Positions 1-64,000 of a DNA stretch of 64,000 nucleotides are shown piece by piece (the stretch's first letter is position 1; each line of letters starts with the position of its first letter). The DNA lies in the NCBI GenBank assembly GCA_039105265.1, contig JAPFFF010000006.1, positions 2,976,001 through 3,040,000 of the forward strand. The letters are read 5' to 3'. The notes beneath the pieces are model-generated. The model searched no databases. It was given only the letters and a program-made list of their open reading frames with translations, and was not told the DNA's origin. Made by a program: the position numbers and the translations under genes. Origin of the DNA: Tritrichomonas musculus. Its lineage: Eukaryota; Parabasalia; Tritrichomonadida; Tritrichomonadidae.

Positions 1-1
1 T

Positions 2-192
2 CCATATACAAATCAACCAACTGGATTTACTTTTGGTTCTTCTTCTTCTCCAAATACAAATCAACCAACTGGATTTACTTTTGGTTCTTCTTCTTCTCCA
101 AATACAAATCAATCAACTGGATTTACTTTTGGTTCTTCTTCTTCTCCAAATACAAATCAACCAACTGGATTTACTTTTGGTTCTTCTTCTTC
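2..192 (+). repeat. 45-bp tandem repeat encoding FG motifs
   Basis: About four consecutive 45-bp units are almost identical at nucleotide level; the visible difference is a C/T change in one unit that turns CCA into TCA. They keep the FG frame because 45 is a multiple of three. The near identity implies recent expansion or homogenisation. The array may extend upstream of the window. Confidence 0.9.
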
Positions 193-907
193 AACTACAA
201 GTCAATCAAATAGTTTTAGTTTTACTTCAACAACCAAACCTTCTTCTCAAGCAAGAATAAATTCTGATTTATCTTCTGATAATAATCCTTTTAGTTTTTT
301 CATTCATTCATTAAAAACTACAGAGACTAATACTGCATCAACAAATCATAGTCCATTCATTCTTAATATAGATGAAAATGGAGGAAATTCTAGAGATGAT
401 CAAGATAAAGAAAAATCACCAAACAATCATAATTCTGACATAAATAATTCCAGAATAATTAATAAAACCAATAGTCATAATGACTCCATTGATTTCCCTG
501 AAAATCTAAGTAAAAATACGGCTTCAAAGATTCAGTCAGCATTCTCATTTGGGAATTCCTTTTGGAGTTCCAATTGGGATTCATCAAAGAAGCAAAACAT
601 TTCAAATCATTATAGCAATCTCTTTTCTACAAACAGTTCATTAAAGTCAGAAAAAGATAAAACTACTTCTACAGACTCAGATAGTGATTCATCACTTGAC
701 TTGGATAAAATAATTGGTTCAGATGATGAATATTTAGAAAACAAAAATCACAACCAAGATGAAAGTAACAATTCATCTTCAGCAGAATCTTCATGGACAC
801 CACCAAAAGGCAAGCCTGTTAATGATTCTCAAGATGAATCATCAGCCAATTCTAATAATGGCTTGACAAAAGTTACTTCTGTCCTCAATTCTATTTTCTT
901 TTTTTGA
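2..907 (+). CDS. FG-repeat nucleoporin-like protein, 3' part
   Basis: The frame is open from the window edge (base 2) to a TGA at 905-907, so the 5' end is missing. The first part holds about four near-identical 15-residue repeats of the type NTNQPTGFTFGSSSSP, encoded by a 45-bp tandem repeat. FG (here TFG/GFTFG) repeats with Ser/Thr/Asn/Gln spacers are the hallmark of nucleoporins that line the nuclear pore and bind transport receptors. A further SFGNSFW motif lies near residue 182. The C-terminal third is acidic and Ser/Asn/Asp-rich. The first-frame reading of the repeats gives a Leu/Gln-rich sequence and is not the gene. A copy of the last ~150 bases of this gene lies at 2690-2844. An FG-like low-complexity protein that is not a nucleoporin remains possible, since the anchoring domain is not visible. 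Confidence 0.7.
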   Translation, partial: PYTNQPTGFTFGSSSSPNTNQPTGFTFGSSSSPNTNQSTGFTFGSSSSPNTNQPTGFTFGSSSSTTSQSNSFSFTSTTKPSSQARINSDLSSDNNPFSFFIHSLKTTETNTASTNHSPFILNIDENGGNSRDDQDKEKSPNNHNSDINNSRIINKTNSHNDSIDFPENLSKNTASKIQSAFSFGNSFWSSNWDSSKKQNISNHYSNLFSTNSSLKSEKDKTTSTDSDSDSSLDLDKIIGSDDEYLENKNHNQDESNNSSSAESSWTPPKGKPVNDSQDESSANSNNGLTKVTSVLNSIFFF

Positions 908-1079
908 CATTATTATCATTGAGGACAATTGTCAGATCATTTTAACAGTTCCTTTTTTTTTTTTTTTGAAGAGAGTTCCAAGGACGAAATTATGGAATAT
1001 TATTTTTTGTTCAATGTATGCATTCATGTCTATCAATGAAGAGGATATTATCAACTTAATCCATTTTCTCTTTTTGATA

Positions 1080-1307
1080 AAAGTCGGTGTCAAACTGCAG
1101 CGAATGATGAACAGAAACGGCATTCCTTCTGGATCGACGATAGGGCCGATTGTGTCGACAAACTTGGGAATCATGGCGGTGGACATCGGGCAGCCTCAGC
1201 TAGCAATGCACTCTGTGAGGGAGCTCGTGGCTATGAAAGATGTCGAAGATAATTTTAAGTTGCTGACTGAGATTTACAATCATTACGATGAATACAGATT
1301 GAAATAA
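1080..1307 (+). pseudogene. M18 aspartyl aminopeptidase C-terminal fragment
   Basis: About 75 residues match the C-terminal end of M18 (DNPEP-type) metallo-aminopeptidases, which remove N-terminal Asp/Glu. The stretch GSTIGPIVS, then VDIGQPQLAMHS, then a VREL helix is the family signature around the last zinc-ligand histidine (in MHS). The intact enzyme is about 450-500 residues, so more than 80% is missing. The upstream in-frame residues (966-1079) do not resemble M18, and the GC content rises sharply at about 1080, so a 3' fragment seems to have been pasted into AT-rich DNA. Probably non-functional. Confidence 0.75.
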
Positions 1308-1901
1308 AATTTAACTCACCTAATTTTTAAAAATTACAATAATTAAAGTATATTAATATACTTTATTTAAGCTTGGTGAACATTTGTATTTTTCATGATG
1401 ACGTATTATTATTGCTATTATTAACAAGCAAAAAAATTTTGGTGACTTTCAAAAGTGGCACAAAAACAAATAAATTATTGTTCTCAGCGGTTGTACCAAA
1501 ATTTTTTTATCATATGATATGAGTAATGCCAGGGCTGTACGTTTATATCGGGCCCGTTTTCCATCCTAACTTTGATCTTATTCTTCAATTGTTTGTAAGT
1601 TAAAATTCGTTCAAAAGGAATGGAATTTCCACCTTTCATAGATTGCTACAAAAGAAAATGCATGTTCGCAAAGAATAGAAATTTCTTTGATATTTAATTC
1701 TGAAAATATGATCCAATCAATATATCAAATTTGATTTAGATATTTATCGGAATAGAAATTTCTTTTATGCCGCGACTTACAAATAAAAGTTTGCCAAATT
1801 CAGCATCATTTGGACTAAAAAATGTTTAAACAAAAAAGATATTTCATTCAATAAAAGTAATCACTTATTATAAGACTCTTTTATTAAGTCAATTAATTTT
1901 T
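1308..1901. other. Intergenic, AT-rich
   Basis: No convincing gene is seen. The stretch around 1697-1720 (TTCTGAAAAT, ATGATCCAAT) recurs near 3602-3626 and belongs to the duplication described in the findings. Confidence 0.5.
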
Positions 1902-2099
1902 TTATGCTTCTTCATTTACATCAACAGCTTCACTTGGGCTTTCGTTCTTTTGGAAGTGTTTAATTAGGAAGTATTCACCAACAATGAGAACTGCGACAAC
2001 AGCAATGCAAGCAATGACAATTCCTGCAATTGCACCTCCACATAATTTATTATCTTTGGTCTTCTTTTCATAAACCTTTCTGTTTTCAATTATTTTCAA
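1902..2099 (-). pseudogene. C-terminal tail of a BspA-like surface protein
   Basis: The open frame ends in one transmembrane segment (AGIVIACIAVVAVLIVGEYF) followed by a short cytoplasmic tail ending NESPSEAVDVNEEA. A GAIAGIV-type membrane anchor plus acidic tail is typical of type I trichomonad surface proteins (compare the C-terminus of the protein at 41036-43960). The frame has no ATG (it opens with TTG) and no LRR repeats upstream, so it is an isolated 3' gene fragment. The same tail recurs at 3636-3705 attached to degenerate LRRs, which supports the BspA assignment. Confidence 0.65.
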
Positions 2100-2394
2100 T
2101 GAACAATATTTAAGGGGATTTCTAAAAAAAACATTACCTCCTTCTCAATTTAAAATAATCATATCTTTATATTTTAAATGTGAATTCATTTTTTAAAATT
2201 TAATTAATGCTATGATAATTATTAATAATATATTATTAATGAAGAATTTTGCAATTAAATTGTTTGATAAAAAGATAAAATGATTTATAATTTGAAATGG
2301 AGGTAAAGTTTTTTGAACTCAGTTTATATTCTGTTATTATTATTTCCTCACATTTCTTATCACTAAAATGATTTCCGGTTAATTTAACCTAGTC

Positions 2395-2680
2395 ATGCCA
2401 TTGCTCGCAATGTGATAAATTACCGAAATTAGCAATCAAAAAGTCATTATTTTTGCCAACAATGTCAATGATGTTTACTGGCTCCTTGATAGTCAAACTC
2501 TTAGGACGTGAAGGAATTAAGCCTGATATTATTGCAAAGTCTGATGAACCTGGATTTAATGCTAGCATTTAATATACGATATCTGCATTTTCTACAGAAA
2601 CATCTGATTAGAAATATATAATGTTGATGGTTCTTTGAGAGTAAATACTCCAGTTAAAGAAACATATTGCAAATCATTTT
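2395..2680 (-). pseudogene. Decayed coding remnant, unknown family
   Basis: On the minus strand, two coding-like stretches in different frames follow one another: one reads NDLQYVSLTGVFTLKEPSTL, the next reads PGSSDFAIISGLIPSRPKSL and continues to a TAG. Stops and a frameshift separate them. Amino-acid composition looks like real protein, but I do not recognise the family. Confidence 0.35.
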
Positions 2681-2689
2681 TCACTTTTT

Positions 2690-2844
2690 GACTTGGATAA
2701 AATAATTGGTTCAAATGATGAAGATTTAGAAAACAAAAATCACAACCAAGATGAAAGTAACAATTCATCTTCAGCAGAATCTTCATGGACACCACCAAAA
2801 GGCAAGCCTGTTAATGATTCTCAAGATGAATCATCAGCAAATTC
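2690..2844 (+). pseudogene. Duplicated 3' fragment of the FG-repeat gene
   Basis: About 150 bases repeat the end of the first gene (694-847) with only a few substitutions, encoding the same DKIIGS..ENKNHNQDES..TPPKGKPVN stretch in frame. Similarity stops abruptly on both sides and there is no ATG, so this is a non-functional copy. Confidence 0.85.
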
Positions 2845-3635
2845 AACATTTGAAATAAAAAATAAAATTCAATGTAAATTTGGAGCGATATAATTGGTCA
2901 AACGAAATATACATTCAAAAAAATCAATGAAAATTGAAAGGTGTATCCAAGATTGAATTAAAGTGTCCATTTTGGCGATTTTGGATCCTCAAATTCTCTC
3001 AAAAAATAACGAACAAAAATGAGTATCAATTTGATACTTTTTGAATACAAACTCGTTTGGACACAAAAGATAGGTAACAATATATAGCAGACTACTTAAT
3101 TGTCATATTATGGTTAATTTCACGAAATTTGAAGTGAATTAGAGAAACAACAACAAATATTTATGGCATGAAGGCTGTAATACGACAAAAAAGTAAGAAA
3201 ATTTTTATAAACACAACAATAAATATTTATGGCATCCTCCTCAGTGTCGCTGTTTTTTTATAATTAAAAAGTCAATTCAATCATACTAAATGGAAACTTA
3301 TAAAAGTAAAGTGATTACAGTATTAATAGTTAAGGGGGTACTTTCTTTGTCATTTTTTCATCCAATAATGACATAAGTAATTTTGTTTTTTTACTCCAAC
3401 CTCTATATTAATTTCTCTTCACCTTTCATATTCAGTGTCAATTTGCATGTATTCATATTATTAGTTTAAATATATAGAAGAAGAATAAAAAAGAATATCG
3501 AAAATACATAATATGCCAAAAAAAGTACATTACCAAAACTAAATGCTTTTATACATATCTCTATTACACTGTGTGGATTAGTAAATTATTCGATACTTAA
3601 TTCTGAAAATGAATATGATCCAATGATTATTTTTT
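2845..3635. other. Intergenic, AT-rich, short direct repeat
   Basis: No gene is seen. A ~20-bp motif (ATATTTATGGCAT with an ACAACA prefix) occurs twice, near 3150 and 3215. Confidence 0.4.
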
Positions 3636-4230
3636 TTAAGCTTCTTCATTAACATCAACAGCTTCATTTTCACTTGGGCTTTCGTTCTTCAGGAAGTGTT
3701 TTTTTGAAGGTTGTTGCCAAGTTTTAAATTGATCAATTGTTGGTAATTTTGAAAAGCACCATCTCCAATTGAAATGATTGAATTTGGTATTCACAATCAC
3801 AAAAAGCATAATTTCCAATTGTTTTAATGTTTTTGCCAAAAACGACTGAGTTCATGTGTTTGCAGTCATAAAAAGCAAAATCACCAATTGAAGTAACTGA
3901 ATTTGGAATAGTTAAATATTTAGCTATCCCAGTGCAATTTGAAAAGGTTGAGTTTCCGATTGTTTGCACATTTTTTAATGCAATAGCAAGTTTTTAATGC
4001 ATATGCATTGATCAAGAGCATAATCTCCAATAGAAGTAACTGAATCTGGTATATTTAACTTCCAATCATAGCTGTAATTATTGGTAATTATGGTAGTATG
4101 AAACTTTGTAAAACCCATAATTACCAATAGTTTCAACAGATTCTTGAATGCTAATTTTGTTTAATTGAGTACATTCTGAGAAAGCATTATCCTCTATTTC
4201 TTCGACATTACTGCCAAGTTTTAAACTAAA
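3636..4230 (-). pseudogene. BspA-like LRR surface protein pseudogene
   Basis: Reading the minus strand from 4230, LRR_5-type repeats can be followed in pieces: a repeat near 4200 (NVEEIEDNAFSECTQL), then intact repeats at 3969-3790 (IPNSVTSIGDFAFYDC, GKNIKTIGNYAFCDC), then the tail NESPSENEAVDVNEEA ending at 3636. Frameshifts and stops separate the parts and the membrane segment is lost. LRR_5/BspA-like proteins are an expanded family in trichomonads and are thought to act at the cell surface. This copy is clearly dead. A run of about 20 A residues lies just beyond it (4231-4250). Confidence 0.75.
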
Positions 4231-4266
4231 AAAAAAAAAAAAAAAAAAATTCTTATTTTTATTTAA

Positions 4267-6699
4267 TTAAGTTTTTTTATCTAGTTCAATAAATATTCCA
4301 ATGTCGACCAAATCAAAAGAATCAGGAATTTTGGCCGATTTAAGTCCTTCCATATTTTTAAATGCGTTTTCTTCAATTTCGATGACTGATGGAGGCACTG
4401 ACAGATGCTTAATCTTATTGCATCCACAGAAAGCGCCCTTTCTGATTGCCAGTAGAGAGTCAGGGAACTTTATATCTTCGAGTGACTCGCATCCATTAAA
4501 AGCAAACCTTCTGATATCGATGAGTGAAGGAGGGAAAACCACAGATTTCAAAGATACACAATTATTGAACAACCTCTTTGACACAACAGTGAGATGAGGA
4601 GGAAGGATTATTTCTTTCAGTCCAGTCGAAGCGAACGCTTCTTCGTCAATCAATTTAACCGAAGGAGGAATTTTTACTGACTCCAAAAGAGTGCAACGAA
4701 GAAATGATCCTTCTGCAATCTGGAGGACGTTAGGAGGAATGAAGACTTCTTTCAGTGAAGTGCAACAACAACACAAATAACTAGAAATAATTTTTAATTT
4801 TTCAGGAAGTTTTAATTCATTCAAATTTGAACAAAAATGAAAAGCTTTCATTCCAATTTCAGTTACAGTTGAAGGGATTGAAATTTGCTCCAATTTAAAG
4901 CATTTTTCGAATGCAAATTCAGAGATCTTCTCAGTCAAAGGAGACAAAACAACTTGTGTTAAATTTGAGCAATCTTGAAAAACATTATTACTAATAACTT
5001 TTACTTGCTGTGGAATAACAATTTGCTCAAGTGAGGCGCAATCTTTAAATGCGAAGGGTTCAATTTCAGTCACGTTTTTCGGAATATTGAAATTTTTCAA
5101 TGATTTACAGTTCTCAAAAACTCCAAACGGTATTTTAGTGACTCCAGGAGGAATCAATACAAAAGAGAGCTTTTCACAGCCAGAAAAAGCTTTCCTGCCG
5201 ATTTCAGTGACAGACATTGGCAAGATAATCTTCGTCAAACTTTCGCATTCATTGAAAGCAAAGTGGCCTATCTTTGCAAGTGGATAAGACATTGATATGT
5301 TGTTAAGTGATCTGCATCCCATAAATGCAGAATTCTCAATTTCAACAACAGATGAAGGTATCACAATGGAGAACAATGCAGATTCTTTGAATGCTTCCAT
5401 AGGTATTATTTTAATCGTGTTGGGCAACGTTATGTGCGTGATATTGCAGCCATATAACGTACCATAATAAAATCCAAACTTTGATATAAAAAGATTAACA
5501 ATATCTGCGTTATCTGCTCCACGGGCCAAATAAAAAAATGATGAATTAAAATATAATTTAAAATTAAATGAATATAAAAATATATTGAATATAAAAATTT
5601 GAATAGATAAAAAAAAACTTTCTCTTATATTTGCTTCTCCATCATCAACTTTGTCATTTAAATAATGCATTAACACCGTCAAATAATTATATTGAAGCAG
5701 CTGTTTTATATTATTATCATCAAGTATTGTTGGCGAAAATGAATAGTTATGACAAGCAATTCCAACTTCATAAAAATTGCTTGGTTCTAAATTTTCTGCG
5801 CTCTTATTCATAAAGTAATAAGCGACATTATTATTGTAGCACCTAATTGAGTTTACAATGATTTGATTTATAAAATGTCTAGATGTGTCATCTTTTATAT
5901 TTTCTTCACATAAATGAATCAATCTTTGATCGTTTGAAAAAACACAATATTTTAATGATGAATAGAAAATTTTATGGTTTTTGTGTATCAAAAAGTTGAC
6001 AATTTTGTATGAGCCAAAAAATAAAGCATAATCAATCATGGTTGGCGAATTTTCTATCAAAAAGTTGTTTGTTTCAAAAATCGATTTTGGAATATAGGGG
6101 TTTGTTATTTGGTTAAGATTGAAGTATATAGAAAATTCGTGAATCAAATCTTGTCGAATTATGCGGCATATGTAATGCTCATTTTCGCCATCATATCTTT
6201 TTTCATCAAAATTGTCAAAAACGTGGGAATCGTATCTATAAAGTTCGTCTTCAATTATTTGTCGATTTGTCTCATCAAAATGCTGTTTGATTTCTGGATA
6301 AAAATAAGTATAATAATTTCGATCAATTATTTGTCTAAGAACAAAATCATCTATTAAAAGAATTTTTTGTTGGATTAGGAATAAAAGAACTCGCTTATTT
6401 ATAAAAAAAATTTCATAGATTTCGTTGTTTGAAAAATATTTCTTGATGTCATTAACAAAAAATAAGATTATGGATTCGATTTTTTTATAAAAATTAAGGC
6501 ATCGGTGATAATTGCATGATACTAATGTTAATAGGTGTAAAAATTCTTTTACTTCTTCTCTGCTCTCTTGGATTTTGTGACTCGTAATCATATTGGTAAG
6601 AGCACGAAAATTTGATTCGGTATTATCATCATTTTTGATGTAGTAAAGCAAAACGCGACAAAGAAGTTTTTTATTATTGATATAATCACTAATATCCAT
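4267..6699 (-). CDS. DUF3447/ankyrin-like plus BspA-type LRR protein
   Basis: 810 residues, ATG at 6699. Residues ~1-170 are helical and match the N-terminus of two other proteins in this window (26211-28348 and 53622-56729). Residues ~170-330 carry the degenerate ankyrin region typical of trichomonad DUF3447 proteins (NFLIENSPTMIDYALFFGSY; KSIFETN). From ~400 to 790 there are about 15 LRR_5 repeats of the form IPxxVTEIGxxAFxxCxxL. No signal peptide or transmembrane segment is seen, so it is probably cytoplasmic. LRR_5 repeats form curved protein-binding surfaces; the partner is unknown. It is divergent from the BTB-ankyrin gene at 6888 with a 188-bp gap. Confidence 0.85.
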   Translation of the reverse strand: MDISDYINNKKLLCRVLLYYIKNDDNTESNFRALTNMITSHKIQESREEVKEFLHLLTLVSCNYHRCLNFYKKIESIILFFVNDIKKYFSNNEIYEIFFINKRVLLFLIQQKILLIDDFVLRQIIDRNYYTYFYPEIKQHFDETNRQIIEDELYRYDSHVFDNFDEKRYDGENEHYICRIIRQDLIHEFSIYFNLNQITNPYIPKSIFETNNFLIENSPTMIDYALFFGSYKIVNFLIHKNHKIFYSSLKYCVFSNDQRLIHLCEENIKDDTSRHFINQIIVNSIRCYNNNVAYYFMNKSAENLEPSNFYEVGIACHNYSFSPTILDDNNIKQLLQYNYLTVLMHYLNDKVDDGEANIRESFFLSIQIFIFNIFLYSFNFKLYFNSSFFYLARGADNADIVNLFISKFGFYYGTLYGCNITHITLPNTIKIIPMEAFKESALFSIVIPSSVVEIENSAFMGCRSLNNISMSYPLAKIGHFAFNECESLTKIILPMSVTEIGRKAFSGCEKLSFVLIPPGVTKIPFGVFENCKSLKNFNIPKNVTEIEPFAFKDCASLEQIVIPQQVKVISNNVFQDCSNLTQVVLSPLTEKISEFAFEKCFKLEQISIPSTVTEIGMKAFHFCSNLNELKLPEKLKIISSYLCCCCTSLKEVFIPPNVLQIAEGSFLRCTLLESVKIPPSVKLIDEEAFASTGLKEIILPPHLTVVSKRLFNNCVSLKSVVFPPSLIDIRRFAFNGCESLEDIKFPDSLLAIRKGAFCGCNKIKHLSVPPSVIEIEENAFKNMEGLKSAKIPDSFDLVDIGIFIELDKKT

Positions 6700-6887
6700 T
6701 TTGTCAAAATTTATGAAATGTGGTATGAAATGAAAAAACGTTTATTAATATTAAAAAAGATCATATTTATTAAGTATTTTTAGATTTAATTATTCACTCC
6801 TAAAATTTTTAGGCTAAAATTAGCATTTAATTCATTTTTTAACAAGAAATAATTCCAAAATCTATATATATATATATATATATTTGA

Positions 6888-9800
6888 ATGAAAATTTTCA
6901 AAATTTTGAAAAAAATGGCTTTTGGTTGGGGTCGTGTGAATCAAATAGGAAACCAATTTTTTACTCAAATAAATGAAAATAACTCATGGAATAATACCTT
7001 TTCTAACAATAATAATAATAATAAAGGCAAAATTCTAAATTTATTACATTTTAACCTAGAATATATCCCTCGAATTTTCACAATTACTACCAATAATGGC
7101 TCATACAAATTCAATATAGATTTTTTAAAAGAAACTAGCTCAGTTATTAAAAAAGCAATTGAAAATGATCCAAAAAATCTTCAATTTCATATTAATGTTG
7201 ATGATGACCAAAATGTAATGAAGAAAGTTGAAGATTTATATCAGAATAAAAAAGTTATTTTTTACATTAGTGATTTAATTGTATTACATCATATTATTGG
7301 AGCTTTAAACATAGTTGATTGTCCATCTTTCATGTTACCAGAAAAATTACAACCCCAAAATTCCGTTGTTCCTACTAAAGCAACAGTTCAAATTGATATT
7401 AAATATGTGCAAGATATTTTTTTCCAAACATTTCCAAAAACGTTTATTATAATTGCCAACGATAAAGAATATGAATGTAACTCACTTGGTGTCAATTCCT
7501 CCAAAATAATTCGTCAATTTCGCGAAGAAAATCCAGAAGAAAACCGTTTTATTTTAACGTACGAAGAAGACGATAAAAACGGTTTAGAACTTATTAAAAA
7601 TTTTTTTAATTTTGAAAAAGTTGAAATAACGATAAACAACATGAATTCGTTACAAAGGGTTGCTGAAATTTTACAAATTGAATTGATTCTATCAGACATT
7701 GAAAATTACATTGATTCATATGAAAATGCGACACAACTCATTGATGACAAAAAAGCGCTAATTAGCACAATAGATCAAATTTTTGAATGGCTATTCAATA
7801 TTGAGAAGTTGACGGTTTCGACGGTTACTAAGAATATAATTAATTCTGTTTGGATTCAATCAGAAAGCGATGTCAAAGAATTGATTTCTTGCATTGTGCA
7901 TGTTTCTCATTTAAACTTTGCGAGACAGCCATTTTTGATTGATTTGATTGTTGAGCTAAATGAGCAAGCAAAAGATGAAAAAAATGTCCATTTAAAGATA
8001 TTGATTCCTTTTATTAAAAAGTGGTTATTAATTGACAATTTGTGCAATTCTCCATTTGGTTCTTTTGTTTACAAATTGTATCGACGAGGAATCATTGAAC
8101 TTGATGAAATATTAGAAAAAGTGCCGAATTTGTCTTTTTCGAACTTTTTTATGTGGTTTTATCCTGAGTTTTATGAGCAAAAGATGAAACTTCCTGAGAT
8201 AAACAAGCAATCAATTGGTAGCAAATTCATTTCGAAATACACAATTGATGAATACAAAAAAGTGAGAGATTTGAATGAGCCTGATGATTCAATTGCGAAT
8301 GCGATCTTTCACGATGATGTTGATAAATTGCAGCAATTGATATCAAGTCGAAAGATTGATATAAATAACGATCAAATTGCAATCAATTTACATGATGAGA
8401 TTCGTGTTGATCCTTATTTAATTGGCAATTCAACAGGCAAAACATTCATCAATTATGCATCTGAATGTGGATCAATTAAATGCTTCAAATATCTGTTTTT
8501 GAATCATGCAAATCTTGATGATTTTTCATTGTCATTTGCTGTTTTCGGAGGCAACAGTGAAATCATTCGAACAGTTGATCAAAATCAACAACTAATTATT
8601 AATTTTCATGAAAGAAATTATAATTTTTTAATAGGAAATTTAGCGTTGTCCAATCCTTTAGTTCCTGCGATATTAATGCACAGACATGACTTATTTGATT
8701 GGATAATTGAAGATAAGAATTTTCTTTCTGTGATTGAAATGATTCCCACAAATAGCTTCTCAAATAGAAATGCTGAATTGTCGAGTATTTTGAATTGTAT
8801 GAGCTCAAGTTCTAATGCACATGCATTAACTAGTTTGATTGATAAAGGAATGAATATTGATTCTTTAATTTGTGATAATCAATATTTTCACAATTTGATT
8901 CCATTAAGTGTGACCAATGGCTTCTTTAGATTTACTCAATTATTACTTAGTTTTAAATCTACCGAAACTGGTCCTCCTCTTAATTTGAAGCAAAGTTTGT
9001 TTTATTCTTGTGTTTGTTCTGGTAATTTATCAATAGTAAAATACTTGTCAAAAGAATTCATTGATATTTCTGATAAAGAAGTTTCAAAGATTCTCATAAA
9101 TTTTGATTCGTCTTTCTTGGTTACCATTCAATATGAATATTTGGATATTATTGAATATCTCTTTGAAATTTTAGAACAAAAGAAATGGGATATTAGCATT
9201 AAAAGCATCTTTCTGACATCCATTTTAAATAGTAGTAAAAAATCAACAACATTTGATTATTTGGCTGATAAATTAAACTTGCAAAATTTGTTATCAACAA
9301 ATAAAATAACTTTAACTGATTTGATTCAATTTGTTGGTAATGCTTGTGTTAAAAATAAATTTGAAATTGTGAAAAAATTGACTGATATAATCATATTGAA
9401 TGAGCCAAAAACTGATTTTACTTCTTCATTCATTGATGCTGTTAATTCTGGTTCTGATGAAATTTGTAAATATTTCATTGATAAAAAAGTTTTCCTTAAT
9501 GTTCCCAAAATTGTAAAGAGATCTAATGTTGTTAATGTTAATGATGGTAAAATTGCATTGCATTTGATTGATATATCAAAACCAGAAATGAAAAAAACAT
9601 TTTCTCAATGTTTTTTAAATGATGCAATTTTGAAAGGAAATAAAAATTTGGTTGAAATTTTATTAAAATCATGTCAACCAGATCATAACTCATTAATTGA
9701 AGCTGTTAGAAGTCATAATTTAGAAATTGTTAAAATTATTCTTGGAATCAATAAAAAAATATCTTTTCTTAATGAATTGTCAATAAATGGAACAGTTCTT

Positions 9801-11798
9801 AATATCGCTGTAATTAACGAAGATGTTGAAATTGTTAAATTTTTACTTTCTATTCCAGGAATTGATCCTAATTTGTATGATATAGACAATTGCACGCCAT
9901 TAATCAATGCAATAACAAAAATGAACATTGATATTATTAATGCACTTCTTGATTTCTTTGGCAATGACATTCAAAAGCAAATGTGGCAAATAAACGAAGG
10001 CCTTAAAAAAATGCTTCAAATGCTATCAAATTTCACTATTTTGAAAGGTGAAAATAAAAGAACAAGAAAATTAAGACAAAAGAATTTTATTAATGAAAGT
10101 AAAGAAAAAGTTTCTTCTATCGTTAACCGTTTAATTAAAATTGATAATATTGATTTGAATTGCCATTCAAATAAATACACTCTGTTGTCTTATGCTTGCC
10201 AAGTTAATGAGATTGATTTAGTTAAATTATTATTAAGTTTCGATAACATTGACGTTAATTCATATGGACCAATAAATGGAAACACTCCATTGATGGTTGC
10301 TATTGAAAACAAAAACGTTGAAATTGCATGTTTATTAATTGAGTTTCCTAAGACAAATATTAATGTGAAAAATTACTTCATGAAAACAGCATTAATAATG
10401 GCTGTTGATCATAATTTAGAACAAGTTATTTCATGTTTAATTAATAGTTCTAAATTTGATCCTGATGAAAGTTGTTTGAATCATGCCTTCTTTGATTCTA
10501 GTGATAAAATTGCTCAACAATTGGCTGCTGTTGAATCATTAGATGTTAATTATTCTTACAAATATGAAAATAATAAAAAAATCGATGATTTTTATAACAG
10601 TCGTTTTAAAAAACGAGAACAACAAAGAATGTTGCAACACCAAGAAACAAAATCGACTAAAAAAGTCAAAAGTTATGATTTATTTATATATGAAACAACA
10701 TTGATTCATGCTGTTAAAAATAAGAGAAATGATGTTGTTGACTTGATAATAAATCATCCTTCATTTGATCCAAATGAATCACAATTAATTTCTGCAATTT
10801 TTGTTGCCGTTGATACTGAACAAAATGAAATGGCAGAAAAGTTACTCAAATTGAATAATAACGATGTTAACATCAACAATTTGAATAACGAATCACTTCT
10901 TTCATTCAGTGTCATTAAAAAGAATAAAGATTTTGTTACAAAAATCTTAGAAAATGACTCTTTTGATTCTATTAAAAGTAACTTATTTGAAGCTTTTGTT
11001 AAATCAATTCATCCAACACTTAATCCTGAAATAAACAACTTAAAAGTTGGTTTTATGGTACCTAATTTCCCTAATAATCTTGGGTTTGGTCTTCATCAGA
11101 ACAACAACAACAATAATAATAATAATAATAATAAAGTTGAAGCTTCAATTGATATTATGAATGATTTACTTGAATATGATGAAAATCATAATCATATTCT
11201 TAATTTCGATAATCTTTTACCAAATGGAAAATCATTCTTTACTATAATTTCACCTGATATTAATAATATTGTTGATGTTGTTGAATACTTTTTGGACCAT
11301 AATGTTGATCCTAACAAGCCTGATAAATATGGAATTTATCCACTTGAATTTGCAATTAGAATGAATTCACAACTTTTTGTATCATCTTTGTTGAATTCAA
11401 ATAGAATTGATTTGTCAATTAGAATAAATAATGACGCTATTAAAAATGAAACTTTCCTTCATTTGGCTGCAAGAAATGATACTTTTCAAGATATCCTGGA
11501 TAAAAACCAAATTGATATAAATGCTCTTGACGATTTGGGTGAAACTCCTCTGATGAAGGCTTGTCTGTTTTTGAAACAGAAAAATGTTTTGGAGCTTTTT
11601 AGAAAAGATGAACTGGATTATAAACATTGCAATAATGATGGTGACGATTGTTTGTGTTTGGTGAAAAGTAATTCAAATAATGGTTTTGGTTTCGGAATGA
11701 TGCCAAACACTCAGTATCGAAATCTTTTAAGAGGAGGACAATTTCCTGAAGAAAAAATTGAATACTTCGTCCAATTGGCTCCTTATCTCCGTAGTTAG
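6888..11798 (+). CDS. Large BTB-like / ankyrin-repeat protein
   Basis: 1636 residues. The first ATG is at 6888; a second in-frame ATG at 6915 (MAFGWGRV) is equally plausible, since the preceding residues are a Lys/Ile/Phe low-complexity run. Two divergent BTB/POZ-like domains sit at roughly 48-150 and 185-290 (pattern: F.I...DKEYECNS..., SSKIIRQF..., then a strand-helix V.ITINNMNSLQRVAEIL). From ~480 onward there are many ankyrin repeats (GNTPLMVAIENKNVEIACLL; ETPLMKACL), with Asn-rich insertions encoded by AAT repeats near 7005 and 11100. BTB-ankyrin proteins are an expanded trichomonad family, probably scaffolds; the substrate is unknown. A (TA)n run lies directly upstream at 6862-6882. Confidence 0.85.
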   Translation: MKIFKILKKMAFGWGRVNQIGNQFFTQINENNSWNNTFSNNNNNNKGKILNLLHFNLEYIPRIFTITTNNGSYKFNIDFLKETSSVIKKAIENDPKNLQFHINVDDDQNVMKKVEDLYQNKKVIFYISDLIVLHHIIGALNIVDCPSFMLPEKLQPQNSVVPTKATVQIDIKYVQDIFFQTFPKTFIIIANDKEYECNSLGVNSSKIIRQFREENPEENRFILTYEEDDKNGLELIKNFFNFEKVEITINNMNSLQRVAEILQIELILSDIENYIDSYENATQLIDDKKALISTIDQIFEWLFNIEKLTVSTVTKNIINSVWIQSESDVKELISCIVHVSHLNFARQPFLIDLIVELNEQAKDEKNVHLKILIPFIKKWLLIDNLCNSPFGSFVYKLYRRGIIELDEILEKVPNLSFSNFFMWFYPEFYEQKMKLPEINKQSIGSKFISKYTIDEYKKVRDLNEPDDSIANAIFHDDVDKLQQLISSRKIDINNDQIAINLHDEIRVDPYLIGNSTGKTFINYASECGSIKCFKYLFLNHANLDDFSLSFAVFGGNSEIIRTVDQNQQLIINFHERNYNFLIGNLALSNPLVPAILMHRHDLFDWIIEDKNFLSVIEMIPTNSFSNRNAELSSILNCMSSSSNAHALTSLIDKGMNIDSLICDNQYFHNLIPLSVTNGFFRFTQLLLSFKSTETGPPLNLKQSLFYSCVCSGNLSIVKYLSKEFIDISDKEVSKILINFDSSFLVTIQYEYLDIIEYLFEILEQKKWDISIKSIFLTSILNSSKKSTTFDYLADKLNLQNLLSTNKITLTDLIQFVGNACVKNKFEIVKKLTDIIILNEPKTDFTSSFIDAVNSGSDEICKYFIDKKVFLNVPKIVKRSNVVNVNDGKIALHLIDISKPEMKKTFSQCFLNDAILKGNKNLVEILLKSCQPDHNSLIEAVRSHNLEIVKIILGINKKISFLNELSINGTVLNIAVINEDVEIVKFLLSIPGIDPNLYDIDNCTPLINAITKMNIDIINALLDFFGNDIQKQMWQINEGLKKMLQMLSNFTILKGENKRTRKLRQKNFINESKEKVSSIVNRLIKIDNIDLNCHSNKYTLLSYACQVNEIDLVKLLLSFDNIDVNSYGPINGNTPLMVAIENKNVEIACLLIEFPKTNINVKNYFMKTALIMAVDHNLEQVISCLINSSKFDPDESCLNHAFFDSSDKIAQQLAAVESLDVNYSYKYENNKKIDDFYNSRFKKREQQRMLQHQETKSTKKVKSYDLFIYETTLIHAVKNKRNDVVDLIINHPSFDPNESQLISAIFVAVDTEQNEMAEKLLKLNNNDVNINNLNNESLLSFSVIKKNKDFVTKILENDSFDSIKSNLFEAFVKSIHPTLNPEINNLKVGFMVPNFPNNLGFGLHQNNNNNNNNNNNKVEASIDIMNDLLEYDENHNHILNFDNLLPNGKSFFTIISPDINNIVDVVEYFLDHNVDPNKPDKYGIYPLEFAIRMNSQLFVSSLLNSNRIDLSIRINNDAIKNETFLHLAARNDTFQDILDKNQIDINALDDLGETPLMKACLFLKQKNVLELFRKDELDYKHCNNDGDDCLCLVKSNSNNGFGFGMMPNTQYRNLLRGGQFPEEKIEYFVQLAPYLRS

Positions 11799-12033
11799 TA
11801 AAATTATTTATATGAAAATATTTTTATTCATGATATTATTTGTCGAGAATTTATGTTAAGATATATACCAGGCCTAGTATATATAGTCTAAATAGACATT
11901 TTAATACTTTTGGATAGGAATCAAATATATTTGTTTAAGATGTCTTTGAATGGTAATTTGTGACTTTTTGTTTACCTGCTTTGTCACAAATTACTATTCA
12001 AACGCATCAATAACAAATATATCTGTTATAATT
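11799..12033. other. Intergenic before minisatellite
   Basis: No gene. It holds single diverged relatives of the minisatellite unit (a GAATGGTAATTTGTGAC-like copy near 11949, plus an inverted relative GTCACAAATTACTATTC near 11983), so the repeat family extends beyond the main array. Confidence 0.5.
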
Positions 12034-12370
12034 TTTTGAATGATGATTTGTGACTTTTGGTGTATTTTGAATGTTGGTTTGTGACTTTTGGTGTATTTTG
12101 AATGATGATTTGTGACTTTTGGTGTATTTTGAATGTTGGTTTGTGACTTTTAGTGTATTTTGAATGTTGGTTTGTGACTTTTAGTGTATTTTGAATGTTG
12201 GTTTGTGACTTTTGGTGTATTTTGAATGTTGGTTTGTGACTTTTGGTGTATTTTGAATGTTGGTTTGTGACTTTTGGTGTATTTTGAATGATGATTTGTG
12301 ACTTTTGGTGTATTTTGAATGTTGGTTTGTGACTTTTGGTGTATTTTGAATGTTGGTTTGTGACTTTTAT
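12034..12370 (+). repeat. 31-bp minisatellite, about 11 copies
   Basis: The unit is TGTATTTTGAATGTTGG followed by TTTGTGACTTTTGG. Copies differ at few sites (ATGTTGG/ATGATGA; TTTTGG/TTTTAG). Because 31 is not a multiple of three, the open frames on the minus strand over this array are accidental. The TTTGTGAC core recurs near 16748 and 16785. Confidence 0.9.
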
Positions 12371-12766
12371 AAATACTTATAAAAACATATGAATTCAAAC
12401 ATCATAATGATTCTGGTGAGTGATTCTTTCAGATACATATTATTTCTACCATCAATCGCAATTCATTCAATTTTTTGAAGAATTTAGACCTGGCACATGA
12501 AGGATATTTTTTAAAAAAAAGCATTGAGATGGATTTTAAAAAAATCATATTGTTTATAATATAATTCACTCAATATTAAGCATTTTTTGGTCACTCATCA
12601 ACTAAATGTTTGTTTTCTTTGTTACAATAAATGGAAACCAAATCAATATCATTAATTTTTCTGGGATGTTCATAAAAATTGAGAGGTTTGATGGTTGGTA
12701 AGGGTATGTATAATTAAAATAAGAAAAGAAAATAAACAAATAAGAATATAAAAGAATAAGAATATT
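12371..12766. other. Intergenic
   Basis: AT-rich and without a visible gene. It is the shared 3' side of the ankyrin gene and the convergent GTPase gene. Confidence 0.4.
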
Positions 12767-14581
12767 TTAATGTTGGCTCAATGTCAGGGGTAAAATATTT
12801 TGTGCAGTGAGGTCATCAATTTGCTCATTAGTAAGATCAGCTATACTTTCGATATCATTTTCTTCAGCATATTCATTTAGTTTATCTCTTTGTTCTTCAC
12901 TTAACTGAGACCAAATATGCTGTTCAACTATTTTATTTAGTACTTCGGAGTAAACAGTAAGATATTCACGAGGTTTTACCAAAATGTTAACAATCTTTTT
13001 TCTCTTAACGTTCAACATTCCCAAAACTTTATGGCAAAGTTCAACTTTTTTTGTTTTTTTTCTTAAATTTTTATCCAAAATTCCCTTTAAAATTCTTGAA
13101 ATAAAGCCATGTTTTCTATAAAAAACATACTCCTCGAACTCTTTCAATTTATCAAATATTGATTTGATATCTAATTGAATATCATCTCTTATTTCTTCAC
13201 TATCAATATTCGCATTCATTACAGCATTATTGCAATTAATTCTCTGAGCTTCAATTTCATTTATAATAATATATGCATATTTCTCGATTTTAGTGAAATG
13301 CTTATTTACACAATGAAAAATATAATTTGCAGCAGTTTGGGAACGTTCTTTAACAAAATCTGAAAGGTAATTAAGGACTTGTATGTATATTTTTTTAATT
13401 GATGTAAGTTTTTTTAATTCTTCTTTGTATTCATTATATTTTTTAATTCGAATTTCTAGTTCCAGTCGTTTTCTCTTGAAATAATCATTTAATTTTTGTA
13501 AATATATATCCAGAAACTTTTTTTTTATCTTATTACTTTTAACAATTGAAATCAGTTTTAATTCAACATTTTTTTCAAAAAATTGTCGAACTTCTTGCTC
13601 ATTTATTTTCATATTTTTCAAAATATCATTGAAATAATTATTTATGTCAGCCTCAATTTTAATGGATGCAAAATCAAGAACTCTTTCAGCAATATTTTTT
13701 TCTTTAAACATGGCCATAATGTCTTCATTTTGTGCTAGTGGCGAATTATTAATTTCTTCGACATTTTCAATAAAAAAAGTTGGATTGGAATAGATAATTG
13801 AATCATTTACATTTGAAAAGAGAACATTTAAAAAATTGACAATAAATGCTTGATTATGGCACTTTTTTTCGGAATCCCATGGACCTCCTGGAACATAAAT
13901 AGGGTTGATTGAATGTTCCTTGAATTTTTTTGATATATCACCGTTTTCTTTAAGAATTTTTGTATATTCTTGAACATCTTTATATGGATCTGAACTAACT
14001 GTTGGTGGATAATCAATAGGCCGAACAATAAGCTTATCTTTAAAGGGATCTTCTCTTTCTTCATCTGCGATTTTAATGAAATTTTTACAAATTGCAAGGA
14101 AATTGGTCAGAGCGTCATCAGGCATAGATGGTAATACTGCGACAATTTTTGTTGAAAAAATCAATAAAGGCATTAATAATAATGCAATTGAACCTCTTTC
14201 AGTTTCGCTATATACTCCTTCTGTATCACAAAAGAAAACATCACATTTACAGGATTCAGTTTGTGGAACAGGCAACCCCATACGCTTATAAATTTCATTA
14301 ATAGTCCCTGCATAAGCAATAGTAGCACCTTCTGTTTGAGGTTCAATAATATTTCCTATTTCATGTTGAACACCGCTTAAATTTGTTATCAAATGTGACT
14401 TTCCAACTTGTGATTTTCCAAGGAAAGTAATAATAATGAATTCATCATTTCTAGAATGTGTTTGAATATATTTTAGTATTTTTTGGCTTTGAAACGTATA
14501 TTCATTCTTTCCATTAACAATATTTTTGACATAAAAATCTTGAGGTTTTTCTTGTGGTTTTTCTTGTGGTGATTCCTCCAT
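12767..14581 (-). CDS. GBP/atlastin-like large GTPase
   Basis: 604 residues from the ATG at 14581. A P-loop GKSQVGKS (residues ~55-62), a switch-I region with a conserved Thr (EPQTEGAT) and a G3 motif CDTEG identify a dynamin-superfamily GTPase of the GBP/atlastin/RHD3 type. The G4 site seems to be the RPID stretch (KLIVRPIDYPP), in place of the usual RD motif. Beyond ~290 the protein is a long Lys/Glu-rich helical region, as in the GBP middle domain; no clear membrane segment is seen. GBP-like GTPases remodel or attack membranes; the role here is unknown. It is divergent from a paralogue at 14780 across about 200 bp. An ACTTTTTGAAAGAG element lies 20-33 bases upstream of the ATG. Confidence 0.8.
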   Translation of the reverse strand: MEESPQEKPQEKPQDFYVKNIVNGKNEYTFQSQKILKYIQTHSRNDEFIIITFLGKSQVGKSHLITNLSGVQHEIGNIIEPQTEGATIAYAGTINEIYKRMGLPVPQTESCKCDVFFCDTEGVYSETERGSIALLLMPLLIFSTKIVAVLPSMPDDALTNFLAICKNFIKIADEEREDPFKDKLIVRPIDYPPTVSSDPYKDVQEYTKILKENGDISKKFKEHSINPIYVPGGPWDSEKKCHNQAFIVNFLNVLFSNVNDSIIYSNPTFFIENVEEINNSPLAQNEDIMAMFKEKNIAERVLDFASIKIEADINNYFNDILKNMKINEQEVRQFFEKNVELKLISIVKSNKIKKKFLDIYLQKLNDYFKRKRLELEIRIKKYNEYKEELKKLTSIKKIYIQVLNYLSDFVKERSQTAANYIFHCVNKHFTKIEKYAYIIINEIEAQRINCNNAVMNANIDSEEIRDDIQLDIKSIFDKLKEFEEYVFYRKHGFISRILKGILDKNLRKKTKKVELCHKVLGMLNVKRKKIVNILVKPREYLTVYSEVLNKIVEQHIWSQLSEEQRDKLNEYAEENDIESIADLTNEQIDDLTAQNILPLTLSQH

Positions 14582-14600
14582 CAAAAATGAAATGAATTTT

Positions 14601-14614
14601 ACTTTTTGAAAGAG
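14601..14614 (-). promoter_or_regulatory. CTTTTTGAAAG-type upstream element
   Basis: A CTTTTTSAAAAG-like element 20-33 bases upstream of the GTPase ATG. Similar elements precede the starts at 56729 and 36849 and, further away, those at 43960 and 50067. Promoter function is inferred from recurrence only. Confidence 0.35.
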
Positions 14615-14779
14615 ATATCAATTAGCTATTGTTAACTTATGGGACTTTTATGAGTTATTCATTTTATATTTTTAAATAATTTAATAATAATATATAAACA
14701 AAGCTTTATCAGAAATTATGGCCAGAGTGAAAATGAATGGTCAAATGAACCATAATTGGTATGATCACATCACACTTTA

Positions 14780-16549
14780 ATGATAAATTATCCTTTAAAG
14801 ATTATATCTGCAAATGATGATGATTTTAATGTTCATTTTGATGAGATGCAATCATTTATTGAAAATTATTCAAGAGGATCCCAGTTTGCACTTATCTTGA
14901 ATTATGGATTAATATCACAAGGAAAATCGACATTTTCTCAAAAAATATCGGGTTTTAAACATGCAATAGGAGATGGAATTGAACAAGAAACTAAGGGAGC
15001 TTACTTATCATACTGTGGAACTGTTCAAAATATAATTGAAAGATTTAAAATAGTGAAAAGTTTTCCTATAAAATCAAACTTGCATGTTTTTAATATAGAT
15101 ACAGAAGGAATATTTTTGGACAAAAATGAGTATATTACTGAATTTGTTTTTCCTTTGATTCAAATGTCATCAGTTTTAATTATTTATGCAAGTTCATTCA
15201 CTGATTTGTCGATTCTTCCCATTATTGAAGCAATAGATCATTTGACCAAAATTAAAATCTTAATATCATTTCGTGATAGTTGTCGGATCATCAAGGACGA
15301 CATTAATTCAATTGATTACTACTTAGATAAAGCAAGAAAATCAACGCTTGGTCGAGCTTTAGAATCTCAAAATATTACTTTTGAAATAATTCCAGGTGTT
15401 GATTTCAGAGATATTGTAGGACATGATTTTTCAAATACTATGAACCAATATTTTATTTCAAAGATATTGTATCATATATCATTTAATGTTCATAAGAATT
15501 CTACTTCTTTTATTGATAAGCTTCAAAATGCTTATTCAAATCAAAATAAAGACTTTATTTATGAAGTTTTTGCAATTGATGGGCCAGAAGACTCAATTCT
15601 TAAAGGAATACAGCATAAGTGTTTATTGATTCTTAATGAAAAACTTGAAAACATAGATGAAAATGACATTTCAATATATGATCCATTAACACATGAAATA
15701 ACATCAATATTTTATCAAATGTGCCCATTCGACGATATAGAGAATACCAAAAGTGGTCGATATCTCAAAGAACTCTTAAACATTATTAAAATCAAAAAAA
15801 ATAAAGCTGAGCTTAATCATGATAGAAAAGTAAAAGAAGAAAGAATTATAAACGATAAGAAAGAAAAAAAGAAAAAAGAAAAAGAGCTTGTCGATTTTTT
15901 AAGTAATGAGATTTCTAATATATCTAATACTACTACTTCTGATTTAGTTACATATATCAAATTTAAACAAAGTTCAAAATTGAAATCATTACCAATAGAA
16001 TTCCATAGTAAGTGTATTGAAATAATAGCTACTGCTTCACCTTATATAAGAAAAGATATGGTAAATTATATCAAAAAAGATATAAGTGAAATAATGAAAG
16101 AAATCAAGAAAAGTTCAGAATCCGCTGCCGAATTGATAGATAAAAAAGAAGAAGAAGAAAAGAAGAAGAAAACCAAATTAATTGTGCAATTGGTTGGATT
16201 TTTGGTAGGGAGTGCACTCACTTTGGGTGGTCTTGCTGCCATTGGAGGAGCAGTGTGTGCAATTGCAGGAGTTCCTTCACTTCCTATTAATCAAATAGAA
16301 AATCCAGAAGGAAATGTAAAAACTTTTAAAATTGGCAAAAAAACCCTTACAATTAATGTGGATGATATTAAAAATTCTGTTGTTAAAAATGGATCTAATA
16401 TTCGTGCTAAAATTGGAGATTTGTATGATGAATTTAATAAAGTTGATGATTTTTCAATTGCTGATTCAGTGCCAATCTTTTTTGAAGAGAGAAACTACAG
16501 TAAATATTTGAATGAATTAAATGAAAAAAATGATGTTCATCTAGAGTAA
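14780..16549 (+). CDS. Paralogous GBP-like GTPase with membrane hairpin
   Basis: 589 residues. The P-loop is GLISQGKST (residues ~47-55), shared with the divergent neighbour's GKSQVGKS; switch I is EQETKGAYLSYCGT and G3 is NIDTEG, both closely parallel to the neighbour's EPQTEGATIAYAGT and CDTEG. A possible G4 site is SFRDSC. After a Lys/Glu-rich helical region comes a strongly hydrophobic segment (VQLVGFLVGSALTLGGLAAI and on, residues ~475-505), long enough for a membrane hairpin like that of atlastins. This suggests a membrane-anchored partner of the soluble GTPase next door. The pair shares a 198-bp intergenic region, so co-regulation is possible. Confidence 0.78.
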   Translation: MINYPLKIISANDDDFNVHFDEMQSFIENYSRGSQFALILNYGLISQGKSTFSQKISGFKHAIGDGIEQETKGAYLSYCGTVQNIIERFKIVKSFPIKSNLHVFNIDTEGIFLDKNEYITEFVFPLIQMSSVLIIYASSFTDLSILPIIEAIDHLTKIKILISFRDSCRIIKDDINSIDYYLDKARKSTLGRALESQNITFEIIPGVDFRDIVGHDFSNTMNQYFISKILYHISFNVHKNSTSFIDKLQNAYSNQNKDFIYEVFAIDGPEDSILKGIQHKCLLILNEKLENIDENDISIYDPLTHEITSIFYQMCPFDDIENTKSGRYLKELLNIIKIKKNKAELNHDRKVKEERIINDKKEKKKKEKELVDFLSNEISNISNTTTSDLVTYIKFKQSSKLKSLPIEFHSKCIEIIATASPYIRKDMVNYIKKDISEIMKEIKKSSESAAELIDKKEEEEKKKKTKLIVQLVGFLVGSALTLGGLAAIGGAVCAIAGVPSLPINQIENPEGNVKTFKIGKKTLTINVDDIKNSVVKNGSNIRAKIGDLYDEFNKVDDFSIADSVPIFFEERNYSKYLNELNEKNDVHLE

Positions 16550-17456
16550 AAATATTTAGCCTACCGTTTTTGCAATTAACAATTTATTTTTTCAAGAAAA
16601 CAAAATAATATTTAAATTAATCATATTTTATTCTCAAAGTATTTGATGCATTGAAATAAAAATGCGTCTATAATAAATTTATTAATTTTAAACTACTAAT
16701 AATAAGTTTTTTTTAGTTGATTTATGTTCTTTTTGTTTTTGTGTTGTGATTTGTGACATCACTTGATCTTTTTTGAATAATTATTTGTGACATATTTAAA
16801 ATAGTAATATAAAGTTTTAGTAAATATATAAGATCAAATTACAAAACAATATAGCAGGCTTGATAAAGTATTAAAGAACAAAACTATTAACTTTCTTTAA
16901 AGAACAAAACTATATCATATTCTTTTAAAAAAATAAAAAAATAAAAAATAAAAATTTAGTTTTTAAAGTAATTTTCTTTTTCATTTTTTATGAAGAGATG
17001 CCTATTTTTGAGTATTTTGTCAGGTGAAAGAAATGTTAAAATATTATATTAAAATGGATCTATTTCCTTTCCAAAATTATTCATGATCTAATTATTTTTA
17101 TTCCTCTGTAATATGTCTTTTCTTTGATCATATCGAAATACGAAAAAAATGACAAAAAGATATTTAATCGAAAAAATTTTTGTATATGGCCCTTTTTATA
17201 TTTCTAAAAAAAATTTTATCGAACAATATACAAAAAGAAGGATGGGTAAAAACTTTTCTAAATATAAAAGATTGACAATACTTTCAATCTTTCATTCAAA
17301 AAGTTTCTTACCTCTTTTTTCCCAAAAAAATATTTGTTGAAATACTACAAATTTGTATCCAATTGGATTGATTTATTTTAGAAAAAAAAAAATATAAGCA
17401 TATTAAATGCATTAAATATAAATGATTATTTTATTTTATATTATTTCTAATTAAAT
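16550..17456. other. Intergenic, AT-rich
   Basis: No supported gene. A 63-codon frame at 17149-17340 is Lys/Phe/Ile-rich and looks like chance. Two TTTGTGAC motifs near 16748 and 16785 are diverged relatives of the 12-kb minisatellite. Confidence 0.4.
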
Positions 17457-17964
17457 TTACTCAAAGTGTAATGCTTTGAGTGCTTCTTCTTGTGTGAGTT
17501 TTCCATCCTTATCAGCATCATATTTTGCAATGATTTTCTGAGCTTCTTCATGAGTTGCCTTTTCTGGATTCAAGTAATGCAAGAAGTTATAAACCTCATT
17601 CTCATCGAGGTAACCGCTGTGGTCTGCATCTAGCTCATTGAATAATTTTGTTGCTGCGCCTTTTGGATCATCTTTTGCCTCTGCAAGAACGTTGAGAGAG
17701 TTTTGGAATTCTTCGAAACTGATTGCGCCATCTCCATCTTTATCTGAAAGTCTGACAACGAGTGCTGCACGATCTGCGGGCAATCCTTTCTCTTTCAAAA
17801 CTCCTTCAATTTCAGGTGCCTCTAGCTTCCCACTCTTGTCTTTATCGAATTTTTCGAATATCTTCTTGAGTAATGGTGTTTGATCCTGTAATATTTTAGC
17901 GAAATTGAATTTTGGAACTGAAAATGACTTATTACAAAAATAAAAATGAGATGAAAATATTCAG
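17457..17964 (-). CDS. Four-EF-hand calcium-binding protein, no ATG
   Basis: The open frame runs from a TGA near 17965 to the stop at 17457. It encodes four EF-hand loops in order: DKDKSGKLEAPE, DKDGDGAISFEE, DADHSGYLDENE and DADKDGKLTQEE. Acidic residues at positions 1, 3, 5 and 12 are intact in all, so calcium binding is likely. The size (~150 residues) and spacing are calmodulin/calflagin-like. The oddity is the start: no ATG in any minus-strand frame occurs between 17798 and about 18231. An internal TTG gives a 113-residue form that loses EF-hand 1. Either the first exon lies upstream across an intron (a TATTACAG acceptor-like site precedes GATCAAAC near 17886), or the 5' end was lost. 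Codon use is GC-richer than in its surroundings, as expected for an expressed gene. Confidence 0.7.
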
Positions 17965-17965
17965 A

Positions 17966-18762
17966 TGAGACTCTTGTTTAATTTAATAATCAAAAGTAGA
18001 CTGAAAATTGCTTTTTCTTGCGATTGGAAAAACTGATAACAATAATCCACTTTATATATTCCAAAAATAAAAATTTTACTCTTTTATTTCGTTTGCAAAA
18101 TGCACTGAAATAACAATTAAATGAATATCTACTGCCAAATAAACTTCAATCCTTAGAAATGCCTCAATTTTATTTTATATTTTGTGTTTTTGAAAGAATA
18201 TTTTTTATCTCCAACTTTTTCTATATAAATCATTCAATTTTTATTAATCAGAAATATCTGTTTTTATTTAATTATATTTTTATTTATCGAAAAAATATTT
18301 ATTTTCAAAAGTCATTATATATTAAAAATGATCAATTATTATGATATTGATTATTAATTATTTTTCCTCTTTTATGTAATTTCTTTTTTTTAGATAAACA
18401 TCTATTTTAAATAATATTATAATATATAATATAAATATTATATATTTTTAGAAATCAAAAAATACCAAAATATATTAACAATTCTAATATAAACATGTTA
18501 TTAAATTTAAATACCTTTTTTCTTAAAAAGTTCTAAAATTGAAAGCTTTTTTTTATTGTTTCACGTTTTTAATTATTGAATATCTTGATATTAATATAAA
18601 CAATAATAATAATAAAGATTTAAATTATTTATAAAACATTATATTTGATTAATTATAACCGAAGAATGAATTTCCCCCGAAATAATTTATTATCTCATAA
18701 ATTAATTAGGGTATGATCATAAATCAAATTGATTGCCACCAAAATTGCAAATAATAAAATAA
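17966..18762. other. Intergenic, extremely AT-rich
   Basis: About 800 bases without a supportable gene. A 61-codon plus-strand frame (18159-18344) is Phe/Ile/Tyr-rich and is judged accidental. The start of the EF-hand gene may be hidden here. Confidence 0.4.
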
Positions 18763-20952
18763 TTATAAAGTCATTTCAATATCATCAAAATTATCATCCA
18801 AAAATTTCATCATTTCTTCAACTTCCTCTCTATGCTTTGCATTTTGGGATTTATCAGTGAGACATCGGTTATCAATTTCGTATAAAAAAGGTGACGGCTC
18901 CATCCTCTTTCCTTTATAAGCAAGACACATACTAATAAAAAGTTTTTCTTTGGCTCTTGTCATAGCAACATAAGCTATTCTTCTTTCTTCTTCAATTGTT
19001 TGGACTGTTTCAAAACCTTCAGTTTCACATTCAGTTTCAGTTTTATCGTTTACTGGGAGAACACCAAGATTGAATCTCATCAAGAAGCAAATAGGGCTTT
19101 CTAAACCTTTCATCTGATGAATAGTTGAAAGAGTAACAGCGTTTCTGGTCATTTCTCCGACACTTTCAAGAGTAATAGCATTAATAAACTTTCTTAGATT
19201 GTTGGCTGATGTTAATTGTTGAGAAAGAGCTTGGCTTGCCTGACTATTATTATTATCCTGGGGTTTGCAATAGTTGGTTTGAATGAGCTGTTTGTGAAAT
19301 CTTTTGGCCTCTTCGATTAAGATATCAAACGTCTCTTTTCTATTGTTAATATAGTCTGTAAGAGCATCATTAAGTTCTTCGATATCATCAACAGTTGAAG
19401 AACCTTCAATTTCTCCTTGCGCATTTTCATCAAGAAGACCTGCAAGATCAATAATAAGTTGAAGAGCATAATCAGTAGATAAATTAGAATTCAATACTAT
19501 TATTTGATTGTACATTTTTTCTATCAGTTCAATGAACGATTCGAGACGTTTATAAACAATTTTGCCAACATCATTTTCTTTTAAGTTCTTAATGATGGTC
19601 AACATCGATTTATTTTCGGCTTGAGCTTTCTCACGAATATTTTTGATGACTTTCTCACCAATTTTACGATCTGGAACGTTTATAACTGTCTCGACTGCTT
19701 CTGATATAAGCATATTTGGATCTGGGCCATCTTCATTATACGAGAGAATTAATCTTGAGTAGGCAATAACTTCCCTAATATCTCTTCGCATAAAAAATCT
19801 CACTCCTCGCTTATGAGTATATGGGATATTACGTCGGAAAAGTTCCATTTCGATATCTGATGAAATTTTTTTGACCCTAAACATAATTACAATGTCTCTA
19901 TATTGATAAGTACTGCCAGGATAAACAAGTTTTTCGATTTCTGTGCATATTTGGTCTACTTCAGAAAGAGAATCTTCTGCTTTAATGATTTTAACTAAGT
20001 CACCTTTAGGTCTTTTGGAAATGAGAGGTGAAGAAAATTCAATATCTGTTTTACAATTAGATATTAAAGATTGAGCAGCATTTAAAATAGTTTGGGTACT
20101 TCGGTAGTTTTGATTTAGAACAACTCTGTTTGCATTTGGATAACAGCTTAAAAAAGTTCCAATGTTATTTGGATTAGCCCCTCTGAATCCATATATAGAT
20201 TGGCGAACATCACCAACAATTGTAATACGCTTTGATTGCGAGCCAAGAATTAGTTTAATTATTTGAAAATTAATTGCTGACGTATCTTGGAACTCGTCTA
20301 TAAGAATATATTGATATAATTTTCTATATTCGTAGGCTATACGTGGATAACGTTTTAGCAAATTTTCAGTAAACGTTAAGAAGTCAAAAAAATCTATTAG
20401 TCTATGTTCTTTTAATTGGTCTTGGTAAAATTGAAAAACAGTACGAAGATCGTTTTGGAAGTCATCAGATTTTTTGAATAATGTTTTTGCCCTTTTCACA
20501 AAATTAAGCATTTTTGAAGTCATTATTCGCAGTGCATTTGGATTAACTTTTTTATTATTACCTATCAAATTTTTGCAAGCGTTTTTAATGATTTGTGCCT
20601 GAACTGATGAATCTGCTATTTTAAAGTTATCTTGTGAGAAATTTAAAATAAATGGGTTATCGCGAAGAATTTTAAGACATAATTGATGAAAAGTAAATGT
20701 TACAACTTGTGCAGCACGAGGACCTACAAATTGTTTTAATCTTTCTCGAATTTCTTCTGATGCTTTTTTGGTAAATGTAATAGCAAGTATATTTGCTGGA
20801 TTTATTCCACTAAAGATCATATTAGCAATTCGGCATATTAAAGTACGAGTTTTGCCTGAACCTGCACCAGCATACACAAAAAGAGGTTCATCAAACGATG
20901 CAGTAACAGCAGCTTTTTGTTCTACATTTAAATCATCAATTATTGATTTCAT
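18763..20952 (-). CDS. UvrD/PcrA-like SF1A DNA helicase
   Basis: 729 residues from the ATG at 20952 (MKSIIDDLNVEQKAAV). Upstream in-frame codons overlap the Rpt1 gene and are rich in Phe/Lys, so the longer start is rejected. All SF1A motifs are present in order: Q motif LNVEQKAAV, I AGAGSGKT, Ia AITFTKKASEE, II LIDEFQD, III VGDVRQSIYGFRGA, IV LNQNYRST, V LSTIHQMKGLE, VI YVAMTRAKE. The protein unwinds DNA 3'-5' in repair or recombination. Eukaryotic relatives are rare (Srs2/Fbh1 type); in protists a bacterial-like UvrD may come from lateral transfer, which only a tree could decide. It is tandem with Rpt1, 118 bases downstream of it. Confidence 0.9.
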   Translation of the reverse strand: MKSIIDDLNVEQKAAVTASFDEPLFVYAGAGSGKTRTLICRIANMIFSGINPANILAITFTKKASEEIRERLKQFVGPRAAQVVTFTFHQLCLKILRDNPFILNFSQDNFKIADSSVQAQIIKNACKNLIGNNKKVNPNALRIMTSKMLNFVKRAKTLFKKSDDFQNDLRTVFQFYQDQLKEHRLIDFFDFLTFTENLLKRYPRIAYEYRKLYQYILIDEFQDTSAINFQIIKLILGSQSKRITIVGDVRQSIYGFRGANPNNIGTFLSCYPNANRVVLNQNYRSTQTILNAAQSLISNCKTDIEFSSPLISKRPKGDLVKIIKAEDSLSEVDQICTEIEKLVYPGSTYQYRDIVIMFRVKKISSDIEMELFRRNIPYTHKRGVRFFMRRDIREVIAYSRLILSYNEDGPDPNMLISEAVETVINVPDRKIGEKVIKNIREKAQAENKSMLTIIKNLKENDVGKIVYKRLESFIELIEKMYNQIIVLNSNLSTDYALQLIIDLAGLLDENAQGEIEGSSTVDDIEELNDALTDYINNRKETFDILIEEAKRFHKQLIQTNYCKPQDNNNSQASQALSQQLTSANNLRKFINAITLESVGEMTRNAVTLSTIHQMKGLESPICFLMRFNLGVLPVNDKTETECETEGFETVQTIEEERRIAYVAMTRAKEKLFISMCLAYKGKRMEPSPFLYEIDNRCLTDKSQNAKHREEVEEMMKFLDDNFDDIEMTL

Positions 20953-21070
20953 TTTTTCTAAAAAATGAAGTTCCTCGAAAAAAAAACCGCGTTTTTTAAA
21001 AAAATGAACATGAAAATAAAATTGAAATAAATATGTAAATTTATTATTAATAATCATATATTTAATTTTG

Positions 21071-22336
21071 CTAATTATACTGCATATAACTAGGAGTAGC
21101 TGAGAATTTGGCATACCCTTTAATAACCTTATTAATACTATCCAGAAAATCTTTCTCTGTTATCGCTTTTCTTCTTGCTCTAATCGCAATAATACCAGCC
21201 TCTGTACAAACACTACGAATATCAGCACCTGTTGAATTGGGACAAAGTCTAGCTAGAAGCTCGAATCTAACTCCTCTCTCAACGCTCATTGATCGGGTAT
21301 GTATCTTAAATATCTGGACTCGTCCTTCAAGTTCAGGTATTGCAAATTCAATTTTTCTGTCAAGTCTTCCTGGACGTAAAAGAGCAGGATCAAGCGTATC
21401 TGGTCTATTTGTAGCCATTAAAACTTTAACATTGCCTCGGCTATCAAAGCCATCGAGTTGCGTAATTAATTCAAGCATTGTACGTTGGACTTCATGCTCT
21501 GCTCCGTCTGCATCACCAAATCTAGCTCCACCAAAAGCATCAACTTCATCGAAGAAAATTATACATGATTTTTTAGCGCGGGCCATTTGGAACATTTCTC
21601 TAACCATTCTTGCACCCTCTCCAATATATTTCTGGACTAATTCGCTACCAATAACACGAATGAAAACTGATTCTGTCCTATTGGCTACAGCTCTCGCAAG
21701 TAGTGTTTTGCCAGTACCAGGAGGACCATATAATAGAACGCCTTTAGGAGGATCAATTCCCAAACCTTCAAATTTTTCTGGATGAAGTAAAGGCATTTCA
21801 ATAATTTCACGCAATTTCTCGATTTGTTCTTTACATCCTCCAACATCAGCATAAGTTATATCTGGCTTTTCTTCAACTTGCATAGTTGTAACAATAGGAT
21901 CAATCCTTGGTTGAAGTGGTAATTGAATTGCATATCGTCGACGATCAACACCAACTCTTGATCCTTCTGTAATATCTGTAGGAGCAACGTTTTTACCTAA
22001 TCCTACGACAAATTTGGCAACATGTGATATTGAAATAATATATCTTGGCTTTTCATCTTGCGCTGGTGGCAAGGATTTTTCGCATGTTGCAACGTTTAAC
22101 GGTTCTTGTGCAGCTAACATGCTTCGATCGCCATCAAAATCCCATTGCGACATCGGTGCAAGACCTGTATCACTTTCACGAACTCCTTTGATTAATTCAA
22201 CTGAATGATAAATTTCTTTGATTTCTTTCTCAACATCTCTTATTTCGCGAGTGTATGGACCTTTCGAATATGTTTCCATAATTGTTAAATCGTCTTCATC
22301 TGGCATTGATGTATTTTCGTTCTGGTCGTCATCCAT
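21071..22336 (-). CDS. RPT1: 26S proteasome ATPase subunit Rpt1 (PSMC2/S7)
   Basis: 421 residues, full length for the family. It holds an N-terminal coiled coil, an OB domain ([20 protein letters not shown] follows), then an AAA+ module: Walker A GPPGTGKT, Walker [13 protein letters not shown], sensor-1 ATNRPD and arginine fingers [28 protein letters not shown] and the terminal [10 protein letters not shown] are specific to Rpt1/S7 among the six Rpt subunits. It unfolds ubiquitylated substrates in the proteasome base. GC content is raised relative to its neighbours, as expected for a highly expressed gene. Confidence 0.95.
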
Positions 22337-22570
22337 ATTGAAATATTAATCAAAAATTTTATAATGATGAAAAAAGAATGTTGGTCAATTATGATTGGCA
22401 TATGAACTTTTTAATAATTTTTTTTATCTAAAAAAAATATCAAAAAGCAACAACTTAAAAGATTTATATTCGTGGTATACATAAACACATTTATTAATAT
22501 AAAAAATAATGAAGCCATTCATTAAATATAATCTTTAATGTTCGAATATATATATATTAAATATATTTCG

Positions 22571-23797
22571 TTAAATAATGTCATTGAATGATGTTGGGTC
22601 ATAATCATTTTTATCATTCGGTTCAAAATCGAAAAGTTTGAATTTACTGGAAGTATTTAAAGGGGGTCTATTAAGAGTATTAAAAGTTGGTCCATTTGTA
22701 ACATTATCAGAACTAAAAACATCGCCTATAGACTCCTCTTCAATTACGCTTAATTCGTTGTGATCAGACTTAATAGTATTTTTAGGAATATCATGATGGG
22801 AGGCAGCGCTGTCGTCAAGAGAATCAAAGCTTTTTACTGGAGTTATTTCTCCAGATTCTTTAGAATTAAAATCAAATAAATTGTTGCTATTTGTGTCATT
22901 ATTTGTTATTGGAGTGTCTGGTGGATCTGGCATATTTGTTGTATTTATCGTGTTTGTTGTATTTGTGGTATTTGAGTTGGTATTATTATTTGCGTGTTTT
23001 ATCTTCTTCTTTCTTTTCTTTTTAGAACTGCTGTTAATTTGATCAGTGGCATTATCCCTATCAGTAATATCCCCATCATCAATATTGTTAAATTCATCGT
23101 TTTCTTTTATTTCGTTCAATTGATGTCTATCTGAGTCATCATTAACAATTGGGTAGCTATCAGTATCGTTAATAATATTGTTGCTAATAATATTATTGCT
23201 AATAATATTATTGCTAATAATATTATTATTAATATCATTCATACTATTATTGTTAAAATAATTAATAGAATTATTATCATTGAGGTTGTTTTCTGAATCT
23301 TTTGAAAATCTTTTGGCATCATCATCACTCAATAGATTGTTGAAATTATTATCATAATCATCATTATATAAGAATCTTCCAGATTTTCCGTTGTAATTTG
23401 AGTGTAAGTTAAGTTTCTCTTCAACAATTTTAACATATTCTGGAATTATACTTTGAATTGAGTTGATAAATTTCCTTTTAGACTTTTTAATTTCATCTTT
23501 TATTCTTACATAAAAAGTATCATTTTTTGCAATCGATTCCATTTCAGCTAAGGAAAAAACTTTATTTTCTTGTTTCAAATCATCCTGATTTTGGAGGCTA
23601 GTATTATTAGAAAAAGTATCTTTATCCAAGGTGCTAATTGATTCAAATGCTGTTTTTGGCTGGCTATTACGTGAGATTAAATCATCTTGTTGTTGTATTT
23701 GATCAGATTGCTTTGGTTTAGAAGATCGTTTTTTATGGCGGTGCGATCCAGACTGATGATGATGATGATGATGCTTTTCTTCTGTTTGACTATTCAT
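22571..23797 (-). CDS. Low-complexity Asn/Asp-rich protein, unknown
   Basis: 408 residues starting with a His run (EKHHHHHHQSGSHRHKKRSS). The middle is rich in Asn and Asp, with a 15-bp tandem repeat that encodes (IISNN)n around 23160-23235. A basic cluster KKKRKKKIKH resembles a nuclear localisation signal. A short, less repetitive helical segment (SLAEMESIAKNDTFYVRIKD..., residues ~83-125) may be the conserved core. Family not recognised. Divergent from the gene at 23903, sharing a 105-bp intergenic region. Confidence 0.65.
   Translation of the reverse strand: MNSQTEEKHHHHHHQSGSHRHKKRSSKPKQSDQIQQQDDLISRNSQPKTAFESISTLDKDTFSNNTSLQNQDDLKQENKVFSLAEMESIAKNDTFYVRIKDEIKKSKRKFINSIQSIIPEYVKIVEEKLNLHSNYNGKSGRFLYNDDYDNNFNNLLSDDDAKRFSKDSENNLNDNNSINYFNNNSMNDINNNIISNNIISNNIISNNIINDTDSYPIVNDDSDRHQLNEIKENDEFNNIDDGDITDRDNATDQINSSSKKKRKKKIKHANNNTNSNTTNTTNTINTTNMPDPPDTPITNNDTNSNNLFDFNSKESGEITPVKSFDSLDDSAASHHDIPKNTIKSDHNELSVIEEESIGDVFSSDNVTNGPTFNTLNRPPLNTSSKFKLFDFEPNDKNDYDPTSFNDII
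23160..23240. repeat. 15-bp tandem repeat inside a coding region
   Basis: Three to four copies of AATAATATTATTGCT code on the minus strand for IISNN pentapeptides. The unit keeps the reading frame. Confidence 0.75.
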
Positions 23798-23902
23798 ATT
23801 TACAAATTAGTTTATAAACGTATTTACCTAAATTTACACAATTTTTTCACAAAAAATTGAGAGTTTAATCTATGAAATATTTGCCATATACTTTAGTTCA
23901 AA

Positions 23903-24976
23903 ATGAGACAGTTTTCAGGTAGAAAACCTGTAAAGAAAACAGATGATAAAACAAAAGATGGTAAAACAAAAGATGGTAAAACAAAAGATGATAAGACAAA
24001 AAATGAAAATACAAAAAATGAAAATGCAAAAAATAATACGACAAAATCAAAAAAAGTAGATTCTTCAGGAAAATTACTTAATATTAATACAAAAGCTTTA
24101 GTTGATCTTTTTTCAGCAGATGTACTCAAATATGATGAAAATAATAATGATGATAATAATAATGATGATGAAAATAGGTACGATATATTTATGACTTTAG
24201 ACGCTGATCTACCATCAACCCTTAATTCATTAATCGCAATTGGGATTTACTTCATAAATGCCAAATTCATTATCAGTGAAAACGATTTAAGTGATCAGAG
24301 TTCGAGTTTAAGCAACCATCCTAATTTTTGCTTCAATATTTTACAAGATGCTATGAATTTAATGATGAGTGACAGATTTATTCATAACACCATAGATTTC
24401 GTTAAACTCCTTCAAAGAAAGTTTTTGAAATATATTTTTTTTGATTTTTTTGGACAATCAAAAAAAAACATTAATATTTCACAACATCTAACTTATTTAT
24501 ATCCATTATATATCCCAAAGAAGGAGGATATTATTTGCATTGAGCCGGAATATGATTATGTTATTTTGCCCTGTGACTCTGATGTGCTTCAGAAAGCCGG
24601 AGATTCAAAACTTGAATCATTTCTAGATTCATTTCAGTACTGCTGCAAACTTCAAGATTTATACAAAAAACCTAGTGAAAAATATAAAGATGATTATGTA
24701 AATTATATTTGTAAATATACGATGAAATATCAATTACGCTGGATAATAACAACTGATTCTTCTACCCAGCTAGATTGCTCAATCCCTTTATTAAATTCAC
24801 AGCTTTTTATAAGATTAAGCAAAAATAGCTTTTTGAAAATTTCCAATAATTTGGCTTCAATAGTGCCTGTTTATGATATTTTTAATTATTATTTTAGGTA
24901 CTTTTGTTATGAAAAATTACCTTTAAATTTACATAAAGATTATGTTAGATCATTAGTTTTTAAAGATGCCAAATGA
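23903..24976 (+). CDS. Hypothetical protein with KTKDG repeats
   Basis: 357 residues. The N-terminus is a Lys/Asp-rich repeat (KTKDGKTKDG..., residues ~12-45) followed by a putative globular part from ~120 (YDIFMTLDADLPSTLNSLIA; IICIEPEYDYVILPCDSDVL; RWIITTDSS). I do not recognise the fold. The disordered charged head plus a conserved-looking body suggests a real protein rather than chance. No signal peptide or membrane segment. Confidence 0.65.
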   Translation: MRQFSGRKPVKKTDDKTKDGKTKDGKTKDDKTKNENTKNENAKNNTTKSKKVDSSGKLLNINTKALVDLFSADVLKYDENNNDDNNNDDENRYDIFMTLDADLPSTLNSLIAIGIYFINAKFIISENDLSDQSSSLSNHPNFCFNILQDAMNLMMSDRFIHNTIDFVKLLQRKFLKYIFFDFFGQSKKNINISQHLTYLYPLYIPKKEDIICIEPEYDYVILPCDSDVLQKAGDSKLESFLDSFQYCCKLQDLYKKPSEKYKDDYVNYICKYTMKYQLRWIITTDSSTQLDCSIPLLNSQLFIRLSKNSFLKISNNLASIVPVYDIFNYYFRYFCYEKLPLNLHKDYVRSLVFKDAK

Positions 24977-24983
24977 TTATTAT

Positions 24984-25088
24984 TTAGGTAACGCGTACTC
25001 TTTTTTAAATGTTTTATATATATTATAAGTGAAACTTTTTTTTTTTTAAATAAATAAATTATAATTAGGTAACGCGTACTCTTTTTTT
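24984..25088 (+). repeat. Direct repeat TTAGGTAACGCGTACTC
   Basis: TTAGGTAACGCGTACTC followed by a T run occurs at 24984-25006 and again at 25064-25088, 80 bases apart, just after the stop of the preceding gene. ACGCGT is unusually GC-rich for this locus. Function unknown. Confidence 0.7.
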
Positions 25089-25167
25089 TATTTTATAATT
25101 TTCTTTGGAAGATTCTTCTTGAAAATAGTTTGCTAGCATTGATCAATGTTTCATCTAACATTAAAAA

Positions 25168-25587
25168 TTTTGGACAATCGTTTTTTTCTACGCCACTTTT
25201 TGAATGGTTTTTCTATCCATGAATAGCTATTCATGGAAAGTAAAAAACCGCCATCTTAAGGTGTAATTTAACTTACTCTGTTAAGAAAATTAACCAAAAA
25301 AATCGTAAATTTAAATTTTCTCTTAAAATTATAATTATTTGCTTTTTTTGATATAATTTTTTTTATTTTTACATAATTTTTCAGGAATATACGCACCAGA
25401 GATCACCGCAGGGCTGCGCGAAGCCGAATCAGGCTCCTTGAATTGCTGGATGAATCGGGAAGCCATTTAAACTAAATATTTATGAATTATTTAGCAAAAA
25501 TTGAATAAAAAATGTATAAAAAAATATTCAAAAAGTTTAAAAGTTTTCAAAAAGTGGCGTAGAAAATTACGATTCCCCAAAAATTTT
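25168..25587. repeat. Inverted repeat pair flanking a GC-rich island
   Basis: A ~40-base sequence with core TTTTCTACGCCACTTTTTGA (left arm 25168-25204) recurs inverted at 25547-25587. Between the arms lie a perfect 20-bp palindrome at 25217-25236 and an ~80-base GC-rich island (about 25386-25470). No open frame of useful length is present. It may be a decayed MITE-like element. Confidence 0.45.
25217..25236. repeat. Perfect 20-bp palindrome
   Basis: CCATGAATAG followed directly by its reverse complement CTATTCATGG, without a loop. Confidence 0.85.
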
Positions 25588-25589
25588 TA

Positions 25590-26210
25590 AAAATTTTGAA
25601 AAATTTTAGTTATGTTTCATTAAATAGTTTAAAACTTTGAATAATGGTTCAATCAGAGTTGGCCAACATTGACGTTAAAATCGTTGAACAAAATGTTATA
25701 TCGTTGAATTGAATGTCAACGTCAACGACATTAAGGCCATTGATTATAACCGTTTCAATTTGGTCATAACGACATGTTAAGTGGGTTTGATTACTTTTTT
25801 CTGTGAAAATATCTCAAAGTAAAATTAATAATAATAACAAAAAATAGTAAAAATTGAAACTAAAAATTAATATATATATGAGAAAATAGAAAATAATTTA
25901 AAAACAAAAGTATATCATGTTATTGCATCATAATTTATTCGATATAACATAGCATGCTTAGATGAATAATTTCATTAAGTAAATACATTTAATTGAAATT
26001 AATATAATTAATTTATTATGAATTTATACTAAAAATATGAAGTTAATATGATAATAATTTTTCTATATTTTGAGAGATTACTTATTTAATTATTAATTTT
26101 TTAAAATTTAGGCATCGAACTTCAAAGTGCAGTAATAAGAAGCAAAAAAATTGAATGAGTGAAGAGTAATAATTTCTACCTATAGTAAAAAGATTATAGT
26201 AACTAAATAA
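25590..26210. other. Intergenic, AT-rich
   Basis: No gene. Around 25660-25740 the sequence is less AT-rich and repeats GTTGAA/CGTCAACG motifs, but no reading frame is supported. Confidence 0.4.
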
Positions 26211-27065
26211 TTAAGTTTTTATTACTTGAACAACGCTTTGATTTATGCCAATTTCATCTGAATATAAATTAGAAGGAACCGTTATTTTTTTTAAATTTGT
26301 ACATTCATCAAAAGCATATTTTCCTATTTTTTGAACTGAGGAAGGAATTGAAATTTCAGTTAGTGATGAACATCCACTGAATGCCGTGAACCCAATTTCA
26401 ATTAAAGATGAAGGGAAATCAATCTTTTTTAAATTTTCACAATTATAAAAGGCGGAACAGCAAATTTCTGTTACAGATGGAGGAATCTTCAAATTCATTA
26501 GTTTTGAGCAATGATAAAAAGCTCCTTTTTTAATTATTGTCACAGGACCTGAAATGGTAATTTCCGATAATGAAATGCAATCAAAAAAAAGGTTTGCTTC
26601 GATTGTTTTTATGGATGGTGGAATTTTTATATTATTTAAACTCTGGCAGAATTGAAAAGCGCACTGTCCGATGAAAGATAACGTAGATGGCAATTCAATA
26701 TGTGATAACTCTAAACATCCCCAGAAAGCGTCCGCTCCGATTGATTCTAATGAAGATGAAAAACTAATTTGTTTTAACTTAGAACAACAATAAAAGGTTT
26801 TATCTTCAATTTTTGTAATATTTGAAGGAAATGTTATTTCAAGTAAAGAAGAGCATTCTTCAAACGCTGATTCCTCGATTGAAGTAACTGTTGAAGGTAT
26901 TTCGATCTTTTGTAATAATGAGCATTTTGAAAAAGCTGACTTTCCGATTGAAATTATATTTGAAGGTATTGTAATTTGTGAAAGTTTGGTACAATTCTTA
27001 AAGCAATTCTGCTCTATCTTTATTTTTGGTTGTGATAGTAGCAAATAAACAATTTCATAATTATC
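26211..27065 (-). pseudogene. LRR half of a broken DUF3447-LRR gene
   Basis: About 10 LRR_5 repeats (IPSTVTSIEESAFEECSSL and similar) preceded in frame by the end of an ankyrin unit (TLLRIAAENDNYEIVYLLLS). An in-frame TAA lies just upstream, and no ATG begins this frame. With the N-terminal half at 27185-28348 it reconstitutes the layout of the intact paralogues at 4267-6699 and 53622-56729, so it is the 3' half of one gene. Confidence 0.7.
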
Positions 27066-27184
27066 ATTTTCTGCAGCAATTCGTAATAAAGTAATATTTT
27101 AAAAAATTATTTGAAATTTCATCAAAATCATTTAAAAAGTTGAAATGTCATTAAAACATTATTTTTGAAATCTTATAAAAAAAT

Positions 27185-28348
27185 TTAAAAATTTGGAATG
27201 TCATTATAAAATTTTTTTCTTAAAATCTTTTGCATTTTTTTATTTATATCAATTTTCTCTTCATTTATAAGAAATTCAACAATTGTAAAATAATTTGATT
27301 GGCATAAATAGAAAGGTATGAACTCGTGATTAAAATTCTCAGGGAAAAAAAAGTAATTATGAGATCTAAAGCAACGTTCATAAATGTTATCATTGAATTT
27401 TGAAATAAGAAAAATTTGTTCACTTGATTGATCATTTAAAAAGTTTTCTTGTATGTAATTAGCTATCTGGTTATGATGACATTTAATTGATTCAAAAAAG
27501 CAATCTTTATAATTGATTGGTGAAATTTTGTTTTCTTCAAGAAAATGAATTAAGTCAGCATTATTTGAATGAATCGCATAAAGCCACAAAGATGATTCTA
27601 ATTTAACTCCATTGAATTGCAAATATTTAATGATTTCTAATGATCCAAAAAATGAAGCATATTCAATTAAAGTCGGTTCTTTGTTTTTGATTAAAAAACG
27701 GTTTGTTTCAAAAATTGAATCATGCACGGTTTCATTTGAAATTGTGATATTGTTTTTGGTTATGTATGTTACAAATTCTTGTGATTTATCTTCCCGAATT
27801 AACGAACAAAGCTCGGATTCATTTTCTCCACTTTTTCTATAGAATTCATATGAATTAAGATCAACTTTTTTAACGTCTTCTTCATAAATTTTCTTTGCTT
27901 TTTCATCACCATATTTGTTGATTTCTGGTAAAAAATATAAATGATAACGTGAATCTTCTTTTTGGCTTTTATCAAGTATATATTGAATAATAATTTCATC
28001 AAAGGTAATTATCCCATTGGTATGAAGAAAGAGAAGAATTCGCTTGTTATTTTTAAAAATTTTGAAAATATCTAAACTTGGTATGAATTTTTTGATTGAT
28101 TCTTTAATATATAATAAAATATGTTCAATTTTCTCGAAAAAATTGATGGTTCGATGATGGTTTTTGGATATTTTGGAAATTAAATAAAGTATCTCACGTA
28201 TATCATCAGGATTTTCTAATATATTTTGTTTATCAATAAAAGTTATAAGATTAATATAATCATCGTTATGATCAACATCATTATCAATATACATTAAAAG
28301 ATTGTCTTGTATAGATTTTTGTTGTTTTACATAATCATCAATATTCAT
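27185..28348 (-). pseudogene. N-terminal half of a broken DUF3447-LRR gene
   Basis: 387 residues from the ATG at 28348 (MNIDDYVKQQKSIQ), which aligns with the starts MDISDYI and MEIEKEV of its two paralogues. It holds the helical N-terminal region and the DUF3447 ankyrin region (TLIEYASFFGSLEIIKYLQF). It stops at 27185 in AT-rich sequence that looks partly duplicated (AATGTCATTA motifs at ~27145 and ~27200); the ankyrin/LRR frame resumes about 120 bases later. It might still be expressed as a short DUF3447 protein. Confidence 0.7.
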
Positions 28349-28465
28349 TTTGTTTTTTAGATAAAAAAAGCAAAACTTTTTAACAATATTTGAATATAAA
28401 ATAATCGTTGCAAAATATACTCTGAATTTCACCAATAAGGTTAAATTTGTAATTTGATCAAATAA

Positions 28466-29074
28466 ATGAATTTAAATATTATATTTTTATTCATTACCTT
28501 TGTATTTTCATCTCCAGCCTATGAAATGGAAATCATTGAAGATATTAGGAATTTTCCAACCACTGGTGATATTTTTAAAGTCCCATACAAAAATGATTTT
28601 TTAATGTGTTGCGCAAACGATAAAAGAAAAGCATATTCAAGAACCGATTTATCTATTCAAAATATATTAGGCGAATATACGAAAGGGTGTAGAGGTTTTA
28701 GGCTTGACGCTCATATTCTTATATTCTGTTACAATCAGACATGCAAATATGATAATACGGTTATTGGAAATACTGCACAAGTATATGTTGAAAATAATTC
28801 AATTATTTATCATTCGACAGACGGTGAGAAATGTATTGAAAACAATAAAACTACAAATTATCAATTTATCGCCAGGCTAGATTGTGATGCTGCTTTACCT
28901 AAAATGAAAATGGAATGTCCGGCTTTCTGGAAAAAAGGAAATTGTACAGTAGAAACAGTGTTAAAATCCAGTGAGGCTTGCAAACATCCTGTTTATAAAT
29001 CTAAAGGAACCTATAGAATTAAATGTATAAATCGACGTACTTTTGAAAAAGAACTGCATAGACTCGAAGATTAA
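28466..29074 (+). CDS. Secreted MRH-domain-like protein
   Basis: 202 residues with a signal peptide (MNLNIIFLFITFVFSSPAYE). There are about ten cysteines. The pattern Y-HSTDGEKC, then TTNYQFIARLDCD, then CTVETVLKSSEAC resembles the last part of mannose-6-phosphate receptor homology domains, which have an R-x-T/S-x-F-x-CD strand followed by C-x(3-7)-(W/L)-x-(S/T)-x-x-AC. MRH domains bind phosphorylated or trimmed mannose in the ER or lysosomal route (glucosidase II beta, OS-9, CI-MPR). Presence of all four sugar-binding residues (Q, R, E, Y) could not be confirmed. No membrane anchor, so it is luminal or secreted. Confidence 0.6.
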   Translation: MNLNIIFLFITFVFSSPAYEMEIIEDIRNFPTTGDIFKVPYKNDFLMCCANDKRKAYSRTDLSIQNILGEYTKGCRGFRLDAHILIFCYNQTCKYDNTVIGNTAQVYVENNSIIYHSTDGEKCIENNKTTNYQFIARLDCDAALPKMKMECPAFWKKGNCTVETVLKSSEACKHPVYKSKGTYRIKCINRRTFEKELHRLED

Positions 29075-29228
29075 ATAAAATGTTATTAATACCAGAAATT
29101 GATATTTTTCTTTTTTTATTATTAACGTACTCATGCTTCTGAAAAAGTGTAAATGGTTAACTTTCAGAATTTTAAAGCTGTTAACCATTTTAATTGTAAA
29201 CATTTATTATTACAAATCAACTATTTAT

Positions 29229-30377
29229 ATGAACGAAAATGAATTACTTAATAAGACTTTTGAGCAGTTAAAGGAAAAAGGTATATTAAATTATTTTCAA
29301 GCACGTTTTATTTCATCAGTTGCACAAGTAGTAGAAAATTCTGATATCAGTTGTTTAAAGCCATACCGAAATTTATATGATTCAGTTGCTGATGAGATTG
29401 CATCACAAATTGTTGTTCAGTTTTTTCTTAAGCATAATTTGAATTTAACGATGAGTACGGCCAATTACGAATATCCAGATTTTTTAAAAATTAGAGATTT
29501 ATCAATTCTATCTGCATTAAAAATACGAGACATGGATTCTTCCTCTTTTACATCAAATCCATTACATTCTCTTCTCAATTCTTGGAAAGAGATGAAAGAT
29601 ACTGTCGTATTATTAAACAAGCAAAAAATGCGCAAAGAGATCAAAGAAAGACTCGAATATATCGAAAAGATTGATGAGCAGAGACAATCTGTTTTAAATG
29701 AACCAAAGAAGAAAAACGAATTAAATAAAGTCCATTTTGATAATAATATTGAAGAAGCAAAAGATAGTAAAATTCAGATCAAGAAATCGTCTTTCAATGA
29801 CAATATGAATCTTTATCAGCGAATTGATGACGAAGACGATTTCGATACTCAAATTGAAAGACAGCTTTTATCATTGTCATCTACATCTCTTAATACAAAT
29901 GATAACAATAAATTTAAAAAGCAGTCATCGGATGAAGATGAAATTATCACAACCAGTAGTTTTAATCTTTCTAATTTAGATATTCAACAAAGATCAGTAA
30001 GTGAGCCATCTTTGATAAATACCGCATCACCAACCAAAAGTCCGCCAAATGAAGAAATTAAAAAGTTCTTTCAAAAAGATACTAATAATCTCAAAAGAAA
30101 AAAGCGAGAAGTTGTAACTTTAATTCCAATGCGATCAGCAGATTTGAAAGGATATGATGATACAAAAACGGCCTTTATTACCAAAGTTCAAACTTTAGAT
30201 TATCTTGAATCTTCTTCTTCTTCAGATGGTTTCTTTGAATCAGATACATCCAAGCGTGAAAATGTTCAATTTGATATCGATTTAGATGATAACTATAATC
30301 ATAAGAAAGTAAATAGCAGTAAAGTCGATAAGAAAAAAGATATAGAAACAGATTCTGATGAATTTGATGATTTTTAA
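29229..30377 (+). CDS. FOP/OFD1-like LisH centrosomal protein
   Basis: 382 residues from the ATG at 29229 (MNENELLNKTFEQLKEKGIL). The longer frame from an upstream ATG adds a hydrophobic chance peptide and is rejected. Residues ~1-80 match the N-terminal region of FOP/TONNEAU1/OFD1 proteins: an L..L...GI...(F/I)QARF..SV helix followed by a LisH-type motif (VADEIASQIVVQFFLKHNLN, then TMSTANYEYP). LisH domains dimerise, and these proteins sit at centrosomes or basal bodies, which fits a flagellate. The rest is Ser/Asp/Lys-rich and disordered. Confidence in the LisH assignment is moderate to good. Confidence 0.68.
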   Translation: MNENELLNKTFEQLKEKGILNYFQARFISSVAQVVENSDISCLKPYRNLYDSVADEIASQIVVQFFLKHNLNLTMSTANYEYPDFLKIRDLSILSALKIRDMDSSSFTSNPLHSLLNSWKEMKDTVVLLNKQKMRKEIKERLEYIEKIDEQRQSVLNEPKKKNELNKVHFDNNIEEAKDSKIQIKKSSFNDNMNLYQRIDDEDDFDTQIERQLLSLSSTSLNTNDNNKFKKQSSDEDEIITTSSFNLSNLDIQQRSVSEPSLINTASPTKSPPNEEIKKFFQKDTNNLKRKKREVVTLIPMRSADLKGYDDTKTAFITKVQTLDYLESSSSSDGFFESDTSKRENVQFDIDLDDNYNHKKVNSSKVDKKKDIETDSDEFDDF

Positions 30378-30710
30378 GATAAATTGTCCTTATATTTGAT
30401 ATGTTGTTTATAGTAATATATAGTTTGTTATTATAGCGGAATAAAAAATACGCAATCCAATATTTATATTTATATTTATATCTACAGAATTTTTTCAAAT
30501 TACACATGTCAAAAAGTTAGTTCCTCATTGCATAGTCAATTAATTCACTCAATAATAATGGTTTCGAGTTCAAATAATAAAAAAAAAAATATCGAAATTC
30601 TAAAAAAATAATTTTCGTTCAGATATGTTGATGAATTAAAACATGTAATAAATAAAGAATATTAGCAATCAAACTAAACAATCATTTAAATAAAAACTCC
30701 GCTTAATAAA
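30378..30710. other. Intergenic between convergent genes
   Basis: AT-rich, no gene seen. Confidence 0.4.
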
Positions 30711-33137
30711 TTACACATTATTTGGACGATTAAGTTTTCGCATTGAATTGTAAGTGTGGCCTCGATTTTTATTATCGGGACTAATAATTCTCCGTCCATT
30801 ATTTGTTTGTATTATTCTCCTTGGAGAAGGGTGAATTTCATTATTTTGAGAGAGATGGTGATTAATTTGACCATTATTGATCGGTATATTATAAGAATGT
30901 CTAACTCTTGTTAACTGTCCATTTTTCTGCTGCTCGTTACTCTTCCGTATGAGTAATCCAGACGGGTTTGAACGTCTCATTTGGTAAACCTGCTGTGGAG
31001 AGAAGTAAGGAATGTCCTTTGGCATGATCGATGGGGAAGGAGGAAGATTATCCAAAGATGAAGTAATATGACTAGTAACATTTGAAATATGGTTGGTTTG
31101 GGGGCGGTTTGATGCTCTGTAAATTGGAGGAGGAGGTCTGACTGGGAAAGAAGACCAAATGCAAGGTGCATTATTTTTTACTTTGTAAAAGTTTGAACGA
31201 TAGGAATCTGAATCGTTTTCACAAAGGCCAACAATTCGATCTTTGCAGCCTTCAGGACGATAGGGTCTTAAGATGAAGTTTAGGTTTGGGTTCTCTCTGC
31301 ATCGACTTACAAATTCAGTAGAGAAGCCGTTCTGTATTCTGAGAAGGATATTTGGCGATGGAGAGTTGATGACAATCAGGCCGTCATTTGTACGTTGCTT
31401 AACGTTGGTATCAATTACGAGGGCATCGTTGTTCTGCCTGAAGAAGATACGAAAACCTACATTTCCGTTTTGATCTTCTCTTTGTCGAATTCCAATGGGA
31501 ACAATTGGCTGTGGACCTTCATGAGGATTATTATTAAGAGGGAAGTTCACTCTACCATTCAAATTTTTATTTTGAGAAAAATTGGGATTTTTGTTTATTG
31601 AAACGTCAAATTGACTTGACATGTTTTTATTTTGATTATTTGTACTTGGATTAGATTGATCTGAAGAAGAAGCATTTATTGATATTAGTTGCTCAATATC
31701 TTTATGAATTTCGTCTTGCATTTTTGCTGCTGTTTCTGGGGTGAAGTTCCCCATTATACTGTTACCAGCTTCATCTGTTAAATCAAAAACAATTTCACCT
31801 TTATCATTGACTTTAATTTCATATGAAATTTCACTATTGATTGATGATGGTTCAAAAGAATGATTTGTATATTGAAATTTTTTATTGGCAGCTGCTTCAC
31901 TTCCCTCTGCGTTTAAATTATCTGCACTTAAAATATCTTCACTTATATTTTCTGCATTTATATTATCTATCTTTTTATTATCTACATCTAAATTATTTTT
32001 ATTTTTATTATCTGTATTTAACTTATCTTCACTTATATTATCTGCATTTAAATTATCTGTATTTTTATAATCTGCATTTAATTTATCTTTATTTGTATTT
32101 TCTTTAATTGTATTATTTTCATTTAATTCACCTTTTTTGAATTTCTCGAAGAAATTTAAATATTCATTATTTGGCTCAATAATAGCGTCTTCATCAGAAA
32201 AAAACACTAATTCATACTTGGCCATTTTTGCCTTCAATTTTTCCAAATATGCTTTTTCTTGAAATTCCTCTATTTCAACTTGGGTTGATGCTTCCTCTGT
32301 TTCAATATGTTGTGCTTCATGTGTTTCAGTATATTGCGTTTCATCAAAAGGGATATCAAAAAATTGACTTTGTTCGATCTCTAAATTTGGGTTAAATAAG
32401 TTTATTTGCATATTAATATCATTTACTAGTAATAATTGCGTTCTTTTTCCCTGTGTTTCTAATTCTTTTTTAAGTTTGCTGTTTTCTTTTTCAAGTTTCT
32501 GAGCATCTTCTCTAGAATTTTTGAGATCTTCTTGTATTGAAGCAATCTCGTTATCAAAATTTCGCAATGCATCTAAAAAATATTCTTGTCTTTTTCTTAA
32601 TTGCTGGATTACTTCGTTTTCATATTCTATTCTACTTAATTCTTTCTCATTTGAATCTTCTACTGGAGATTGAGGAATATTAAGTTGTAGTTGTGGTATT
32701 TCTTCTTTTTCACCTTGATTTTTACTTCTTTCTGAAACATCAGTTGCTGATCGTAAAACATTATCTGTTAAAGAGGAGAGTCTTGATTTTGCATTAATTA
32801 ATTTCATATCGAACTCATCCATCTGATCTTTTAATATTGGAATTGCCTCACCGGTTGAACGTTCAGCTATTTTTTGATTTTCTTCAACTTGATCAAGAAG
32901 AGGTTGTTCAAATTTTTGATAAGAATCACAGCGGTTTTCTGTCCATTTATTAACATCCTGGAGAAGACTTGCACTTTCTTCAGTTTGTAAATTAGAAAAT
33001 AAATTCATGAATTCAGTTCCACTTTTAATATTAGTTTGTGAATCATCATCAAATTCAAATTCGTTTAAATGTTTAAGTATTTTTTGGGCGCTCTGTTTAA
33101 TTTCTTGACTCAAAGCCTGGGTATTGCTTTGAGCCAT
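30711..33137 (-). CDS. Coiled-coil protein with Asn/Asp repeats, unknown
   Basis: 808 residues from the ATG at 33137. Residues ~1-230 are largely coiled coil (Glu/Lys/Gln-rich heptads, e.g. IEYENEVIQQLRKRQEYFLD). Residues ~345-415 are a degenerate repeat of about 10 residues (NADNKNTDNL, NADNISEDKL). Residues ~520-690 look globular (VGFRIFFRQNNDALVIDTNV; NFILRPYRPEGCKDRIVGLC). The tail is basic and Pro/Asn-rich. No family recognised; a cytoskeletal or scaffold role is only a guess from the coiled coil. Confidence 0.7.
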   Translation of the reverse strand: MAQSNTQALSQEIKQSAQKILKHLNEFEFDDDSQTNIKSGTEFMNLFSNLQTEESASLLQDVNKWTENRCDSYQKFEQPLLDQVEENQKIAERSTGEAIPILKDQMDEFDMKLINAKSRLSSLTDNVLRSATDVSERSKNQGEKEEIPQLQLNIPQSPVEDSNEKELSRIEYENEVIQQLRKRQEYFLDALRNFDNEIASIQEDLKNSREDAQKLEKENSKLKKELETQGKRTQLLLVNDINMQINLFNPNLEIEQSQFFDIPFDETQYTETHEAQHIETEEASTQVEIEEFQEKAYLEKLKAKMAKYELVFFSDEDAIIEPNNEYLNFFEKFKKGELNENNTIKENTNKDKLNADYKNTDNLNADNISEDKLNTDNKNKNNLDVDNKKIDNINAENISEDILSADNLNAEGSEAAANKKFQYTNHSFEPSSINSEISYEIKVNDKGEIVFDLTDEAGNSIMGNFTPETAAKMQDEIHKDIEQLISINASSSDQSNPSTNNQNKNMSSQFDVSINKNPNFSQNKNLNGRVNFPLNNNPHEGPQPIVPIGIRQREDQNGNVGFRIFFRQNNDALVIDTNVKQRTNDGLIVINSPSPNILLRIQNGFSTEFVSRCRENPNLNFILRPYRPEGCKDRIVGLCENDSDSYRSNFYKVKNNAPCIWSSFPVRPPPPIYRASNRPQTNHISNVTSHITSSLDNLPPSPSIMPKDIPYFSPQQVYQMRRSNPSGLLIRKSNEQQKNGQLTRVRHSYNIPINNGQINHHLSQNNEIHPSPRRIIQTNNGRRIISPDNKNRGHTYNSMRKLNRPNNV

Positions 33138-33410
33138 CAAAATCTTGATTCTTTGAATTCATTTTCAAACGAAATTTGTATATATTGAAAAAGTTAAAAA
33201 TCAATTAATCAAAAAAACAATTTTATTTCATTAAGAAATAAAAGAAACTGTAAAAATAAATAAAATGTTGATGATTGATGATTAATATTTCATGTTTGAA
33301 ATTATTATAAAACAATATTAATAAACATGAAAAAGATATTTCAAAATGCATCTATACATTATTTTACAAAACAAACAATACATACATAATTTATAATTCC
33401 AAACAGCAAT

Positions 33411-35714
33411 TTAAACGTCTTTTAAAGGTGGTAATGGAGCTTTTCTGCTCATATGGTGTGATTGTGAAGACTCAATTTCTCTAATTTGCTTTTCGAGATC
33501 AAAAATTTCTTTTTTAAGCCAATAAATAACTTCCTCTTCTTTCTCTTCATTCATCATTTCTCTTTTTGCCATTTTAATCTTTTGCTTCATTAAATCTTCT
33601 TTGATTTGATTGTTTTCTTTAACAATTTCAATGATCGATGAGTAATAATCTTCCAACTCTTTTCGTTTTAAGAAGCTTAAAACATTCAAATCATCTTCAT
33701 TTTCCTTTGAACAATTTTGTTTTACTTCATTGATTTCATTTTCAGCTTTCTTTAATAAATCGATCTTTTTCATTTGTAGATTTAGAATTGTTTCATCTTC
33801 ATTTTTAACTTTTTCAATGATTTCAGATTTGAATTCATCATTCAAAGATAAAGAAAAATCATTTCTTTGCTGGTTTAATTCATTGACAATTGAATGAAGT
33901 TTGTTTAATCCAATTTTTTGTTTCTCTTTCAATTCAGTCAACAACTTTTTGAGACGATCTTTTTCTGTTCTATCAACTTCTTCATTCTCATCAATTTTGA
34001 GATCGAATTCATCAATGATATTAAATAGAGAATCTACAGATAAAAACAAATTATTACTTTCATTTTCAACTTTAAATAATTCTTCATTATCTTGTGTAAT
34101 TTGATTTAAATAGATTTCTTTTTCTTTTAATTCAATAGCAACTTTCAATTCAAAACAATTTTGTTCAACTTTTTCAATTAATAATTGGTTGAATGAATCA
34201 ATGTAGTCATTGCTAGCTTGTTGAAGTTCATTTAGTTGACCGTTTAATTTTTCAATGATCAATTGAATTTTGTTATTGTTATTGATTTCTTTTTGTGTAA
34301 ACGATTCAAAAATTGAATAGAACTCATCATCAACAAATTCATCTTTCAAATCTTCTTTGTTTTTTAGCTTTTGGAAGCTTTTATTACTTTCAAAATCATT
34401 CTTCTCTTTCTCTATTTGATACATCTTCAAGTTGATATCAGTTAATTCTGTTTGAAGGTGAATTAATTCACCTTTATTTTGTGATTTAGCCAAATTTAAA
34501 TAATTTTTCCTCATTTTTAGTAATTCATCATTTATTTCATCAATTTCTTTTTGATTCTCTTTCCTCGAATTTTCAGTTCGATTCTTGTTTTCAGCTTCCA
34601 CTTTTTCATTGAGAATTTCGGTTTGTGATTCAATTTGATAGATTTCTTTTAGAATTGAATGATGCTGGTTTATTTTTGACAGGATTTGTTCTTCCCATTC
34701 GATCCTTTTCTTCTTTTCTTCATTTTTAAGTTTTTCTTCTCTTTCATTCAATTCTTTTTTCAATTCTAAATCAAACGATTCTTTATTGAGAGGAACGATA
34801 GGACTTTGCATTTTATTTTGTAGTGAGGAAATCTGTGATTCAATTATCTTTATTTCTTCTTTAATTTGATTTATTCTTAAGTCAGTCTTTGTTTTTGATT
34901 GTGAGCTTATTTGGTTGATTATTGATTGAAAATTATTTTTCATATCTAATTGTGATTGCTTCAAACTTGAAATTCTATCTGTAACAGATTGTATATTTGA
35001 CTGGGTATCATTAATTTGTTTCTTAATTAATTCAATTTCGTCGTTTTTTTGATTTTTAAGTATTTCGATTTTCTGGATATTAGATTCTTTTCTTTTTTCT
35101 ATTAAATTATCATTATCTGAAACTAATGCTTCGTTTAACTCTTGCTTTAAATGATCGATTTGAAGCTGAAGTGTTTCTAATTCGTTCTTTCTTCTCTGTA
35201 TTATTCGATTTTCTTCTTCTATTCGGATTTGATTATATTGTTCTTCTATTTCTTTTGAATTAACACGCTCTTTTTGATGTTTTTTAAGAGATTCTATTGA
35301 TTCTTTGTTCATATTTTTTCTAATGTTTAATTGTCTTTTAAATCTTTGTTCATAGTGTTGCGTATCTTCAATGAATTCTATGGACTTTGCGGTTGATTGC
35401 TTCGATATTTTGTTAAATTGAGCTTTTATCTGTTCGATTTCTCGTATATATCGATTTAAAAGGTTTTCTTTTCGATGATTTACTTTCTTTTGAAAATTGG
35501 TTAAGAATTCTTGAAGAGCAATTGGCTTTTGATCTTGACGAAAGGCGATAGTTTTAGGTACTTGTTTTAACGCGATGTCAAATTCTGAAACAAGTTGATT
35601 CATTTTTGGATTAAATCCTTTGGAATTTTTATATGACACAACATTTTTGATTAAAACTTCCATTTCGCTTTTAAGTCTGCACAGCTTGTTAAATAAATCA
35701 TACCTTGCTTGCAT
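33411..35714 (-). CDS. Long coiled-coil protein
   Basis: 767 residues, almost entirely heptad-rich Glu/Lys/Gln/Leu/Ile sequence, with no globular domain except perhaps the first ~60 residues (MQARYDLFNKLCRLKSEMEV). The tail ends in a short Pro-rich piece (RKAPLPPLKDV). It resembles structural or flagellar coiled-coil proteins, but coiled-coil composition alone cannot assign a family. Tandem with the coiled-coil gene at 30711-33137. Confidence 0.75.
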   Translation of the reverse strand: MQARYDLFNKLCRLKSEMEVLIKNVVSYKNSKGFNPKMNQLVSEFDIALKQVPKTIAFRQDQKPIALQEFLTNFQKKVNHRKENLLNRYIREIEQIKAQFNKISKQSTAKSIEFIEDTQHYEQRFKRQLNIRKNMNKESIESLKKHQKERVNSKEIEEQYNQIRIEEENRIIQRRKNELETLQLQIDHLKQELNEALVSDNDNLIEKRKESNIQKIEILKNQKNDEIELIKKQINDTQSNIQSVTDRISSLKQSQLDMKNNFQSIINQISSQSKTKTDLRINQIKEEIKIIESQISSLQNKMQSPIVPLNKESFDLELKKELNEREEKLKNEEKKKRIEWEEQILSKINQHHSILKEIYQIESQTEILNEKVEAENKNRTENSRKENQKEIDEINDELLKMRKNYLNLAKSQNKGELIHLQTELTDINLKMYQIEKEKNDFESNKSFQKLKNKEDLKDEFVDDEFYSIFESFTQKEINNNNKIQLIIEKLNGQLNELQQASNDYIDSFNQLLIEKVEQNCFELKVAIELKEKEIYLNQITQDNEELFKVENESNNLFLSVDSLFNIIDEFDLKIDENEEVDRTEKDRLKKLLTELKEKQKIGLNKLHSIVNELNQQRNDFSLSLNDEFKSEIIEKVKNEDETILNLQMKKIDLLKKAENEINEVKQNCSKENEDDLNVLSFLKRKELEDYYSSIIEIVKENNQIKEDLMKQKIKMAKREMMNEEKEEEVIYWLKKEIFDLEKQIREIESSQSHHMSRKAPLPPLKDV

Positions 35715-35849
35715 AGAAAGATAATATAAGTTTGAATATTTTCAATATAAAAAGATCGTTATTATAAAATATTATAATTATAAACGGTGAAAGGACCTCC
35801 CTAATGAAAAAATAGAAAGAAAAATGGTTACATTTTTTAAAAATCCCAA

Positions 35850-36062
35850 ATGTCTACAACCAATAGATTTGATCCAACAAAGCCAATACTTCTTACTGGT
35901 GAATATGAATCGCCTTTAGGCCAAGAAAAAAATGACCAGATACAAGATATACCAAATGATTCTAGCGTCAACCCTTTAATATCATTTTTTACTAATTCAT
36001 CTATTCAAAACAATGAAGAAAATGATGCTCCACAAACAACCCCTCTTCCTGTTTTATGGTAA
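35850..36062 (+). CDS. Small acidic protein, unknown
   Basis: 70 residues from an ATG preceded by an AATCCCAAA leader. Composition (Pro/Asn/Asp/Thr) differs from chance frames here, which are Phe/Ile/Lys-rich. It lies divergent from the coiled-coil gene at 35714 across 135 bases. No motif recognised. A real small gene is plausible but unproven. Confidence 0.4.
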   Translation: MSTTNRFDPTKPILLTGEYESPLGQEKNDQIQDIPNDSSVNPLISFFTNSSIQNNEENDAPQTTPLPVLW

Positions 36063-36330
36063 TTTAAGAATTTGTTTGTTTTTTAATAATTAACAAATAA
36101 TTCCCTCAGATTAGCTAAGTTATTCAGACAAACATCATAAGAACAGAAGTAATTACTTCGAAATTTATAAGTTATCTCAAACAGTTATCTGAAATATAAA
36201 ACTATCTATTTTTCAATTTTGTTATATAAACTAAAATAAATAATAGTATTTATTTACTCTGGGTTTAATTTAATAAATAATGTATAAAATATTAAAAATA
36301 AAGTATGTATAAAAAAAATAAGAAATATTT

Positions 36331-36849
36331 TCATTCTTGGGCTTGATTATCTTCGTCATTCTCATCTTTATTTTCTTCTGTATCTGGAATTGTAACGCCA
36401 TGCTTTTCAAATTGTTCTACAAAAGATGGCCATTTGTATTCGATTCCTTTTGCAGCAAGTTTAGCCATTATAACTTTTTCTTGTTTTGCTAATTTAAGAG
36501 CAAGTTCTTTTTTCGACATTGGTTCCTTGTCTTTCTGTTTCTTTGGGCCTCTTCGAGCATTCTTAAAAAGCATTGGATGAACTTTTGATTTTGGAACAAC
36601 TTCGCAAACAAGATTGTTATTGTAGAGAAGATAATTGTTCATTGCTTTGGCTGTAATTTTAGCGATATCTGTTGTTTCAAATTCGACCCATCCGTAATGT
36701 TTTGAATTACCTGTTTTCTTTGATCGAGATAATTGAAGATTAACAACTTTGCCAAACTCAGAGAAGAATTTTTTCATTTGTTTTTCTTCGAAATCATCAG
36801 GAAGATGGCCAATATAAATAATACTGCTTAGTTCTTCTTCTTCAGTCAT
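36331..36849 (-). CDS. NIFK/Nop15-like nucleolar RRM protein
   Basis: 172 residues from the ATG at 36849 (MTEEEELSSIIYIGHLPDDF); a further ATG at 36882 would add 11 residues. One RRM: RNP2 IIYIGHLP, and the RNP1 position carries KHYGWVEFE after the highly characteristic LSRSKKTGNSK. That stretch, MNNYLL and PKSKVHPMLFKNA after the RRM are diagnostic of NIFK (MKI67IP)/yeast Nop15, a 60S pre-ribosomal subunit assembly factor in the nucleolus. The C-terminus is acidic. An element CTTTCAAAAAGTTG lies at 36896-36909. Confidence 0.85.
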   Translation of the reverse strand: MTEEEELSSIIYIGHLPDDFEEKQMKKFFSEFGKVVNLQLSRSKKTGNSKHYGWVEFETTDIAKITAKAMNNYLLYNNNLVCEVVPKSKVHPMLFKNARRGPKKQKDKEPMSKKELALKLAKQEKVIMAKLAAKGIEYKWPSFVEQFEKHGVTIPDTEENKDENDEDNQAQE

Positions 36850-37078
36850 TCTGGTCAAGTAAAAGTGGCAGTTTTCATTCAATCAAAATCTAGATCTTTC
36901 AAAAAGTTGAACAACCAAGATTTTTAAAAAATGTATTTATTTCTCAAAATTTGATTAGATAACTATTAAATACAAAGTTAAAAATAAGTTAAAATATAAA
37001 TTTGTTTAATTTATAAATATATTAAAAAACTCGATTATAAAAAAATATTCAGAAAATTTTCGATCATAGATTTGCTTC

Positions 37079-40000
37079 ATGAAAATAGGAAATCGTACTT
37101 TTTGGCAATTTTTTATTGAAAGAATGCTACCTGCAGCAACAGGAGGCTATACATCATATCCAGATCAACCAGATATTGTTTTTTATGTTCATACAATTAT
37201 TTATTTATGGATTTTTGTTGTTCCAATTTTACTTATCAAAGTTACCAATAATGCAATATCGTCATTCCTTCATCCAGGTATAACTGCTTTCATTTGGTTA
37301 GTTATTAAGTTGATAGTTTTTTTTTTTCATAAGCAATTTGATCGCAGAAATGACCTTCAAACAGAAAATTTCGAAACAATAACTGATATATTAAATATTC
37401 AAGAAGAAAATCCGCCCCCATTTGGAATATCTCCTGCCATTTGGAGAATTCGCGATCAAATTACTGATTTTAGAAATGTTGATATTGATACAACCGTAGA
37501 CAATTTAATACAGCAAGGTTATAGTGCCACAGATTTATTTCATTTTTTCGATATTTATCAGCGCGGTTTAATAAACATCACAAATTCAGAGAATGAAACC
37601 GAAAACCATGTTCCAACAGTTCCAACCACAGTTAAATTTTGTTGTTGTTCATTTGTAATTACGTGGACTCGCAAAGATTTAGATCAATATTTTGATCGCC
37701 CAATAAGTTTTATTGAATGCATAATATCGCCAATCATCGCATTTATATGTGGTTTCATGGCATTTTACAACACGCAATCTCTAGTATTTCTAGAAAACGT
37801 CGCCTTTTTTTTATCTGCTTCATCAGCACAATTTGCATTACTTAAAGCTCCGAATCCTGACAGTTTTTCTGCCATATATCAAGAAAAGTTCACCCCTTTT
37901 TCACGTGCCTATCATTACATTGTTTTCCAGCTTTGTTTTGCCCTTCTATCGTACTTATCAAGCATCAACAGCATCAAACAAGTAACGATAACCGTTTTTC
38001 AGACCGCCATTCAATTAGAAACGGTTATTAGCGTTATGTTTATTGCACTAGAATATATATTTCTGATTTTCCCCTTGCTAAATGCCTTTGGCATTCTCGG
38101 GAGCTTCCAAGTTTCCTTGTTTTCTGTTTTGGAATGTTTTCAAATGATTTTTTTCGGTGTTTCTGGCAGTGTCACTTTTTACTCAGCACAAGTTGCACTC
38201 TTAGTATCACTCCTAATTGTATTTTCTCTTTCTTGTCCATACAACTTTTTCACTGGTGTGATTGTGAGGCGTTTAATTCAATCGTTAACGTACTTTTTCG
38301 GAGCAGTGATGTCCACGTTTGCTTACGTGCCGTTTATTACAAGTTCAGTTTTTGAGAACAAGGAATACGTTGCACCAAATAATATTTCACCTTTAAAACG
38401 GTTTGGATTGTCACTTTTGTATTCATTTATTGACTCAGTGCTCATTTTTGTTGAGATGCTTTTCGACTTCTCCGGCGAGAATGTTTTCTTGATGGTTGTA
38501 TCGTACTTTTTGATAGCATTAAGTCTGATTTGTCACACGATCATTCCGCAGCTGATGTCAAGGTATCCATTCAAAATATGGTCAGAACCGTTTTTTCATA
38601 ACGGTCCAAAAATTCAGAAATATTTGAAAGTTGTAAAATTCATTGAATATCGAATTTTGGTTCCAATTACATTGGGGTCCATTTTTCGAATTAGTGAAGG
38701 GAAGTATTTCGGTTTCTCTCAATTTACTGAGTCATTGTTGCGCATCATGATGAGTACTTATATCACCACAATTGCCTATCGTCATTTGTCCCGGTTTGGC
38801 ATAGTTTTAGCCCTTTGTTCGATGAGTGAGATGAAGTTTGATTTTCCACTTTTTCATACGTATTTCTACCTGATTGTTATCTGGCTTCTCTCACAAATCT
38901 TAGAGAAATTCAATTACGTGAATTCATACTCTTCACTTCACTCGATCACTTCACTTAGTCAACTTTTTATATTGGTGATAATGACAGCCAATATTCAGTT
39001 CACTATTTTCTCAATTGTTTTGAGTGTCATTTTAACGTCTCCTTTGATTCCTTTGTTGGGGAGCCCCATTTTCATTCCCAGTTTTTCAAGGCCAACCGCT
39101 TTTTGGATTGAAAAAGTTAAATATGAGCCAAGACCAGGTGATCCTCTGTTTTATAAAGTTATTAGTGACTCGCTCGGTGATTCACTCTCAAATATGGTTA
39201 AAAACGGTTATTTTCCAACCCTTGTTGAGAATAATTTTTACTTGATTCTTGATGACTATTTCAATGCAATTTTGCACATAATTGAGACAGGCCATGACTA
39301 CATTGTGTTTCAACTTCGTGGACTCGAAGTTAGAGAGCAAACTTTGTGTCATAGAAATGAACTTAACGTTGTTCGTAATGGTCTTGAGAATCTTGAAAAT
39401 CCGCGAGTTTTCTTTATGTCATCGATCATCACAAAGTTCACTTCAATACTCTGGAAATTCGTCGATTACTCGCTCGGAATATTCGGCCTTCCAAAAGTTT
39501 TGTCACGGAAGAAGATGGCCTTTGTTCGTGCATCGACATGGTCGACATGGCTCGATGATCTTTCCATTCTTTCGTATTCTGTTTCAGCAAACAACGTTGA
39601 GCAAATCTTTCCTGATCGTGAGAGTCAATTCAAAATTTTTGTGAACTTAGTTCGTGTTCTAACTTTTGTTCTGAGTGAAGACGATGACATTCAACTTCCT
39701 GATGATTTTGATCATTCAGAGAACGTTGTTAGGGAGCTAGATGATTGGTTTTATTTTAACCATAGAGGTCAATTTACGGCGGTTATTTTGAGTGTGTCGC
39801 GGGTATTATTCAATGAGCTATTGAATTCGTATGAAGGAATGTCATTTCCTTGGAAGTTGTACAAATATTTCGAAGGGAAAGACTTGCATCTTTCTAGTTA
39901 TCTGTGGATACCGTCAACAGTTGAGCCCAAGTTGATAAAAGCATTCCGTACTTCAATCAGTTTGGCGGTTGAAGACGTGGCCTGCGTCCTTCCTGATTCG

Positions 40001-40396
40001 TCACTTGAAGAGCTCTCAAATTACGTACGTTTAAAAATTGAAAACTGTCACATGTTGCCTGAAAGTGACCCTGATTGGATGGTTCTCATTGACAAGAGAA
40101 CAGCCGAACTTGAGACATTGAGACTGTTCAACGATCCGAGCGAATTCTTGATCAAATTCATGACATTCAAATTATGTGAGCAGCCGTTTAAAATTGTCAA
40201 ATTGAATGACGAATTGGTCAGAGGAATTTGGGCCGAACAGGTCGTGGAAACAGTCTTCGTGGAAAGTGACGATAGAGAAAGAGGAAGCATTCAATTCGAT
40301 ATGTTCACACTCAGAAATATAATTGCCCAGTCTGCAAACCCGCCTGCGGGGTACCCCGAAGTTATTTGCCCTGTTACGTTTAGTTTCACACATTGA
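37079..40396 (+). CDS. Pecanex-like multipass membrane protein
   Basis: 1105 residues. About a dozen hydrophobic segments occupy residues ~40-680 (e.g. IIYLWIFVVPILLIKV, ITSLSQLFILVIMTANIQF). The soluble C-terminal part contains VFQLRGLEVREQTLCHRNEL, which matches the Pecanex signature (QLRGLEFRGTYC-type), followed by the conserved FRTSISLAVEDVACVL region. Pecanex proteins sit in the ER/endomembrane system and are linked to Notch signalling in animals; in protists the function is unknown. The gene is GC-richer in its second half. Full length for a short protist member. Confidence 0.82.
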   Translation: MKIGNRTFWQFFIERMLPAATGGYTSYPDQPDIVFYVHTIIYLWIFVVPILLIKVTNNAISSFLHPGITAFIWLVIKLIVFFFHKQFDRRNDLQTENFETITDILNIQEENPPPFGISPAIWRIRDQITDFRNVDIDTTVDNLIQQGYSATDLFHFFDIYQRGLINITNSENETENHVPTVPTTVKFCCCSFVITWTRKDLDQYFDRPISFIECIISPIIAFICGFMAFYNTQSLVFLENVAFFLSASSAQFALLKAPNPDSFSAIYQEKFTPFSRAYHYIVFQLCFALLSYLSSINSIKQVTITVFQTAIQLETVISVMFIALEYIFLIFPLLNAFGILGSFQVSLFSVLECFQMIFFGVSGSVTFYSAQVALLVSLLIVFSLSCPYNFFTGVIVRRLIQSLTYFFGAVMSTFAYVPFITSSVFENKEYVAPNNISPLKRFGLSLLYSFIDSVLIFVEMLFDFSGENVFLMVVSYFLIALSLICHTIIPQLMSRYPFKIWSEPFFHNGPKIQKYLKVVKFIEYRILVPITLGSIFRISEGKYFGFSQFTESLLRIMMSTYITTIAYRHLSRFGIVLALCSMSEMKFDFPLFHTYFYLIVIWLLSQILEKFNYVNSYSSLHSITSLSQLFILVIMTANIQFTIFSIVLSVILTSPLIPLLGSPIFIPSFSRPTAFWIEKVKYEPRPGDPLFYKVISDSLGDSLSNMVKNGYFPTLVENNFYLILDDYFNAILHIIETGHDYIVFQLRGLEVREQTLCHRNELNVVRNGLENLENPRVFFMSSIITKFTSILWKFVDYSLGIFGLPKVLSRKKMAFVRASTWSTWLDDLSILSYSVSANNVEQIFPDRESQFKIFVNLVRVLTFVLSEDDDIQLPDDFDHSENVVRELDDWFYFNHRGQFTAVILSVSRVLFNELLNSYEGMSFPWKLYKYFEGKDLHLSSYLWIPSTVEPKLIKAFRTSISLAVEDVACVLPDSSLEELSNYVRLKIENCHMLPESDPDWMVLIDKRTAELETLRLFNDPSEFLIKFMTFKLCEQPFKIVKLNDELVRGIWAEQVVETVFVESDDRERGSIQFDMFTLRNIIAQSANPPAGYPEVICPVTFSFTH

Positions 40397-41035
40397 ATTT
40401 CTAATTATATTATTTTATGTTTGTAATAAATAAAATTTTATATTTTCACTTTTAAACAAATTATATTTAAAATCATCTACTTCGTCGATCTTTATGAATT
40501 GACCTTTTGAAGGTTAAATATAAAAAAATTGAATAAAAAATGTTAATAGTGCATAGAGTTTTGAATAAGAAGAATACAATGATAATAAATTTAAATGAGT
40601 ACTTATATAAAAATCATAAAAGCAATTATTTATGAATTGACCTTTTGTAATGGGTAGACTACCCACAACCCAAAAAAACAAAATTGAATACTTTGGATTT
40701 TATTATCTAATATATTTATTCTACTCATTAGTTGGCTTCATATGAATATAAAAACCCAAAAAGATATTAATTTTAAGTGTGTTTTACAAGCATTTCAAAT
40801 TCAACTTTTTGATGGGTTACTGAAAATAATGATATCTCGGTTTAAAAGCACAAAAGCTCATTATAAATATAATTTTATATATATGATATAAATTAAAAAT
40901 AATTTTAAATTAGAATTATATCTGTGCCCATTTATGTTTATGTACTTTTCTTTGAAAAATAACGTATTTTGGGCAGAAACTTTTTTGAATATTAAATTAA
41001 AAAAAAATTGAATGAAAAAAAATTTTTATTATTAT
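40397..41035. other. Intergenic with a 19-bp direct repeat
   Basis: TTTATGAATTGACCTTTTG occurs at 40491-40509 and 40629-40647. No gene is seen. The two flanking genes converge here. Confidence 0.5.
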
Positions 41036-43960
41036 TTAAATCTCTAATTTTTCACGTGAACCTGCAGGTTCACCTGTTCTTGGATGTGCTGGTATTGCCT
41101 TCTTCTTCACAACGAGGAACCATATGCAAAGGAAGACAACGAGGCCAACAGCAACCACGCATCCAACGACAATTCCAGCGATTGCGCCAGCACTCAATCC
41201 CTTCTTCTTTTTACCTCCACCGCTTCCGCCGCTGCCATCGTCAGGACTTACTGCCTTCTTTGCCACCATGACTGTTGTTGTGCCTTGAGTCTGGCAAGTT
41301 GGCTGGTCGTATTGAGATCCAGAACCGATCTTCAAACTCTCGCAAGCTTGCTGGCTGCCATCACCAGAGAACGAAGCCACGTTGAACGTATCGTCAGCCT
41401 GAAGATTTTCACCTTGGCCGATGTTCAACACTTGAACGTTAGAGTTTCTGAAGTCGGGGAAAGGAGCCGTGAATTGGAGAGGAATCTTTGCGACCGTGAT
41501 GTTATAATACACTTGGTAATTAGTGACAATGACATTGCTATTTCCTTTGATGTAAAGGACAGATTGGAAGCCAACTTTGAGAGTATTAAATGTTATGTTT
41601 TCAGGCGTGAATGTTGATCCGCCTTCAACTTTGGCTGTTTCGCATTTAGTCTTGAAATTGTTCCATTGACCACGAATTGCTTGTTGTCCGTAAACGAGAA
41701 GTTCTTTAACATTAATGTGTCCTTTGTTAGAATTCAAAGTCATTGTGTTTCCAAATTGATCAAGAGTGATTCGACTCAATGTGACTGAATTTCGTCCATT
41801 TGGAGGATCAACTGTGATGAAACCGCCGCCTCTAAGTATGTAGTTGTTATTGTTGTCAGGGATGACAAGCTTGGCGCCATCGGAGCAAGAAAGATCAACT
41901 TGTGTGGTTGGGTCAGCATTGACTGTAATGCTGTCATTTCCTGTCGTTTGTGGGATATTCAATTGGAACATTTTAGGGCCAATTGGAATGGTGATCCACG
42001 TGATATGAACAGGAATGACCAAGATGTACAAAACTACTGTTGTTTGATTGAATGCATCGGGATTGAATTGGTAGCCTTTTCCATCATCGGAAGGACGAAT
42101 AAATCTGTCAAAAATGCTGCCAGCAATTGGGAACTCTGGAATTGGATTTGGTGTTGGTGTCACTGGTCCTGACGGTACAACGCACTGGCCATTAAGATAG
42201 TCATAATCATCATCACAAACACAAGTTCCTGGGAAGATGTCAGATTCTTCAAAGTGATTCTTCTTATCGCAAGAAAGGCAATAATTTGGATCGCTTTGAG
42301 AGCATTTAAGACAGCCAGGAACATTCTTACAAGCAGCTTCAGTTTTGTCAATGCACTTTGTATGATCTTCGTTGTGCTCAAATCCATGTTCGCATTTACG
42401 ACAAACATACTTGCCATAAACATTGTGGCAATACTTGCAATTTGGTATTTCAGAGCAGTTTGTCATGCAAGGTAACTTTCCAGAAATGAAAGCATCGTCA
42501 TCTTCACATTTCACGCAAGTGTTGTTGACCAATCCGTAATCATCATCGCATTCATAGCAAAATGATGAGTTGCCAACGCATGTGTCACAATGCTTAAGAG
42601 AATGATCACAATCAACTTCTTTTACATGTTCACATTTGTTATCAATAAGTTTGAAGCCATGTCTGCATTTGCATTTGCCATCATCAAGGTAAAAGTTCTC
42701 CGTTTCATTGCATTTGATGCACTTGCTTGATCCATTGTAACGACATTCAACACAGCCTGGAATTGGATAGCTACAATTGCCTGGCTCATTTCTAATGCAG
42801 CTCTTATAATCCTCGCTTGGATGATAGCCATAATTGCACTTCATGCAATAAACATCGCCATTTTCACGTTCACAGTCATCATCGTCATAATCTGGGCCAA
42901 TGTGACAATGCTGAATTGAAGAGCAATCTGCATTGCATGGCTTCGTTGATCCTTCGTATAAATAAGGTGGGCATCTGGAACAAAAACCGCCACGAAGTCC
43001 ATACAAATATTCACAACGGATGCATCTGTTTGGATCTTTCGGATCACATTTACGGCAGTTCGAAACATGAGGTGAACAGCCTGATCTTGATGAACAGTTT
43101 CCATATTCGTTTGGTACAAAAGCATTCGGATAATTGCAGATTGAGCAACGATTGGTCCACCAACTGCAAACACTGCATGTTCCGCCGGCACCGTTTATTA
43201 TTTCTGTGCACTGGTTCGCTTGCTCCCTAAGTGAGCAGTTGCCATGGTCGTTTGGTTCGTACGTGTCTGGATAGTTGCATTTTATGCAGAGATTTGTCGT
43301 TGAATTGCAAATTTTGCAGGTTCCGCCTGCTCCGTAAATTTCTGGAGTGCATTGATTTGCATTTTGTTTGAGTGAGCAATTGCCGTATTCGTTTGGTTCG
43401 TATGTTTCTGGATAGTTGCAGGTTTGGCAGAGATTAGATGCTGGATCACACATTGAGCATGTGCCAGCGGCTCCGTTGGGTACTGAGACGCATTGTGGTG
43501 TAACTTGTTTGAGGGAACAATTGCCGTATTCATTTGGTTCGTATGTTTCGGGATAATTGCAGGTTTGGCAGAGATCAGATTTTGAATCGCAAACTGAGCA
43601 TGTGCCAGCAACTCCATTGGGAGATGGTGTACATTTTGTTGTAACTTGTTTGAGGGAGCAATTTCCATATCTGTTTGGTTCGTATGTTTCGGGATAATTG
43701 CATGTTTGGCATATTTTGGTTTGTGGATTGCATACTGAGCAAGTTCCTGCGGCTCCTTGTGCTATTTCTGTGCATTCTGGTTCGGGTATTGCTGAGCAGC
43801 CACCATTTTGGTCTGGTTCATAAAGATTTGGATAATTACATTTTAAGCAAAGATTTGAAACTGGATCGCATGTTTCACAAGACCCAGCTGCTCCTTGGGT
43901 AACGGGTGTGCATTCTGCAGCTAAAGAAGCCTTGATTAGAATAACCGATAAGAGATACAT
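41036..43960 (-). CDS. Cysteine-rich type I surface protein
   Basis: 974 residues. Signal peptide MYLLSVILIKASLAAE. Residues ~17-290 hold six tandem ~46-residue repeats with the pattern C-x(7-8)-GAAGTCSVCDP..C..CNYPETYEPNEYGNCS. Residues ~290-580 continue with furin/EGF-like Cys pairs (CxxC, KCxxGF). A Cys-poor beta-rich region follows (~600-890), then one transmembrane segment (GAIAGIVVGCVVAVGLVVFL) and a basic cytoplasmic tail. This architecture matches Cys-rich variant-like or adhesin-like surface proteins of trichomonads and diplomonads. Ligand unknown. It is GC-richer than its surroundings, suggesting good expression. Confidence 0.85.
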   Translation of the reverse strand: MYLLSVILIKASLAAECTPVTQGAAGSCETCDPVSNLCLKCNYPNLYEPDQNGGCSAIPEPECTEIAQGAAGTCSVCNPQTKICQTCNYPETYEPNRYGNCSLKQVTTKCTPSPNGVAGTCSVCDSKSDLCQTCNYPETYEPNEYGNCSLKQVTPQCVSVPNGAAGTCSMCDPASNLCQTCNYPETYEPNEYGNCSLKQNANQCTPEIYGAGGTCKICNSTTNLCIKCNYPDTYEPNDHGNCSLREQANQCTEIINGAGGTCSVCSWWTNRCSICNYPNAFVPNEYGNCSSRSGCSPHVSNCRKCDPKDPNRCIRCEYLYGLRGGFCSRCPPYLYEGSTKPCNADCSSIQHCHIGPDYDDDDCERENGDVYCMKCNYGYHPSEDYKSCIRNEPGNCSYPIPGCVECRYNGSSKCIKCNETENFYLDDGKCKCRHGFKLIDNKCEHVKEVDCDHSLKHCDTCVGNSSFCYECDDDYGLVNNTCVKCEDDDAFISGKLPCMTNCSEIPNCKYCHNVYGKYVCRKCEHGFEHNEDHTKCIDKTEAACKNVPGCLKCSQSDPNYCLSCDKKNHFEESDIFPGTCVCDDDYDYLNGQCVVPSGPVTPTPNPIPEFPIAGSIFDRFIRPSDDGKGYQFNPDAFNQTTVVLYILVIPVHITWITIPIGPKMFQLNIPQTTGNDSITVNADPTTQVDLSCSDGAKLVIPDNNNNYILRGGGFITVDPPNGRNSVTLSRITLDQFGNTMTLNSNKGHINVKELLVYGQQAIRGQWNNFKTKCETAKVEGGSTFTPENITFNTLKVGFQSVLYIKGNSNVIVTNYQVYYNITVAKIPLQFTAPFPDFRNSNVQVLNIGQGENLQADDTFNVASFSGDGSQQACESLKIGSGSQYDQPTCQTQGTTTVMVAKKAVSPDDGSGGSGGGKKKKGLSAGAIAGIVVGCVVAVGLVVFLCIWFLVVKKKAIPAHPRTGEPAGSREKLEI
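43115..43915 (-). repeat. Six ~140-bp repeats within the surface protein
   Basis: Tandem units of 45-47 codons. The CNYPETYEPNEYGNCSLKQ core is almost identical in units 3 and 4, and units 2-5 are closest to each other, consistent with recent duplication. Confidence 0.8.
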
Positions 43961-44599
43961 TTATAAAAGTTTTCCGATATTTTATTTCACTTCAACTTTC
44001 GAACTTTTTCAAAGAATATGAGGGAATTATTTCAGCGTCATTTTTCCATATATAATTAATTAGTATATTCAATTAAAAAAAAGTCATTTGAGTAATGTAT
44101 ATTTCTATCTTTATATAAAATAAAAGATTGAATATGTAGGATGAACGTTTATTTTTTTATAAAAATATAAAATATTTTTTTTATCAAATTATGAATTTAA
44201 TTGCTTTGAGAAATTAATATTTATTAATAAAATAAATTCTATTATATTATAATTAATTAAAATAATAAAATAATCATTATTATATTAATAAAATATATAA
44301 GTAATAGTGTTTTATTATTTTGAACTATCATAATATACAATTTGATTCAAAATTTCAATATAAGAATTGAAAGTATGTTCTAACTATTCTATAGGAAATT
44401 CAAATTTGAATAATAAATATAAAATAATATCAAAACATAAATATTTTTTAAATAAGTTTTAAAAAAATCAATGTTTTCATTGAGAACAAGATTTATCTTA
44501 TGAATCTAAATATTTGTTTACAAAATCAAACAAAAAAAAAAATATCCATTAATAATTTTATTATAAAAAAAAAACAAAAATTCAAAAATCAAAAAGTGA
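43961..44599. other. Intergenic, >80% AT
   Basis: No gene seen. An element GAACTTTTTCAAAG at 44001-44014 lies 41-54 bases upstream of the surface-protein ATG. Confidence 0.4.
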
Positions 44600-46828
44600 T
44601 TAAACTTTTTGGATTGATATTATACTTCTCCTTCTTTGGCGCATGTAGTGTTGAGGTATGAATCGATATACTTCCAAATCAACAATTTCGTCTCTAGTTT
44701 TATCACCTGTCAGAGAGGGTGAATTAAATGTCTCGCATTTTCTACTATACACAGTCCTAAAACCATCCTGTATATAAAATGCAGGGTCAGATCCTCCAAT
44801 CATAATAGTATTATCAGATACTGACAAGAAGTAGTCATTTTTTGGCGGACTCTTCACCTTATAGAACAATGACTTATCCAAGTCAAATACCATTGTCATT
44901 CCAGTTCCATAATATCGACCATTTTTTGTTGGAATTAATGGATCACTCAAGAACGCGCCGATCAACTTTTGAGAGGTCCTAATTAGCAAAATGTATTGGC
45001 AACGGCTATTGCAACGAGAAAAAAGTGACGCAAAGTAACTCCCGTGGACGGACATCTTATATGAAAGGTCGGCCGAATATAGTCTGAAAACTGGAGGAAG
45101 TTGGTTTCTAATTGAAAGAAGCATCTGTTCTTTGAGCATCACGTTTGTCTCGCCGTGCGTGTGGATCAATGGAAGCCAGCGCGCTGCAATCTGCGCCTGG
45201 ATGCTCCTGACGCTGTCGATTTCCGACTTGCTGAGCAGAATTGAAGAGGGAATCCTTCCTCTCGACGCCCTGAGCGAGATGTTTGCGCTGTCGCTTGAGA
45301 ACAAGCTGCCCTTTGTGCTGAGTGTCAGGTTGCTTGCGCTTCTGTTGACGTTGCTCATTGAAATTGTGAGGTTTGTGTTATCCTCGCTTCTGACGTCATT
45401 TATTGCAGAACTGTTCATCATGTCCGACACATTTGCATTTGAATTGGCTTTGTTCGGATTGGTGCTGCTGCCCTCCGTGACTGTTGAGGAGCTGCTCTTC
45501 GCGCTTCCCATTTTCAAGTTGCCGTCGGTTGTATTTTCGCTCTCTGCTTTCTTCTTCTTCTTGCCCTGCTCGCCGTCAATGATCATGAATCCTCCTTCCT
45601 TGTTATTGGGCTGCTGTCTGCTGCTGCTGCTTCCTGCGTTTTGTGTCTGAGCCATCCTGGCGTTGCTGCTCTTTGGAATCTCGATCATCACGTTGCTGTT
45701 GAAGATGAGCGAGTCGTTATTGTCTGCGTCATTCAAATTGAGAAGATTGAGTGGCTTTTTGGCTTTAGCATCCATCGTCTTGGTCCTTCTGTGGTGGATG
45801 CGCGGACTGTTTTGTGGTAGCAATTCTTGGAGTTGTGAAAAATTGAGATGAAGTTTGGTCGCATCTGGAATGCCAGATGACATTTTCTCAAATTTTTCAA
45901 TGTGCGATTTCCTCTTCATTTTAAGCTTGAATGCCTTTTTTAAAAAGGAATTCATCACTTTGGGATTGTTTAAACGGTAAATGGCATTGAAAACTAGACG
46001 ATCAAATTCACTTGAATCTGTAGTGTTGATAAGATTGTCTTTCTCGTCAAATAAAATCTGTAAAAGAAATCTAAAGAAGACTTTCCTTCCTTCTGATATA
46101 AACGAATCAAAAAATGTTAATGAAACTGCGTACGAAATGAATGGAATGAAAAAAGATGGCGATATTGAGACAATTAGTTGGGGAAAGTCAATTCCTAGTT
46201 TTTGGGCATGATTGGCAACACTCGGTAGACGTATGATAATTAATTTTTCAACGGCTTCGATTGATGCGTAGAATTGCTTTTTATTTAAAAGTAAATAAAA
46301 TAAGGATTCTTTCGATTTATTGATGATGGCTTGTAATGATAGGTATGCAAGATTAGGTTCCATGTACATAAGAAGCATCGTAGCAATTACTGGTACTAAA
46401 GGAGAATATTCGAGTGTTTGATTATGATACCATAATGCATGTAGAAAAGTCGGTAATATATCAGCCATTGGAGGTGGAACAAAATCAATGTAATTAAATG
46501 CTACACCAAAACTTGATTGATCATTTATTGGAGTATTTTTTGAAGCTTCAAGAGCAAATTCATAGATATCACCAACACGACAAAAAAGGTCATAGCCACC
46601 TGATAGTATAAACCAGTATCTTCTTCTCACCGAATTTGCAAGACCTGTTCGAGCGATGGCTTTAAGCTGTTTTGTTCTCTTAATTTTGAATTTTAAATTT
46701 TGGCAATCTTCGATTCTTCTATTTTCTTCTTCAATCCATTCGCCAGTTAGCTCAAATGTTCCAAGACCAAAATTTTCATCACTAAGCAAATTAAGTAATT
46801 GAACTTCAGGTTCATTCTGATCAGTCAT
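44600..46828 (-). CDS. TBC-like plus TLDc domain protein (TBC1D24-like)
   Basis: 742 residues. The N-terminal half (residues ~55-320) resembles a TBC RabGAP domain: ARTGLANSVRRRYWFILSGG is the usual TBC entry motif. The catalytic arginine and glutamine fingers (IxxDxxR and YxQ) are not evident, so GAP activity is doubtful. A Ser/Asn-rich linker follows (~340-560, GC-rich codons). Residues ~575-735 are a TLDc domain: LPPVFRLYSADLSYKMSVHG, GAFLSDPL, YYGTG.TMVFDLD and FNSPSLTGD...DLEVYRF. The same layout as TBC1D24, which acts in vesicle trafficking and V-ATPase regulation. The TLDc call is strong, the TBC call moderate. Confidence 0.8.
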   Translation of the reverse strand: MTDQNEPEVQLLNLLSDENFGLGTFELTGEWIEEENRRIEDCQNLKFKIKRTKQLKAIARTGLANSVRRRYWFILSGGYDLFCRVGDIYEFALEASKNTPINDQSSFGVAFNYIDFVPPPMADILPTFLHALWYHNQTLEYSPLVPVIATMLLMYMEPNLAYLSLQAIINKSKESLFYLLLNKKQFYASIEAVEKLIIIRLPSVANHAQKLGIDFPQLIVSISPSFFIPFISYAVSLTFFDSFISEGRKVFFRFLLQILFDEKDNLINTTDSSEFDRLVFNAIYRLNNPKVMNSFLKKAFKLKMKRKSHIEKFEKMSSGIPDATKLHLNFSQLQELLPQNSPRIHHRRTKTMDAKAKKPLNLLNLNDADNNDSLIFNSNVMIEIPKSSNARMAQTQNAGSSSSRQQPNNKEGGFMIIDGEQGKKKKKAESENTTDGNLKMGSAKSSSSTVTEGSSTNPNKANSNANVSDMMNSSAINDVRSEDNTNLTISMSNVNRSASNLTLSTKGSLFSSDSANISLRASRGRIPSSILLSKSEIDSVRSIQAQIAARWLPLIHTHGETNVMLKEQMLLSIRNQLPPVFRLYSADLSYKMSVHGSYFASLFSRCNSRCQYILLIRTSQKLIGAFLSDPLIPTKNGRYYGTGMTMVFDLDKSLFYKVKSPPKNDYFLSVSDNTIMIGGSDPAFYIQDGFRTVYSRKCETFNSPSLTGDKTRDEIVDLEVYRFIPQHYMRQRRRSIISIQKV

Positions 46829-47748
46829 TAATAAAATAATTAAAATAGAAACAATGAAACTTTTGATATAGTTTTGTAAAACCCTTTGAAATATTTTTTT
46901 TATTCACAATTTTTTAAAAAAATAAAAACAATGATAAATCTAAAAATTCTCAAAAAGATTTTTAATCAATAAAAATTGAATCAAATGAATCGATCAGAAA
47001 ATAAAAAGGAAAGAAAAAGTGAAAAATGTTTTTGTAAAATCATAACTTTTTCAATTAGATTATATTCATAAGTGGTTAAGAAAAAATTTGATTTTCTTAT
47101 TAAAGAAAACCAATTGCATTTATTTTATTATTAAAATTAAATCTGTATTTGATATACCTTATCCCTATATATTTTGAATAATCTGTCTTTTTTAAGTTGC
47201 TCCATTACTTTTGAATGATAGATAACTCAATATTTAGTGATTCAATTTAAAACATTTTGATATCAAATTGTTTATTATGCTTAAAAGAATGTATTTGTTG
47301 AATTAAAATACAGGTTTTTGTTTTTTTGTAATAAAATAATATATTAAAAAAAAATTTTCTAATAATAAAAGCATCATTATTATACTTTGTAAATTATAAT
47401 TTTTAAAATTGAACAAATTTTTATGTTTTTAAAACTTATTATGCTTCCATATTATTCCTATTTTATTAAAAATTATAGTTGCTTATTAAAATGTGGTATT
47501 AAAAAGTATTTTTATCCAAATCAAATTTTCCTGAGCAATTTGGCCAAGATATGATCATCAAGACTTGCAATTTTTTTATTCCCAAGATAAATTTAATTTT
47601 TTTTTATAGTGTGCTGATATTATTTTAATCTTTGACTGTATACTGTTGTTAAATTGATTTATAAAAATCGTTTACTTCAAAATCAATGTATTCAATGATA
47701 ATGATTTAATATGAATACAAAATTTGAGAGACTGTTAGTACAACTTTT
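46829..47748. other. Intergenic, ~920 bases, AT-rich
   Basis: No coding potential or structured repeat noticed. Confidence 0.4.
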
Positions 47749-49128
47749 TTAATATGAAGGAATTTTCACTTTGTGCTGCTTGATTTTTAACTCAGCATCT
47801 TTTATTTGAGAGTTTTCTAATCTGATTAATTTGGAAGCATTATTCTGAAGTTCGTGGCTGATTTCTTCAAAACTTGGACGATCTTTGGCATTAAAACTCC
47901 AGCATTTTGCGATCAATCTACGTGAGAAGTCGGTGAAAGAAGACGGAATTTCAGCTTTTTTTCCTTTCATTTTCTCGCTCATTTTGATTTTTGGCAGTTC
48001 TCCGCCGCTCAAAACAAAGAACAACACAACGCCAAATGAATAAACGTCAACTTTTTCATCATAATTATCACTTTCATCAATTATTTCTGGAGCCATAAAT
48101 TTTTGTGTTCCGACTCCTTCAGTCATTGTTTGCTGTTCTTCTAAGCTTATCAATTTAGAGACGCCAAAATCGCTGATTTTGACAGTTCCGTCAGATGCAA
48201 TCAAAATGTTTGTTGGCTTCAAATCTCTGTGAATAATCTTTCTGAAGTGGACGTATTTCATTCCTTCGACAATCTGAACGATAGATAAAACAAGATCAAT
48301 GTCATTTAACTTTTTCATCTTGATTGCTTCTTCGAGATTCAATGGACAAAATTCAAGTAGAATCGATGGTGGATGTTTTTGGCTACTCAAGAAAATTCCA
48401 AACGTTTTCACAATGTTTGGATGATCAAGAGAGCATAACAACTCGTATTCTTGTAGAAATTGTTGGAATTGCCGACTTGAAATGCCAGCTTTCATTTCCT
48501 TCAATGCGTAAATGACCTTCTTTGCAACTTTGTAGATCCTGCCACTGCTTCCTGATCGTATTTCTTCAATTCTTTCGTAGCTTTCCATTGCTTGGTCATC
48601 GAGAATTTCAATCTTTTCGTTGCATCTCGGCTTTTTGACTTCGCTTGTGTCAATTTCATGCTGCTTTGTAAGTTGGTTGATTTCAATTTCATATTGTCTT
48701 ATAAGCTCACCAACTTCAATTTCTTTTTGCTCTTTAAGTTCGTTGATTTCAATTTCTTTTTTCTTTTTAAGTTCATTGATTTCAATTTCTTTTTTCTTTT
48801 TAAGTTCATTGATTTCTGTTTCTTTTGTATTTTTAAGATTGTTTATTTCAATTTCTTGTTGCTTTTTGAGTTCATTGATTTCTGTTCCTTTTTCTTTTTT
48901 CGCATTTATTATTTGAGTTTTGAGTGATTCAATTTCAGACTTCAATGATGCAATTGCTAATTCGTATGATTTTTCTAAGCTGATTCGTTTATTCGGAATC
49001 AAAGGAGGCTCGTAGTTCTTAAAAATTGCTGTTGTATCATATCCAGCGATGCAGAAAGAAGCGTTCGTTATTATTGTCTCAACAGGCACATCAATGAAGT
49101 CATCGCAAGGACCGCTGCTGAGAAGCAA
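47749..49128 (-). pseudogene. Coiled coil plus TKL-like kinase (3' half of RCC1-kinase gene)
   Basis: The frame is the direct in-frame continuation of the RCC1 frame upstream, separated by a single TAA at 49129-49131. Residues ~55-165 are a coiled coil with repeats of EINELKKKKEI. The kinase domain is complete from ~185: glycine loop RSGSSGRIYKV, VAIK-type YALKEM, HRDLKPTN, DFG, APE and WSFNAKDRPSF, the last typical of TKL kinases. All catalytic residues are intact, so the kinase could still be made alone from an ATG at 48588. RCC1 plus kinase fusions are a recurring trichomonad layout. Confidence 0.75.
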
Positions 49129-50067
49129 TTAGCCACAGTTGTTTCTTCCACAAGCGAAAAGTTTTCCTTCAGATGTCAAAAATAGCGAATGGAAAACGCC
49201 AGCAAAAGCGGCATCAATCTTATATGCATTCAATGAAGAAATCTCAGTGAATTTTGTCACATTTTCTATATCTTTTCCAACACCAAGTCTGCCGAACGAA
49301 TTATTTCCATATACAAAAACACGGCCTTCTTTACTCACAGCAAAGCAATGTCTGTGAATACCTGAAATAAAACAAATATTTTCTTCATTTAGTTCTGAAA
49401 CTTGCTTGAATGACAGATCACTTTCGACTTCAGAAGCAAAAACACGACCATTTAAGCTTAGAACAAAAACATAATCAGAACAACAGGCAACACTTGCAGC
49501 TTTTTCCCCTTCTGGAAGAAAAACAGGCTCAATTTTTTCAGTATATTTTTTATAAAAAGATCGATGAATGAAGAGAATTGCCCCTTCTGAGTCAATTGCA
49601 GCACAATCATAGCATCCTCCATAGAGATAAATTGGATTAACATCGCCAATGTTCAAAATGGCTGGAAATGTGATGTCTAATTTGGAATGTGCAATTGCAA
49701 TCTGATTTTTGGAATCATTAGAACTTGAAAAAATCATATAGGCTGTGTATGAATACCCACATACTGCTGACCTGGTTGGACATGCTTGATCGTTTTTGTC
49801 TCTGAGCTCTAATTGTGTAAAACTATGAATTATTTCTTTAGGAAGTGACCCATTAATTTGACCTTGAGTATTATCGCCAATACCATATACAATACCTTCA
49901 TTGGTAACTGCAACGGTTTTGTTTTCCGAAAAAGAATATGATGAAAGTATTGAAACATCAAACCCAAATTGGATAGATGGATATACATAATTATCTTTTG
50001 TATTATTTGACATTTCAGTAATACCAGAATGATCATTAATACCGCAAATTTCTAGAGTATGTATCAT
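49129..50067 (-). CDS. RCC1-repeat protein, truncated by in-frame TAA
   Basis: 312 residues from the ATG at 50067. RCC1-type repeats are seen at VTNEGIVYGIGDNTQGQI, VSKEGRVFVYGNNSFGRLGV and TSEGKLFACGRNNCG; each usually continues with Q-L-G. The final repeat ends exactly where Gln (CAA) is expected, but the codon is TAA, and the frame goes on with Leu and the kinase region. RCC1 propellers bind proteins or GTPases and here probably served as the sensor part of a kinase. The product would lack its last propeller blade(s). Confidence 0.75.
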   Translation of the reverse strand: MIHTLEICGINDHSGITEMSNNTKDNYVYPSIQFGFDVSILSSYSFSENKTVAVTNEGIVYGIGDNTQGQINGSLPKEIIHSFTQLELRDKNDQACPTRSAVCGYSYTAYMIFSSSNDSKNQIAIAHSKLDITFPAILNIGDVNPIYLYGGCYDCAAIDSEGAILFIHRSFYKKYTEKIEPVFLPEGEKAASVACCSDYVFVLSLNGRVFASEVESDLSFKQVSELNEENICFISGIHRHCFAVSKEGRVFVYGNNSFGRLGVGKDIENVTKFTEISSLNAYKIDAAFAGVFHSLFLTSEGKLFACGRNNCG

Positions 50068-50169
50068 TAAATGAAGAATTCAAAAAAGGATACGTTTATT
50101 ATTAATTCAAAGAAAGAGAATTTTTTTTATCAAAAAGTGGAAGTATTATAGATCTTTAATTGTAATATC

Positions 50170-50215
50170 TTCTTAAAAAAAAAAAAAAAAAAAATAAATA
50201 AATAAATAAATAAAG
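50170..50215 (+). repeat. Poly(A) and (AAAT)n microsatellite
   Basis: A run of about 19 A residues is followed by about six AAAT units. Confidence 0.85.
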
Positions 50216-50248
50216 AGTTATCTTGATAATAATCATTTGATTTTTAAT

Positions 50249-50407
50249 ATGCTTGATATTTTTTTGCACAAAATTCAAATCCAAAAAAGTATTTTTCCGT
50301 ATTTTTACTTACATTTGGAAAATGGAGAAGAATTAATTATTTCCTCGTTTGATGATCCATATCCAAAAGCTTATTTTAGAGTCAGACTTAGAAATGCTAC
50401 TAAATGA
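50249..50407 (+). other. 52-codon ORF, possible gene fragment
   Basis: An ATG-initiated frame with a protein-like C-terminal half (LHLENGEELIISSFDDPYPK, then AYFRVRLRNATK). It may be the remnant of a longer gene. No family recognised. Confidence 0.25.
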
Positions 50408-50639
50408 GTTAATTTTTTTGAATTTCAACCATTTTTCAAATAAAAAAAAAATGGCTTCAACTTTTTGTTATTATATCGAAAAATGTATTCATTAAATACT
50501 TTATCAATTAAGATAAGAAGATAGAATAAATTATGCAGAACAATAAAAATGAATATGAGATAAAAAAACTGAATGAAGACATAATCAGTAGTATGGTGTA
50601 GGCAGTGACTGAAATGCATTAAGGCTTCTTTTCAGTATT

Positions 50640-51120
50640 AATTTGCCTGGATATTAATTTAATATAATATTTTCCATTATCTGTGGTAATGAAGTTTCCC
50701 TATTGCTGTGTATAAAAATTTACCAAAGAGCAACAAATTTGCTGCTTATTATTTCCAAAAGGTTTTCTATATTCATGTATGCACTTGTAATTACTACGTT
50801 TATTCCATTTTCTTATGGAAACTAATTCATCAGATTCCCATTTGTTGGAGTTATAACCTTATCCTTATAATCAAACGATACATATTCTACATCACCCATG
50901 TTTTTTTCTCCTGCTTATAAATGAATATCTAATATCCTTTCTTTGAAATTTATGTAATTGTCTTCAAAGTATTTCATGTCATGAACTGATTCATGTATAC
51001 AAGAAGCAAAAATCAATTGCCGAAACTCCAATGGCACCAATAACCAGCGATCTATAGCAATAAATATGATATTTTCTGGAATAAAATTCTTTTTTTTTTT
51101 TTTTTTTGGCAAATAAATGG
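50640..51120 (-). pseudogene. Decayed coding remnants
   Basis: Minus-strand pieces with protein-like composition but stops and shifts between them: MGDVEYVSFDYKDKVITPTN near 50890, and FIAIDRWLLVPLEFRQLIFA with following residues at ~51065-50915. Family not recognised. Confidence 0.35.
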
Positions 51121-51289
51121 GAAAACGTTGATAATAGCTTTGCTATTCTTTTATCGTCATCTCGCTCCTTCAAGCAACTGTTAACTCATTTCAAAATGTG
51201 CATTTCTGATCCATAAAATGGATTGTGAAGTAATACTACATTTCCTTGATTTTATATATAACTGAACTCTTTATTTTCTAAAAAGAAGT

Positions 51290-51890
51290 TTTGGAATTGT
51301 TTCTTAAAGTTCTCTCTGAAATGACTAGGGTCAAATCGAATCAATTCATTAGATCCCAAATCATAAATGAGTTTTGTAGATTTGTTATCTTTATCTTTAC
51401 AGAATGCTACAAATTGGTCCAAAAAGTTTTGATCTTTCAGCTTCTAGATTTCAATACTGGTTCTTTTGGTTTCCATTTTGTTGGAAGACCCAAAAAAATT
51501 TCTAGCGGGCCTATTTTATCCGACTATGGTTAGAATTTCATTCTCTATTACAGTATTGTTTTTGGAAACAAACCAAGCTAATGGGAGAGCTCCATCTACA
51601 ATTGAGTGCAACATGTCCCGAAATAGTCCTTTCTAGCATCATTCATTAATTCTTCTGCCTTCCCTTCCAGCTGATGCTCTGCTTGCTGCATATACCTAAA
51701 GAAAGTTGCTCGTCCTTGAGTAATATGCCCAGTCATATTAAGAATTGATTTCAAGTATCAAAACCAACATTAGAGTAGTAGGAAGCTGCCATATTATTTG
51801 CAGAAATTTAGGTTTGAAGAGTTGAAAGTGGAGGAGGAACTTGATTATTTTTTCTTTGAGCTTCATTAGATTCACATGTTCTTTACCAAG
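51290..51890 (-). pseudogene. Decayed gene, unknown family
   Basis: On the minus strand, successive coding-like blocks in changing frames: a Pro-rich block NNQVPPPLSTLQT near 51850, then NMTGHITQGRATFFRYMQQA continuing EHQLEGKAEELMNDARKDYF near 51735-51620, then VDGALPLAWFVSKNNTVIEN near 51590-51540, then FLDQFVAFCKDKDNKSTKLI near 51430-51370. Frameshifts and stops separate them. GC content is higher than the surroundings, as expected for former coding DNA. Confidence 0.5.
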
Positions 51891-52433
51891 ACATCTAAAA
51901 ATGAACTGATTTTTGGCGGTATATATAAAAAATTCACGTTATTTTTTTGGCGGGTAATTTTGAATGCATAATTCAAATATTTCAATCAATTGAGTAGTCT
52001 CATTTTAAAATTAGACTACTCCAGGTAAAACTGCTCAATTTTTTCCTTTAATTTAAAAGTATATTTATTTCTAATTTAGACCAGATTTCTGAATCTGATA
52101 TTTTGCAAAAATCAAAATCTGAATATAGCTGGTTATAAGTTAATTGTTGCAAAAAACAAATTGTTAAACTATTTCTGCATGCTAATACAATCAATATTTA
52201 AAATATCGAGGTCTAAATGCTAAATGAGGAGGCACTTTTGGAGTACTTAAAATTTGAATACTTTTTTGATTACTTTTCTCACAATTTTTGGAAAAATTTT
52301 CATTGAGACTGATTAGTAAAAAGGTAATACAAAAGTAATATAAATATAAAATAAATATAAAATATAAAGAATATTGGGAGACACCCTTAACCCTTTATAA
52401 TGTCAAAAAGAAAATAAATATAAAATCAACGAA
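51891..52433. other. Intergenic, AT-rich
   Basis: No gene or structured repeat noticed. Confidence 0.4.
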
Positions 52434-53320
52434 TTATTCATTTTTATCAATTCTTGCTTGATATTCATGAAGTTCATTTAGATCGGTTTTCATTCCGTAT
52501 TCTTCAAGTGCATATTTGTCATCTTTTAAGATTTCGACAATTTCTTCAAATGTTGGTCTTTCTTGAGCCTCTTGTTTCCAACATCTTTGAATTAAATCCC
52601 AATATTGGTCCGGAATATTATCTGGCTTTGTTGGCCTCAGACCTCTTCCAATCTTCAATCTAAATTGCTGATGAGAACGAATTGATTTTTTGTCACTAAA
52701 CAACCAATCTGTTGTAAACATGGCGTACAAAAGCATTCTATAGGAGTATACGTCAACAGGTGTTCCATAATTTTCACCTAGAATTATTTCAGGTGCCATG
52801 CATATTGGAGTACCAATAAATTGTTCCAATTCTGTGGCATCAGAAATATTTCGGCTATAGTTAAAATCGGTAATTTGCGGTTCCAATTTGTCATCTAATA
52901 ATATATTTTGACATTTTAGATCTCTGTAAATAATTTTCATTTTACGAAACCTTTTCATGGCTGCTGCAATGCCAAATATGATTTTGCTCCTGATGGTTGG
53001 ATTCATCTTGTCATGTTGCTGACTATTGGAATTTAGATATTCTTTGTTAAGATTTTCTAAAGATCCATTTTCCATGAATTTTGAGACAAAAATGTACTTG
53101 TCGTCAAATTCTGAACCATTAACTTTTTCGGATAAAGGAAACCTGTATCCAATAATTTTATGGATACCTGGTAAATCAAGACTTGCTGTATTTACCTCTC
53201 GAATAAAAAATCTTATATATTCTTTATTATCGCCTGGTTTAAATACTCATTTTTGCCACTTTTTTCCCTGTTTTTTTATCGGTCGCCATATAAACTTTCC
53301 CAAAACAGGACTTCTAAGCT
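52434..53320 (-). pseudogene. Broken TKL-like protein kinase
   Basis: The C-lobe is open from an ATG at 53075 (213 residues): YRDLKCQN replaces HRDLKxxN, the DFG site reads TDFN, APE is intact (MAPEIILGENY), and the C-lobe ends RCWKQEAQERPTFEEI. In frame upstream (to ~53220) lies part of the N-lobe (PGIHKIIGYRFPLSEKVNGS). The glycine-loop strand (GKVYMATDKKTGKKVAKM) is in another frame near 53310-53250, followed by stops. The loss of the HRD histidine and DFG glycine, plus the frameshift, indicates a dead gene. Confidence 0.7.
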
Positions 53321-53354
53321 TATTCTTGAGCAGTTTGTGATTGCTTCTTCAGTA

Positions 53355-53428
53355 GTCATTATATTGTCAAACTAAATAATAATAAAAGAATTTGACAATT
53401 TGATAAGTTTGTCATTATATTGTCAAAC
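53355..53428 (+). repeat. 18-bp direct repeat GTCATTATATTGTCAAAC
   Basis: Exact copies at 53355-53372 and 53411-53428. The intervening bases contain TTTGACAATTTGATAAG, a partial inverted relative. No known function. Confidence 0.7.
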
Positions 53429-53621
53429 ATTTTTTGACTAATATTTAAGGCAAAATTTTTAAATTGAATTTTATATTGAATTTAAAATTGAATATATATG
53501 GCTGAAAGTGAGCATAAAATGGCTTCAATAGATCAAAAGAAGATGTTTTTCTTTTGGGAAAATTGTATATAAATTGATCACATGATAAATTCCAATCTAT
53601 GAAAATCTTTTGATGCTTTTT

Positions 53622-56600
53622 TTATAGCTTTGTTTTTTTCGGAATTTTGTGAACTTTTCCTTTTCTTCTGAATTTTGCCAGCTTTTCTTTTTCTTCATCT
53701 GGCAAAGATGGACAATTCATGAAAGCACTTGACAGTATCTTTATTTTAGATGGAACAATTATAACTTGATTCAGTTTTGAGCATCCTTTGAATGCATTCT
53801 TTTCGATAATTTTCACATTCTTTGGAATTTTTATTTTCTGTAAATTTAGACATCCTTGGAATGAATCTTCTCTAATATATTCTATTGATTCTGGAATTAC
53901 AATTTCTTCTAAAGATTTTATTCCTTCAAATTGTTTCTTTGCAATTTGTTCCATTTTCGATTCTTCTTTAAATACAATTCGTTTTAATGATTGACATCCT
54001 TCAAAAATATTTCCTTCAATTGAAGATATTGATGATGGGATTGTGATTTCTTCAAGTGATTGACAATTATTGAATGTTTTTTCTTCAAATGATTTCAATT
54101 GTGAATTTTCATCGAATGATATAAGTTTTAAATTTGTGCATTCATCAAATGCATGTGACCCAATTGAAGTTACAGAAGATGGAATTCTAATTTCTCTCAA
54201 AGATGAACATTCATTGAATGCATAAGATCCAATTGATTCTAATGCTTGGGGAATTATTATTTCACTTAGTTTTGAACATCCATTAAATGAATTATCTTTA
54301 ATATGAGTTACATCTGATGGGATTGTTATCTTTTCTAGTGATTTACAGTTTTTAAATGTATTTTCTTCAATCGTTTTTATTTTCATTGGACTCGTTTCAT
54401 CAAATGAGAATGTTTTCAAAGAAAAGCAATCATTGAATGCATTAGATCCGATTGATTTCACAGAAGAAGGAATTATAATTTCTCTTAATGACGAACAACC
54501 ATCAAATGCATGAGGTTCAATTGATGACACACAACTTGGAATATTAATTTGTTCTAACAAGGAACATCCATAAAATGAAGATGATCCAATTGAAATTACT
54601 GTTTCCGGAATTTGAATTTCTTTTAATGTGTCACATTCTTTAAACATATCATCAAATATTTTATTTATATCTCCTTTAATTTTTAATTCTTCAACTCCAT
54701 CGAAAACATCCTGTCCAATTTTTTTAACAGATGATGGAATAGTTATTTGATTTAATGATTTACATCCTTTGAAAGCCATGCTTCCTATTTTTTCTACTGA
54801 ACGAGGAATATTTATTTCCTTCAATGATTCGCATCCCATAAAAGTGCGGAACTCAACAATATATAAAGAAGAAAAAAATACTTGATTCAGTGAAATACAT
54901 CCATTGAAAACATTGTAACCTAATTTAAATGATGATGAAAGAATTGATATTTCTTTTAAAGATGTACAATTACAAAATGCAAGTGTTCCTATATTTCTTA
55001 CAGATGAGGGAATTGTAATTTTGGTCAATGATTTGCACTCATTGAAAGATTTATCACCAATCGATTGAACAGAATCAAAAATTTTAGGAGAAGGGAATGA
55101 TAATTTTTTACATCCATAAAAGCAGCAATCTCCAATTAATGTTACTGATGATGGAATCACTACTTGTTTTAGGTTACAGCATCCATAAAAAGCTTCATAG
55201 CCTATTTCTGAAATAGAAGAAGGAATGCAGACTTCTTCCAACGATATAAAATTTTTAAAGCATCCAGCACCAATAGTTGACTTAAATGATTGAGTATCTC
55301 CTTTCGTTACAGAATATACAGTCTTAATTCGTTTCAAGGATGTGCACCCATTGAATGCATGCGATTCAAATGATTTTACTGTTTGAGGAATTATTATTTC
55401 ACTTAGTTTTGAACATCCATCAAATGCATAATCTTTAATAATCGCAACATTAGATGGAATTTTAATCATTTCTAGTGATTTACAGTTTTTAAATGTATTT
55501 TTTTCAATTATTTTAATAGGATCCGTTTCATCAAATGTGATCGTTTTCAAAGAAAAACAATCATTGAATGCGTTAGATCCGATTGATTTCACCGAAGAAT
55601 GAACTCTTATTTCAGTCACTGATGAATAATTACAAAAAGAATGATTTCCAATATCAGTTAAATATGACGGAATTGTTATCAGTTTCATCGATAAAAATGT
55701 ATGATAATGACATGGTTCATATGTATTACTTCTATATTTGCTTAGCAAAGGTTCATATTTTTTAGGCAAAAATTTATAATTATTTGTATTCAAAAGAGTT
55801 GGAAAATGTAAACTATTATCATCATCATTTAAATATTGACGTTTTATGTATTTTGCAATATCATTATGATGACATTTGATAGATTCATTCAGTATTTTAC
55901 ACCAATTAAAATAGAATTCTGGTTTAACATTTTCTTCAATGAAATGAATCAATTCATAATTACGGCCATGTACTGCATATTCCCAAAGTGATGATTTTAA
56001 CTTAATGCCCATCTTTTTCAAATATTGTATGATTTGAATTGAGCCAAAAAAAGCAGCATATTCAATTAATGTTGGCTGTTTGCCGATTAAAAATTCATTT
56101 GTTTCAAAAAATGATTTATCGATTATTGAATCCAAAGGATAATTTACTTTGTTAACATAGGTAATAAACTCAACTATCAAATCTTCTCTAATTAAACTAC
56201 AAATATATGAATGGTTTTCTCCCTGCTGGCACATGCGCTCAAATGTAATAATATCCATTTTTAAATATTCTGAAATATGTTCTTTAATCATCTCTTTTTG
56301 GTTCTCAGAATAAAATTCTTCGTTTTCTGAATAAAAAAAGTAATCATCATGCGTATACTTTTCAAAAATATTCCGATCAAATTCAATTATTTTTTTTTGA
56401 ATAAGATAGCGAGTAAGAATCTTATTTTTTCTAAAAATACCGTAAATTTCTATATTTGAAATTAAATTTAAAATATCAGTATGAAATAACCCACAAATTC
56501 GTAATATTTTATTAAAGAAATCAGGTTCACGGTAATGATTATTGGATATATCTGACAACAAATATACTAAATCTATTAAGGATTGCTCATTTTTAGATAT

Positions 56601-56729
56601 TTCTAATTCATGTATACAAAATTTTTTTAATTCTTTAAAAATTAATTCTACATCTTCTTTGCTTTCTAAGAATTTAAGAATATGAGATTGAAGTTTCTTC
56701 TTGTTTTTAACTTCTTTTTCTATTTCCAT
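53622..56729 (-). CDS. DUF3447/ankyrin-like plus BspA-type LRR protein
   Basis: 1035 residues from the ATG at 56729 (MEIEKEVKNKKKLQSHILKF), which aligns with the other two family members here; an upstream ATG at 56807 reads through a putative promoter element and is rejected. Residues ~1-170 are helical, ~170-320 a DUF3447 ankyrin region (FFETNEFLIGKQPTLIEYAA; ESIKCHHNDIAKYIKR), and ~345-1010 about 25 LRR_5 repeats (IPSSVTSIGSHAFDEC). No signal peptide or membrane segment, so probably cytoplasmic. Several LRR units are nearly identical (VKSIGSNAFNDCFSLKT occurs twice), indicating internal duplication. Confidence 0.87.
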   Translation of the reverse strand: MEIEKEVKNKKKLQSHILKFLESKEDVELIFKELKKFCIHELEISKNEQSLIDLVYLLSDISNNHYREPDFFNKILRICGLFHTDILNLISNIEIYGIFRKNKILTRYLIQKKIIEFDRNIFEKYTHDDYFFYSENEEFYSENQKEMIKEHISEYLKMDIITFERMCQQGENHSYICSLIREDLIVEFITYVNKVNYPLDSIIDKSFFETNEFLIGKQPTLIEYAAFFGSIQIIQYLKKMGIKLKSSLWEYAVHGRNYELIHFIEENVKPEFYFNWCKILNESIKCHHNDIAKYIKRQYLNDDDNSLHFPTLLNTNNYKFLPKKYEPLLSKYRSNTYEPCHYHTFLSMKLITIPSYLTDIGNHSFCNYSSVTEIRVHSSVKSIGSNAFNDCFSLKTITFDETDPIKIIEKNTFKNCKSLEMIKIPSNVAIIKDYAFDGCSKLSEIIIPQTVKSFESHAFNGCTSLKRIKTVYSVTKGDTQSFKSTIGAGCFKNFISLEEVCIPSSISEIGYEAFYGCCNLKQVVIPSSVTLIGDCCFYGCKKLSFPSPKIFDSVQSIGDKSFNECKSLTKITIPSSVRNIGTLAFCNCTSLKEISILSSSFKLGYNVFNGCISLNQVFFSSLYIVEFRTFMGCESLKEINIPRSVEKIGSMAFKGCKSLNQITIPSSVKKIGQDVFDGVEELKIKGDINKIFDDMFKECDTLKEIQIPETVISIGSSSFYGCSLLEQINIPSCVSSIEPHAFDGCSSLREIIIPSSVKSIGSNAFNDCFSLKTFSFDETSPMKIKTIEENTFKNCKSLEKITIPSDVTHIKDNSFNGCSKLSEIIIPQALESIGSYAFNECSSLREIRIPSSVTSIGSHAFDECTNLKLISFDENSQLKSFEEKTFNNCQSLEEITIPSSISSIEGNIFEGCQSLKRIVFKEESKMEQIAKKQFEGIKSLEEIVIPESIEYIREDSFQGCLNLQKIKIPKNVKIIEKNAFKGCSKLNQVIIVPSKIKILSSAFMNCPSLPDEEKEKLAKFRRKGKVHKIPKKTKL

Positions 56730-56743
56730 TTTATAAATGTCTT

Positions 56744-56759
56744 GCTTTTTGAAAAAGTG
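56744..56759 (-). promoter_or_regulatory. GCTTTTTGAAAAAGTG upstream element
   Basis: A near-palindromic CTTTTT/GAAAAAG element 15-30 bases upstream of the chosen ATG at 56729. It is the clearest of several similar elements in front of genes in this window. Function inferred. Confidence 0.4.
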
Positions 56760-57021
56760 TCTTGTTTTTATTAGTTGATTATAGATATTGCAACCTCTCA
56801 ATTTCATTCAATTTTCCAAACTTATTGAATGCAAACGATAATACTATTTTTATAGAAATTTTTTGATTCTGATGTTTATTTTTTATACAATCAATTTATT
56901 GAATAAGTATATCTTTGAAAATAGTATATTAATAAATCAAATTTATTTTAATATTATTTTATAAATATATTTTTATTTCATTTAAATGATTTAAGATTAA
57001 TTGAATCTAATTTGATATTAA

Positions 57022-57026
57022 ATTTT
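57022..57026. repeat. Candidate target-site duplication, left (ATTTT)
   Basis: ATTTT directly outside the left TIR; repeated at 61309-61313. In AT-rich DNA a 5-bp match can arise by chance. Mavericks make 6-bp duplications, and a sixth base does not match here. Confidence 0.5.
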
Positions 57027-57341
57027 CATCAATAGCATTTGGAGCGATTTCTGGCCTGCGGCCAAAACCGTTCGCGTTCCGCTCACTATCGCTTCCAAAT
57101 TCTCTCGTGCCTCTGATGTTCCCTTTCAGGTAACATTTCGGCACTCGGATTAGTATAGACATTTTTTTGTTACCTTCTGTACAAACGACTTTCAGCTACC
57201 ACACTTTGGTGATTCTACACTTTTTTCTTTAACGGGAAATTCAATCAGAAACCATTACCGTTTACACAAATGTATCTATCAGATTTTTCTATTGAGCAAA
57301 AATAAAAGACATTTTTTATTACATTTATTTTTACAGTTTTT
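57027..57341 (+). repeat. Left terminal inverted repeat, 315 bp
   Basis: Perfect inverted match to 60994-61308. The outer ~100 bases are GC-rich (CTGGCCTGCGGCC contains a short palindrome). The 36 codons that would extend the helicase frame into this repeat (MSKNKRHFLLHLFLQF) appear identically at the other end and are not coding. Confidence 0.95.
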
Positions 57342-57381
57342 CTTACATGAATTATTTCATCTTTTTTGTTACCAAAAATAT

Positions 57382-57399
57382 TTTTTTTCTGCATACAAA
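57382..57399 (+). promoter_or_regulatory. Shared 18-nt leader before helicase ATG
   Basis: TTTTTTTCTGCATACAAA directly before the ATG. The same 18 bases precede the minus-strand gene at 60171-60458. A T-tract followed by CA and a short A-rich stretch resembles a trichomonad initiator with a very short 5' UTR. The other element genes have related leaders (T-rich tract, then CACCAAA or CAACAAAA before ATG). Confidence 0.6.
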
Positions 57400-58917
57400 A
57401 TGACTCAAGAGGGAAATAGTCAACAGCCGGTAAACAAATATGTTAATTGGAGAGCGTTCATTGATGGACCAAAGAAAGTAACCAAAATAGCAGAGGTAGA
57501 GAGATATGATAATGAAGATAGTCCCCATCCTAGTTCATCAACGATATCATATACGAGCCTTCAGAAGTTCATATGTGAATCTCCAACAGGGAGCGGCAAA
57601 AGCACAGCAATCAGAGAATGGATTATTAATACCATCCCAGAAGATAGTAAATATATCGTTATTGTACCAACAGTAAATATTGCTATAGAGTTCTATAAGA
57701 AAATATGTGCATCATTGGACATTAATGCTGAAGAAATGGATAAAGCTATTAAGGTATGCGTAAAGGAAAATGCATTCACAGAGTTCAGAAAAGCAATAGA
57801 AAAATCTGTACCAATAGTGATAACCACTTATAGCACTGCATCGAAATGCTTGGGAAGTATTATTGAATTGTTTTACACTAAGCTTAAGGACAGAATAGGC
57901 TTTTACAAGCCCGACGGTAAGACAGAATCGAATATAGAAGAGACACAAACGGGAGCCATTGATATATTATATGAATATACTTTAGTCATTGATGAAGCAC
58001 ATTTACTGCTAGAAAATATATCTCTAATAGAAATATGTAGAGAATTCAATAACGTAGCTCTATTTTCTGCCACTGTTGATGATATTTCTTGTCTTAGTGT
58101 TTTCAGGACATTTACTAGGATTAATCCTGAAACATCAATGAAGCATGAAAGAAAAATATACATACATAAACTGAAAGAAACTGTAGAAGAACAACGTAAA
58201 GCCATTGCTGAGCAAGTACTAAAGGAATCAAAGAATTACGATAAGATTCTCATCAAAGTAGAAGATAAGAAAGAATGTGAGAATATCAAAAAGGAAATCT
58301 CTGATACATTCAAGAAAGCATTATACTATTCGGACAAGAAAGAAGTAGAAATATCTGAACAAGGAACATTCATTAATCCATCTGATGTAGATGTCGTTAT
58401 TGCTACTTCTTGTATTCAAGCAGGACAGTCATTAACAGAAAATGTACTTCAGATATTCATACAGACACCATTAGACACAAGCAGCAGTGTGCGACAATTT
58501 ATCGGTAGAAATAGAAATCAGAAATCAGAAACGCATTTATACTTACGTTGCATTAAAGTGCCAGAAGAGAAGTTCGGGTTCAAAATAGCAAATAATAGAT
58601 ATAAAACCAGATTGAATCTATTAAGAGCAAATGCATGGTTATCGATGACGGCAGAATCATGGATGCATAACCTGGAGAAAGAAGGAGAAGTCATTGTAGA
58701 TGAAGCATTATTGAACACCGCTGAGATGAAAATTAAACAGGAAAAGGTATTTGCCGAAAAGGATATGACAAAAGAATTCAGAGGTAAGAAAGAGTTATAT
58801 AAATATTATGGATTGAAGCTTAAAGACCTCCCTCAAGGATTTACCATTAAGTCTAGAGTTCTGAATGAAAAAGGTAAAAGAACAAGAGTGTATAAGCTTG
58901 TTAAGGCAGATGAGTAA
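57400..58917 (+). CDS. SF2 DEAH-box helicase of the mobile element
   Basis: 505 residues from the ATG at 57400. Motif I ESPTGSGKST (~60-69), Ia VIVPTVNIA, Ib VITTYSTAS, II VIDEAH (DEAH at ~198-201), III FSATVDD (SAT ~223-225), IV KILIKVEDKKE, V VVIATSCIQAGQSLTENVLQ, VI VRQFIGRNRN (~364-373). The motif set and spacing recall viral origin-binding-type (UL9/OBP-like) SF2 helicases; exact subfamily is uncertain. It is the only recognisable enzyme in the element, so it probably drives replication of the element DNA, with integration supplied by another source. A longer frame (from 57292) lies inside the TIR and is rejected. It ends in a basic domain (KSRVLNEKGKRTRVYKLVKA). Confidence 0.87.
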   Translation: MTQEGNSQQPVNKYVNWRAFIDGPKKVTKIAEVERYDNEDSPHPSSSTISYTSLQKFICESPTGSGKSTAIREWIINTIPEDSKYIVIVPTVNIAIEFYKKICASLDINAEEMDKAIKVCVKENAFTEFRKAIEKSVPIVITTYSTASKCLGSIIELFYTKLKDRIGFYKPDGKTESNIEETQTGAIDILYEYTLVIDEAHLLLENISLIEICREFNNVALFSATVDDISCLSVFRTFTRINPETSMKHERKIYIHKLKETVEEQRKAIAEQVLKESKNYDKILIKVEDKKECENIKKEISDTFKKALYYSDKKEVEISEQGTFINPSDVDVVIATSCIQAGQSLTENVLQIFIQTPLDTSSSVRQFIGRNRNQKSETHLYLRCIKVPEEKFGFKIANNRYKTRLNLLRANAWLSMTAESWMHNLEKEGEVIVDEALLNTAEMKIKQEKVFAEKDMTKEFRGKKELYKYYGLKLKDLPQGFTIKSRVLNEKGKRTRVYKLVKADE

Positions 58918-58925
58918 AAATATTT

Positions 58926-59114
58926 TTAGCTTAAATCACAGTAACCATAGAAGTATAATTCGTTATTGTCTTCATTGTACACATCTGAATGAACAAATTC
59001 TTTATTGGTCCTTTTGGGCTCAACCAGAGCTGCAATTGTTTTTACGGTAACTGGATTTCTGGCTGTGATGGTTTTTCTATGCTCGACTGAAGCAGGTATA
59101 TTTTTGTTGTTCAT
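58926..59114 (-). CDS. Small element protein, 62 aa
   Basis: ATG at 59114 preceded by a T-tract and CAGGTAAAA, like the other element genes. The first half is basic (EHRKTITARNPVTVKTIAAL), the second acidic and Tyr-rich (NEDNNELYFYGYCDLS). It ends 8 bases beyond the helicase stop, convergent with it. Too short for a fold call, but composition and leader support a real gene. Confidence 0.5.
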   Translation of the reverse strand: MNNKNIPASVEHRKTITARNPVTVKTIAALVEPKRTNKEFVHSDVYNEDNNELYFYGYCDLS

Positions 59115-59198
59115 TTTTACCTGAGAAAAAAAATCTTTATAGATAAAAATAAATTCATTTTATTTCATAACAGCAATTAACTTTTTATTACAACAAAA

Positions 59199-59516
59199 AT
59201 GGGAAAGGAAAAATACACTGATTTATTACATCAAATAGAAAGGGAAGAGTATCTGAATACCAATTTGGCCGACATATGTGAATCAGATGAAGAACTTGTT
59301 AGATTTAATTATAGAGTATTAGAGAAGCAAATAAGAACGTTATTGACATACACTCCAGGAAACACATTACTGCAGAATCTATTAAATCAGATAATACTAT
59401 ACCGAAATGCAGAGATGGAATATACGCCATTGTTCGGCATTTTAGAGCCTTATATGATATTAGGAACGATAGAAAAGAAGCTGTATAAAATAGCAAGAGT
59501 ATTAGATGATATATGA
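59199..59516 (+). CDS. Element protein, 105 aa, helical, unknown
   Basis: Predicted mostly helical and acidic (IEREEYLNTNLADICESDEE; NLLNQIILYRNAEMEYTPLF). Leader: T-tract then CAACAAAA before the ATG. Tandem with the 203-residue gene, 46 bases upstream of it. No family recognised. Confidence 0.6.
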   Translation: MGKEKYTDLLHQIEREEYLNTNLADICESDEELVRFNYRVLEKQIRTLLTYTPGNTLLQNLLNQIILYRNAEMEYTPLFGILEPYMILGTIEKKLYKIARVLDDI

Positions 59517-59562
59517 TAATACAGTTTTTTACATTAAATAAAATTATTTTTATTTCACCAAA

Positions 59563-60174
59563 ATGGCACTCAATAAAATTAAATCTCTTTTGCATAAAAA
59601 TAATGCAGACGTACAAGTCGAAGCACCTAATGAGAACACAATAGCAACTTCAAGCTTCTCTGTTGATTCAGTAGAGAACAGAAATGAAATCGATAATGAG
59701 AGGCAAAACAGGTACCGAACCGAAGCTGATATTAGACACCAAATAATCCCGTCTGCGCCTCAACAGTTTGATTTACAAAACAAAATAAAGCAAAGACTGC
59801 ACTCAGCAGTTGCAACAGACACTAATGCTAGTCTAGAAGAACAATATAAAGCTATAATTAATAAGCAAGAAGAGAAAAGGAAGAACTGGAATGCATACAT
59901 GAGAGGCTATTATGCTAAAAGAAAAAAGGAGCAAAAAGAGAAAGAAAACAAAATCTCAATTGAATTCAAAGGCGTCGAACAAATGTACAATAAAGAAGAT
60001 ATCAAAAGAATTCTATTTTCATACATTAATGTATTTGTAGCAATACTAAATGACAATAAAGAAAACATACCGAAAGAAATGTTAAATGAAATAGATGAAG
60101 ATTTGCATTCAAACGATGTTATTACATATGCTACAGCTGTCTTAGAGGCAGTAAAATTATTGCTAAATAATTAA
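59563..60174 (+). CDS. Element protein, 203 aa, unknown
   Basis: Three parts: a Ser/Asn-rich N-terminus (~1-60), a highly charged helix (~95-130: YKAIINKQEEKRKNWNAYMR, then GYYAKRKKEQKEKENK) that could bind DNA or RNA, and a C-terminal helical domain (MYNKEDIKRILFSYINVFVA; DVITYATAVLEAVKLLLNN). Leader: T-tract then CACCAAA before the ATG. Its stop overlaps the convergent 95-residue gene by 4 bases. A structural or nucleic-acid-binding role is only a guess from charge. Confidence 0.62.
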   Translation: MALNKIKSLLHKNNADVQVEAPNENTIATSSFSVDSVENRNEIDNERQNRYRTEADIRHQIIPSAPQQFDLQNKIKQRLHSAVATDTNASLEEQYKAIINKQEEKRKNWNAYMRGYYAKRKKEQKEKENKISIEFKGVEQMYNKEDIKRILFSYINVFVAILNDNKENIPKEMLNEIDEDLHSNDVITYATAVLEAVKLLLNN

Positions 60175-60458
60175 TGTGCATTTATTTTTGTTAGGTATTC
60201 GTTACAGATATCTATACATTTATCGTTAACGGATTTTTTGTTTACAGTGATAAATGCAATACTATCTTTTCGCTTAATAAATTTATGTTTCTCTAACGGA
60301 AATTCTTTATTCAATTCTTTAACATTTAATTTATTACAGTTATTATTGATTCTCAGTAATCGCCTTAATACTTTTAATTCATTTGCTTTTATTAATTCAC
60401 CTATTAGAGATTTCAGTATTGTAACATCAAAGACCTCAGTGATATTTGTTGTGCTCAT
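60171..60458 (-). CDS. Element protein, 95 aa, unknown
   Basis: ATG at 60458 with the same 18-nt leader as the helicase. The N-terminal half is helical (FDVTILKSLIGELIKANELK), then LRRLLRINNNCNKLNVKELN, then a basic strand-rich part (KHKFIKRKDSIAFITVNKKS) that could be a small winged-helix-like or DNA-binding fold; this is inferred from the helix-helix-basic-strand pattern only. Confidence 0.6.
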   Translation of the reverse strand: MSTTNITEVFDVTILKSLIGELIKANELKVLRRLLRINNNCNKLNVKELNKEFPLEKHKFIKRKDSIAFITVNKKSVNDKCIDICNEYLTKINAH

Positions 60459-60476
60459 TTTGTATGCAGAAAAAAA
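60459..60476 (-). promoter_or_regulatory. Shared 18-nt leader, second copy
   Basis: Read on the minus strand, TTTTTTTCTGCATACAAA sits directly before the ATG at 60458 and is identical to 57382-57399. The identity of a non-coding stretch outside the TIR suggests a conserved element-specific promoter. Confidence 0.6.
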
Positions 60477-60646
60477 TAAATTTTATGTTAAATAATAAAG
60501 AAAAAATATCAAAGAAAAATAATTCAGAGTAAAAGATTCCAGAGAATAATTCAATTTTCAATGCTTCTCTCAGACAAAAATTTTTTGCAACTTTTTCTGA
60601 GGCTGTTGTATTTGAGAGAAATATTTTTTTTTACCGTATTTTAATG

Positions 60647-60975
60647 TATAGTCTAGAGTAAAACCCCCCTACCAAATGGAAAACCCCCTACCAAATCTCT
60701 ATATAAAAGAGTTAGAATCATAATATCATATATACATATAGATAAAATATTCATTTGATAAAATAATTATTATTATTTAATAAATGTTTATTTTATATTT
60801 AGATATTAGTCTTTAAAAATGAAATCTATTCAATTTTTTTATCGAAAAATTGAATAGAAAATGGTAGGTGGGTTTTCCACCAACGTACTTTTTGCCAACA
60901 TTAAAGGCCAAAAATAGGTGAATAAAAATGGTAGGGGGGTTTTCCATTGGTAGGGGGGTTTTCCAGTAGACTATA
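60647..60975. mobile_element. Nested 329-bp MITE-like inverted repeat
   Basis: Outer ends TATAGTCTA (60647-60655) and TAGACTATA (60967-60975) are inverted copies. Each is followed inward by copies of a GGTAGGGGGGTTTTCC motif in opposite orientation (two inverted on the left, two plus a third diverged copy near 60861 on the right). A flanking TA on each side would suit a Tc1/mariner-type MITE (TA target, TAGTCTA terminus). It carries no gene. It lies just inside the right TIR of the 4.28-kb element and has no counterpart inside the left TIR, so it probably inserted later. Confidence 0.6.
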
Positions 60976-60993
60976 ATAAATAATTTATGTAAT

Positions 60994-61308
60994 AAAAACT
61001 GTAAAAATAAATGTAATAAAAAATGTCTTTTATTTTTGCTCAATAGAAAAATCTGATAGATACATTTGTGTAAACGGTAATGGTTTCTGATTGAATTTCC
61101 CGTTAAAGAAAAAAGTGTAGAATCACCAAAGTGTGGTAGCTGAAAGTCGTTTGTACAGAAGGTAACAAAAAAATGTCTATACTAATCCGAGTGCCGAAAT
61201 GTTACCTGAAAGGGAACATCAGAGGCACGAGAGAATTTGGAAGCGATAGTGAGCGGAACGCGAACGGTTTTGGCCGCAGGCCAGAAATCGCTCCAAATGC
61301 TATTGATG
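60994..61308 (-). repeat. Right terminal inverted repeat, 315 bp
   Basis: Perfect inverted copy of 57027-57341; see the left repeat. Confidence 0.95.
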
Positions 61309-61667
61309 ATTTTATTTTTTAAAAAAAATATATAACGAATTTAATTGAAAAATTGAAATAAATTGAGTCTTCAGAAAATCAAACACCACTTTTTCAGGGG
61401 AAATTTAAAAGAGCCCTCAAATATTCTATATTATGCTGACTGTTCAACTCAAATATATATTCGTCCAATTCAAATATTGAAGGCTATTTTAAAAAGTTGC
61501 TAGGTTTAGTTGATTATTTTATAAATTTTAAAACTTTTTCAATTTTGAAAATTTGTAAACTAATCAAAATTTGACATAATTAAATTTCTTTTTATACTGG
61601 AAATTATAAGATAAAAATTTAATATTTTTAAATATAAATATAAGTATTTATAAAATATACCAAAATA
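61309..61667. other. Right flank of element, AT-rich
   Basis: Begins with ATTTT, the candidate target duplication. No gene seen. Confidence 0.45.
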
Positions 61668-61919
61668 ATGAGTATTACAGAGTCAATTGAAGGAAAGAAA
61701 AGAATTCAAGAATCCATCATTGAATTCCTTGAAGAAGAATCGAATGCCGAAGAAAACCATGAGAATTTTGTTCAAGAAAACCATGAAGGACTTCTAAGAG
61801 AATCGATCAAATGTCATCACAAAAATATTACGAAATACATCATTTACAATTTAATTAAAGAAGAAGATATCAACAACAATAATGAAAAGAAATATTATGG
61901 TAATCTTTATGTATATTAG
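61668..61919 (+). pseudogene. Collapsed DUF3447-type gene, 83 aa
   Basis: The first ~35 residues (KKRIQESIIEFLEEESNAEE) match the N-terminal helix of the protein at 53622-56729, and residues ~45-70 (LLRESIKCHHKNITKYIIYN) match its internal ESIKCHHNDIAKYI segment, about 250 residues further on in the full-length relative. The intervening region, the rest of the ankyrin part and all LRRs are missing. It has an intact ATG and frame, so a short product is possible. Confidence 0.6.
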
Positions 61920-63305
61920 AGACTAAGGAAAAAGTCTTAGCTTTTTTAAAATTCCATGATTTATATATTAAAAACAATTTAATTTTAAAAAATCCTGAAA
62001 AAACGCAAAAGAAATCTCTATTTAAAAAAATATTTGTTTTTTAAAATAACAATTTTTTACGATTATTTTGAAGTGAAAACAAAAAATCGATAAAATTTTG
62101 AATAAATTGATTTATTTCAAAAATAAATATAATTTTGAAAAAACTTGTTGTTGCATATTTGCAATGGTTTTTGTTATAAAAAAAATAATTTTAAAACAAA
62201 TTTTTTTTGCGTAAATTACAATATACTATTTACAAAAACCAATAATAAAAATATTCAAGGTTATCAATATTTTAATAAATTGAGAAGAATGAAAATTATC
62301 TCTAAAACTTTGGAAATAAAAAAGAACAACTTCTTTGTTGCTAAGAAAGTACAATAATATGTGAGCACGACAACCAATCATAGCAATCTTTTATGAACAA
62401 TAATTTTTTTCTTTTGAAATATTTTATTTCTATTTTACATATTTGTAGAGCACATATCCTGCAAACCTCACAGCAACAATAAAGTTATATCAATTTTTAC
62501 TCATAATTACATCTAATTTATGAATAAAAGCATTTAAAAATAATTGCAAATAATTTGTAATCATAATATGAGCAATTTCTTTAATTTTTTAAAGTTATAT
62601 TTGCACAAAAAAAAATTATTTTAAAAAAGATATTTAAATGGCAAATACTTTTTGTAATCAATAAAAAAAGTTATTTCAAAAAAATTGCAAATTGAAACAA
62701 AAGAATTTTTTTTGTGAAAAAATTAATTTTTTCAAAAGATGACAACTTTTTTGCAAATGTAATTCTTTTTGGCCAAAAAGTTATTATCTGAAAAAACTCA
62801 ATTTAATTGAATTACTAGTATTTTTTCTAATAAATACATTTAATGCAAAATATCGTTGGAATTTTAAAATTAAAAATAATTTTGATAAGTCTCTATTGTT
62901 TTAAATATTACAATTTTTTTTCTCTTCCAGAAATCATAAAGACTAAAAATTTGTTTTTTTATTTATAGGCCTTATTTTTTTTACATCACAAATACTATAA
63001 ACGTCTTTTTAACGTCTTTTTTCGTAAAATAACGATTTTTTGATTTGTAGTATTAATGAAACTTTTTGAATGCGAATAAATTTTTTTTTATTTTATGAAG
63101 AATCAAAAACAATATTATTTAATTTGAAAAACATTTTATTATTTTATCTTTTTATTTTTAAATTATTTAAAACATTTTTAATATAAAAAAATAATTGTAG
63201 ATCAAGATAAAAATAAAAAACTAATATCGAGAAAATAACGTATTTACAATTGTAATTACAATTGTAATTTTTAAACGGACAAGTTGTATACAATTGTAAA
63301 TACAA
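61920..63305. other. Intergenic, ~80% AT
   Basis: About 1.4 kb of A/T-rich sequence with no supported gene. A 70-codon frame at 62145-62357 is Lys/Asn/Phe-rich and judged accidental. Confidence 0.45.
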
Positions 63306-64000
63306 AAACCAAGGCTTATTTATTTATGTGAATATGATCATTCAACACTTGTGAAACTTTATTTAGAGCAAGAACACATTGATATAAATACAACGAACAT
63401 TTAAAAAATCAGTATTTCAAATCAAATTCAAAATAGCATTTCATTTATTGGATTTACAAATTTCTATATTAATGGCATTTATTCAGAATATTTTATAATA
63501 CAGTCCTAATTCGTTCATCAGAACTAGGTCATTTTGAAATTGTTCGAGAATTGTTATCACAAGAAAATATTGATATCATCATCAAAAACATTTTCAAATC
63601 TAAAATACTCATAAAGTTCAAATCTAACATTTTCATAAAATTTTAATATTGAAACATTTGTGGAATTTTATTTTCACATTGAATGATACATCATTAATTT
63701 GGGCAGCACGTAATGGCCATTTAGAAATTGTTCGAGAATTATTGAATCAAGAAAATATTGATATCAACACCAAAGATATTTTCAAAATAAAATATTCATT
63801 ATGTCCAAATCTCACATTTTCATAATATTTAAATATCGAAACATTTATGGAATTTTATTTGAACATTGAATAATACAGCATTAATTTTAGAAGCGGAAAA
63901 AGGCTATTTTGAAATTGTTCGAGAATTATTGAATCAAGAAAAAATTGATATCAACATCAGAAACATTTTCAATATAAAATATTCATAATGTCCAAATCTC
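63306..64000 (+). repeat. ~187-bp repeat array, ankyrin module plus spacer
   Basis: Four units, running off the window. Each contains one ankyrin module; the clearest reads TSLIWAARNGHLEIVRELLN, then QENIDINTKD. Each is followed by a ~90-base AT-rich spacer with stops (TTCAAA..TATTCAT..CCAAATCTC..TTTTCATAA..GAAACATTTATGGAATTTTA). The TGTTCGAGAATT motif lies near 63541, 63729 and 63916, a period of 187-188. The period is not a multiple of three, so the modules are in different frames. A decayed or intron-interrupted ankyrin gene are alternatives. Confidence 0.7.

What the first reader, a model, noticed from the sequence alone, without database searches (positions are those of the whole stretch)
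57027..61308. Helicase-only linear-type mobile element with perfect 315-bp TIRs
Seen: perfect long TIRs, candidate 5-bp target duplication, five compact genes, one SF2 helicase with all motifs, no transposase, integrase, polymerase or capsid gene. Known: Maverick/Polintons have long TIRs but are 15-20 kb with integrase and PolB; transpovirons are ~7 kb TIR-bounded helicase-bearing passengers of giant viruses. Inference: this may be a new class of replicating passenger or satellite element that borrows integration from Mavericks (known to be abundant in trichomonads) or from a virus. It is the best candidate in the window for an undescribed system.
Basis: partly seen in the sequence, partly recalled or inferred. 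Interest (0 to 1): 0.88.

Follow-up and report, generated by a model that had tools for sequence, protein, structure and literature searches.

The report
Helicase satellite wearing Maverick ends
In the genome of a gut protist, a small mobile DNA element that carries a helicase but no integration enzyme has the same end sequence and makes the same target duplication as large virus-like Maverick elements there, so it probably travels as their satellite.

Summary
Window 57027-61308 is a 4,282-bp element with 332-nt terminal inverted repeats (TIRs; first 315 bp identical), one SF2 helicase gene and four small ORFs. It is a real insertion: its flanks meet with an exact 5-bp overlap at 29 of 33 empty sites elsewhere in the genome, so ATTTT is a target duplication. 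The genome is almost certainly Tritrichomonas musculus.

The outermost 40 bp match (34 of 40) the ends of roughly 19-20 kb Mavericks of the same genome, six of which also have 5-bp duplications; further in, the TIRs are unrelated. The helicase family has at least 85 listed loci. None lies in the 49 other tip-bounded units that I could pair. A relative read in full (11.8 kb, 5-kb TIRs, two helicase genes, no integrase) bears the tip of a second, rve-bearing family and also made a 5-bp duplication.

Best reading: helicase-bearing satellites that copy the ends of different Maverick families and are integrated in trans by Maverick integrase. Mobility is shown, trans-integration is implied but unproven, and the helicase's role in replication is inferred. 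New variant of a known kind (satellites); I found no description in an open-licence library.

The parts
57022..57026 (.). left copy of the 5-bp target duplication ATTTT
57027..57357 (+). left TIR (about 331 bp; first 315 bp identical to the right TIR)
57027..57066 (+). 40-bp tip shared with Mavericks (34 of 40), with a small hairpin TGGCC-TGC-GGCCA
57400..58917 (+). SF2 helicase gene, 505 aa, with a conserved C-terminal region
58926..59114 (-). 62-aa ORF, unsupported
59199..59516 (+). 105-aa ORF, found only in this element and as a fragment in its C10 copy
59563..60174 (+). 203-aa gene of unknown function
60171..60458 (-). 95-aa gene, partner of the helicase in many relatives
60647..60975 (.). 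two inverted clusters of five iterons (GGTAGGGGG type); candidate origin or protein-binding region (inference)
60978..61308 (-). right TIR with the same Maverick-type tip at its outer end
61309..61313 (.). right copy of the 5-bp target duplication ATTTT

Best explanation
It is a satellite of Mavericks. It encodes a helicase and small accessory proteins, probably to help copy its own DNA, and no integrase. At each end it carries the 40-bp tip of a Maverick family in the same genome, so that Maverick's rve-type integrase joins it into new sites with the 5-bp stagger used for Mavericks. The wider helicase family does the same with the tip of another Maverick family. SHOWN: discrete insertion with 5-bp duplication and empty sites; tip shared with Mavericks; the same duplication length in those Mavericks; an rve gene inside some tip-bounded units; the helicase and 95-aa gene form a family outside the listed Maverick-size units; a relative with a different tip. 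INFERRED: trans-integration by Maverick integrase; replication by a Maverick or host polymerase with the satellite's helicase; any packaging in Maverick particles.
For: Empty sites with exact 5-bp overlap, 29 of 33. Tip 34 of 40 identical to Maverick ends, alignment score 50 against at most 31 in 500 shuffles, and 7 of 7 paired ends (six Mavericks and the element) with 5-bp duplications against 0 of 42 mispaired. Tip pattern: 91 matches, 0 in the reversed control. Relative C7:2737176-2749006: no integrase or polymerase ORF, tip with 405 matches and 0 control, duplication TCAAT, 5-bp overlap at two empty sites. rve inside 1 of 14 tip-A and 5 of 36 tip-B units. 0 of 85 listed helicase loci in the 49 other tip-bounded units.
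Against: No experiment. rve hits fall in only 6 of 50 listed units and PolB hits in none (best 150 of 797 and best 91 of 1754 candidates), so the Maverick identity of most units rests on size, tips and partly read gene content. Only one relative was read in full. A 40-bp tip is short and could be shared by common descent with no present dependence. The helicase's structural matches are not specific.
Confidence: 0.75

Rival explanations
1. Deletion derivative of a Maverick: a Maverick that lost integrase, polymerase and capsid genes and kept a helicase gene and its ends.
For: Shared 40-bp tip and 5-bp duplication. Mavericks of this genome carry an internal inverted copy of a tip that resembles the element's tip over 73 bp.
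Against: The TIRs share only the outer 40 bp. 0 of 85 listed helicase loci lie in the 49 other tip-bounded units. The helicase and 95-aa gene form their own large family.
Confidence: 0.08
2. Self-mobile element: one of its own proteins (for example the 203-aa one) is an unrecognised recombinase, and the tip likeness to Mavericks is convergent or ancestral.
For: The 203-aa, 105-aa and 62-aa products have no recognised domain.
Against: The C7 relative shares the helicase and the 95-aa gene but not a detectable 203-aa relative, yet made a 5-bp duplication. Two relatives carry two different Maverick tips. No DDE or other recombinase family was found.
Confidence: 0.1
3. A transpoviron-like or plasmid-like replicon that normally lives outside the chromosome with a virus and was captured by repair or recombination.
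For: Size, TIR length, helicase with small genes and a repeat block recall transpovirons (transpoviron features from passages of PMC7031253).
Against: Clean 5-bp duplications at both insertions tested point to enzymatic integration. The helicase is SF2 by Pfam and fold, whereas a cited title seen names an SF1 helicase fused to an inactive polymerase for transpovirons.
Confidence: 0.06

Closest known systems
Maverick/Polinton elements
   Same: outer 40 bp of the TIR, long TIRs, 5-bp target duplication
   Different: 4.3 kb against roughly 19-26 kb; no integrase, polymerase, packaging ATPase or capsid gene; helicase not found in the listed Maverick-size units
Transpovirons of mimiviruses (features from passages of PMC7031253 and PMC8877843)
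   Same: about 6-7 kb or smaller, TIRs of some hundred bp, helicase plus small proteins, repeat block, no polymerase of its own
   Different: chromosomal with target duplications; SF2 helicase without polymerase fusion; partner would be a Maverick, not a giant virus
Non-autonomous DNA transposons moved in trans (recalled, for example MITEs and Ds)
   Same: borrowed termini, no transposase
   Different: carries conserved genes of its own, and one helicase family bears tips of different partner families
Virophages (recalled)
   Same: satellite that exploits a larger DNA virus
   Different: no capsid genes

Membership tests
Maverick/Polinton | terminal inverted repeats with a family-specific tip | tested here: met
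   34 of 40 identities at the tip
Maverick/Polinton | 5-6 bp target duplication | tested here: met
   5 bp at 29 of 33 empty sites
Maverick/Polinton | rve-type integrase gene | tested here: not met
   no hit in the five ORFs
Maverick/Polinton | family B DNA polymerase and capsid or packaging genes | tested here: not met
   no hit in the five ORFs
Transpoviron | SF1 helicase fused to an inactive polymerase (title of a cited paper) | tested here: not met
   DEAD plus Helicase_C, SF2 fold, no polymerase part
Transpoviron | linear episome carried with a giant virus | not testable with these tools
   no read data
IS481EU of parabasalids | TIRs mostly under 50 bp, single DDD/E transposase, duplications of about 4, 15 or 25 bp (passages of PMC10045372) | tested here: not met
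   332-nt TIR, no transposase, 5 bp
Mutator-like element | transposase and about 9-bp duplication (recalled) | tested here: not met
   no transposase, 5 bp
Satellite of Mavericks (proposed) | conserved own genes together with a Maverick tip | tested here: met
   helicase and 95-aa family; two tip families read
Satellite of Mavericks (proposed) | movement depends on Maverick integrase | not testable with these tools
   indirect only: tip and duplication length

The most novel reading that the evidence does not exclude
Tritrichomonas holds a whole class of Maverick satellites: elements of about 3-15 kb built on a conserved SF2 helicase and usually a 95-aa partner, which adopt the terminal hairpin of whichever Maverick (virus) family is active, are replicated, integrated and perhaps packaged by it, and may burden it as transpovirons and virophages do with giant viruses. 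At least one landed in a sequence that is also carried inside Mavericks.
Probability: 0.5. Interest if true: 0.86.

Novelty: new variant of a known kind. Interest (0 to 1): 0.74.

Why it matters
Mavericks sit between transposon and virus and are estimated to make up about a third of some trichomonad genomes (passages of PMC10120064). A gene-bearing satellite that depends on them would add a parasite-of-the-parasite layer, would point to which Maverick integrases act in trans, and would offer a small natural substrate for studying how Mavericks recognise their ends. Different tips within one helicase family make end recognition directly testable.

Tried and rejected

Rejected readings: assembly artefact (29 clean empty sites); Mutator-like or IS481EU element (membership table); Maverick deletion derivative (see rivals).

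Selection in my counts: the 85 helicase loci are those I took from the printed part (161 matches, 85 of 847 candidates scored, list cut), one row per locus, with second pieces of the same gene dropped. The tip units are neighbouring +/- tips that I paired by eye from printed lists (one search prints only 100 of 405 places), so some may be mispaired. The ten tips were my choice; near-identical Maverick tips and several tip-like places without a hairpin were left out.

Full report
1. What is there. Window 57027-61308 is bounded by TIRs of 332 nt (99% complementary), the first 315 bp identical, with ATTTT on both sides. It holds a 505-aa helicase gene (57400-58917) with DEAD and Helicase_C domains, ORFs of 62, 105, 203 and 95 aa, and five iterons in two inverted clusters between the 95-aa gene and the right TIR. 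None of the five products credibly matched an integrase, transposase, polymerase or capsid family. The genome has 193.4 Mb in 746 contigs. Contig C8 has the same length (6,195,077) as the contig of a named Tritrichomonas musculus helicase relative, so the organism is almost certainly T. musculus.

2. It is a true insertion. The left flank (200 bp) has 41 places in the genome and the right flank 40. In the 33 pairs where both occur together without the element they overlap by exactly 5 bp in 29, by 6 in two, by 3 in one and by 18 in one; the last four are projected from alignments that stop short. Other copies: C9 (positions 1-1842 of the element, about 93%), C10 (2401-4282 less an internal gap, about 95%), a 64-bp tip on C56 and a 91-bp piece on C13. 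The C9 helicase copy has stops and differs evenly over codon positions (33, 26 and 33 mismatches), as a dead copy would. Relatives of the 95-aa and 203-aa proteins at 97% and 98% occur on short contigs of unnamed origin, so close kin exist elsewhere.

3. The ends are Maverick ends. TIR matches led to seven loci that share kilobases of sequence with each other. Six were read at their edge: five end in ACTATTGATG before unrelated DNA, and the sixth (C4) in a variant of it. Maverick and element tips align over the outermost 40 bp with 34 identities and no further (score 50; at most 31 in 500 shuffles). CATCAATAGNATTTGGAG with up to one mismatch has 91 matches genome-wide and 0 for the reversed control. 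I formed 14 +/- pairs from that list, the window element not counted: 8 span 18.9-21.3 kb and 6 span 25-75 kb. For seven pairs with both ends held (six Mavericks and the element) all seven have exact 5-bp duplications, against 0 of 42 mispaired flanks. That these units are Mavericks rests on an A32-type packaging ATPase in the C41 unit (Pox_A32, 3.1e-6), an rve hit 2.8 kb inside the C5 tip, and the size and TIRs. Against it: no PolB hit among the best 91 of 1754 candidates fell in a listed unit, and rve fell in 1 of 14. Both searches score only the best candidates, and the units' interiors were mostly not read.

4. The tip can form a small hairpin (TGGCC-TGC-GGCCA in the element). On ten tips of my choice 91.5% of cells pair, 2 of 5 pairs show changes on both sides, the covariation score is reached by 0 of 500 shuffles, and slid registers pair 25.5-48.9%. 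One pair has three unpaired cells, related sequences inflate such scores, and several tip-like places without this hairpin were left out, so it is only suggestive of a shared recognition structure.

5. The family. The helicase has 58 relatives in the protein collection, three of them named T. musculus, most on short unnamed contigs. In the own genome I listed 85 loci. Ten close pairs all face inward and none otherwise, as expected of helicase genes inside long inverted repeats. The one element read in full, C7:2737176-2749006, is 11.83 kb with TIRs of about 5 kb (98.6%), each with a helicase gene and an AT-rich repeat tract of about 3.6 kb, and a centre with a 95-aa relative (E 2e-17) and a 214-aa gene; I saw no integrase or polymerase ORF. 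By coordinates only, C7:5097464-5100232 looks like a 2.8-kb member: inverted copies of the first 284 bp of that TIR (95%) around one helicase. Of 150 listed 95-aa hits, 50 lie within 10 kb of a listed helicase (0.9% expected); 48 of 85 helicases have one within 10 kb and 37 do not.

6. A second tip. The C7 element begins AGTAGTATACGTTAGG, unlike the window element, and has the duplication TCAAT. Its flanks overlap by 5 bp at two uninterrupted paralogues. The tip has 405 matches with up to two mismatches and 0 in the control. From the 100 printed places I formed 36 pairs, spanning 2.2-48 kb, with 17 at 23-26 kb. rve lies inside 5 of the 36, 1.9-2.1 kb from an end in four. Two C45 places match the first 152 bp of the C7 TIR at 86%, with rve about 3.3 kb further in. 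A further helicase element, on C21, has an exact copy of this tip 368 bp before its helicase match. The sequence that C7 interrupts is multi-copy (40 listed, C7 included); the copies at C1:5168035 and C26:105102 lie inside tip-A units. So members of one helicase family wear the tips of two families, and one landed in a sequence that Mavericks also carry.

7. Not a Maverick remnant. 0 of the 85 listed helicase loci fall in the 49 other tip-bounded units (14 tip-A, 35 tip-B; 38 of the 49 are 18.9 kb or longer); two fall in the C7 satellite itself. Paired Maverick TIRs stay alike for 255-260 bp, but only their outer 40 bp match the element.

8. Mechanism. Most likely the satellite is copied with the help of its own helicase and a polymerase of a Maverick or the host, and integrated by Maverick integrase acting on the shared tip. 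The insertion and the shared end are shown; the source of the integrase, the replication role and any packaging are inferred. The helicase model (pLDDT 80.7) has an SF2 core with a further C-terminal part; many SF2 families tie, so its exact role is open.

9. Comparison. It works like a transpoviron or a trans-mobilised transposon, but fails tested markers of Mavericks (integrase, polymerase) and of transpovirons (SF1-polymerase fusion). My searches of an open-licence library showed no description of such elements; subscription papers were not searchable.

Noticed in passing
L014:4117-5300 and the same place in L013, L016-L019: Tip-A Mavericks carry, about 1.15 kb inside their right end, an inverted tip-like sequence that resembles the satellite tip over 73 bp, more than the Maverick's own end does; it brackets a 208-aa gene.
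   Followed up: partly
G000 C11:3359404-3361869, C20:2038776-2040958, C8:4972658-4977806 and others: Small units (2.2-16.9 kb, 12 of 36 tip-B pairs, the C7 satellite among them) bounded by tip B; eleven have no listed helicase. They may be other satellites or mispairings.
   Followed up: no
L056:2343-6020: About 3.6 kb of AT-rich repeat tract after the helicase in each arm of the C7 element, without ORFs of 60 aa or more in its own right.
   Followed up: no
window 57381-57402 and 60456-60480: The helicase and the 95-aa gene share the leader TTTCTGCATACAAA just before the ATG; possibly a common promoter element.
   Followed up: no
G000 C12:3373367, C27:1980495, C2:1172634, C9:3876002 and others: A second helicase group with open frames of about 600-720 aa; relatives such as P0021, P0025 and P0039 repeat the C-terminal region.
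   Followed up: no
L010:7305-9901: The broken C9 copy of the element ends a few hundred bp from Maverick-like genes, including an rve ORF.
   Followed up: no
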